This document shows, piece after piece, positions 1 to 32,680 of a stretch of DNA of 32,680 bases. How positions within the stretch are numbered: position 1 is the first letter of the stretch; the number at the start of each line of letters is the position of its first letter. The notes under the pieces are model-generated. The model worked only from the letters and a program-made list of their open reading frames with translations, had not been told where the DNA came from and did not search any database. The translations under genes were made by a program, and so were the position numbers. Source of the stretch: Luminiphilus sp. (lineage in GTDB: Bacteria > Pseudomonadota > Gammaproteobacteria > Pseudomonadales > Halieaceae); the NCBI GenBank assembly GCA_029242325.1, contig JAQWUD010000041.1:1-32680 (forward strand), given 5' to 3'.

Positions 1-776
1 CTCGTATAGTTGTTGGCGAAATTACGGGTTTCTTCTTTAGTCATCTGCGCTGCAGCGATGCTTTCCTCGAGGCTATAAATAACGTCTAGTGCTCGGGGGT
101 CAATTGTCAGCCCAGCGAGAGCGTGAACATCAGTGATGAGCGCCTTGTACTGTTGCCGGAGTGCCTCACTTTTCTCATCGTCCTTAAAGTAATACTCACG
201 CTCTGGTAATCCAATACCACCCTGACTTAGATACATGGCGTTAATACCGGGATTCTTAGCATCAGCGTAGGGAAAAATGCCAACAGGTCCATTGAAGCCC
301 AGTCGCGCAGCAACACCGAAAAACGCAAAGACATCGTCTTTAGAAGCGATCGCATCTATTTGCGCTAGGTAAGGCTGAAGTGGCGCAACACCACTCTCAT
401 CGCGGGTCGCAAAGTCCTGAAAAGACAAATACAGGTCTCCCACTCGCTGCTGGTCGCTCCCCTCTTCGTTTTCTGTTGCGGACGCGGCCTCAATGATCGC
501 CTTCACATCCTCGTCACTTTTGTCTCTGAGGATATCGAAGGCGCCATAGCGGCTTCTATCCGAGGGAATTTCGTTTTCCGCGATCCACTTGCCGTTAACA
601 TAAGCAAAGAAGTCATCGCCGGGATGGGTAGCATCATCGAGTTCGGCAGGGTCAAAACCCAGTGATTGAGTTACATCCGACACGGTTGCCACTTCATTAG
701 ATTGATCCTGAGTGCAACTGACGAGCAGTAACGTGAAGGTCGCAAAAACAATAGTAGGCAAAGTACGCGCTTGCAT
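1..776 (-). CDS. M13-family (neprilysin/PepO-type) zinc metallopeptidase, 5' part only
   Basis: The gene enters from the left edge on the minus strand, so only the first 258 residues are visible. The start ATG (774-776) is preceded by a GGGAGATC-type ribosome site. The N-terminus is a lipoprotein signal with lipobox LLVSC (Cys21), which suggests the mature enzyme is anchored to a membrane facing the periplasm. It continues with DDFFAYVNGKWIAENEIP, the hallmark opening of M13 peptidases, then a segment with the IGLPEREYYF signature of the same family. The HExxH zinc site lies beyond the edge, so catalytic competence cannot be judged. The family cleaves short peptides. It lies 141 bp downstream of a hydrolase gene with hairpins between, so it probably has its own promoter. 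Identification is by motif recognition and is confident at family level. Confidence 0.93.
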   Translation of the reverse strand, partial: MQARTLPTIVFATFTLLLVSCTQDQSNEVATVSDVTQSLGFDPAELDDATHPGDDFFAYVNGKWIAENEIPSDRSRYGAFDILRDKSDEDVKAIIEAASATENEEGSDQQRVGDLYLSFQDFATRDESGVAPLQPYLAQIDAIASKDDVFAFFGVAARLGFNGPVGIFPYADAKNPGINAMYLSQGGIGLPEREYYFKDDEKSEALRQQYKALITDVHALAGLTIDPRALDVIYSLEESIAAAQMTKEETRNFANNYT

Positions 777-880
777 CGAGGTGATCTCCCTATTTTTGGC
801 CTCGCTATACTACGTCTCCAGCAGCCTCGCGCAAAGCGCCGAGTCGCCGGGTTCAACGCAGATAAAATATTCCAGAACTT

Positions 881-911
881 GGCATCGGGCTGATGCCTGC
901 GCCGCGGCGCA
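881..911 (-). terminator. Two adjacent hairpin-forming sequences after the hydrolase gene
   Basis: Just downstream of the hydrolase stop (minus direction) lies a perfect 14-bp palindrome, TGCGCCGCGGCGCA (898-911). It is followed by a 6-bp stem with a 5-nt loop, GGCATC/GATGCC (881-897). The position fits the end of the VOC-MFS-hydrolase operon. There is no U-run after either stem, so this is not a standard intrinsic terminator; it may be a weak terminator or an mRNA 3'-end stabiliser. Confidence 0.35.
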
Positions 912-917
912 AAAGCA

Positions 918-1703
918 TCATTCCATAAATTCGCGAGCAAGCTGTGCGAGTGCGTCGGCACCTAGCTCGAAGGCAGGCATGGTGATATCCGCTCGCTCGA
1001 CTAAGGTTGCAGTTGGGATCCAACTCGCCGCTTGAAGCGTGCCATCCCGAAGGCTCGAGTTGGTTGCGATGACTAGGGTGGGCTGTGATACGCGTTCAGC
1101 GGGACCCTGAGCATCATAGCTTGTTGCCGCATGAAACCCTGCATTGCGCTTCTCTCCTGATCCCACGAAATCAAAAAACAGGTTTAGCGCCCGCTCGTAG
1201 GGCACTGTGTCCAAACGACTCATCACCATAGACTGAAACAGGCTGTTCATGGGGTCTTCCTGCTGACGGTAGTCAGGTGGCTCCGTGAGCGAGGCTCTGA
1301 TGTCTTTCATTTCGGGGCCAGAGAAGACCGGAACGTCTACTAATACCAGACCACTGACCTGCTTTGGATATCGGTTTGCCATTTCGATGGCCACCAGCGC
1401 ACCAGAATGGAACCCCAGTAAATAGGCGGGCTGCGTCATGAGCTCCAACAGGGGTGCTATCGCTTCGGTATACCCCGCCACGGTGGGCAGATCCGCCAAA
1501 GCATCTGAACATCCATACCCGGGTAAATCCGCACTCCATACTCGCCCCCCCAACACGCTGGCAAAGGTACGGAAAAAACATCCTCCGTAAGGCACTGGAG
1601 GCAGGCAGATAAGCGGTGGCGACGCACGCTCTGTACTGTGCCAATGCCAAACGTGGAGCTGCCCGGCAACATTATTCAAATAACTGCGCTGCGAGCCGAT
1701 CAT
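918..1703 (-). CDS. Alpha/beta-fold hydrolase, probable catalytic His missing
   Basis: A 261-aa cytoplasmic protein with no signal peptide. The nucleophile elbow GFHSG places the catalytic Ser at residue 100. The strand before it (LPPVPYGG, residues 34-41) occupies the oxyanion-loop position and departs from the usual HGxP form. Near the C-terminus, where relatives usually read HFPALE or similar, this protein has TMPAFE, with Thr241 in the histidine position. It may therefore be inactive or use a different residue. The start ATG directly abuts the stop of the upstream MFS gene (TGAATG at 1701-1706), so it is translationally coupled as the last gene of a VOC-MFS-hydrolase operon. The substrate is unknown. 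The fold is certain; activity is not. Confidence 0.85.
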   Translation of the reverse strand: MIGSQRSYLNNVAGQLHVWHWHSTERASPPLICLPPVPYGGCFFRTFASVLGGRVWSADLPGYGCSDALADLPTVAGYTEAIAPLLELMTQPAYLLGFHSGALVAIEMANRYPKQVSGLVLVDVPVFSGPEMKDIRASLTEPPDYRQQEDPMNSLFQSMVMSRLDTVPYERALNLFFDFVGSGEKRNAGFHAATSYDAQGPAERVSQPTLVIATNSSLRDGTLQAASWIPTATLVERADITMPAFELGADALAQLAREFME

Positions 1704-3032
1704 TCAGGTGAGTCCCTCGTGCTCGGTAATGCCCTGATCATAGGAGCCCAGAATACCTCGTAAGCCGAGCAGCACCGGGAAGCCGAAGATGATGGGAATC
1801 ACCGCCATCGAGTAGCGGATCCCCTCCACGCCAAACACGTAGTCGTTGAGCAATGCGACCGCAGTTGGGCCCAGAAAGAGACCGGCCATGCTGATGAACA
1901 TGTAGTAGAGCGCGACGGTCTGAGCCTTGATAGGGCCTGGCGCGATTCTGAGGAGCGCGGTCACGCCCATCGCCGAGGTCATACCGATACCCATATTGTT
2001 GAGCACGAAAACGCCCATGGCGAGGGGCGCGGTAGGCATCAAAGGAAATAGCGCGCCCGTCAGCACTGTTGCAAATACACCAAACAACGCAATCTTCATC
2101 GCTGCATCGCGCTTACCCTGAGCAATCCAGTGATCGCATAGCCAACCTGCAGACAAGACCGCCGCGGGGCCGCAAATGATCAACAGCACACCATTGATGG
2201 AGGCGTAGTAGCTGGCCTCCCAGCCCCAGGTGCGCTCAAAAAGCGCTGCGCCCCAACTTTGACTGTAGGCGACGATCGTCATGAAACAGAAAACGCTGAC
2301 AAAGCCGCCATACATTCGCCAGCGTGCCGCTACATGTTTGAGCATGTCGGGCAGGCTGCCACCGGTAGCAGAGGGCCCACCCAAACGCAGCGGTTCGCGC
2401 AACAGAAAGAACAACACAGAGAGAATCAACCCGGGAAGACCCACAATAAAGAAGGTCGCTTGCCATGGCGCCAGCTCGCCGACGCCGGGGAGCGTGATGG
2501 AGCCTCCCGATTTGGCCCAGGTCAGTACCCCGGCCCCCAAAAGGGAGGCGAAGCCCGCCCCCACTGACAGCGCCATCGTGTAAACCGCGATAGGTCGAGA
2601 GCGTCTCTCGGGGGGAAAGCTATCAGAGATGATCGACATGGCGCAGGGACTCAGGGTAGCTTCTCCTACACCAATACTCATGCGCGCAATAAACAGGTGC
2701 GTGAAATTGCGTGCCAGTCCCGACGCCGCGGTGGCGATAGACCAGACCGCTATCCCGACAGCCACAATCTTCACCCGATTTTTACGATCAGCGAGCCACC
2801 CAAGAGGCAAACCCATTGTGGCGTAAAAGATCGCAAAAGCGGGCCCGAGTAGCAGACCGATCTGGGTGTCCGTCAGGCCGAGATCGGCCTTGATTGGCTC
2901 GATCAACAACCCCAGCACGTAGCGATCGATAAACGAGAAGATGTAAGCGATGGTGAGCAGGCCCACCGTCAGCCAGCCATAGGCCAGACTGCTCTGCTGC
3001 TCTGGTTGCGCGCCCGATGCCGCGTCGCTCAT
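1704..3032 (-). CDS. MFS transporter, spinster-like
   Basis: A 442-aa inner-membrane carrier with about 12 predicted membrane segments. TM1 carries the FSFIDRYVLGLLIEPIK signature typical of the spinster-like (Spns) MFS branch. The loop between TM2 and TM3 has motif A (GWLADRKNRVK), and TM4 has GVGEATLSPCAMSIISDSFP. Members of this branch carry lipids, sphingolipid-like molecules or organic acids in various organisms, so the substrate here cannot be stated. The gene starts within the stop of the VOC gene (ATGA overlap, 3029-3032) and ends directly against the hydrolase start, so all three form one transcription unit. A paralogue of the same branch lies at 29972-31303. Confidence 0.92.
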   Translation of the reverse strand: MSDAASGAQPEQQSSLAYGWLTVGLLTIAYIFSFIDRYVLGLLIEPIKADLGLTDTQIGLLLGPAFAIFYATMGLPLGWLADRKNRVKIVAVGIAVWSIATAASGLARNFTHLFIARMSIGVGEATLSPCAMSIISDSFPPERRSRPIAVYTMALSVGAGFASLLGAGVLTWAKSGGSITLPGVGELAPWQATFFIVGLPGLILSVLFFLLREPLRLGGPSATGGSLPDMLKHVAARWRMYGGFVSVFCFMTIVAYSQSWGAALFERTWGWEASYYASINGVLLIICGPAAVLSAGWLCDHWIAQGKRDAAMKIALFGVFATVLTGALFPLMPTAPLAMGVFVLNNMGIGMTSAMGVTALLRIAPGPIKAQTVALYYMFISMAGLFLGPTAVALLNDYVFGVEGIRYSMAVIPIIFGFPVLLGLRGILGSYDQGITEHEGLT

Positions 3033-3508
3033 ACGAACTGATTCACTTCAACAAAGTAACCGCTGGGGTCAAAGAAACTGATGCCCAACACACGAAATAC
3101 CCCGCCATCAGGCTTGGGATACTCGCTGACCACCGGCTCACACACCATCTCGATACCGGGGACAGTTTGCAGCTTCTCGTAAACACCCTTCACATCTTCG
3201 TGGTGTAGCACGTACACGGACTCACCGATACGCACCCGATTAGGATTCGACCGCGGTGGCGGTTCAGGCAGTGGCGGGTCGATGTACTGGAGAATACCCA
3301 GCATGCCGATGAAGTCATCCTTGCACTTGAGCATAACGAGGCGGGTCTGGGAATTGGGCTCACCGGCAGGCAAACCGTCCCCTGAGACCAGAATTTCCTC
3401 GTCGTAGTGCACCGACATGCCCAGAATATCGCGGTAAATCTGCAGTGATGGTTCGATGTCGTTTACCAGCATCGTCGTGCGTCGAATCAGAACCGGGACA
3501 TCGCTCAT
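3029..3508 (-). CDS. VOC-family (glyoxalase/extradiol dioxygenase fold) protein
   Basis: A 159-aa protein with the vicinal-oxygen-chelate pattern. The opening is RTTMLVNDIEPSLQIYRDIL, a second half begins near ESVYVLHHEDV, and the end is FFDPSGYFVEVNQF, whose Glu is the usual metal ligand. Such proteins are glyoxalases, ring-cleaving dioxygenases, epimerases or resistance proteins, and sequence reading alone cannot choose among them. It is the first gene of a coupled operon with an MFS carrier and a hydrolase, which suggests handling of an imported or exported small molecule. The start ATG (3506-3508) has an AAAGAGAG ribosome site. The promoter is in the 69-bp gap shared with the divergent gene at 3578. 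Confidence 0.88.
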   Translation of the reverse strand: MSDVPVLIRRTTMLVNDIEPSLQIYRDILGMSVHYDEEILVSGDGLPAGEPNSQTRLVMLKCKDDFIGMLGILQYIDPPLPEPPPRSNPNRVRIGESVYVLHHEDVKGVYEKLQTVPGIEMVCEPVVSEYPKPDGGVFRVLGISFFDPSGYFVEVNQFV

Positions 3509-3581
3509 AGTGCTCTCTTTGTTTTATAGATATAACTTTAGTACTTTACGGCTGTCACTGACGCGGAGGCAAGCACTATGA
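3505..3581. promoter_or_regulatory. Divergent promoter region framed by a 10-bp inverted repeat
   Basis: The gap between the VOC gene (minus) and the CpeT-like gene (plus) is 69 bp and AT-rich in the middle (TTTTATAGATATAAC). Both genes start in the identical context AGCACTATGA, giving perfect 10-bp inverted arms at 3505-3514 and 3572-3581. The AT-rich core offers -10-like hexamers on both strands (TATAAC, TATAAA), but no convincing -35 was found. The symmetry could mark a shared operator or be chance. Confidence 0.4.
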
Positions 3582-4474
3582 CCGACACTTTCATTTCCCG
3601 AGTCCTGGGCAAGGCCTCAACTGCCTTTGTCTGCGTCGTTTCGATCAGCTTAACGGTGGAAAGCCTGGCTCAGGGTCAGGACACCACCCCTTGGCGCCGC
3701 GATCTGCAAGTCATTGAGGTCATGCTGCCCGGTCTCTACAGCAATGCCAACCAGGCCTATTTCGATGGACGCCGCCAAGTCTCTAGTCCTCAGCCACGTC
3801 ATGATCTGCTCATCGAAACCGCAGATGACGGCTTTATAGCGACCCTCAGCGCACCCGGGGGCGCGGTGGTGGCGGTGCAACGCTGGTCCCTGGTAGAGGA
3901 CGATGAGCAACAGGCCGTGCGCATGAATATCTCCAGCAGTGATGGGGACACCCGCTGCCCCGTCTGGTGGAAGCGGGATGCCGCACAATTCAGCGCCCTG
4001 AGCGACCCAGACTGTGTTAATCAGGCAAAGAGTCCTGCAGCACTCTTACTTGCTCAGCAACAATTTTGGTGGACACCGCAAGGGGACGGCGGCGTTGTAA
4101 AGCTCCATCGGGCTCGGCAGTTCAGTTGTTTCGCTGATATCCCGGGCGTAGGGGGTGGGCGCGATGAACCCTATGTAAGATATGACAATCTCGATCTACA
4201 CGATCAAGGGGCCGAGACCTGGTTTACGACCAACGACGGCCGCAATCTAGGACTCAGGCTCTTTAACGTGGACTGGCCGATCAATAACTACGATGGCTAT
4301 TTCACACGAGACTCTCTGGTCATCTATGTCGTAGAGAAGCTCGATGACGGAAGTACCAAAGAGCATGGCTACGCTTTCACTCTACCTGAGGCGAACCGCA
4401 TCGGCATTAACCTTAAGTGGCTGCTCGCCAGCTGCTTCATGATCTCGGGTAAGGTCGACACTCCGACAATGTGA
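3578..4474 (+). CDS. Exported protein resembling CpcT/CpeT-type chromophore lyases
   Basis: A 298-aa protein with an N-terminal signal peptide (hydrophobic stretch about 15-30, likely cleavage after SLAQG). The mature part has MLPGLYSNANQAYFDG (about residues 50-65) and a pair of cysteines in CPVWWKRDAAQFSALSDPDC. These resemble the opening and the cysteine-flanked strand of proteobacterial CpcT/CpeT-like proteins, a beta-barrel family named for bilin attachment in cyanobacteria. In bacteria without phycobiliproteins its function is unknown. This protein is longer than the roughly 200-aa family core and has a C-terminal extension. The start ATG has a GGAGG ribosome site at 3564-3568. The next gene follows with almost no gap. 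The family assignment is tentative. Confidence 0.6.
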   Translation: MTDTFISRVLGKASTAFVCVVSISLTVESLAQGQDTTPWRRDLQVIEVMLPGLYSNANQAYFDGRRQVSSPQPRHDLLIETADDGFIATLSAPGGAVVAVQRWSLVEDDEQQAVRMNISSSDGDTRCPVWWKRDAAQFSALSDPDCVNQAKSPAALLLAQQQFWWTPQGDGGVVKLHRARQFSCFADIPGVGGGRDEPYVRYDNLDLHDQGAETWFTTNDGRNLGLRLFNVDWPINNYDGYFTRDSLVIYVVEKLDDGSTKEHGYAFTLPEANRIGINLKWLLASCFMISGKVDTPTM

Positions 4475-4485
4475 GCAGGACATCC

Positions 4486-5337
4486 ATGACGATTCGTCGA
4501 AGAGACATTCTGCTAGGCACCGGCGCCGGGCTGACGGCACTGGGAGTTACCGAGACAGGCACAGCGGAGAGTGACTGCGGCTCCTTCTCAACTCACCGCT
4601 CCACCTACGTATTGGTGCACGGCACCTGGCACGGCGGCTGGGTATGGCAGGAGGTCGCCGACAGGCTTCGAGCGGCGGGCCATCGTGTGTATACCCCCAC
4701 CTGCACCGGCTGTGGTGAGCGCTTCCATCTCGCTGGCCCCGAGGTCGGTCTCGAGACCCACATCACCGACATTGTTCAGGTATTGGATTTTGAAGACCTT
4801 GACAATGTCATTCTCGTGGGGCATTCGTTTTCCGGTATCACGATCACCGGCGTGGCAGATCGCCTGCGAGAGCGCATTGAACGGATTGTATTTTTCGATG
4901 CACTGGTGCCCCGTGAAGGGCGGATGAGTTGCGTACCCAGACATCCAGAGACCGGCGACTTCCCCAAGTGGTGGAAAGAAAGGGAAAAGCAGTTTATCAG
5001 TGGCTACCAAATGGATCTCTGGCAGGACTACCCTATGGAGATGCTGGTGCCTGACACCTTCCCCGAAGTCGCTGCCAAACTCAGGCGCTTGATCACTCCG
5101 CACCCGGCAAAACAATGGACCGATGAGTTGGTATTGGCTGACGGCGGTTGGCAGGGGTTGCACCCGACCTACATTCATTGCGTGGGCCAGGCATACCGAA
5201 AAAGCTCTGATCTCATGGTAGGGCCAGCACGAGGACCAGATTGGAAATTTATAGAGCTGGATATTCCACGCGACGGGATGCTGACCCATCCAGCTCTTGT
5301 GGCCACCACTTTGAATTCCCTATCCAATGTTCGTTAA
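4486..5337 (+). CDS. Tat-exported alpha/beta hydrolase (methylesterase/hydroxynitrile-lyase-like)
   Basis: A 283-aa protein. I chose ATG 4486 because AGGA lies 5 nt upstream and it opens with a twin-arginine signal, RRRDILLGTGAGLTALG; a GTG at 4471 overlapping the previous stop is the alternative. The domain has VLVHGTWHGGWVW (oxyanion loop) and GHSFSG, with catalytic Ser114. This arrangement is typical of the plant-type methylesterase / EstC / hydroxynitrile lyase branch. That branch normally ends with a catalytic His in an HDAM- or HMAM-like motif; here it reads RDGM (Arg262, codon CGC), one base from His (CAC). The enzyme may thus be inactive or altered. It forms a tight pair with the CpeT-like gene upstream. 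The substrate is unknown. Confidence 0.87.
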   Translation: MTIRRRDILLGTGAGLTALGVTETGTAESDCGSFSTHRSTYVLVHGTWHGGWVWQEVADRLRAAGHRVYTPTCTGCGERFHLAGPEVGLETHITDIVQVLDFEDLDNVILVGHSFSGITITGVADRLRERIERIVFFDALVPREGRMSCVPRHPETGDFPKWWKEREKQFISGYQMDLWQDYPMEMLVPDTFPEVAAKLRRLITPHPAKQWTDELVLADGGWQGLHPTYIHCVGQAYRKSSDLMVGPARGPDWKFIELDIPRDGMLTHPALVATTLNSLSNVR

Positions 5338-5554
5338 CACAATTCCATCCATGCCTGTGTCTTGCGCCCTTTCCCAGCTCCAGAGCTAGAACAGAAAACG
5401 GGTGTCATGGGGTGATGGTGTAACCAAGACACCGCTCTAACGTTCGTACGCTGCAGAGAAAGCAGCGCGCCTGGCGTCTGAGCGGTGATATCGATTGCTT
5501 GTCGATGTTGATCGCCTCACTATGTCGAGGGTATCGAAGTTGCAGAGAAGTCCG

Positions 5555-6544
5555 ATGAAACATTATCTGTGGATGCTAATGGGAGTCACGATGATATCCG
5601 TAGCCCAGCCACCTATTGCCATTGGCTTGCATGGAGGCGCTGGTACTATCGAGCGAGGCGCGATGAGTGCCGAGTTAGAGGAAACTTATCGCGCGGCCCT
5701 CGACAAGGCGATTACAACGGGCCACGAGCGGCTACTAGAAGGCCAATCCGGGCTCGACGTCGTCGTCAGCGTTATTCAAATGATGGAAGACTCACCGCTG
5801 TTCAATGCTGGACGCGGCGCGGTATATACGTGGGACGGCGCTCATGAGCTCGACGCCTCTATCATGCACGGCAAGCATCTTGACGCAGGTGCCATTGCCG
5901 GCGTACGCACTGTGAAATCTCCCATTGCGTTGGCTCGTGCTGTCATGGAGCACTCCCCCCATGTGATGCTCGCTGGATCAGGGGCCGAAGACTTTGCAAT
6001 TGATCAGGGGTTCGAACCGGTATCCAGTGACTACTTTGCGACCGAGCGAAGACGCGAGGCGCTAAAGGCCCATAAGGCCAACGAACAGGCTGGACTGCGA
6101 CCGGAGGCAGATCACAAGTTCGGCACGGTTGGGGTAGTGGTTTTGGATCAGGCCGGCAATCTGGTGGCAGGCACTTCTACCGGCGGCATGACAGGTAAAC
6201 GCTGGGGGCGTATCGGGGACTCGCCCATAATTGGCGCAGGGACCTATGCCGATAATCGTAGCTGCGCTGTCTCGGCAACTGGCCATGGCGAATTCTTTAT
6301 TCGACATACGGTTGCGAGAGATATTTGCGCCCGCATGCAATTCGCTGGCGTAACCCTGCAAGAGGCCGCAAGTGCCACAGTGATGGAAGCGCTGGTGGAG
6401 GCTGGAGGGGAGGGCGGCGTTATCGCCGTCGATCGAACCGGATCGGTGGTACTCGTCTTCAATACGCCAGGTATGTATCGCGCCTCGATTGACGCGAAGG
6501 GTCACAAACTTTTGGGAATCTATGGTGAAAACGACTCCCAGTAA
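5555..6544 (+). CDS. iaaA: Isoaspartyl peptidase / L-asparaginase (Ntn-hydrolase, plant type)
   Basis: A 329-aa precursor that self-cleaves into two chains. The N-terminal part has AIGLHGGAGTI and LFNAGRGAV, both family signatures. The autocleavage site is HKFGTVGVV, making Thr191 the new N-terminal nucleophile, followed by STGGMTGKRWGRIGDSPIIGAG with the substrate-binding residues. The family removes isoaspartyl residues from dipeptides and hydrolyses asparagine. I chose ATG 5555 because AGAGAAG precedes it and it starts a short hydrophobic leader (MKHYLWMLMGVTMISVAQ), so export to the periplasm is likely. Earlier in-frame starts exist at TTG 5495 and ATG 5522. The neighbouring gamma-glutamyltransferase is another Ntn-type, probably periplasmic peptide-cleaving enzyme. 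The symbol follows the E. coli homologue. Confidence 0.9.
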   Translation: MKHYLWMLMGVTMISVAQPPIAIGLHGGAGTIERGAMSAELEETYRAALDKAITTGHERLLEGQSGLDVVVSVIQMMEDSPLFNAGRGAVYTWDGAHELDASIMHGKHLDAGAIAGVRTVKSPIALARAVMEHSPHVMLAGSGAEDFAIDQGFEPVSSDYFATERRREALKAHKANEQAGLRPEADHKFGTVGVVVLDQAGNLVAGTSTGGMTGKRWGRIGDSPIIGAGTYADNRSCAVSATGHGEFFIRHTVARDICARMQFAGVTLQEAASATVMEALVEAGGEGGVIAVDRTGSVVLVFNTPGMYRASIDAKGHKLLGIYGENDSQ

Positions 6545-6613
6545 CCTACCCACAGGTCATCGCTGCCCTATTTCCCCGTGCTTCGCGCTGGAGCGCGAGA
6601 ACGAGACAGAGAC

Positions 6614-7513
6614 ATGAGCACGCAGATTCAGCATCTTGCCGCGAATACTCCGCAAGAAGAGTTGCTCCAACACATGGCTGCAGATGGCGCCGTCATCATC
6701 GACAACGTACTGGACAGCCAACGGCTCTGCGCACTGGCTCAGGAGCTCGACCCCTTTCTGGAGAACGAGGTCTACGGTCGAGATGCGTTTACCGGTTTTC
6801 ACACGCAACGCATCGGCGCGCTAATCGCTCGCTCACGGGCTTGTGGTGAACTGGCGCTGGAGCCCCAACTGCTCGATGCGGCACGAGCCTATCTGGCAGA
6901 GCATTGCGACGACGTGCAATTACACTTTACGTCTGCGGTGGCTATCGCTCCAGGCGAGTCTGCACAAATCTTGCACCGTGATCGTGGCATTTGGGGTGGC
7001 TATGTGCCGCGACAAATTGAACCACTGTTCAGCACGATCTGGGCGCTCACACCGTTCACAAAAGAGAACGGCGCGACGCAGGTTGCAGTTGGCTCACACC
7101 GCTGGGAGAAGCAGCGTCAGCCGCAGCCGCATGAAATTGCCTACGCCGAGATGTCACCCGGCTCCGTGCTGTGCTACAACGGCACGGTACTTCATGGCGG
7201 TGGCGCCAACACCACTGACAACGACACGCGCGTCGGAGTCTTTTTACACTACACCCTGAATTGGCTGCGCCAGGAAGAGAACCAATACCTTTCCTGTCCT
7301 CCCGAACATGCGCAATACCTTCCGCAGGAGCTTCGCGCACTCATTGGCTATGCCAAAGGGGGATATGTACTGGGTTTCTATTCAGATCCTGATGACAATA
7401 GTGCCGAACATGAGTCGGTCAGTCCTGAGAATCTGTTCAGTCGGCACCGCGACGAGTTCGACACATTGCCGAGTGAGGAGCAACTGGTGTCGCGATCGAC
7501 ACCTGAGGCCTAG
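6614..7513 (+). CDS. Phytanoyl-CoA dioxygenase (PhyH) family Fe(II)/2-oxoglutarate oxygenase
   Basis: A 299-aa cytoplasmic protein from ATG 6614 (an upstream GTG at 6578 would add 12 residues of low-complexity Arg-rich sequence). It has the HxD...H facial triad of the family: HRD (His121, Asp123) and LHGGG (His194). Arg206 in TRVGVFLHY is the expected 2-oxoglutarate-binding residue. PhyH-like enzymes hydroxylate very diverse substrates such as branched acyl-CoA, ectoine and halogenated intermediates, and the substrate cannot be read here. It lies 69 bp after the isoaspartyl peptidase and converges with the gamma-glutamyltransferase gene, only 2 bp separating the stops. Confidence 0.92.
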   Translation: MSTQIQHLAANTPQEELLQHMAADGAVIIDNVLDSQRLCALAQELDPFLENEVYGRDAFTGFHTQRIGALIARSRACGELALEPQLLDAARAYLAEHCDDVQLHFTSAVAIAPGESAQILHRDRGIWGGYVPRQIEPLFSTIWALTPFTKENGATQVAVGSHRWEKQRQPQPHEIAYAEMSPGSVLCYNGTVLHGGGANTTDNDTRVGVFLHYTLNWLRQEENQYLSCPPEHAQYLPQELRALIGYAKGGYVLGFYSDPDDNSAEHESVSPENLFSRHRDEFDTLPSEEQLVSRSTPEA

Positions 7514-7515
7514 TG

Positions 7516-9330
7516 CTACCAAGCCACTACCGTGCCGTCTTTGCGCATCTCGGTGGCGCCCACGTAGACCCCGTCGGGCAGCCGCATAATGGCCTGATAT
7601 CCGCCGAATGGCGCACCGGTGTTATCCACCTCCACGCGGTGTCCCATCGCACGAAGCTGCTCTACTGTTTCAGCCGGCACTCCCGGTTCGACCAAGAGTG
7701 TTCCTAATAGGTCTTGATGAACCCCGGTGGGTTGGCGTCCGCCATCGTGATTGAACCGCGCTGCATCGCCCGCTGTCTGCACGTCCATCCCAAAGTCTAT
7801 GATATTCACAAGGACCTGTACGTGACCCTGGGGCTGCATCGCGCCGCCCATCAGGCCGAAGCTCATGAATGGCTCGCCGTCCTTCATGACAAACGCCGGG
7901 ATGATGGTATGAAACGGTCGCTTGCCGGGCGCATAGACATTCGGATGATCCTCTTCCAGCGAGAAGAGCTCTCCCCGATTCTGAAGCATGAACCCAAGGC
8001 CATCGGGCACCAGCCCAGTCCCCATGCCGCGGTAGTTCGACTGAATCAGCGACACCATCATGCCGTTGGCATCGGCAACTGTGAGATAAGTGGTATCGCC
8101 CTCCCCCTCCAATTTGGGCTCACCGGGACCAAACTCAGGAGTAGCCCGCGTGGGGTCGATCAGCGCCAATCGCTCTTCGCCGTAGGCCTCTGACAACAAT
8201 GACTCAAGCGGAACTTTCGCGAAGGCGGGGTCGGCGTAATAGCGCGCGACATCCTCAAAGGCCAAACGCTTGGCCTCAACCATGTAATGAAAGGCTTTTG
8301 CCGAGCCACGCGGAAAATCACGCAAGTCAATCTGCTTCAATATGTTGAGCATTTGTAATGCAGCGTAGCCCTGGCCATTGGGCGGGAGTTCATAAACATC
8401 ATAGCCATGGTAGTGAACACTCCCGGGCGTAACCCATTCACCCTGATGAGCAGACAAATCCTCGAGTCGCAGGTCAGCGCCAATGCGCCGGAAATAGGCG
8501 TCCATCACCGCCGCCAGACGGCCCTCGTAAAAAGCAGCACGCCCCTCAGTACCCAGTAACTCAAGCGTATTGGCGAGGTCAGGATTACGTAAGACTTCAC
8601 CTGCCTGAGGTGTTTTTCCCTCGGGAAACCAGAGCGCCGCCGCGTTGTCGAGCTCTTCGATCAGTGCCTGCTGCTCTCTGAAGGCAGTCAGGTTGCGGGC
8701 GAAGTAATACGCAATCACGGGCGAGACAGGAAACCCTTCGCGGGCATAACGAATGGTCGGCGCGAGCACATCAGACATGGGCAAGTTACCAAAACGCGCA
8801 TGCGCGGCGAACCAACCGTCCACAGTCCCTGGCACCGTGACAGGCAGCGAACCGCGATGCGGCATACCGAGCATGTCATCGGGCATCGCGCCGCTGCCTC
8901 GTAGCGACCTGATCTGAGATTTCAAGTCATCCAGAGAGCGCCCCAGTGGCGCTCGTCCCGAACCGTTGTAGCCATAGAGCTGCTCGGTTTTGGGATCCCA
9001 AATGATGAGAAAAATATCACCGCCAATGCCGTTCCCCGTGGGCTCCATCAACCCCAAAGCCGCATTGGCTGCAATCGCGCCATCGAGGGCTGACCCCCCC
9101 TGCTTGAGGATGTCGATCGCGACCTGGGAAGCCAGCGGATGCGCGGTAGCCGCCATGCCGTTGCGACCATAAACCGCACTGCGGCTCCATGGTACGGCGG
9201 CAGGTCTGCCACCAGCACCCAGCGTCACGGTTTTTGCGCTAACGGAAGCAGATTGATCCACGTTAGAAACGGCGCATCCTGTAATGATGAGGCTCATACC
9301 GGCCATCACCAATAATCTGTGGAAGGTCAT
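7516..9330 (-). CDS. ggt: Gamma-glutamyltransferase lipoprotein
   Basis: A 604-aa precursor with a lipoprotein signal (MTFHRLLVMAGMSLIITGC, Cys19), so it should be membrane-anchored on the periplasmic side. The large subunit shows NGMAATAHPLAS, GNGIGGDIFLIIW and GSLPVTVPGTVDGW. Self-cleavage is expected at GEGDTTYLTVAD, with Thr413 as nucleophile. In the usual NTTH motif the last residue is His; here it is Tyr. The C-terminal PFHTIIPAFVMKDGEPFMSFG and GAPFGGYQAI regions are family-typical. The family transfers or hydrolyses gamma-glutamyl groups of glutathione and related compounds. It lies 107 bp downstream of the FGGY kinase gene, so it could be read from that operon or have its own promoter. 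It converges with the PhyH gene. Confidence 0.94.
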   Translation of the reverse strand: MTFHRLLVMAGMSLIITGCAVSNVDQSASVSAKTVTLGAGGRPAAVPWSRSAVYGRNGMAATAHPLASQVAIDILKQGGSALDGAIAANAALGLMEPTGNGIGGDIFLIIWDPKTEQLYGYNGSGRAPLGRSLDDLKSQIRSLRGSGAMPDDMLGMPHRGSLPVTVPGTVDGWFAAHARFGNLPMSDVLAPTIRYAREGFPVSPVIAYYFARNLTAFREQQALIEELDNAAALWFPEGKTPQAGEVLRNPDLANTLELLGTEGRAAFYEGRLAAVMDAYFRRIGADLRLEDLSAHQGEWVTPGSVHYHGYDVYELPPNGQGYAALQMLNILKQIDLRDFPRGSAKAFHYMVEAKRLAFEDVARYYADPAFAKVPLESLLSEAYGEERLALIDPTRATPEFGPGEPKLEGEGDTTYLTVADANGMMVSLIQSNYRGMGTGLVPDGLGFMLQNRGELFSLEEDHPNVYAPGKRPFHTIIPAFVMKDGEPFMSFGLMGGAMQPQGHVQVLVNIIDFGMDVQTAGDAARFNHDGGRQPTGVHQDLLGTLLVEPGVPAETVEQLRAMGHRVEVDNTGAPFGGYQAIMRLPDGVYVGATEMRKDGTVVAW

Positions 9331-9437
9331 TCAATTGATTGCTCATCACATTGCCATGCGATGCATGATAGGGGATGTCACACTATAGATCTCTATCGCG
9401 ATCTGGCCCCTTTCAGTGGCGCACCCGTTCCGGAAGG

Positions 9438-10994
9438 CTAAGAAGAGGACTGTTTTGCGAACAGTGACTTCAGGCGACCATAAAGCGGGTGATAGGTCGT
9501 CTGATAGAGGCTGTCGTAACAGGCAACTGCTCGAGCGTTGGGAGCGGTGAGTCGCGTCTTGCCCACCATTGCCGCCCCAGCCGCTACCATCGACGGATAC
9601 CACCCCAGTGCCGCCGCCGCCATTATGGCGGCTCCGCGCCCACTGGCTTCACAATCCTCGAAGCGCTCAACGGGCAGATTGAGCACATCCGCCATGATCT
9701 GCGCAACTTGGTCACTCTGAGCACCTCCCCCCGACAATCGAATCCGGGAGATAGGAGTTTTGGTACGGTGCTCAATCCGCTCTTTCCCCGAGCGTAAGGC
9801 GAACGCCAGCCCTTCGATAAGCGCGCGGTAAAGATGAGCGCGTGTGTGAAAATCCTTGAAGCCTACAATGCTGCCGCGGCCCTCCGGACCCGTTTCTCCC
9901 AGCACCGGGTTCCAGAACGGTTGTAATACAAGACCACCGGCCCCCGGCTCAGTCTCGTTCAACAATGCCTCAAGCAACACCTCGGGCGCCACCTGCCGGG
10001 CCACCGACTCCTGACGCTCCAGCGCGCCAAACTGCTCCAGAAACCAACTAACCATCCAGAACCCACGGAAAATCTGAATTTCCGTATTGAAGTGCGCGGG
10101 AATCGCCGCGGGGTAAGCGGGCATAAAAGGCACAACCTCGGCGTAGCGAGCACGTGTGGTATTGATAGTCGCCGTCGTCCCACAAGAGACACTGGCAATA
10201 TCGGGAGAGAGGGCCCCAACACCCAGCACTTCGCAGGCTTTGTCTGCGGCTCCTGCGATAACGGGCACACCCGCTGGCAAACCGGTGTCTTCAGCGGCGT
10301 CTGCTGTGACTTCTCCAAGCGTCTCTCCAACGGCTACAAGATGGGGCAGCATGTAGCGCTTAACGGCAACACTGTGCCATTTCCAATCTGAAGGAGCGCA
10401 CCAGTCGTGCTTTTTGAAATCAAAAGGTAAATAGCCCACCTGGCTGCCGACAGCGTCTCGGAATTCACCCGTCAATCGGTAATTTAAATATCCCGAAAGG
10501 AGCAGATAATGCGCAGTCCGCGCCAAAATATCCGGCTGGTGTCGCTCCAGCCAGTTTGCTTCGGCCTCGGCTTCGAAATTATCGACAACGGGGCGAATCT
10601 TCAGGAGCGTAAATAGCACTCGCCAGTACCACGGCAAGCGATTGCGCAGCGGCGCCCGTCGCTGGTCAGTCCAGACGATAGCGGGACGCAATGGCCGTCC
10701 AGCCTCATCGAGATTGATCACCGTCGCGCGCTGCGTGGTCACGACCACGGCAGCGATCTCGGTAGGCGAGATGCCCTGCCGCCACAGCCCCTGGCAACTT
10801 TCCTTGAGAAGCGTCCAGAATCCCTCAACTTCGTGCTCAGACCACCCGGGTTCAGGATGTCGGTAATCACTGATAGCGATCTGACACTTTGCCCGGCATT
10901 CGCCCGACCGCGTGTACGCAAGTGCCCGCACGCTCTGAGTCCCGAAATCGATCGCCAGGATCATCGGGCCTGCGCCACTGGCCGACGTGCTCAC
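9438..10994 (-). CDS. FGGY-family carbohydrate (polyol) kinase
   Basis: A 518-aa cytoplasmic kinase. The N-terminal phosphate loop is AIDFGTQSVRALAY, followed by VVTTQRATVINLDEAGRPL and AIVWTDQRR as in glycerol and xylulose kinases. The second actin-like domain has CGTTATINTT and the ADP-site motif LSGGGAQSDQ, then the FGGY-typical ASGRGAAIMAA. It phosphorylates a polyol or sugar. Glycerol or a glycerol derivative is the natural guess from its neighbours, but the sequence is not close enough to GlpK to say so. The start is GTG 10994, with GAGG overlapping the upstream stop; ATG 10964 is an alternative. Only 10 bp separate it from the AGPS-like gene, so it is the third gene of that operon. Confidence 0.9.
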   Translation of the reverse strand: MSTSASGAGPMILAIDFGTQSVRALAYTRSGECRAKCQIAISDYRHPEPGWSEHEVEGFWTLLKESCQGLWRQGISPTEIAAVVVTTQRATVINLDEAGRPLRPAIVWTDQRRAPLRNRLPWYWRVLFTLLKIRPVVDNFEAEAEANWLERHQPDILARTAHYLLLSGYLNYRLTGEFRDAVGSQVGYLPFDFKKHDWCAPSDWKWHSVAVKRYMLPHLVAVGETLGEVTADAAEDTGLPAGVPVIAGAADKACEVLGVGALSPDIASVSCGTTATINTTRARYAEVVPFMPAYPAAIPAHFNTEIQIFRGFWMVSWFLEQFGALERQESVARQVAPEVLLEALLNETEPGAGGLVLQPFWNPVLGETGPEGRGSIVGFKDFHTRAHLYRALIEGLAFALRSGKERIEHRTKTPISRIRLSGGGAQSDQVAQIMADVLNLPVERFEDCEASGRGAAIMAAAALGWYPSMVAAGAAMVGKTRLTAPNARAVACYDSLYQTTYHPLYGRLKSLFAKQSSS

Positions 10995-11004
10995 AGCGGG
11001 GGCC

Positions 11005-12411
11005 TCATTTCAAATGATCTGGAGGCAAGAGGTTGCCTGGGTTGAGAATACCTTTTGGGTCGATGGCGCTCTTGAGAGTCCGCAGCAAATCGAGCCCAAC
11101 CTCACCCAGATCATGGTGGAGATAATCCTGCCTGAGCCGTCCTGAACCGTGGTGGTGAGCAATGCCGCCACCCGCCCTTGCAGTGGCAGTCAGAGCGCGA
11201 TCCCAACTCTCAAGATAGCGATCACCCATCACCGCCGCCGCCTCGGGCATTGCGGCAAAGGTGAAGTAAAGGTTGATGCCTGAGCGATAAACATGAGAGC
11301 TGTGGGCTGAGGCATTGACACAGTCTGGCACCGACTTCAAAGCCGCGACAACGTTCTGGTAAATGGCATCAATCTGGCTCCAGGTACCAGAAACTTCGAT
11401 CGTATCGGCGATCAACCCCTGCTCTAACAAATCGCGCCATTCAGGCACGTTATTGCGATGACTCATCCAGTCCTCGGCTACCGCGGGATCAGCCTCCTTT
11501 AAGCCCATGGAAGACATGAGCGATTCAATCGCGGCGACCTCGGCATCTACTCTCGAAGAGGGCCCCTCATGAACCAGAAGGATCAGGCACATCTCATCCC
11601 GCACGTACTCAGGAAACAAGCGCGAGACTTCCGAGGCGTCGTACTGTCGCATCACCGGAGGCCGCCAATCCTGATGAATAACTTCCCGCTGGGCGCGAAA
11701 GCCCGATGCCATATCCAAGCAGTACCATGCGCCGAACCGGCGGGCCTCTGGCTGCCTGCGCAGTGATAGCGTCACTGAGGTGACAATACCGTGAGTGCCC
11801 TCAGCCCCCAATGCCAAATGGCGGAGGTCAGGGCCTGCCGCTGCACGGGGTGCTTTCCCGAGCGTCACCAACTCACCAGTGGGGAGCACCAACTCGAGCG
11901 CATAAACAATGTTCTCGATATTGCCATAAGCCGTTGAGAACTGGCCCGATGCACGGGTTGAAATCCAGCCTCCTACCGAGCTGATGGCAATCGATTGTGG
12001 CCAGTGACCAATGGTCAGGCCGCGCTCGGCTACTGCTTCCTCGGCGACCAATCCATTAACGCCCGCCTCCACGGTGAGAAGCAAGTTCTCCTCATCAATC
12101 GACAGCACACGATTCATGGCACTCATATCCAGCAGAATCTGGTCTCCACGGGGTTCTATGCCACCACAAACCCCGCTGCCCAAGCCCCAAGGTACGATGG
12201 CAATGCCATGCACATTGGCATAACCGACCACCGCCCGAACATCATCCACGCTGCGGGGTTTCACTACACACCCCGGCGTTTCCAATGTCTCACCCTGCCA
12301 ATCCTGCCAATGCTTCAGGCACCAGCGATCAAAGCGATAAGCCGACAAAGCCTCTGGATCGCTTGCGACCTGCTCTGCCCCGATTAAATCAGCCAGTTGC
12401 TCGACAAACAT
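11005..12411 (-). CDS. FAD-binding oxidase, alkyl-dihydroxyacetonephosphate synthase (AGPS)-like
   Basis: A 468-aa flavoprotein of the VAO/PCMH family. The FAD domain has VPWGLGSGVCGG (about 73-84) and VGGWISTRASGQFSTAYGNI (about 147-166), which closely match the AGPS version of this loop. Near the C-terminus is AHHHGSGRLR with three consecutive histidines (419-421), the active-site hallmark of AGPS, which swaps the acyl group of acyl-DHAP for a fatty alcohol to make ether lipid. Glycolate and lactate oxidases of the same fold lack this triple His. ATG 12411 is chosen for its AAGGAG site at about 6 nt; a longer reading from 12492 would overlap the upstream gene by 104 bp. It overlaps the GlpD-like gene by 23 bp, so coupling is likely. 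Synthesis or breakdown of ether lipid is inference. Confidence 0.88.
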   Translation of the reverse strand: MFVEQLADLIGAEQVASDPEALSAYRFDRWCLKHWQDWQGETLETPGCVVKPRSVDDVRAVVGYANVHGIAIVPWGLGSGVCGGIEPRGDQILLDMSAMNRVLSIDEENLLLTVEAGVNGLVAEEAVAERGLTIGHWPQSIAISSVGGWISTRASGQFSTAYGNIENIVYALELVLPTGELVTLGKAPRAAAGPDLRHLALGAEGTHGIVTSVTLSLRRQPEARRFGAWYCLDMASGFRAQREVIHQDWRPPVMRQYDASEVSRLFPEYVRDEMCLILLVHEGPSSRVDAEVAAIESLMSSMGLKEADPAVAEDWMSHRNNVPEWRDLLEQGLIADTIEVSGTWSQIDAIYQNVVAALKSVPDCVNASAHSSHVYRSGINLYFTFAAMPEAAAVMGDRYLESWDRALTATARAGGGIAHHHGSGRLRQDYLHHDLGEVGLDLLRTLKSAIDPKGILNPGNLLPPDHLK

Positions 12412-14017
12412 CCGTCTCTCCTTGCCACCCGGTGACCTCCAGAAACCCCGCACGGCTCTCCCGATCGATATGATGGCAATTATCGATCTCAAGCGTTATG
12501 CGCGCTTGATCCCAACTCAGCCACTCTGCCATGGCATGGGCCGCCTGCGAAAGAATCGGCAGGCCCGCGCCCTGATCAAACCAGGCGCGGCTACTGCGGC
12601 GCGCCCAGTAATCCTCCAGGCGCAGTGCACCTTCGTTCAGAACCGCGTGCTGCACTTCGGCCATCACCAAACCCTTATCGGCCGCAACGCTCGCCACACC
12701 GGGAGCCTCAGCCCCATAAAGCCGCGCCAACCGCTCTGCCTGAGCGCCCTCAACAGGTGTTAGAAAGTGGGCAGAGACTGCCGCTTCCCCGCCGGGCAGG
12801 GGTATTTCGGCGGTAGCACAGGGCTTCGCCGTGAACGCATTGTTCGCCGCCACAGTATCTACAATTCGCTCGGCCATAGCGCGGTACGCAGATAGTTTGC
12901 CGCCGCCTACCGAGAGCAGCCCGCTCGCAGATGTCCATACCTCATCCTTACGCGATAACTCTTTCGAAGCGCGACCCGAACCATCTCCCACAAGCGGACG
13001 GATACCGGACCACACTGACACAATATTGTTAGCCGAAGCATTTGTTTCAGGCATGACCCTCTGAGTTTCCGAAAGGAGATAGCGTACGTCTTGCTCGGTC
13101 ACCGGAGGCCAATATTCGCAATCTGGGTGGTAATCGTCGGTGGTGCCGATGTAGGTGTACAGCCCTAATGGCACGGCGAAAATGCGCCGCCCATCGTGGG
13201 TCCGCATCACCACTGTGCTGCGCACCGGGAGATCGGCGTGGTTGAACACGAGATGTACGCCGCGACTCAGCGCCAATCTGGGCTCGTGATCTCGCTCCAA
13301 CCCACATACCTCGTCGACCCATGGACCCGCGGCATTGACCACAGCTCTGGCACGCAAGGTAACCTCACTGGTATCTCCCGGCAAAGTAGAGGCGGCGTTC
13401 ACAACGAAATCACCCTCGCGCCGAATACTGGTAGCCTTGAGATACGTCGACACTGTGGCACCGTATTCGATCGCCGAGCGCACAGTCGCTAACGTTAATC
13501 GCGAGTCATCGGTCAGGAATTCCGGATACACCACGGCGCCATTTAGACGTGAGCGCTCCACCAATGGCTCCTGCTCGGCTAACTGATCCACAGACCATGA
13601 CTCATGATAGTCCTGAGGCTCGACACCCCCGAGGCGCTCATAGGCCCAGAGTGCACCGCGCAATAACAGTTTGCTGCGCATACTCCCGGTAGGAATCACA
13701 TATGGCGTTTTCTGCGCTAAATGGGGCGCAATGCGATGCAAAGTACTGCGCTCTGAAGCGGACTCCTTCACTACCGCGACATCACCTGCCACCAGATATC
13801 GCAGACCTCCATGGATCATCTTGGAGCTACGGCTCGAAGTACCACTAGCAAGGTCCTGTGCCTCAATGAGAGCGACCGACAGGCCGCGCATGGCAGCATC
13901 TCGTGCCACACCCGCCCCAGTAATGCCGCCACCAATCACCAGCAAATCGAATACCTGATCGGACAACGCACTGACCGTAGCCCGTCGATTGCTCTGATTA
14001 AACGGTGGTTTCGTCAT
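12389..14017 (-). CDS. glpD: FAD-dependent glycerol-3-phosphate dehydrogenase, GlpD-like
   Basis: A 542-aa flavoprotein. The dinucleotide-binding motif is VIGGGITGAGVARDAAMRG (about 26-44), followed by SGTSSRSSKMIHGGLRYL, the signature that binds FAD and phosphate in GlpD/GlpA enzymes. SVWSGIRPLVGD and the C-terminal DAO_C-type domain (LEDYWARRSSRAWF) complete it. The family oxidises sn-glycerol-3-phosphate to dihydroxyacetone phosphate and passes electrons to quinone at the inner membrane. The start ATG 14017 has an AGGGGG ribosome site. It is the first gene of an operon with an AGPS-like enzyme and an FGGY kinase, divergent from a Crp/Fnr regulator. Because of this company the substrate could be a glycerol-ether phosphate instead of plain glycerol-3-phosphate. 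Confidence 0.92.
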   Translation of the reverse strand: MTKPPFNQSNRRATVSALSDQVFDLLVIGGGITGAGVARDAAMRGLSVALIEAQDLASGTSSRSSKMIHGGLRYLVAGDVAVVKESASERSTLHRIAPHLAQKTPYVIPTGSMRSKLLLRGALWAYERLGGVEPQDYHESWSVDQLAEQEPLVERSRLNGAVVYPEFLTDDSRLTLATVRSAIEYGATVSTYLKATSIRREGDFVVNAASTLPGDTSEVTLRARAVVNAAGPWVDEVCGLERDHEPRLALSRGVHLVFNHADLPVRSTVVMRTHDGRRIFAVPLGLYTYIGTTDDYHPDCEYWPPVTEQDVRYLLSETQRVMPETNASANNIVSVWSGIRPLVGDGSGRASKELSRKDEVWTSASGLLSVGGGKLSAYRAMAERIVDTVAANNAFTAKPCATAEIPLPGGEAAVSAHFLTPVEGAQAERLARLYGAEAPGVASVAADKGLVMAEVQHAVLNEGALRLEDYWARRSSRAWFDQGAGLPILSQAAHAMAEWLSWDQARITLEIDNCHHIDRESRAGFLEVTGWQGETDVCRATG

Positions 14018-14108
14018 ATTACCCCCTGTTACGAACCTCTAATTTAACAGTGCGGCTCTTTCCCAATTGTCTAAAATACGACATTCTTTTAATTTGGCCG
14101 GGCTTCGC
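14018..14108. promoter_or_regulatory. Divergent promoter between the glpD-like operon and the Crp/Fnr regulator
   Basis: This 91-bp gap holds a perfect 6-bp inverted repeat, CTGTTA (14026-14031) and TAACAG (14045-14050), with a 13-nt spacer. The left arm touches the glpD ribosome site and the right arm sits where the -35 of a plausible regulator promoter (-10 TAAAAT at 14072-14077) would be. The spacing differs from the classic TGTGA-N6-TCACA Crp site. It is a candidate operator for the adjacent regulator; this is inference only. Confidence 0.4.
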
Positions 14109-14825
14109 ATGGCGCAAGATCTTCCCACCACCGAGCTCATACGCTTCCTGGCAAAGCTCGCCGTATTTGAGCACCTGAAAAGAGAAGAACTCAGCGGCCT
14201 GTTAAGCCAATGTCGCCTGCATGCGCTGGAGCAGCGGCAGGTCATGCAGGCCGCAGGTGATCTGCATCATCACCTGTGGGTAATCGTCACCGGAGAAATT
14301 GCGATGGTCGCACGCTCCGAAGATGGCGAGGAACTGACACTCGCCATCTTCGGCCCGGGGAGCACTTCGAGCTGGATTGCGCTGTTTCACGATACGCCCG
14401 CTGAACGGAGTCTAATCGGCAGCGCGAAGAGCCACATCCTGGGCATCCCACGCAAGGTCGCCCTTAAGCTGCTCGAACAGCATCCGCGGCTCTATCCCAT
14501 TGTCCTCAAGATAGAGGCCAACCGGTTTCGGGCTGCACTTAACCTGCAGCAACACAATCTGGTACGAGAGCGACCGCGTCGCGTTGCGGGCCTTCTCCTG
14601 ATGCTGATGGAGATGAGTGGCGGGGGACATCATTCGCAGACCATCCGACTGACATCGCAACAACTAGCGAAAATGGCACACTGCTCCCGGCAATCAATCC
14701 ACGAAGCCATCAAAAACCTCGCGGCCCATGGTGCCGTCGTGCAGCGCTACGGTCGGATTGATGTGATCGATATTGAATTGCTCCGCGCGCTATACATAAA
14801 AGGTACCGCGGGCAAGGCTCATTGA
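14109..14825 (+). CDS. Crp/Fnr-family transcriptional regulator
   Basis: A 238-aa regulator. The N-terminal cyclic-nucleotide-binding-type beta-roll runs about 12-130. The C-terminal winged helix contains LTSQQLAKMAHCSRQSIHEAIKNL, with the recognition helix around CSRQSIHEAIKNL. The phosphate-binding cassette keeps ERS (99-101), but the position of the cAMP-contacting Glu of Crp (GEL) reads SWI. There is no Fnr-type cysteine cluster, so the effector is unknown and probably not cAMP bound in the standard way. ATG 14109 is taken as start; TTG 14067 would add 14 residues. It is divergent from the GlpD/AGPS-like/FGGY operon and is its natural candidate regulator. Its end overlaps the convergent amidohydrolase gene by 7 bp. 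Confidence 0.9.
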   Translation: MAQDLPTTELIRFLAKLAVFEHLKREELSGLLSQCRLHALEQRQVMQAAGDLHHHLWVIVTGEIAMVARSEDGEELTLAIFGPGSTSSWIALFHDTPAERSLIGSAKSHILGIPRKVALKLLEQHPRLYPIVLKIEANRFRAALNLQQHNLVRERPRRVAGLLLMLMEMSGGGHHSQTIRLTSQQLAKMAHCSRQSIHEAIKNLAAHGAVVQRYGRIDVIDIELLRALYIKGTAGKAH

Positions 14826-16333
14826 CTGGTACTCAGTATCAGATCTCCAATACCGCGCCGCGTGATCACGCGGCCCTGCTCCACCGACAGGCGTCCCCCG
14901 AGCCACACGCTGTGGATACCGTCCGGCGCAACAAATGGCTCCCGATAGGTAGCCTTGGCAGCCACCGACTCAGGATCAAAGATCACAAGATCCGCATCAG
15001 CGCCCACGCTGATACGACCTTTGAGTGCAAAAGCGGGTGCAAAGCGTTCCAACCGACGAGCGGGATATAAGCTGAGGCGTGCAATGGCATCGCTGAGATC
15101 CAATAATCGCTCATCGCGCACATACTGGCCCAGCACCCTCGCAGATGTTCCCGCCCCGTTGGGAACCGTTTTTTGACCGTAGTTCATCAGTGGCATCGCA
15201 TCGCTGGCGACCATCACATGGGGGCGCTGAATGACGCTACGATTCCAATCCTCGCGAATGTAGTGGTGCATGGTCTGACCATCCGGCCTCGACTGTCTGT
15301 AGGCGTTAAAAGAAGCCTCAGTGAGCCATTCACCCGTCTCCGCCCACTGCACATCCGTATAGCCGATAGCAAATATTTTGCGCCAATCTCGCGAAAAGAC
15401 ATCCGAAGAAATAGCAGCGGAACCCGATGTCCAGGGGAACATCTCAGTCGTGACATCCACTCCTCTGGCGCGCGCTGCATCGATCTTATCCAGCCAGACA
15501 TCTACTCCGCTCATCGCACTGGCATTCAGATGGCAAACATGTAGTGCTGCCCCACGCCGCTCGGCGGCTTCAATCACCTCGTCTAGCCCCGCAGGGTCGC
15601 CATCGATACCCCGGCGAACATGTACGAAAACGGGCACACCATGACGCGCGGCGACGTCGAAAACCATATCGCGCTCTGCGTCGTCCACAGCTTCTGTCAT
15701 GTAATCGAGCAAGAAGCCGATGCCGAGCCCACCTGCTTCAAGCTCTGCTTCCATGATCGCCCGAATCTGCTGACGTTGATTCTGGTTGGCGCGCTGAGTA
15801 AAGGTCACCCCCGACATATCCAGCTTGCCGGTCCTGGCTAGCGTTTCCAGTCCTTCGGGATCGATGACCCGCATTCTTATCCACGCATGTCCTACTGAAG
15901 CCCCAAAATGAGTAAGCGGCCGCTCACCCAAGCGCGCGCCAAACTGTTTGATAGGAAAACTCCCTGCCTCGAGCTCCAATACAGTGGTGATCCCATCCAG
16001 AAGCTCAAGCTGATAACCTGCCTCTGCCACACTGTGCGAATGCAGATTGATGAAACCCGGGCTCACTACCAAACCACTCGCATCGACTACCTGCTCAGCG
16101 GCTAATGGCTGCTCGCTAATGGCGACAATTTTCCCGTCGCGAATACCCAACGACCGCACCGCATCAAGTTGGCTTTCGGGGTCAATGACTCTGCCGTGAT
16201 TAATCGCAACATCGAGCGGCACGGCCTGCCACTCGCAGGCCACTAGAAATAAAAACAGAAGACAAAGGGGCGCGACTCTCGCGGCGTTCAGTACTCCTGC
16301 CGCAACCCATTGCGTCAGCAACACGCAGTCCAC
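14819..16333 (-). CDS. D-aminoacylase-like amidohydrolase, lipoprotein
   Basis: A 504-aa metal-dependent hydrolase of the N-acyl-D-amino-acid deacylase group. It begins with a hydrophobic leader and lipobox (LFLFLVAC, Cys33), so membrane anchoring outside the cytoplasm is likely. The amidohydrolase signature PGFINLHSH (His98, His100) provides two metal ligands. VFVHVRRG and LHVCHLNAS supply further His positions, and MVASDAMPL the conserved Asp. The C-terminal composite domain has GRISVGADADLVIFDP. The family removes N-acyl groups from D-amino acids or opens hydantoin-like rings; the substrate cannot be fixed here. The start is GTG 16333, with no strong ribosome site. It is convergent with and overlaps the Crp/Fnr gene. 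The gap to ctaB upstream is 38 bp, so the two may share a transcript. Confidence 0.87.
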   Translation of the reverse strand: MDCVLLTQWVAAGVLNAARVAPLCLLFLFLVACEWQAVPLDVAINHGRVIDPESQLDAVRSLGIRDGKIVAISEQPLAAEQVVDASGLVVSPGFINLHSHSVAEAGYQLELLDGITTVLELEAGSFPIKQFGARLGERPLTHFGASVGHAWIRMRVIDPEGLETLARTGKLDMSGVTFTQRANQNQRQQIRAIMEAELEAGGLGIGFLLDYMTEAVDDAERDMVFDVAARHGVPVFVHVRRGIDGDPAGLDEVIEAAERRGAALHVCHLNASAMSGVDVWLDKIDAARARGVDVTTEMFPWTSGSAAISSDVFSRDWRKIFAIGYTDVQWAETGEWLTEASFNAYRQSRPDGQTMHHYIREDWNRSVIQRPHVMVASDAMPLMNYGQKTVPNGAGTSARVLGQYVRDERLLDLSDAIARLSLYPARRLERFAPAFALKGRISVGADADLVIFDPESVAAKATYREPFVAPDGIHSVWLGGRLSVEQGRVITRRGIGDLILSTSQ

Positions 16334-16371
16334 AGGCGCAAAGAGGTTAGGCCTGGCCGAGAGAATATTAA

Positions 16372-17331
16372 TCAGACGAAAAGCGGCTTGGGGAGCAGGT
16401 AATGATCAAGCAGCATAATAGGAAAAATCGCCATCAGGTAAATGATGGAAAAGCGGAACATTTTCATCGCGTCGCTATTTTTCATGGTGCGCAGAAGGGT
16501 TACCGACTGATAAATGAAAACACCGCCCAGCGCCGAAGCGCCGATAAGGTAAAGCCAACTGCTCAAACCCGTAGCTACTGGCAACAGTGATGCGACGAAA
16601 AGCATCAAGGTATAGAGCAGGCTGTGCACAGCGGCATAGCGGCTACCGTGCGTCACTGGCAGCATCGGAATTTCTACCTTGGCATACTCTTCCTTGCGCG
16701 CAATAGCGAGCGCCCAGAAATGAGGCGGCGTCCAGGCGAAGATAATCAACACCAGCAGTAAAGCGTGGCCGTCGATCTGATTGGTCACTGCGGTCCATCC
16801 CAAAAGTGGTGGCATGGCTCCCGCCAGACCACCAATAACAATGTTCTGAGGGGTCGCCCGCTTGAGATAGAGCGTGTAGACAAAGGCATAACCCACAAGT
16901 GATGCCAGCGTGAGCCAGGCGGTCAATGCATTAACCCAAGTCAGTAGGATTATCATCCCCAGAGAACCGAGAACAAAAGCAAATATCGCCGCGCCCTGTG
17001 AATCAATTTTCCCCTTCACAAGGGGCCGACCTGATGTGCGCGCCATGATGGCATCCACATGCTGATCGGCGAGGTGATTTATTGCCGCGGCTGAGCCAGC
17101 ACAGAGGGCTATCCCCGTACTCGCAAATATCACCGCATCAACTGGAACCGCACCCTGAGTCGCCATACACATTCCCACAATGGCGGTCAGTATCATGAGC
17201 CAAACGACGTTCGGCTTGCATAGCTCATAGTAATCTCGCCAAGTGGCACGCTCTGTCAGACTGGATTCGGTCACGGAGTAGGGCTCGCTGGTTGGTGGCA
17301 AAAACGCGGTGACGCCGCTATGGTAATGCAT
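16372..17331 (-). CDS. ctaB: Protoheme IX farnesyltransferase (heme O synthase)
   Basis: A 319-aa UbiA-type prenyltransferase with about nine membrane segments in the inner membrane. The first Asp-rich site is [20 protein letters not shown] (85-104), and the second half contains [20 protein letters not shown], both diagnostic of CtaB/CyoE. It adds a farnesyl group to heme b to give heme O, the precursor of heme A for the aa3-type oxidase encoded next door. Heme A synthase (CtaA) is not in the window. The N-terminal 30 residues are hydrophilic and longer than usual, so the start could lie downstream, but ATG 17331 is the only ATG before TM1. It is divergent from the SCO1 gene. Confidence 0.95.
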
Positions 17332-17439
17332 GACAAGGTAGATCGGGCCCTGCTGGCTAACATTTGCGGCGGCAATATTGACGAGGTTAGGATGCGTTTG
17401 TCAGATTCCTCGTCTAGATAACAGGGGGCAAGTTTCGGA

Positions 17440-18123
17440 GTGAGCAGATTCCAGCGAGAAAAATTAGTTGCGGTGGCGCTCACTTTAGCTGGGATGGTTG
17501 GACTGTCGCTCGCCGGATCCGGGTATTGGACGCTCTGGCAAGCCAGGGACGTCGACCCGGACAGCTTAATGCCGCCTCCTCTGACTGCCTTCTCTGAACC
17601 CAGACCATTAGCTGAATTCATTCTGGTTGATGATGAGAAAGGTGTTTTCGACCACAAATCACTCGAATCGCACTGGTCTTTTATTTTCTTCGGCTTCATG
17701 TACTGCCCCGACATTTGCCCGACCACGCTCTACGACTTGTCTCAGGTAAAACGCGACATTCTCGCCCTAGGCATCGCCGAGGATGACATTCAGTTTGTTT
17801 TCATCTCGGTCGATCCGAAGCGCGATAAGGCAGCCCAAATCAAACGCTATGTTCAATATTTCGACCCCAGTTTTCTTGGCGCTACCGGGTCAATCGGTCA
17901 ACTGACTAATTTGACACGCCAATTGGGCGCGCCCTTTAGGGCAGAGGCTGAAACAGCGCAAGATGTTTACGAGGTTACGCACTCCAGCGCTGTCTATCTG
18001 GTCGATCCGTTGGGCCGATACAGCGGCATTATCAGCCCGCCCTTTTTAGCAACAGAGGTGGCAGCCCAATTTCAAACCCTTTATCTCAAGGATGCCGAAC
18101 CTTCCGTTGCCCAGCGTCTCTGA
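17440..18123 (+). CDS. SCO1/SenC-family copper chaperone for cytochrome c oxidase
   Basis: A 227-aa protein anchored by one N-terminal membrane segment (about 8-27), with a periplasmic thioredoxin-like domain. The copper site is complete: CPDIC (Cys89, Cys93) and His181 in VTHSS. SCO proteins load copper into the CuA centre of subunit II, and the subunit II gene lies 5 kb away in the same region. The start is GTG 17440, with GGGGG about 11 nt upstream and a closer GGAG overlapping it. It is convergent with the small membrane protein gene at 18142-18300 and divergent from ctaB. Confidence 0.94.
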   Translation: MSRFQREKLVAVALTLAGMVGLSLAGSGYWTLWQARDVDPDSLMPPPLTAFSEPRPLAEFILVDDEKGVFDHKSLESHWSFIFFGFMYCPDICPTTLYDLSQVKRDILALGIAEDDIQFVFISVDPKRDKAAQIKRYVQYFDPSFLGATGSIGQLTNLTRQLGAPFRAEAETAQDVYEVTHSSAVYLVDPLGRYSGIISPPFLATEVAAQFQTLYLKDAEPSVAQRL

Positions 18124-18141
18124 GTCACGAGCAGTTCTTGG

Positions 18142-18300
18142 CTACTCTTGCTTTCCAGCATGCACTGTATCCACTCTTGCGGGGACATTCTTACTATGGC
18201 CCACCAGTAGAAAGGCAAAGGCATACATAAATATTGTCAGCAACAAAAAAACAATCACGTTCGTGGTGTAATTGTTGCTTCCGGTGTTCTGACCGCCCAT
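18142..18300 (-). CDS. 52-aa single-membrane-segment protein at the end of the oxidase operon
   Basis: A small gene found by reading the gap between SCO1 and coxIV. ATG (18298-18300) has a strong GAGGGG ribosome site 7 nt upstream, and the frame ends at TAG 18142. The protein has a polar N-terminus (MGGQNTGSNNYTTN), one hydrophobic helix about residues 15-33 (VIVFLLLTIFMYAFAFLLV) and a short basic C-terminus (GHSKNVPARVDTVHAGKQE). It lies 37 bp after the coxIV stop, in the same direction, as the last gene of the cytochrome c oxidase operon. That position fits a small structural subunit or assembly factor of the oxidase. No known family was recognised. Confidence 0.75.
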   Translation of the reverse strand: MGGQNTGSNNYTTNVIVFLLLTIFMYAFAFLLVGHSKNVPARVDTVHAGKQE

Positions 18301-18337
18301 TTTTATACCCCTCGTTAAATTACTGAATCGGTCAACG

Positions 18338-18724
18338 TTAATGATGTACCGGCGCGGGCGCTGAGATGATCAATTCCTTTAGGAAATAAACGCCTCTTTG
18401 AAAGAAAGTCCAGTCAGCCTCTAATGACCCGATGGCAACCAACGTCAGAAGCAGAGCCGGCGGCACCAATATGAAGTACACCATGGCCAACCGCTCCCAA
18501 ACCATGTGCATAAAGACAGCAATGATCAGCCCCGCTTTTAAAACCATAAAGAACAGGATGAGAAACCATCGCATGTAACCCTGAACTTGAAAGTAGTCTA
18601 CGGCGTAAGACATCGCACTCAGCACAAAAAGTAGAATCCAGATCTTAAAATAGATCCCCAACGGATGCTGGATCGCTTCCTCTTCTCGAACAACGCCCCC
18701 GTGCCCATCAACTGCCTGATCCAT
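18338..18724 (-). CDS. Cytochrome c oxidase subunit IV (prokaryotic type)
   Basis: A 128-aa protein with three membrane segments (about 28-47, 52-73 and 82-103). The segment LKAGLIIAVFMHM followed by WERLAM is characteristic of the bacterial COX4/CyoD-like subunit IV family. This subunit helps assemble or stabilise the oxidase and carries no redox centre. It is preceded by an acidic cytoplasmic tail. It lies 10 bp after the subunit III gene in the oxidase operon. Confidence 0.88.
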   Translation of the reverse strand: MDQAVDGHGGVVREEEAIQHPLGIYFKIWILLFVLSAMSYAVDYFQVQGYMRWFLILFFMVLKAGLIIAVFMHMVWERLAMVYFILVPPALLLTLVAIGSLEADWTFFQRGVYFLKELIISAPAPVHH

Positions 18725-18734
18725 GATTTACTCC

Positions 18735-19454
18735 CTACCAGAGATAGAAAAATGCAAAAATAAATACCCAGACTAGGTCGACGAAGTGCCAATACAAGCC
18801 CAGAATCTCGATCTCCTCATAGTTGCCGCCGCGCTTCGTAAACCAGCCCGCCTGCTGCGTTTCTAGGTGCCCCCTGGCAACTTTATAAGAAAAAATAAAC
18901 AGAAAGATCACGCCAATTGAAACGTGAAATCCATGAAAACCCGTGACCATGAAAAAGACGGAGCCAAACTGAGCCGCGCCCATGGGATTACCCCAAGGTC
19001 TCACCCCTTCTTCAAATATTAATTTGCTCCATTCGAATACCTGCATGCCCACGAATGTGGCTCCGAGTAAAGCGGTAGCCAACAGCAACCAAAACGTCAC
19101 CCACTTGTTTTTGCGGTACCCGTAATTCACGGCAAGTGCCATAGTTCCGCTAGAAGTAATCAACACAAACGTCATAATCGCAATCAGAATGAGCGGAATC
19201 GGATCTCCCCCGAAGCTGAGAGCAAACACTTCACTAGCACTCGGCCACGGATCCAATGTGGACATCCGTACCGTCATGTAGGAAGCCAAGAAACATCCGA
19301 AAATAAACGTATCGCTGACGAGGAAGATCCACATCATCGCTTTGCCCCAGGGCACACCCTTGAACGCACGCTGATCCGAACTCCAGTCATCAAAGAACCC
19401 GGCTAAACCGGACTTCAACTCTAACGAATCTGATCCCATGGTCTCCGTCGACAT
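18735..19454 (-). CDS. coxC: Cytochrome c oxidase subunit III
   Basis: A 239-aa protein with about seven membrane segments. It has FHGFHVSIGVIFL and the closing GLYWHFVDLVWVFIFAFFYLW, the classic subunit III signature. The subunit binds lipid and supports proton uptake by subunit I; it has no metal centre. It follows a second, more divergent subunit III-type gene by 17 bp, and both are in the same operon. This copy, with the canonical WHFVDLVW, is the more likely true subunit III. Confidence 0.93.
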   Translation of the reverse strand: MSTETMGSDSLELKSGLAGFFDDWSSDQRAFKGVPWGKAMMWIFLVSDTFIFGCFLASYMTVRMSTLDPWPSASEVFALSFGGDPIPLILIAIMTFVLITSSGTMALAVNYGYRKNKWVTFWLLLATALLGATFVGMQVFEWSKLIFEEGVRPWGNPMGAAQFGSVFFMVTGFHGFHVSIGVIFLFIFSYKVARGHLETQQAGWFTKRGGNYEEIEILGLYWHFVDLVWVFIFAFFYLW

Positions 19455-19471
19455 GGTCGTGTCCCCCTAGT

Positions 19472-20125
19472 CTAAATAAAGCCGCAGATCCGCAAGAGGA
19501 TCTCGAAATTGTTACCCGTGAATAGCAATCCAAACACCACCAGCCACACGCCCAGTAAATAGTGCCAGTAAAGCGCACAGTTAGAGACATTATGTTCCAT
19601 GCTACGCACATCTGACCGGCCAAAAGCGCGTGTCATCGCGCGTGTCAGAGCCACCATGCCGCCCGCCATATGAAGCCCGTGGATACCTGTAATCATCAGG
19701 AAAAACCCGACGGATGGGTTGCTGAAGTCTCCTAAAACCATGGTCGTCAACTGCTGCCATGCGGCGAGTTGCCCGACGAGGAACAACAGCGTTAAAACGG
19801 CGGCAGCGACCAGCCCGCCCCTCACCCAAGCCGTCTTGCCAGTGCGGGCCCACATAAGGGACGCCTGTAAACAGAGGCTGCTTAAGAGGAGTACGCCCGT
19901 GTTCGCCCATAACAGGTTGATTTGAGGCGTGGGCCTCCAGTCTTGGTATAGCATCCGACCGCCATATGCAACGATCATCAACAAGAAGAAAACACTCACG
20001 ACACTGAGTAGCATCTTGAGGGCTGAGCGCCGAGAGTTCACCGCAATCTGCGCTCCCGATAAAGCTGGCGCAATCGGACCCGTATCGGCAATCCAGGGCT
20101 GTTCTGTGAAAATATTAGTCATCAC
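19472..20125 (-). CDS. Second cytochrome c oxidase subunit III-like protein
   Basis: A 217-aa membrane protein with the heme-copper oxidase subunit III fold. FFLMITGIHGLHMAGGMVAL corresponds to the FHGxH segment of subunit III, and NCALYWHYLLGVWLVVFGLLF to the closing WHFVDxVW. It diverges clearly from its neighbour at 18735-19454 and recalls NorE-type subunit III relatives. The first about 35 residues are hydrophilic. It lies directly after ctaD (6 bp gap), the place where many proteobacterial operons carry the copper chaperone ctaG/cox11, which is absent here. It may replace or partner the normal subunit III; which is not known. Confidence 0.88.
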   Translation of the reverse strand: MMTNIFTEQPWIADTGPIAPALSGAQIAVNSRRSALKMLLSVVSVFFLLMIVAYGGRMLYQDWRPTPQINLLWANTGVLLLSSLCLQASLMWARTGKTAWVRGGLVAAAVLTLLFLVGQLAAWQQLTTMVLGDFSNPSVGFFLMITGIHGLHMAGGMVALTRAMTRAFGRSDVRSMEHNVSNCALYWHYLLGVWLVVFGLLFTGNNFEILLRICGFI

Positions 20126-20131
20126 CTTTCC

Positions 20132-21895
20132 TCAGGCTTGCGCGTTACCAGGCGGCACGTTTTGAGGAATAAAATCCTCCTCAACGCCCGGCACACTGTA
20201 GTCATAGGCCCAACGGTATACGCACGGCAATTCCTTACCGAAATTGCCGTGCTCGGGTGGCGTGTGTTCGGTTTGCCACTCGAGTGTGGTGGCGTTCCAG
20301 GGATTCCCCGAAGCCTGCCTACCATTAAACGCGCTGACGATCAGGTTGTAGAGGAAAACCAACTGCGCGAAACCCACAACCAGCGCGGCAATAGTGATAC
20401 TCGCGTTCACACTTTGCGCCGAATCTGGCAAGAATGTTGTTCCGGAAATTTCAAAGTAGCGCCGGGGCACGCCCATGATGCCCAGATAGTGCATGGGTAA
20501 AAACACCAAGTAGGAGCCAACAAAAGTCACCCAGAAATGAAATCGTGCCATGCCCTCGTGATACCAACGTCCGGTAATTTTGGGATACCAATGATAGATC
20601 GCGCCGCACACCACCATCACCGGCGCTACCGCCATCACCATATGAAAGTGCGCGACCACAAAGAGCGTGTCCGAGAGAGGCATACTCACCGTCGCGTTCC
20701 CCAGAAACAGACCTGTCATACCGCCGTTAATGAAGAACAACAAAAAGGCAATAGAAAAGAGCATCGGCACCGTAAAATGAATATTCCCCTGCCACAGCGT
20801 CAGCACCCAGTTATAAACCTTCAGTGCTGTCGGCACGGCAATAATCAAAGTCGTCGTCGCAAAGAAGAAGCCAAAATAAGGGTTCATTCCACTGACATAC
20901 ATGTGGTGTGCCCACACCACAAAACTCAGCGCACCAATAACAACTATTGCCCACACCATCATGCGATAACCGAAGATATTTTTGCGGGCATGCACACTGA
21001 TCAGGTCAGAGACTATGCCGAAAGCAGGCAACGCTACAATGTAAACTTCGGGATGACCGAAGAACCAAAATAAATGTTGGAACAATAGTGGGTTGCCGCC
21101 CACGTGATCGGCCTCATTGCCCATGGTCATGATGGCAGGCATGAAAAAGCTGGTACCGAGCAGTACGTCTAAGCTCATCATTATCGCGCTAACAAACAGT
21201 GCCGGAAAGGCAAATAGCGCCAGAACCGTAGCAACAAAAATACCCCAAACCGTCAACGGCATGCGCATCAATGTCATGCCCCGCGTTCTGGCTTGGAGGA
21301 TCGTCACAACGTAATTTAGTCCACCCATGGTGAAACCGATAATGAAGACTGCCAGCGAGGCCAGCATCAGCAAGATGCCTGCCTCGGAACCCGGCGTCCC
21401 GGGCAAAATCGCCTGTGGCGGATAGAGTGTCCACCCGGCACCGGTTGAACCGCCGCCAACAAAGAAACTGGCTGCCAGCAGCACTACCGCTGTGAAATAT
21501 ACCCAAAAACTGATCATATTGAGCCACGGAAACACCATGTCTCTCGCACCTACCATCAAAGGAATCAGGTAATTACCGAACCCCCCCAAGAACAGCGCGG
21601 TCAGCAGGTATACCACCATGATCATGCCGTGCATGGTCACCGCCTGGAGGTAGTAGGCAGGGTCAATAAAGTTGAAGATGTTTGGCCAGGCCAGTTGCAG
21701 GCGCATGAGCCAGGACAAAACCAAAGCCACCATGCCAATCGCAATCGCCGTAGCGGCATATTGTATGGCGATAGTCTTAGCATCCTGTGAAAAAACATAT
21801 TTCCCCAGCCAGGTCTTGGGATGGTACAGCTCCATCTCACCGATTTCGGCGGGCCTAACAAAACTAGTCTCGTCGTGTGCTATGTGTTCCATCAT
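20132..21895 (-). CDS. ctaD: Cytochrome c oxidase subunit I
   Basis: A 587-aa integral membrane protein with about 12 to 13 membrane segments and all expected redox ligands. His89 (TMHGMIM) and His417 bind heme a. CuB is bound by His280, His329 and His330, with the crosslinked Tyr284 in GHPEVY, and His415 (AHFHMV) binds heme a3. The XGHPEV motif with Glu282, Asp119 (GARDMVFP) and Lys358 (PTALKVY) place it in the A1 group, with complete D and K proton channels. It reduces oxygen to water and pumps protons. It lies 10 bp after the subunit II gene and 6 bp before the subunit III-like gene. Confidence 0.97.
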   Translation of the reverse strand: MMEHIAHDETSFVRPAEIGEMELYHPKTWLGKYVFSQDAKTIAIQYAATAIAIGMVALVLSWLMRLQLAWPNIFNFIDPAYYLQAVTMHGMIMVVYLLTALFLGGFGNYLIPLMVGARDMVFPWLNMISFWVYFTAVVLLAASFFVGGGSTGAGWTLYPPQAILPGTPGSEAGILLMLASLAVFIIGFTMGGLNYVVTILQARTRGMTLMRMPLTVWGIFVATVLALFAFPALFVSAIMMSLDVLLGTSFFMPAIMTMGNEADHVGGNPLLFQHLFWFFGHPEVYIVALPAFGIVSDLISVHARKNIFGYRMMVWAIVVIGALSFVVWAHHMYVSGMNPYFGFFFATTTLIIAVPTALKVYNWVLTLWQGNIHFTVPMLFSIAFLLFFINGGMTGLFLGNATVSMPLSDTLFVVAHFHMVMAVAPVMVVCGAIYHWYPKITGRWYHEGMARFHFWVTFVGSYLVFLPMHYLGIMGVPRRYFEISGTTFLPDSAQSVNASITIAALVVGFAQLVFLYNLIVSAFNGRQASGNPWNATTLEWQTEHTPPEHGNFGKELPCVYRWAYDYSVPGVEEDFIPQNVPPGNAQA

Positions 21896-21905
21896 CTTCT
21901 CTCGA

Positions 21906-23348
21906 CTATCGCTGTTGTGCCAGCTTGACCGGCTGATTTGGATTTTCTAGGCCACTGATATAGGCCACCATGTCCTCAATGGCTTGATCAGTAGTCATCG
22001 TGTTCGAAACGAGGCCCATCTGCAGGCCGTAAAGGTCATCTGCATGGCGCCCACGAATGCCGTCGCGGAAATTCTTAATTTGAGTCGCAAGATACCAATC
22101 GTCCAGACCTGTCAGCGCAGGCGCATTAACTGTCCAAACGCCCTCTCCGTCATCTCCGTGACACTGTGCGCAGGTGGACTGATAGAGGGCGGCAGATTTA
22201 CTGGGATCGCCGGAAGAAGCGGGCTCATATCGCTCAACCGCCGCGCTCAAATTGTAATGGGCCTCGTCATCAAATTCAGACTGCCCGGACAATGTACCGA
22301 TGTAACTGACCACGTTGTTAATAGCTGCGGCATCGGCAAGCATCATGGCCATTGGGGCCATAGTCTGACCCCAAGTATCGTCTTCATGGGTGCCACGCAC
22401 TCCTTGCTTAAAGTGTCGCAATTGGCGCCTCATATATTCGCCATCCATGCCAGCTAAACGGGGTGAATGCATGGCTTGATTACCCTCACCGTTGGCCCCA
22501 TGGCAAGAACTGCAGACCGCATAAGAGCCCTGCCCAGCCACCAGATCGGTGGCCAATTCGGCCTGTGTTTCCGCAAAAGTAGGCTGGTCTAGCAACCAGT
22601 CCGCGTAACTCTCTTCGCTGTCTACGATTATCCGACCACGCATTGCGTAGTGGCCTACACCACACAACTCCTCGCACAAGAGATCGTAGCTCCCCTCTGC
22701 GGTAGGCTCGGCCCAAATATACGAGACCTGCCCGGGCACAAAGTCCATTTTCACGCGGAATTGAGGAACCGTGAAATTATGCAAAACATCATTAGATCGC
22801 AGCAAAAATGTGACTGGCTGATCCACCTTCAAGTGCATCACCGGATCGTAAACGATAACGTCGTCCTGCCCAAAGGGATCGGAAGGGTCGATCCCTAGCG
22901 GATTGTCTTCACTGGTATGGCTAACCGCAACGGCCCCGAGCCTACCGTCCGCTCCGGGCAATCGATAAGACCAGTTCCATTGGCGTGCCAGCACTTCTAG
23001 CTCCATGGCCTCATCAGGAGGCGTGACGACGTCCTTCCAGATCAGGAGGCCCGGCGCCAGCATCGCAGCAATCGCCACCGTTGTTAGACCAGTGAGCCAC
23101 GTCTCCAGCTTGATACTTTCGGGCTCATATTCCGCTCGCCTACCTTCCTTAGTCCTGAACTTTATAAGGCAGTAGGCAATGAAAAGGTTAACCAGAACGA
23201 ACCCCAGCCCCGTCACGACAAAAGTCAGAGTGACCGTATCGTCCATTGAGGACCAGTTAGATGCTATCGGTGTGAAATACCAAGGACTGAGAACATGAAA
23301 CACCACCGTTCCCAGCACCAAGACCAGTAAGATTATTGCAACAACCAT
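21906..23348 (-). CDS. coxB: Cytochrome c oxidase subunit II fused to two cytochrome c domains
   Basis: A 480-aa protein. Two membrane segments (about 38-62 and 85-105) are followed by the periplasmic cupredoxin domain. The CuA site is complete: His190, Cys225, Glu227, Cys229, His233 and Met236 (CEELCGVGHYAM). Then come two class I cytochrome c domains with CSSCH (279-283) and CAQCH (393-397), so the subunit carries two covalent hemes. Ordinary caa3 oxidases have one such domain. The extra heme would extend the electron wire toward the donor. It is the first gene of the oxidase operon. The promoter should lie in 23349-23485; no clear consensus was seen there. Confidence 0.95.
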   Translation of the reverse strand: MVVAIILLVLVLGTVVFHVLSPWYFTPIASNWSSMDDTVTLTFVVTGLGFVLVNLFIAYCLIKFRTKEGRRAEYEPESIKLETWLTGLTTVAIAAMLAPGLLIWKDVVTPPDEAMELEVLARQWNWSYRLPGADGRLGAVAVSHTSEDNPLGIDPSDPFGQDDVIVYDPVMHLKVDQPVTFLLRSNDVLHNFTVPQFRVKMDFVPGQVSYIWAEPTAEGSYDLLCEELCGVGHYAMRGRIIVDSEESYADWLLDQPTFAETQAELATDLVAGQGSYAVCSSCHGANGEGNQAMHSPRLAGMDGEYMRRQLRHFKQGVRGTHEDDTWGQTMAPMAMMLADAAAINNVVSYIGTLSGQSEFDDEAHYNLSAAVERYEPASSGDPSKSAALYQSTCAQCHGDDGEGVWTVNAPALTGLDDWYLATQIKNFRDGIRGRHADDLYGLQMGLVSNTMTTDQAIEDMVAYISGLENPNQPVKLAQQR

Positions 23349-23485
23349 AGTTTAACTCTCGCACCCAGTGCAAAATTTGGGCACCAACGCCCCCCTAGTA
23401 ACCAAACATCAAAAGAAAAAAGTTACCGCTCTTCTTCTCCTGACGCCTGGTACTCCCTTATTGGTGGCTGTGCTTTGCAGCCGCG

Positions 23486-24073
23486 TTATTGTTGTTGTCT
23501 GTTCGGACGGCCCTGAAAAATCAGCGCCCAGTTCCTGAACTTCTCCCAATTACGGAGCAACAGCATTAGCACTCGAGTGTGCGTAACCTCAGTGCCCGCT
23601 CGCTCCAGCTTGGGATGTTGTTTTAACACGTTTTTTAACTTTTTCTGGTCTACCCGATCCGTCTCTACAAAGAGCACGTGTCGCCCCTGTTCCAGCGCTT
23701 TTTCGAAGCGAGCGAAGTGAACATTCGGCGCCTGCATGCCAATGAACCCCGCTTCCCACGTAGCAAACCCGAAGCCAATAATCGCGAGGAAAATAAAGGG
23801 CGTCCATCCGACCTGGGCCGCGATACCGGAAAAATGAGAGACCAGCAATATCAAGCCAGCAACTGCCAGCCCCAGCAAGGCACCGATTTCACCTGAGTGA
23901 ATCACATCAGTTTTCAGAAAGCTGGCGACACGGTTTACGTCGTGGCTGTCCAGCCCAACGTCATCGTTGCTGAGTAAATAGATTTGCGGGCGGGCTATAC
24001 CACCTGCTTCGAGGTCGTGCTCGATCCGCTCTAAATCGTCCAGATCATCACTAATATAGTAGAAGCGCTTCAT
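23486..24073 (-). CDS. Conserved two-membrane-segment protein of unknown function
   Basis: A 195-aa protein opening with MKRFYYISDDLDDLERIEHDL. I recognise this as a conserved gammaproteobacterial family that databases have labelled, without good support, as an NAD/FAD enzyme of cell division. An N-terminal soluble part (1-60, including IYLLSNDDVGLDSHDVN) is followed by two membrane helices (about 63-80 and 90-112). A basic C-terminal domain (FVETDRVDQKKLKNVLKQHP) completes it. The shape is like stress-related GSP17M/DUF1269-type proteins. No catalytic motif is visible. It lies 137 bp upstream of the oxidase operon in the same direction and probably has its own promoter in the AT-rich stretch just above its start. 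Confidence 0.8.
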   Translation of the reverse strand: MKRFYYISDDLDDLERIEHDLEAGGIARPQIYLLSNDDVGLDSHDVNRVASFLKTDVIHSGEIGALLGLAVAGLILLVSHFSGIAAQVGWTPFIFLAIIGFGFATWEAGFIGMQAPNVHFARFEKALEQGRHVLFVETDRVDQKKLKNVLKQHPKLERAGTEVTHTRVLMLLLRNWEKFRNWALIFQGRPNRQQQ

Positions 24074-24401
24074 CGGCGTTTCCTTTTATTGGTTGTTGGT
24101 TGTTTATTATTTTCTATTTTGTTCCCCAACGCAGCCCAGCTGGGTCATCCGTTGAAGCAGTTTCTTCGGGCCGGCTTGTTCTCGCCGCTCTATGGACTGG
24201 ACTCGATAACGCACCAGTGGTGCTACTTCTTATCGCGGTCTAAGACACTCCCACTTGGCCGAGTATAGACTCCACTCCCAGAGAATGAAAGTCGAAAAGA
24301 AACGGCCAGCATTGCGTCCGCATCTTGCTAAAAATCGCGTCCCCGCACAGTACTTGAGGCCCACCTAAAGCCGGTTAGAAAGGCACTTTCGAGAAAAGCC
24401 A
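24074..24401. other. Non-coding gap of 328 bp
   Basis: No gene of convincing length is seen on either strand. The first 50 bp are AT-rich with TTGTT-type repeats (TTGGTTGTTGGTTGTTTATT) and probably hold the promoter of the two-TM protein gene. A 10-bp palindrome CCCAGCTGGG lies at 24135-24144. The rest shows no clear structure. Confidence 0.5.
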
Positions 24402-24959
24402 TCACTCCTTCAATGGCCGCTTCTCGAGAAACTGACTGAGCGGATCGATGCGGTAATCACCGAATGGCGGTATATCGTAGTAGCCAGTAGCGCGGTAAAA
24501 CGCATCCGCCTCGGGTTGCGACACACCCATTTCAAGCCGCGCACAACCAATGTCCTCAGACCTAATTCCTGCCTCAATCGCCGACATCAAGGCCTTTGCC
24601 ACTCCACCGCCGCGATAATCGCTGTCCACAAATAACCTTTTTATTTCCGCGTAACCAGACTGCCGCTCAAATCGTGCGGCAACGCAACCAATGCAATGAC
24701 CTCTGGCTTCGGTATCTAAACCCTCGCTCGCGAAGTGCTCGCTCAACAGAGGAGCGCCATCACGATCCAGCTCGTGCGTCCCTGTGTTTTGCAGGATGAA
24801 TGCGCCCAAAAACAAGGCGTCTCCGCTGCGAAGGCTCTCGCTGCTTACAAGATGATTACTCTCTGGGGGATATAGCGAGGCCATATATTCATCTGACTCG
24901 GACAGTAGATGATCTGCCTCTTCACCCCGAATGGGTGCAATGAAAAACATAAATGTCAT
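24402..24959 (-). CDS. GNAT-family N-acetyltransferase
   Basis: A 185-aa protein. The acetyl-CoA-binding motif A is present as LFVDSDYRGGGVAKALMSAIE (about residues 109-129). It is followed by LEMGVSQPEADAFYRATGYYDIP, the usual C-terminal GNAT pattern with the Y/F-x-x-x-G-Y/F element. It ends with SQFLEKRPL, a common close of small-molecule acetyltransferases. It transfers an acetyl group to an amine; the acceptor is unknown. The start ATG 24959 follows a GGGTGA site. It lies 12 bp downstream of the 93-aa unknown gene, so they are probably cotranscribed. Confidence 0.88.
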   Translation of the reverse strand: MTFMFFIAPIRGEEADHLLSESDEYMASLYPPESNHLVSSESLRSGDALFLGAFILQNTGTHELDRDGAPLLSEHFASEGLDTEARGHCIGCVAARFERQSGYAEIKRLFVDSDYRGGGVAKALMSAIEAGIRSEDIGCARLEMGVSQPEADAFYRATGYYDIPPFGDYRIDPLSQFLEKRPLKE

Positions 24960-24971
24960 TTATCACCCGTC

Positions 24972-25253
24972 TCAATTGCACAGTGAGGGCGGGGCGCTGT
25001 ATTTATGAGCGACGTAGAACTCCGGCATCAAGACCACCTCGTAATAACTGTCAGCATCTTCCAATCCACTTCCGTTGGGATGTTTCCTCGTAAGTGAACG
25101 GGTCTCCTTATCTGTATCGCGCATTATTCTCTCCCAATACCTATTTCCACTAGAGGAAAATGTCTGATTGCGCTCCAGATACAGAACATCTGAATGTGCC
25201 TGAATGCTCAGCGACAGACAGTGCACACCCCGCTTTATCTGTATTTCCCTCAT
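24972..25253 (-). CDS. Hypothetical 93-aa protein
   Basis: I do not recognise this protein. ATG 25253 is chosen because a GGGGGAA ribosome site lies just upstream; ATG 25295 is an alternative that adds 14 residues. The sequence is polar with no membrane segment or signal. It has a basic middle (ETRSLTRKHPNG) and ends in a Tyr-rich stretch (DSYYEVVLMPEFYVAHKY). It lies between the flagellin and the acetyltransferase, 12 bp upstream of the latter. The close spacing and ribosome site support a real gene, but no homology could be seen. Confidence 0.5.
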   Translation of the reverse strand: MREIQIKRGVHCLSLSIQAHSDVLYLERNQTFSSSGNRYWERIMRDTDKETRSLTRKHPNGSGLEDADSYYEVVLMPEFYVAHKYSAPPSLCN

Positions 25254-25368
25254 TTCCCCCGTTTTAGTTCGCCCTGCCTCGATTAAACCAAACAAACCCC
25301 TTTCTTCACCATTTCATCATTTGTGGCGACATAGACGAACAAAAGAGACAAAGTATAAGCCAGAGCGT

Positions 25369-26793
25369 CTAGCGCTGATCGGTCGCTTCGATCAATTCGG
25401 CCAGCACCCTCATCGAAGCTTCAGTAGTATTTTTCAGGGTATTGCTGGCCGCCTGATGGATGATAGAGGAAGCCGCAAGACGGGCTGTCTCAGCCGCATA
25501 ATCAGCATCCTCAATGACACTCTTGCTTGCTTCAAGATTCACAGACGTCATTGTCAGGGAATCGACGGCGTGGAAGATTCGGTTGATCGTCGCTCCAAAC
25601 CCGGCCCTGTGGCTCAATAATGTATCGATCGCTTGGTCAACTGAAGCCAGGCTGTCAGTTGCCAACGCAAAGTCGAAAGTGGTCTCTGTCGACGTTGCAA
25701 CAATATTATCGACAAACAATTGCGCGCCAGCCGCCTTGCCGCCCGAAGCATCAAAAGTGCCACCCACAAAAACGAATCGATAGGTTCCAGGCTTTGATAC
25801 TGTGAGCGTCTCCGATTGCCAATTGGTTGTGGCTCCGGCTGCCGCTCCGGTGTCATTGAGCATTTCAACTGTCTCGCCGGTCGAAACATTTAGCAGGTAA
25901 GCGTAGACGTCATAGGCATCTCCGCCACCCTGAGCTCTCCAGTCAAACGAGAGGGAATCTCCAACCTTAAATGTCACTTGATCTTGGCTAATTAACGCTG
26001 GCCCCCGCACCGTGTCAAAACCCCCGCTCGTAGTAATTCCAGAACTGGTTAATCTCACGGATTGCGACCCTACACTCGCTTGCGCACTTGATGTCGTGAC
26101 CACCATATTCCCCGCGTTACTGGGGGTATTTTGATCGGTGCCCTTTGCTACCGGGTCAGAGGGGGTGACATGCCCTGCAATGGAATCGGTACCAAAAATA
26201 ATCACCCTCTCAACAATGTCCCAACCGGTGATGGAGTTTGAATCAGGCACGTCAACTTCGAAGTCGCCGTTTTTGAAGGAAACCGGCGTTTCAATTGTAT
26301 CTACCAATCTCGGCAAGGATACCGAGATCAGATCAGTGGTATCTGCACCCACAATGAACGGCGCTTCTCGATCCGTCATGAATAGAGGCTGTGCATTAAA
26401 TTCAGATTGCCTGGCCAAATCAGTCAAAGTAACTCGCAGCTGATCTATCTCACTTTGCAGAATCGCTTGCTCTGCGACGCCCTGAGTGCCGTTCATCTGT
26501 TGCACGTAAAGTTCTCGGATCCGTTGGTTTAATTTAACTAGCGAGTCCAGCGCGGCGTCGGCAGTCTGAATCAGGTTAATGCCGTCTAGCCCGTTTTCAA
26601 TACCCTGCTGGATACCCATGATGTGGGCTTGCATGCGAGACGCGATGGCCATTCCCGCAGCATCATCGGCAGCGCTATTGACACGTGCCCCAGACGACAA
26701 TCGCTCCATCGATTGATCAATTCCCCGTTGAGTTTTCACAAGTGCGCTCAGTGCCCTGCTAGCGCCCTCCGTTAGGTTACCCAAAGAGATCAT
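25369..26793 (-). CDS. Flagellin with a central jelly-roll-like insert
   Basis: A 474-aa protein from ATG 26793, which sits 7 nt after GGGTGA; an apparent upstream start at 26841 only reads through the leader. Residues 1-165 form the D0/D1 N-terminal flagellin helices (RLSSGARVNSAADDAAGMAI). Residues 375-474 form the matching C-terminal helices (DADYAAETARLAAS), although the last residues (LAELIEATDQR) differ from the usual flagellin end. The insert (about 175-365) opens with NGDFEVD...ITGW and closes with YRFVFVGGTFDASGGKAAG and FVDNI, a pattern of CBM4/9-like beta-sandwich domains. The filament surface may therefore bind carbohydrate; this is inference. No other flagellar structural gene lies nearby. 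A sigma-54-type promoter and an inverted repeat lie directly upstream. Confidence 0.92.
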   Translation of the reverse strand: MISLGNLTEGASRALSALVKTQRGIDQSMERLSSGARVNSAADDAAGMAIASRMQAHIMGIQQGIENGLDGINLIQTADAALDSLVKLNQRIRELYVQQMNGTQGVAEQAILQSEIDQLRVTLTDLARQSEFNAQPLFMTDREAPFIVGADTTDLISVSLPRLVDTIETPVSFKNGDFEVDVPDSNSITGWDIVERVIIFGTDSIAGHVTPSDPVAKGTDQNTPSNAGNMVVTTSSAQASVGSQSVRLTSSGITTSGGFDTVRGPALISQDQVTFKVGDSLSFDWRAQGGGDAYDVYAYLLNVSTGETVEMLNDTGAAAGATTNWQSETLTVSKPGTYRFVFVGGTFDASGGKAAGAQLFVDNIVATSTETTFDFALATDSLASVDQAIDTLLSHRAGFGATINRIFHAVDSLTMTSVNLEASKSVIEDADYAAETARLAASSIIHQAASNTLKNTTEASMRVLAELIEATDQR

Positions 26794-26798
26794 GTTTG

Positions 26799-26824
26799 TT
26801 TCACCCGCCGCATGGCGGGTGAAA
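26799..26824. repeat. Perfect 11-bp inverted repeat at the flagellin start
   Basis: TTTCACCCGCC (26799-26809) and GGCGGGTGAAA (26814-26824) are perfectly complementary with a 4-nt loop. On the flagellin strand the ribosome site GGGTGA (26806-26801) lies inside one arm. The ATG in the loop starts a 7-codon reading frame (26813-26790) whose TGA overlaps the flagellin ATG. If transcribed in full this would be a hairpin hiding the ribosome site. If the sigma-54 promoter is used, transcription would begin near 26814 and the repeat would act as DNA. Confidence 0.85.
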
Positions 26825-26840
26825 TGCAAAAATCGAGCCA
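26825..26840 (-). promoter_or_regulatory. Sigma-54 (RpoN) promoter of the flagellin gene
   Basis: On the minus strand the sequence reads TGGCTCGATTTTTGCA. It matches the sigma-54 consensus TGGCACG-N4-TTGCA at every consensus base but one, with exact -24/-12 spacing. The expected start of transcription is near 26814, giving a leader of about 20 nt before the flagellin ATG. Sigma-54 drives flagellin or other flagellar genes in Vibrio and Pseudomonas, usually with a FleQ/FlrC-type activator. No activator gene is in the window. Confidence 0.8.
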
Positions 26841-27208
26841 AATAAGGGTTACCTACCAGAAATCAATATCCATCTGGCAACGCGTCAGTCCCGAAACCAC
26901 AAAGACGCAGTGGATCGGCTACATTTTGCCGCCCATCGGGACATCCCACTGAGGCCAGCTGCGGAATAAAAGAACTCCTGCAGCAGAATCCCCTGATGAC
27001 CACCGGCATAGCCCATCATCCGATTGATACAGCTGATGCCAACCCAAGCGAAAAGCCGAAAAACTCAAGTCCTACTTTGGCGGCCACCAATAAAGAGTAA
27101 GCGATTGCTGTGATCACTATTCCTGCGGCTCTGAGCCTAGCTGGCTGGCTTGCCTGTCAACCCTTTATATCGCCTGATGAAAATGCCGCGCACCCAACCA
27201 TGGGAGGA
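26841..27208. other. Non-coding gap upstream of the flagellin promoter
   Basis: No convincing gene. The 368 bp between the sigma-54 promoter and the MotA-like gene could hold enhancer sites for an activator. A short hydrophobic frame with GTG start (27016-27117, minus, 33 codons) has a plausible AGGA site but is too weak to call. Nothing else recognisable was seen. Confidence 0.45.
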
Positions 27209-27964
27209 CTAGTTAACAACAACAATCAACAACGTCATCATGGAAACCACGGCTACCATTACTGACGCCGCAAAGAGCGGACCGAGGGGCAGCGATCCGT
27301 CGGCATCTGCCATACGATCGGGCACCCAAACCAGCCCCAGAACAGTCCCTAAAATGCCATATAATAGGCTGAGAAGAGCGAACGCCAAGGACGGCCCGAG
27401 CAGCTGCGGTGCATCCAATTGAGGTAAGGCACTAATCAGCCCTGCCAGATACCCAAGCCAAGCCAGCCCTAAAATCTTTCTCGCCCAACCATTCGACGGG
27501 ATACTTGAGAAGTATCGGCCTGCTAGAAGCAATAGGATACACCCCGCGATCATGAGCATAAGTGCCTGTGGGAACCAAAACACGTCAGGGCTGCCAGGAA
27601 CAAGAGACACCATCACCCAACCCAACATCGCTGCAACCCCCGCAGTACTCGCGAGTTTGATGCCCGGTGAAGAATCGACTGACAGGGGTTGATCGTGCGC
27701 ATCGGACAGCAGGAGTCGCACTGTGCCGACGTACAACAATGCCATCAGGGCAACGGCTGCCGCAGGCGCAATACCCGAAGGGTCTGCCAACGCCGCCAGC
27801 ATACTGATTACCCCAATCAGCAGACCCAACAGTCCAACAGGCAGCGAAGTTTCCCAGACAAGTCTCAAGCAAGATTTATTGAACCGACCGGCCAGCGCGA
27901 TCGACATCAGCATGCCCAGAATAAACAGCAGCGTTTTTGCATCCAGTATTGAATCTAAGGACAT
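27209..27964 (-). CDS. Internally duplicated MotA-like membrane protein
   Basis: A 251-aa protein with about eight membrane segments and almost no soluble part. Residues 24-86 and 147-211 align to each other: LAGRF / LAGRY, then GLLIGVISMLAALADPSGIAP / GYLAGLISALPQLDAPQLLGP, then AAAVALMALLYVG / SLAFALLSLLYGI. Each copy resembles the TM3-TM4 segment of MotA/PomA stator proteins (G-x-x-G-x-I-x-x-L-x-D-P-x-x-I-G-P-x-x-A-x-A-L-x-x-x-L-Y-G). The large cytoplasmic loop that contacts the rotor in MotA is missing, so it should not be a normal motor stator. No MotB partner is seen. It lies upstream of the orphan flagellin in the same direction, with the unknown 165-aa gene before it. Function unknown; the homology is my reading and needs a profile search. 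Confidence 0.75.
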   Translation of the reverse strand: MSLDSILDAKTLLFILGMLMSIALAGRFNKSCLRLVWETSLPVGLLGLLIGVISMLAALADPSGIAPAAAVALMALLYVGTVRLLLSDAHDQPLSVDSSPGIKLASTAGVAAMLGWVMVSLVPGSPDVFWFPQALMLMIAGCILLLLAGRYFSSIPSNGWARKILGLAWLGYLAGLISALPQLDAPQLLGPSLAFALLSLLYGILGTVLGLVWVPDRMADADGSLPLGPLFAASVMVAVVSMMTLLIVVVN

Positions 27965-28076
27965 GACGACCCCCTCATTAGCACTCGCACCGGCGCTCTG
28001 TGAAATTTCCTCACCTCCGTCTCGGCAGGCTGTGCGTAAGCTCGCTTTATCTACTTATCGACCGCCCCCGGCACCG

Positions 28077-28108
28077 CTGCACTAGCTGCACTAGCTGCAC
28101 TAGCTGCA
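28077..28108. repeat. Short tandem repeat, 9-bp unit CTGCACTAG, about 3.5 copies
   Basis: Three exact copies of CTGCACTAG run from 28077 to 28103, followed by a partial CTGCA. The array lies just outside the 3' end of the 165-aa unknown gene, in the gap before the MotA-like gene. Slippage during replication could change its length. No regulatory role is evident. Confidence 0.9.
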
Positions 28109-28120
28109 AAAAGCAGATGG

Positions 28121-28618
28121 TCAAACCGCTACGTATCGATCAAGCCCGGCATCGTATTGCCAGTCAGACTTATCCCCTTCTTCGGGAGGGCTTTTGGGCC
28201 TGGCCTGATCAACGGCTATTTCATGGAACTGGGTTGCCAACTCCGAGCCTCGATCGCCCGAAAAACTTTCCACCATGGCTTTCATTTCCTGCAGGGCGCC
28301 GACTAGCGCTGAAGCGGGGATCACGGCATGGTCACTGCCCGGTACGATTTCCAACTTCTCCTTACCCACGCTTAACCACAAAATGACCTCCTCCTGAAGA
28401 AGGTTGTCCATACTCGGCGTCGTTTCGCCTCCCTCCGCAACTGCCTGATTGGTTACTGCCCAATTCATACTCGGCGAAGGATCGGCTGCGGCCTCGCCAC
28501 GAACATAGCGCGCCTCTGCGTCGAGCAAGGATTGCTCTAAGCCTTTGAGTGTTAACTCGTGCATAGCCGCGAAAATGCCATCACCCAGATTGGTGGAGCC
28601 CTCAGTGCCATCTGACAT
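28121..28618 (-). CDS. Hypothetical acidic 165-aa protein
   Basis: I do not recognise this protein. ATG 28618 is preferred because AGGA lies 7 nt upstream; ATG 28651 would add 11 residues but its AGGAG is only 2 nt away. The protein is soluble and acidic. Its N-terminal segment NLGDGIFAAMHELTLKGLEQ is helical and suggests a short amphipathic or coiled region. The middle is low-complexity, followed by a compact core (VILWLSVGKEKLEIVPG ... ASALVGALQEMKAMVES) and a charged tail ending in YDAGLDRYVAV. It lies 156 bp upstream of the MotA-like gene in the same direction and may belong with the flagellin group. Confidence 0.65.
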   Translation of the reverse strand: MSDGTEGSTNLGDGIFAAMHELTLKGLEQSLLDAEARYVRGEAAADPSPSMNWAVTNQAVAEGGETTPSMDNLLQEEVILWLSVGKEKLEIVPGSDHAVIPASALVGALQEMKAMVESFSGDRGSELATQFHEIAVDQARPKSPPEEGDKSDWQYDAGLDRYVAV

Positions 28619-28905
28619 GCCCAATTCCTCTCTTTCTGTTGCAAGCGCCATGGCTCCTATGCGACTTAGTGCCGCCAGCCATTTGCTCTTGAGCTTACCC
28701 TGACACGGACAGAAAATCGCGTTAAAAATTTGCCCTTCCCACCACCTACAATCACCCCTTCACATAATGGGCTGGGTGTTGTGATTCCGCATCAGATCAC
28801 GGCAATGCCTCGATATACGTTCCGTTATTTCTTAGCTCGGGCTACACTCAGCCGGACAGTGAGTCGCTGGTATCACCCTCATCTCAACCTGCGGGTATCG
28901 TAAGC

Positions 28906-29934
28906 ATGACGGCATTTGGGATAGTGATGGAAGCCAGTCCGGGCAATACGGCAGGGCTGGCAAAGGAAATTGAGCGGCTGGGATTCGACGCCCTACTCTG
29001 CCCCGATACGCAAAATCTCTCCCCGGACCCCATTGGGCAGCTGTGTTTGGCTGGTGCAGCCACGCAATCTCTTTTGGTCGGCACGGGTGTCACCAACCCC
29101 ATCACCCGCGATCCCGCGGTGCTGGCGTGTTCTCTCGCCTCGCTGGCTGCGGAAACAGATGGGCGCGCAATCTGCGGCATTGGCCGCGGCGATTCCAGTC
29201 TGGCGCATATTGGAAAAGGCAACGGGTCTACTGCACAACTCAGAACCTTTATTCAGAGGCTACGCGCGTATCTGAATGGCGAGCCCGTTGATCGGGACGG
29301 CCACTCGTCACAACTGCGCTGGCTCGATTCCTACGACTGTCATCCTGTGCCGATCGATATTGCCTGCACGGGTCCAAAAACAATTCAAATGGCGGTCGAA
29401 GTCGGTGACCGCATCTCCTTTGCAGTGGGCAGCGCACCGGAGCGGCTCCAGTGGGCAATCGATACGGCGGAAGCGCATCTGAAAAAGATCAATCGCCCCC
29501 GCAACTCCATCCAACTGGGTGCCTACATCAACTTGGTGTGTGATAAAGACGAGAAAACCGCCCTGTCTTTGGGCACACTGATCGCGGGGATGGTGGCGCA
29601 CTTCGCCGGACTCAAACACGCGCCCACCGAACACCTACCCCATCAGCTCCGGACCGTCGCTGAGCACATGCAGTCGCAGTACGATATGGAGCGCCATGCT
29701 CAGGACGAGGGCGCTCATCTCGCGTTAATCGATGAAGCTTTCGTCGACTGGTTTTCCATCTGTGGACCACCGGAGAAGTGCATTGAACGATTACAGCCAC
29801 TTCTGGACATGGGGCTGGAGCACATTTACCAACTCGGTGGCACCCCGGTCGCGCATCCACACGCCGCTCGGCAGATCGCGATGGTGGAACAGGCGCAATT
29901 GTTTGCAACCGATGTGATTCCGCACTGCCGCTGA
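28906..29934 (+). CDS. LLM-class flavin-dependent oxidoreductase (luciferase-like)
   Basis: A 342-aa TIM-barrel protein of the bacterial luciferase / F420-dependent reductase superfamily. It has GFDALLCPDTQN near the N-terminus, LLVGTGVTNPITRDP (strand 3 with the non-prolyl cis-peptide region), and AICGIGRGDSSLAHIGK, typical of Mer-like members. The middle reads IDIACTGPKTIQMAVEVGD, and the C-terminus has SICGPPEKCIERLQPLLDMGLEHIYQLGG. Whether the cofactor is FMN or F420 cannot be decided from sequence alone. ATG 28906 has only a weak ribosome site. A spinster-like MFS gene follows 37 bp later and is probably cotranscribed. Confidence 0.92.
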   Translation: MTAFGIVMEASPGNTAGLAKEIERLGFDALLCPDTQNLSPDPIGQLCLAGAATQSLLVGTGVTNPITRDPAVLACSLASLAAETDGRAICGIGRGDSSLAHIGKGNGSTAQLRTFIQRLRAYLNGEPVDRDGHSSQLRWLDSYDCHPVPIDIACTGPKTIQMAVEVGDRISFAVGSAPERLQWAIDTAEAHLKKINRPRNSIQLGAYINLVCDKDEKTALSLGTLIAGMVAHFAGLKHAPTEHLPHQLRTVAEHMQSQYDMERHAQDEGAHLALIDEAFVDWFSICGPPEKCIERLQPLLDMGLEHIYQLGGTPVAHPHAARQIAMVEQAQLFATDVIPHCR

Positions 29935-29971
29935 TGACCTGTCATTTTGAGGCGCGCAGCGCCATTTCGCG

Positions 29972-31303
29972 ATGCGGGTTCTCGCCGTGACTGATCAGTC
30001 TCAAAAGCAAAAAGGTGACCTCTACCGCTGGTACGTGGTCGGCGTATTGACCTTCGCTTACCTCGTTTCATTTCTGGACCGTCAGATCCTCGCGCTGATG
30101 GTCGGGCCCATCCAAGAGGATCTGATGCTGTCCGACACGCAGATGAGCTTGCTAATGGGCCTCGCGTTCTCGATTTTTTACATATTCATGGCCGTACCGC
30201 TCGGGCGACTCGCCGACAACAGCGTGCGGCGCAACATTATCGTCGGGGGTGTCACCCTTTGGAGCCTGATGACGGCGGCTTGCGGACTCGCTGGGAGCTA
30301 TTGGCACTTGTTCCTCGCCAGAATGGGTGTGGGCGTGGGTGAAGCGAGCCTGACACCCAGCGCCACCTCGATGATTGCCGACTATTTCCCTTCAGGTGCC
30401 CGCGGCAAGGCGTTGGCCACCTATAACGCTGGCGTGTCACTAGGCACAGGTTTCGCCATGGTCTTCGGCGGGATGGTGATCACCTACGTGAGCACCAGCG
30501 AACGGCATGTGCTGCCGGTGGTGGGTGGCGTCGCGGCCTGGCAGTACGTCTTTTTTCTGGTCGCCCTGCCGGGTCTGTTGGTGGTGTTACTGATGCTGAC
30601 TGTGCGCGAACCGGCGCGGCAAGAAACCAGTTTGGCAGCTCAGAATCTGACTTTCCGGGACGTGCTGACCTACCTGTATGGCAGAAGGAGGATGTACGTG
30701 CCGCTATTTCTCGGCATGTCGGTAAATACCATCGTGGGCTATGCGCTGTTCTCCTGGATACCCACCAGTTTCGCGCGCGTTCACGGCTGGACCATGGGTG
30801 ATATTGGCCTCGGATACGGCCTCATCATTTTGGCGACCGGGCCGCTGGGAGTCTTCATTGCGGGGAGTCTGATCGACAAGCTACACCGCGCGGGGCAACA
30901 AAACGCTGAACTCAAAGTGGCACTGCTGAGCATCGCGATCTGCCTTCCAGGCGTCGTATATCTCCCGCTCGCAGCCACTGGCCAAGCGGCGTTAATGGCC
31001 ATGATCCCGGCCAGTATCGGCCCAGCCATGACCACCGCCTCGGGTTCCATCGCGGTCATTAATGTGACCCCCAACCAGATCCGGGGGCAGACCATGGCAC
31101 TGTATCTACTGACGATCTCATTGCTTGGCCTGTCACTGGGCCCTACCGCCGTCGCGCTGTTGACTGACTTTGTGTTCAGAGACCCAGCGATGATTGACTG
31201 GTCCATCAGCTGCGTGGTGATCGCTTCATCGCTGTTTTCCGCCATTATGCTCTGGCAGTGTCTCGATCCGTTCGCAGAGGGTGTTCGGAACGCGGTAGAC
31301 TAA
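29972..31303 (+). CDS. MFS transporter, spinster-like
   Basis: A 443-aa inner-membrane carrier with about 12 membrane segments. TM1 has LVSFLDRQILALMVGPIQ. The TM2-TM3 loop has motif A variant GRLADNSVRR, and TM4 has GVGEASLTPSATSMIADYFP. These are the same landmarks as in the carrier at 1704-3032, so the two are paralogues of one MFS branch. ATG 29972 is used; GTG 29987 is a shorter alternative. The partner gene upstream is an LLM flavoenzyme, suggesting transport linked to breakdown or detoxification of a small organic molecule. The substrate is unknown. Confidence 0.92.
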   Translation: MRVLAVTDQSQKQKGDLYRWYVVGVLTFAYLVSFLDRQILALMVGPIQEDLMLSDTQMSLLMGLAFSIFYIFMAVPLGRLADNSVRRNIIVGGVTLWSLMTAACGLAGSYWHLFLARMGVGVGEASLTPSATSMIADYFPSGARGKALATYNAGVSLGTGFAMVFGGMVITYVSTSERHVLPVVGGVAAWQYVFFLVALPGLLVVLLMLTVREPARQETSLAAQNLTFRDVLTYLYGRRRMYVPLFLGMSVNTIVGYALFSWIPTSFARVHGWTMGDIGLGYGLIILATGPLGVFIAGSLIDKLHRAGQQNAELKVALLSIAICLPGVVYLPLAATGQAALMAMIPASIGPAMTTASGSIAVINVTPNQIRGQTMALYLLTISLLGLSLGPTAVALLTDFVFRDPAMIDWSISCVVIASSLFSAIMLWQCLDPFAEGVRNAVD

Positions 31304-31346
31304 GGGAAGCCTCATTGATGATCACCGTAACGGCATTGCTGACGAC

Positions 31347-31847
31347 GTGAGCACACTTTCGCAACTACTACAGTCTCGTTGGTATTGGCTGACTATTGCC
31401 CTGTTTGGTATCGCACTGCTCAGTGTGGCACTTTACTATCAGTACGCGTTGGGCGATGAGCCCTGTCAGGTCTGTATTCACGCGCGACTCTGGGTAGTCG
31501 CCTTCTCTTTAATTGCTCTCATCATGCTGATCGCACCGCAGATCAAGATGCTGCGCGTTCTCGGAAACGGTGGTGTTTTGATCGCTGGTATAGGCCTCAC
31601 CGAGCGCGCCCGATACCTGTATCGGCTCGAGAATGGCATTGGGGATGGCAGCTGCCAGTTTCAACTCGGTATGCCGGACTGGTTTGCCGTTGATCGTTGG
31701 ATGCCCTGGCTCTTTGAGGTACGCAATCTCTGCTCTTTCACCCCAGAGATGCTGTTCGGCGTCAGCATGGCGGAAAGCCTGATGGCATCGGCCATTGGCA
31801 TCTCGTTCTTGGCGATCCTCGCGCTCACTGGAGACCTGAGAAAGTGA
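31347..31847 (+). CDS. Disulfide bond formation protein B (DsbB) family
   Basis: A 166-aa protein with four membrane segments. The first periplasmic loop has CQVC (Cys40, Cys43) and the second holds Cys103 and Cys129. These are the two redox pairs by which DsbB takes electrons from DsbA and passes them to quinone. The arrangement LGDEPCQVCIHARLWV after TM1 matches the family. The start is GTG 31347. A 10-codon frame (ATG 31318) ends across this GTG and may couple its translation. The broken FkbM gene starts within its stop codon (GTGA, 31844-31847). Confidence 0.88.
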   Translation: MSTLSQLLQSRWYWLTIALFGIALLSVALYYQYALGDEPCQVCIHARLWVVAFSLIALIMLIAPQIKMLRVLGNGGVLIAGIGLTERARYLYRLENGIGDGSCQFQLGMPDWFAVDRWMPWLFEVRNLCSFTPEMLFGVSMAESLMASAIGISFLAILALTGDLRK

Positions 31848-31914
31848 GTTTCAACAGCTACAGACAGAAAATTGCCGACTTCGAGGAAGTGTCTATGGCC
31901 AAGGCCTTCCTGAT

Positions 31915-32445
31915 GTGCTCGAAAAAAAAGCAGCTCACTTGAAGCAACAGTCGGCTGATGCGCAACGCCCCCTTTTCGTTGATTGTGGTGTCAACGAAGG
32001 CTCCGTGATGAATCGTTATACCAAAGCACTACCTCGATTTTCTTTTATTGGCTTCGAGATTCAGGAAGAGCTGATCGAGAGAGCTACGACCGCGAATCCG
32101 GATGCCGAAATCCGACATCAAGCTGTGGCGACTGCCGATGGACCCATCGATATTTATTTGCCCCGCGCTATGGGGACTAATTTCATTGGCGGCTCAACGA
32201 CTGAAAAGGGAAAGGTGACGGGAAAGAATTTTCTAGAGCAGCGCTCCGTTGATGGCATAGATCTCTGGCGTTTTCTTTCTGACAAGCGTCACAGTGGCTA
32301 CGACTTCGTCGCGGTAAAGCTCAATGTCGAAGGCACAGAATACAGACTGATTGACGCTCTTTACGCGCGATGGAGAGAATCTGGGGAGGCGCTAGTCGAC
32401 TACCTGTTAATCGAGTTCCATGAAGACCTGCTGCCCGAGGGGTGA
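31915..32445 (+). CDS. FkbM-family methyltransferase, probably a broken gene
   Basis: The 176-aa open frame has the SAM-binding start PLFVDCGVNEGSVMNRY, the FIGFEIQ strand and VAVKLNVEGTEYRLIDAL, all typical of FkbM-type methyltransferases. The frame seems damaged at both ends. Its GTG 31915 has no ribosome site. A better-placed start, ATG 31895 after GAGGAAG, or GTG 31844 coupled to dsbB, lies in another frame and joins this one only through a -1 shift at the A8 run 31922-31929. At the 3' end, after TGA 32443-32445, the same frame continues to TAA 32506-32508 as DAHHYDSMLSEMKVHVSRWL, which looks like the normal C-terminus. The likely full gene is 31844 or 31895 to 32508. Decay is the simplest reading. 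Confidence 0.75.
   Translation: MLEKKAAHLKQQSADAQRPLFVDCGVNEGSVMNRYTKALPRFSFIGFEIQEELIERATTANPDAEIRHQAVATADGPIDIYLPRAMGTNFIGGSTTEKGKVTGKNFLEQRSVDGIDLWRFLSDKRHSGYDFVAVKLNVEGTEYRLIDALYARWRESGEALVDYLLIEFHEDLLPEG
31922..31930 (+). other. A8 run with dnaX-like slippery heptamer A AAA AAG
   Basis: In the frame that starts at 31844 or 31895 the codons are TCG AAA AAA AAG, so A_AAA_AAG (31924-31930) is phased exactly as in the E. coli dnaX frameshift site. A -1 slip leads straight into the FkbM frame (GCA GCT CAC). Without the slip, translation ends at TGA 31940-31942. No clear downstream stem-loop was seen. It may be an ordinary indel in a homopolymer. Confidence 0.6.
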
Positions 32446-32554
32446 GACGCCCATCATTACGACAGTATGCTTTCGGAGATGAAGGTTCACGTCAGCCGCT
32501 GGCTGTAAGGCACCGGTATCAAATAGCTGCATCGACATCACAGCGGCGCTGCCC

Positions 32555-32680
32555 TTAGCACTCGATCAAACTGACCGGCACCTCGAGTACGTTGATTGCC
32601 AGCCCACCCCGTGCTGTTTCTTTATATTTGTCCTGCATGTCGCGCCCAGTGTCGCGCATAGTCTTGATCACCTGATCAAG
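32555..32680 (-). CDS. L-serine dehydratase, C-terminal end only
   Basis: Only the last 41 residues and the TAA stop are in the window. The gene runs off the right edge on the minus strand. [20 protein letters not shown] followed by LAINV matches the conserved C-terminal segment of iron-sulfur L-serine ammonia-lyases (SdaA type), which convert serine to pyruvate and ammonia. The end (LIECstop) provides the C-terminal cysteine that acts as an iron-sulfur ligand or tail insert in this family. Convergent with the FkbM gene, 46 bp away. Confidence 0.88.

Follow-up and report, generated by a model that had tools for sequence, protein, structure and literature searches.

A conserved bacterial operon built around an AGPS-type flavoprotein: a candidate module for the breakdown of O-substituted glycerols

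Described systems and the Luminiphilus locus

Alkylglycerone-phosphate synthase (AGPS) exchanges acyl for alkyl on acyl-DHAP, a 1-O-substituted dihydroxyacetone phosphate (DHAP), and requires Arg515 for catalysis. The eryA-eryB operons for erythritol and other polyols encode an FGGY kinase and then a GlpD-type dehydrogenase acting on the polyol phosphate, a kinase-to-dehydrogenase order shared by the operon described here, and they are not known to contain an AGPS-type enzyme. The E. coli ygcP-ygcQRS-ygcU-ygcW-yqcE-ygcE cluster resembles this operon in its AGPS-type YgcU (35% identity across the aligned region) and in an FGGY kinase, YgcE, from the same kinase branch, and the G3P antiterminator YgcP and transporters are further likenesses to the module; it differs in that the SDR YgcW replaces GlpD and in the adjacent ygcQR genes, annotated as putative flavoproteins and presumably ETF-like. 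Our literature search, which covered few subscription journals, returned no paper on the function of this E. coli cluster or of Rv2251, and no paper describing by title an operon of the present type. In one study, R352, Y508 and R447 are important in catalysis by Dictyostelium AGPS, and the AGPS reaction is redox-neutral (PMC3509576). Alkylglycerol monooxygenase (AGMO), which PMC7911779 presents as the sole enzyme known to act on free alkylglycerols, would share an outcome with the system proposed below, cleavage of the glyceryl ether bond, but it is a tetrahydrobiopterin-dependent monooxygenase unrelated to the AGPS-type enzyme.

The window, the whole 32,680-nucleotide stretch of Luminiphilus sp. 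DNA analysed here, encodes on its minus strand a GlpD-like FAD dehydrogenase of 542 aa (12389..14017), an AGPS-type flavoprotein of 468 aa (11005..12411) and an FGGY-family kinase of 518 aa (9438..10994). A Crp/Fnr-family regulator gene (14109..14825, plus strand) diverges from glpD. The arrangement bears out the first-pass annotation, which had described a three-gene operon facing a Crp/Fnr regulator: the glpD and AGPS-like genes overlap by 23 bp, counted from the ATG at 12411, and the AGPS-like and kinase genes are 10 bp apart. In full, the AGPS-like reading frame spans 11005-12492 (minus strand) and opens with a TTG at 12492, but the ATG at 12411 is the likely start. A stop breaks the intervening stretch in five loci (L005, L009, L011, L012, L022), homologue matches begin only at residue 24-29 in six (L007, L010, L013, L018-L020), and some homologues align already from residue 2. 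The neighbouring amidohydrolase gene (14819..16333, minus strand; PRK09061-like, NF006560 422.5 bits against a cut-off of 340) may be an operon member in some relatives; its match lies about 40 bp from the glpD match, on the same strand, in L005, L011 and L012. The genes on either side of the window operon, surveyed over 6578-16333, encode neither a transporter nor an alcohol dehydrogenase.

The regulator carries the Pfam domains cNMP_binding and HTH_Crp_2, and its likely start is the ATG at 14109 rather than the TTG at 14067, because in the eight homologous loci the match begins at residue 11-15 of the reading frame opened by the TTG. The recognition helix, CSRQS, is identical in the window genome and eight orthologous loci, and a TTGTC-N8-GACAA-type dyad occurs in all nine divergent crp-glpD gaps examined (the window and eight loci). 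In the window this dyad (14065..14086, no strand assigned) lies in the regulator-glpD gap with two mismatches to the ideal; it is missing in L005, L011 and L012, where the regulator gene was likewise not found. Across the genome the pattern is barely enriched, with seven places against five for a reversed control pattern. The dyad is a CRP-type palindrome and a candidate operator, presumably that of the adjacent regulator.

Properties of the three enzymes

The flavoprotein contains a VAO-type FAD domain, FAD-oxidase_C and the AGPS fold, and by sequence it belongs with AGPS and not with the glycolate or lactate oxidases, as tree, residues and fold search agree and as the name AGPS-like had anticipated in the first-pass annotation. 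Its best PDB matches are the AGPS entries 2uuu (2.9e-54) and 4bby (1.6e-53), the best non-AGPS chain being a glycolate oxidase (1.1e-31), and LctD is a distant sequence relative. The best 27 fold matches of its AlphaFold2 model (pLDDT 88.1) are all AGPS chains, with a query-normalised TM of 0.88 to 5ae2 and 4bby and D-lactate dehydrogenase close behind. In the tree (10 near-duplicate or partial rows dropped) it falls on the AGPS-type side as against the GlcD and D-LDH types, with support of 90/93 (not starred), in a clade that is not the sister of eukaryotic AGPS, which groups with other bacterial lineages. A second AGPS clade in the same bacterial family, with an HHHA motif and no kinase seen, is nearer to eukaryotic AGPS. 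The glcD model scores 154.3 on the flavoprotein against a cut-off of 567.9, and the GlcD-type signature (Glu at the R419 position, GEHG loop) is missing. Matches from Mycobacterium and Methanosaeta were set aside, the five examined having a GlcD-type active site and the partial L027 and L029 being left unclassed.

The GGWISTRASG loop, YGNI and the triple His at 419-421, all picked out at first pass, are found in the 468-aa protein, whose catalytic residues R255, Y382 and H419-421 align with AGPS. Equivalents of AGPS Arg419, Tyr578 and His615-617 are thereby present (R419 and Y578 placed via the mutant chains 4bc7 and 4bca); R419 and Y578 recur in every one of 15 further records, and HHH in 14 of them. 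Ten positions of the AGPS-type active site are shared by 32-33 of 33 AGPS-type sequences, and none of seven GlcD-type sequences has them. The window protein also has the Arg515 equivalent, but, unlike in AGPS, this position varies among its orthologues (R, G, V, T, A, E or D, in a gapped part of the alignment); further differences from AGPS are an identity of about 28%, a shorter chain, other residues at the positions of Q157, T133 and T337, and an operon shared with a kinase and GlpD.

The kinase has the Pfam domains FGGY_N and FGGY_C and matches 12 NCBIfam models, each time below the curated cut-off; the glycerol kinase model TIGR01311 gives 132.2 bits (cut-off 590.35). By signature it is not a glycerol kinase, reading R-A-W-F-D-K-T where glycerol kinase has R-E-W-Y-D-Q-F, and R A F D T at the GlpK signature R83 E84 Y135 D245 F270. 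In GlpK, Glu84 and Tyr135 contact the hydroxyls of glycerol (PMC3245297); they are missing from 28/28 operon kinases versus 0/14 canonical ones; Glu84 is also missing in five of seven aligned E. coli FGGY kinases other than YgcE. The kinase and GlpD alignments do not include L013, whose kinase is split over frames, L021 and L022, where the contig ends, or L044, whose kinase is partial; the L020 stretch examined carries no kinase, and the EcXylB row is a partial sequence. The window kinase clusters with YgcE in a first tree (13 near-duplicate or partial rows dropped), and in a second (32 of 63 rows used) the canonical GlpKs form a single clade, so that the module kinases may at no time have acted as glycerol kinases. 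The idea that these kinases lost Glu84 convergently was considered and rejected, as the pattern is accounted for by two changes, of which LsrK is one. Since canonical GlpK is encoded elsewhere in all 12 triad genomes tested, and a second GlpD-type gene in eight, most triad genomes appear to have a separate glycerol pathway.

The best PDB matches of the GlpD-like protein are G3P dehydrogenases or oxidases, and it scores below the NCBIfam GlpD equivalog cut-offs (294.9 versus 360 and 270.2 versus 352 bits). All six residues that we take to form the G3P site of GlpD (R54, Y55, H233, R317, R332, K354) are kept in the window protein; among operon GlpD rows the last four are kept in 30/30 and R54 and Y55 in 29/29 (one row being partial), while 13 GlpD-type rows outside the module show Lys at 54 in five and Leu at 233 in one. 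As it is the sole GlpD-type gene found in the window genome at E<=1e-20 (weak matches begin at 6e-9), and likewise in three relatives (g24), the operon gene may also serve ordinary glycerol use there. Module GlpDs occupy three places in the best tree (11 near-duplicate or partial rows dropped), and its well-supported branches are compatible with a single origin. Leu48Met was discarded as a module marker: it occurs in 7/7 representatives with a residue at that position and 0/13 other GlpD rows, but in only 2/5 further records.

Conservation and variation of the module

In all 18 orthologous loci of other genomes (L005-L022) glpD lies directly upstream of the AGPS-like gene, and the kinase gene follows in 15 of them (in L013 split over frames), the DNA ending first in the other three. 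Gene order is conserved beyond chance; the neighbourhood singled out at first pass recurs as a three-gene set and also in other arrangements. Among 15 annotated records (14 out of 54 plasmid records in which the window protein finds a match and, from a second search, one from Mesorhizobium), the AGPS-type gene always clusters with a kinase (12 FGGY, two lipid kinases, both actinobacterial and in place of the FGGY enzyme, and one four-carbon-acid-sugar kinase), and in 14 with a possible C2 dehydrogenase. The dehydrogenase may be GlpD, an SDR, an Fe-ADH with an SDR, or PdxA, the last beside the four-carbon acid sugar kinase. Judged by sequence, the AGPS-type enzyme is what stays fixed in the module, and members of unrelated families replace one another as kinase and as dehydrogenase. 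Neither GlpD nor a kinase was near the AGPS-type gene, within the stretches examined, in 13/21 family-sample matches and 2/8 in f175. In the surveys by class and by phylum, no more than four candidates from each genome were scored, with E<=1e-60 as threshold, and the resulting counts are lower bounds.

Some clusters add importers (sugar-type ABC, MFS) or G3P-responsive antiterminator genes. Fe-ADH occurs in four Sphingopyxis/Sphingomonadaceae loci and two of six f175 genomes, and was not found in the remaining four (two stretches being short); the Paracoccus jeotgali cluster combines Fe-ADH with an aldehyde dehydrogenase, enoyl-CoA hydratases and a thioesterase. ETF genes are present in the Enterococcus gilvus and Ilyobacter polytropus clusters; none is annotated in five GlpD-type stretches of the annotated records, for which the PLSDB gene tables are incomplete. 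In Sphingopyxis a GH31 gene, whose residues are presumably the sulfoquinovosidase set, precedes glpD; a link to sulfoquinovose was not adopted, as no other sulfoquinovose enzyme was recognised in the stretches examined. The plasmalogen desaturase family PF10520 has no match in the window genome, an uninformative result given that the control genomes also lack one.

A proposed breakdown pathway and its alternatives

Family membership, catalytic residues, the conservation of operon and module and the palindrome are what the sequences provide; each reaction, substrate and direction, and the pairing of regulator and site, we infer. Our tentative reading, held with slightly less than even confidence, is that the operon serves the catabolism of an O-substituted glycerol (R-O-CH2-CHOH-CH2OH) from which the AGPS-type enzyme would remove the C1 substituent. 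Because AGPS takes a 1-O-substituted DHAP, a kinase and a C2 dehydrogenase would supply such a substrate from the free glycerol derivative. The FGGY kinase would phosphorylate the free primary hydroxyl, and the GlpD-like enzyme would oxidise the C2 hydroxyl to give the 1-O-substituted dihydroxyacetone phosphate. The flavoenzyme would then perform AGPS chemistry with water in place of the fatty alcohol: the C1 proton would pass to Tyr382 and the carbanion onto N5 of the oxidised flavin, ROH would depart, water would add and DHAP would be freed. DHAP could enter glycolysis, other enzymes would oxidise ROH, and the adjacent Crp/Fnr protein would control the operon via the TTGTC-N8-GACAA site. The kinase, dehydrogenase and ether-bond logic of the first-pass annotation is consistent with the residues. 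That annotation had left open whether the bond was made or broken, and had named a glycerol or 1-O-alkylglycerol as the possible substrate. Breaking is favoured and making less likely, because some relatives carry importers, alcohol or aldehyde dehydrogenases or G3P-responsive antiterminators. The alkyl ether stays as one candidate beside a small ether and a glycoside, and a long chain is not singled out: in several lineages the sugar-type ABC and MFS importers point to a glycerol derivative that is small and hydrophilic, and lipid kinases suggest a lipid substrate in the two actinobacterial records. The exchange of kinases and dehydrogenases around a constant AGPS type and the canonical GlpK encoded elsewhere also speak for the catabolic reading. 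Against it weigh the variable Arg515 position, the frequent absence of Glu84 among FGGY kinases in general, the genomes whose only GlpD-type gene is that of the operon, the four f175 genomes in which Fe-ADH was not found, the window flanks with neither transporter nor alcohol dehydrogenase, and the AGPS-type genes that have neither partner nearby.

A rival reading is an oxidative polyol pathway, in which the AGPS-type protein would be a true flavin dehydrogenase whose substrate is a phosphorylated ketose or polyol and whose electrons go to ETF or some other acceptor, with either no ether or an oxidative ether cleavage. ETF or ETF-like genes in three of the six SDR-type clusters opened (E. gilvus, I. 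polytropus and, with the presumably ETF-like ygcQR, E. coli) suggest electron removal rather than redox-neutral exchange in the SDR branch, and one branch of the module may work oxidatively; LctD, moreover, is a subunit of an NAD/ferredoxin lactate dehydrogenase, and the nearness of D-lactate dehydrogenase in the fold search and the sugar-type importers of relatives point the same way. We consider this pathway less likely than cleavage by AGPS chemistry, since the active site is of the AGPS type, whose reaction is redox-neutral (PMC3509576), without the GlcD-type signature, and the five GlpD-type stretches show no ETF gene in their incomplete tables.

Synthesis of alkyl-DHAP for membrane ether lipids, as by AGPS in eukaryotes and Myxococcus, would suit the family and the R, R, Y and HHH residues of the window protein, and metagenomic Agps homologues are read as synthesis genes in PMC11868695. 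It is improbable here: kinase and GlpD would turn glycerol into a compound, DHAP, that central metabolism supplies anyway, some relatives have importer, antiterminator or alcohol-oxidising genes beside them, and the HHHA clade without a visible kinase is the nearer to eukaryotic AGPS. Least probable of all is ordinary glycerol catabolism, in which a GlpK-like kinase and GlpD would do the work and the flavin oxidase would be an unrelated passenger; the sole GlpD-type gene of the window genome and its standard G3P site would fit, but the canonical GlpK elsewhere in every triad genome tested, the operon kinases without the GlpK signature and an AGPS-type gene that stays constant while kinase and dehydrogenase change argue against it.

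Beyond the single operon, the larger point drawn from these sequences is the AGPS-type enzyme as the constant core of a varied module. It is possible, though we hold it less firmly than the reading of the operon itself, that in at least four bacterial phyla this enzyme works in the cleaving direction at the core of O-substituted-glycerol breakdown, with interchangeable kinases and dehydrogenases, as a second ether-opening route besides AGMO. If the module does cleave the glyceryl ether bond, bacteria have a route unrelated to AGMO, the E. coli K-12 genes ygcP, ygcU, ygcW and ygcE would be explained, and the annotations "FAD-binding oxidoreductase", "xylulokinase" and "glycerol-3-phosphate dehydrogenase" of many genes would gain a testable meaning. 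The metagenomic Agps homologues that are read as evidence of alkenyl-ether synthesis (PMC11868695) could then partly be breakdown genes.

Operon structure and AGPS-type identity of the flavoprotein

Contig C6, which contains the window, belongs to a 2.76 Mb genome (96.5% complete; nearest named relatives, Halieaceae and Luminiphilus assemblies). Here, ORFs and profile matches define a GlpD-like dehydrogenase (12389-14017), a flavoprotein resembling alkylglycerone-phosphate synthase (AGPS; 11005-12411) and an FGGY kinase (9438-10994), all on the minus strand, and a divergent Crp/Fnr regulator on the plus strand (14109-14825). The AGPS-like ORF could instead open at 12492, and the alignments of some homologues reach back to residue 2. 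Since the stretch upstream of the ATG at 12411 contains a stop codon in five loci, and matches to the ORF begin only at residue 24-29 in six others, this ATG is the likely start, and the 23-bp overlap with glpD reported in the first-pass annotation is hence most likely right.

That annotation also likened the middle enzyme to AGPS, and its grouping there, rather than with glycolate or lactate oxidases, is upheld by several lines of evidence. Its best solved relatives by sequence are the AGPS of Dictyostelium (E 2.9e-54) and guinea pig (E 1.6e-53), the top non-AGPS chain being a glycolate oxidase (E 1.1e-31). In an alignment with AGPS and the E. coli glycolate oxidase subunit GlcD, the protein presents equivalents of Arg419, Arg515, Tyr578 and His615-617, where GlcD has instead a Glu and a GEHG loop. 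A set of ten positions, each conserved in 32-33 of 33 AGPS-type sequences, is lacking in all 7 GlcD-type sequences compared. R352, Y508 and R447 of Dictyostelium AGPS are reported to matter for catalysis in the consulted part of PMC3509576. Another 15 records all have Arg419 and Tyr578, and 14 of them have His-His-His, with other AGPS-type positions partly variable (Arg317 in Microbacterium and P. jeotgali, several in Mesorhizobium). The Arg515/R447 position calls for caution, since close orthologues have R, G, V, T, A, E or D there. In a maximum-likelihood tree, the 27 AGPS-type rows stand apart from the 9 GlcD-like rows (support 90/93); eukaryotic AGPS is nested within bacterial diversity, adjoining other clades (99/99), and is not sister to the window clade. 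The first 27 fold matches of an AlphaFold2 model (mean pLDDT 88.1) are AGPS chains (query TM 0.82-0.88 for mammalian chains). D-lactate dehydrogenase follows at rank 28, with an E-value of 2e-34 versus 1e-37 for rank 1, a gap so small that the fold alone is not decisive.

Conservation, distribution and possible local regulation

The three-gene neighbourhood is conserved across genomes. In 18 of 18 orthologous loci (L005-L022; Halieaceae/Luminiphilus, Sphingopyxis, a Sphingomonadaceae assembly and Robiginitomaculum) glpD lies directly upstream of the AGPS-like gene, and the kinase gene follows in 15, the DNA ending before that point in the other 3. The L013 kinase gene (L013:9425-10971) is broken over three frames, through either sequencing error or decay, and was left out of comparisons. 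Inspection of all 21 AGPS-type matches (E<=1e-40) in 61 sampled genomes of the family revealed an adjoining GlpD in 8, seven of them also with a kinase and the eighth at a contig end. The other 13 have neither partner in their flanking DNA, which is short for some; 12 carry an HHHA motif and the thirteenth is cut before it. Coming from the same protein family and the same bacteria, with no kinase seen, these matches provide a rough internal control. The HHHA clade (L046-L049, L057-L064, in Halieaceae-family genomes), with neither kinase nor GlpD seen in flanking DNA, is a candidate for true ether-lipid synthesis; the three of its rows placed in the tree group with eukaryotic AGPS and a diverged AGPS type (L044/L045) (99/99). 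Metagenomic Agps homologues at 30% identity have been taken as capacity for alkenyl-ether synthesis, according to the part of PMC11868695 consulted.

The window type was found in none of four other genomes of its genus (E<=1e-40). At E<=1e-60 it occurs, as lower bounds, in 1 of the 370 genomes sampled from the class (the window's own) and in 6 of the 397 from the phylum, including the window's own and four of the E. coli YgcU-like (ygcU) type or resembling those of the bacterial family f175; the order of a further genome, G552, gave a match in 1 of 120. This patchy occurrence suggests horizontal spread.

A TTGTC-N8-GACAA palindrome with variable flanking bases occupies the crp-glpD gap in 9 of 9 loci with the regulator gene, and is missing from the three where that gene was not found (L005, L011, L012). 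In spacing it corresponds to the CRP site TGTGA-N6-TCACA, from which it departs by a single base. Against an ideal dyad, the copy in the window shows two mismatches, and about one such match per window is expected by chance, so that the argument for a binding site rests on conservation and placement. Genome-wide, the palindrome is hardly enriched (7 places versus 5 in the control), which would suit a local regulator. All nine Crp/Fnr proteins share the recognition helix CSRQS, the CRP counterpart of which we take to be CSRET. In genomes of genus g24, a regulator with 41-44% identity is encoded at a distance of about 1.4 kb, and the palindrome was not found there.

Several other genes recur nearby. 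A PRK09061-like amidohydrolase (14819-16333) adjoins the operon, directly precedes glpD in L005, L011 and L012, and has a 46% identical homologue beside an HHHA-type gene in another genome (L062:6886-8229). A PhyH-family dioxygenase (6578-7513) and a gamma-glutamyltransferase (7516-9330) adjoin the window kinase; among 9 Halieaceae loci with the kinase, the latter occurs in 6 and PhyH in 4, and in L039, too, a PhyH gene comes after the operon. In Robiginitomaculum (L018, L019) the operon is flanked by putA (proline dehydrogenase/aldehyde dehydrogenase) on the same strand, and in g24 (L035-L037) by putA on the opposite strand. In L014-L017, a GH31 glycosidase of PRK10426 (YihQ) type (L017: 874 bits, cut-off 553), with what is presumably the sulfoquinovosidase residue set, lies upstream of and close to glpD, a possible link to sulfoquinovosyl glycerol.

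Kinase signature and exchange of partners

All 12 triad genomes tested encode, apart from the operon kinase, a GlpK that scores above the TIGR01311 cut-off, and so does the ygcU-type genome G565. A second GlpD-type gene is present in 8 of these 12 genomes, and was not found in the window genome and three g24 genomes. The GlpD-like proteins keep the residues of what we take to be the G3P site. All 14 canonical GlpKs read R-E-W-Y-D-Q-F at the signature positions; Glu84 and Tyr135 are absent from all 28 operon kinases, which keep Arg83, Trp103 and Asp245, and YgcE-type rows (n=3) read R-C-W-gap-D-K-A. In GlpK, Arg83, Glu84, Tyr135 and Asp245 bind the glycerol hydroxyls and Phe270 is in contact, with similar contacts in Plasmodium glycerol kinase, according to the consulted parts of PMC3245297 and PMC2680290. 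Glu84 is likewise missing from 12 of 12 kinases in annotated records, 8 of which keep Arg83, and from 5 of 7 other E. coli FGGY kinases. In kinase trees, module kinases fall into several branches on both the XylB/YgcE and GlpK sides; because canonical GlpKs form one clade, convergent Glu84 loss need not be invoked. By signature, it is safe to conclude that module kinases are not glycerol kinases. Their pocket would presumably have room where glycerol's far end is held in GlpK.

The AGPS type also persists with other partners. L044 and L045 encode, in this order, a diverged AGPS-type protein (HQHG), GlpD and a kinase. Six of 8 matches in 80 f175 genomes form an operon of MFS transporter, GlpK-like kinase, GlpD, AGPS-type protein and YgcP-like protein, the other two having no kinase or GlpD nearby. 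The YgcP-like protein of L041 belongs to Pfam G3P_antiterm (glycerol-3-phosphate-responsive antiterminator), as does E. coli ygcP of the ygcU/ygcW/ygcE cluster. Literature coverage lacking most subscription journals yielded no paper on what ygcU, ygcE, ygcW or ygcP do. From 54 annotated plasmid records matching the window protein (E<=1e-45), 14 were opened, plus one from a second search, spanning Pseudomonadota, Actinomycetota, Bacillota and Fusobacteriota. All 15 clusters contain a kinase (FGGY in 12, diacylglycerol/YegS-type lipid kinase in 2, four-carbon acid sugar kinase in 1), and 14 a candidate C2 dehydrogenase: GlpD in 5, SDR in 5, PdxA in 1, and in 3 a glycerol dehydrogenase or Fe-ADH plus an SDR about 6 kb downstream in the same run. 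In Mesorhizobium, where the AGPS-like protein is diverged (E-H-H), none is apparent. The strongest argument that the three proteins would act in series is that non-homologous families replace both partners while the AGPS type stays constant.

Tsukamurella (L129) and Streptomyces fungicidicus (L130) display an actinobacterial layout of GlpD, TetR, AGPS-type protein and lipid kinase, presumably matching M. tuberculosis Rv2249c-Rv2252. Methylobacterium nodulans (L123) pairs its AGPS-type gene with PdxA, a four-carbon acid sugar kinase, MaoC and CoA transferase; here other families, known from acid-sugar catabolism, stand in for both the kinase and the dehydrogenase.

Direction of the proposed pathway

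Importers (TonB receptors, MFS, ABC) lie around some module loci, and an Fe-ADH (39% identical) lies downstream in 4 of 4 Sphingopyxis/Sphingomonadaceae loci and 2 of 6 f175 genomes. In Paracoccus jeotgali, an ABC transporter and a CoA-binding protein precede a run of GlpD, AGPS-type protein, FGGY kinase, aldehyde dehydrogenase, two enoyl-CoA hydratases, TetR, Fe-ADH and thioesterase that reads like disposal of a released alcohol. Importers, Fe-ADH and alcohol-disposal-like genes hence point to breakdown. The operon described in the first-pass annotation is confirmed, and its proposed glyceryl-ether pathway appears right in kind, its direction being probably wrong if synthesis was meant.

The AGPS reaction proceeds via an oxidised-flavin adduct with no net redox change (review, PMC3509576, consulted in part). 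A flavin-iminium intermediate could yield DHAP, a neutral outcome, or be hydrolysed to aldehyde and reduced flavin, an oxidative one, so that branches may differ in this respect. ETF genes in Enterococcus and Ilyobacter clusters, together with E. coli ygcQR, presumably ETF-like, argue against a uniformly redox-neutral reaction. We favour a catabolic AGPS-type module as the likeliest reading, its candidate substrates being alkyl ethers, small ethers of glycerol and glycosyl glycerols.
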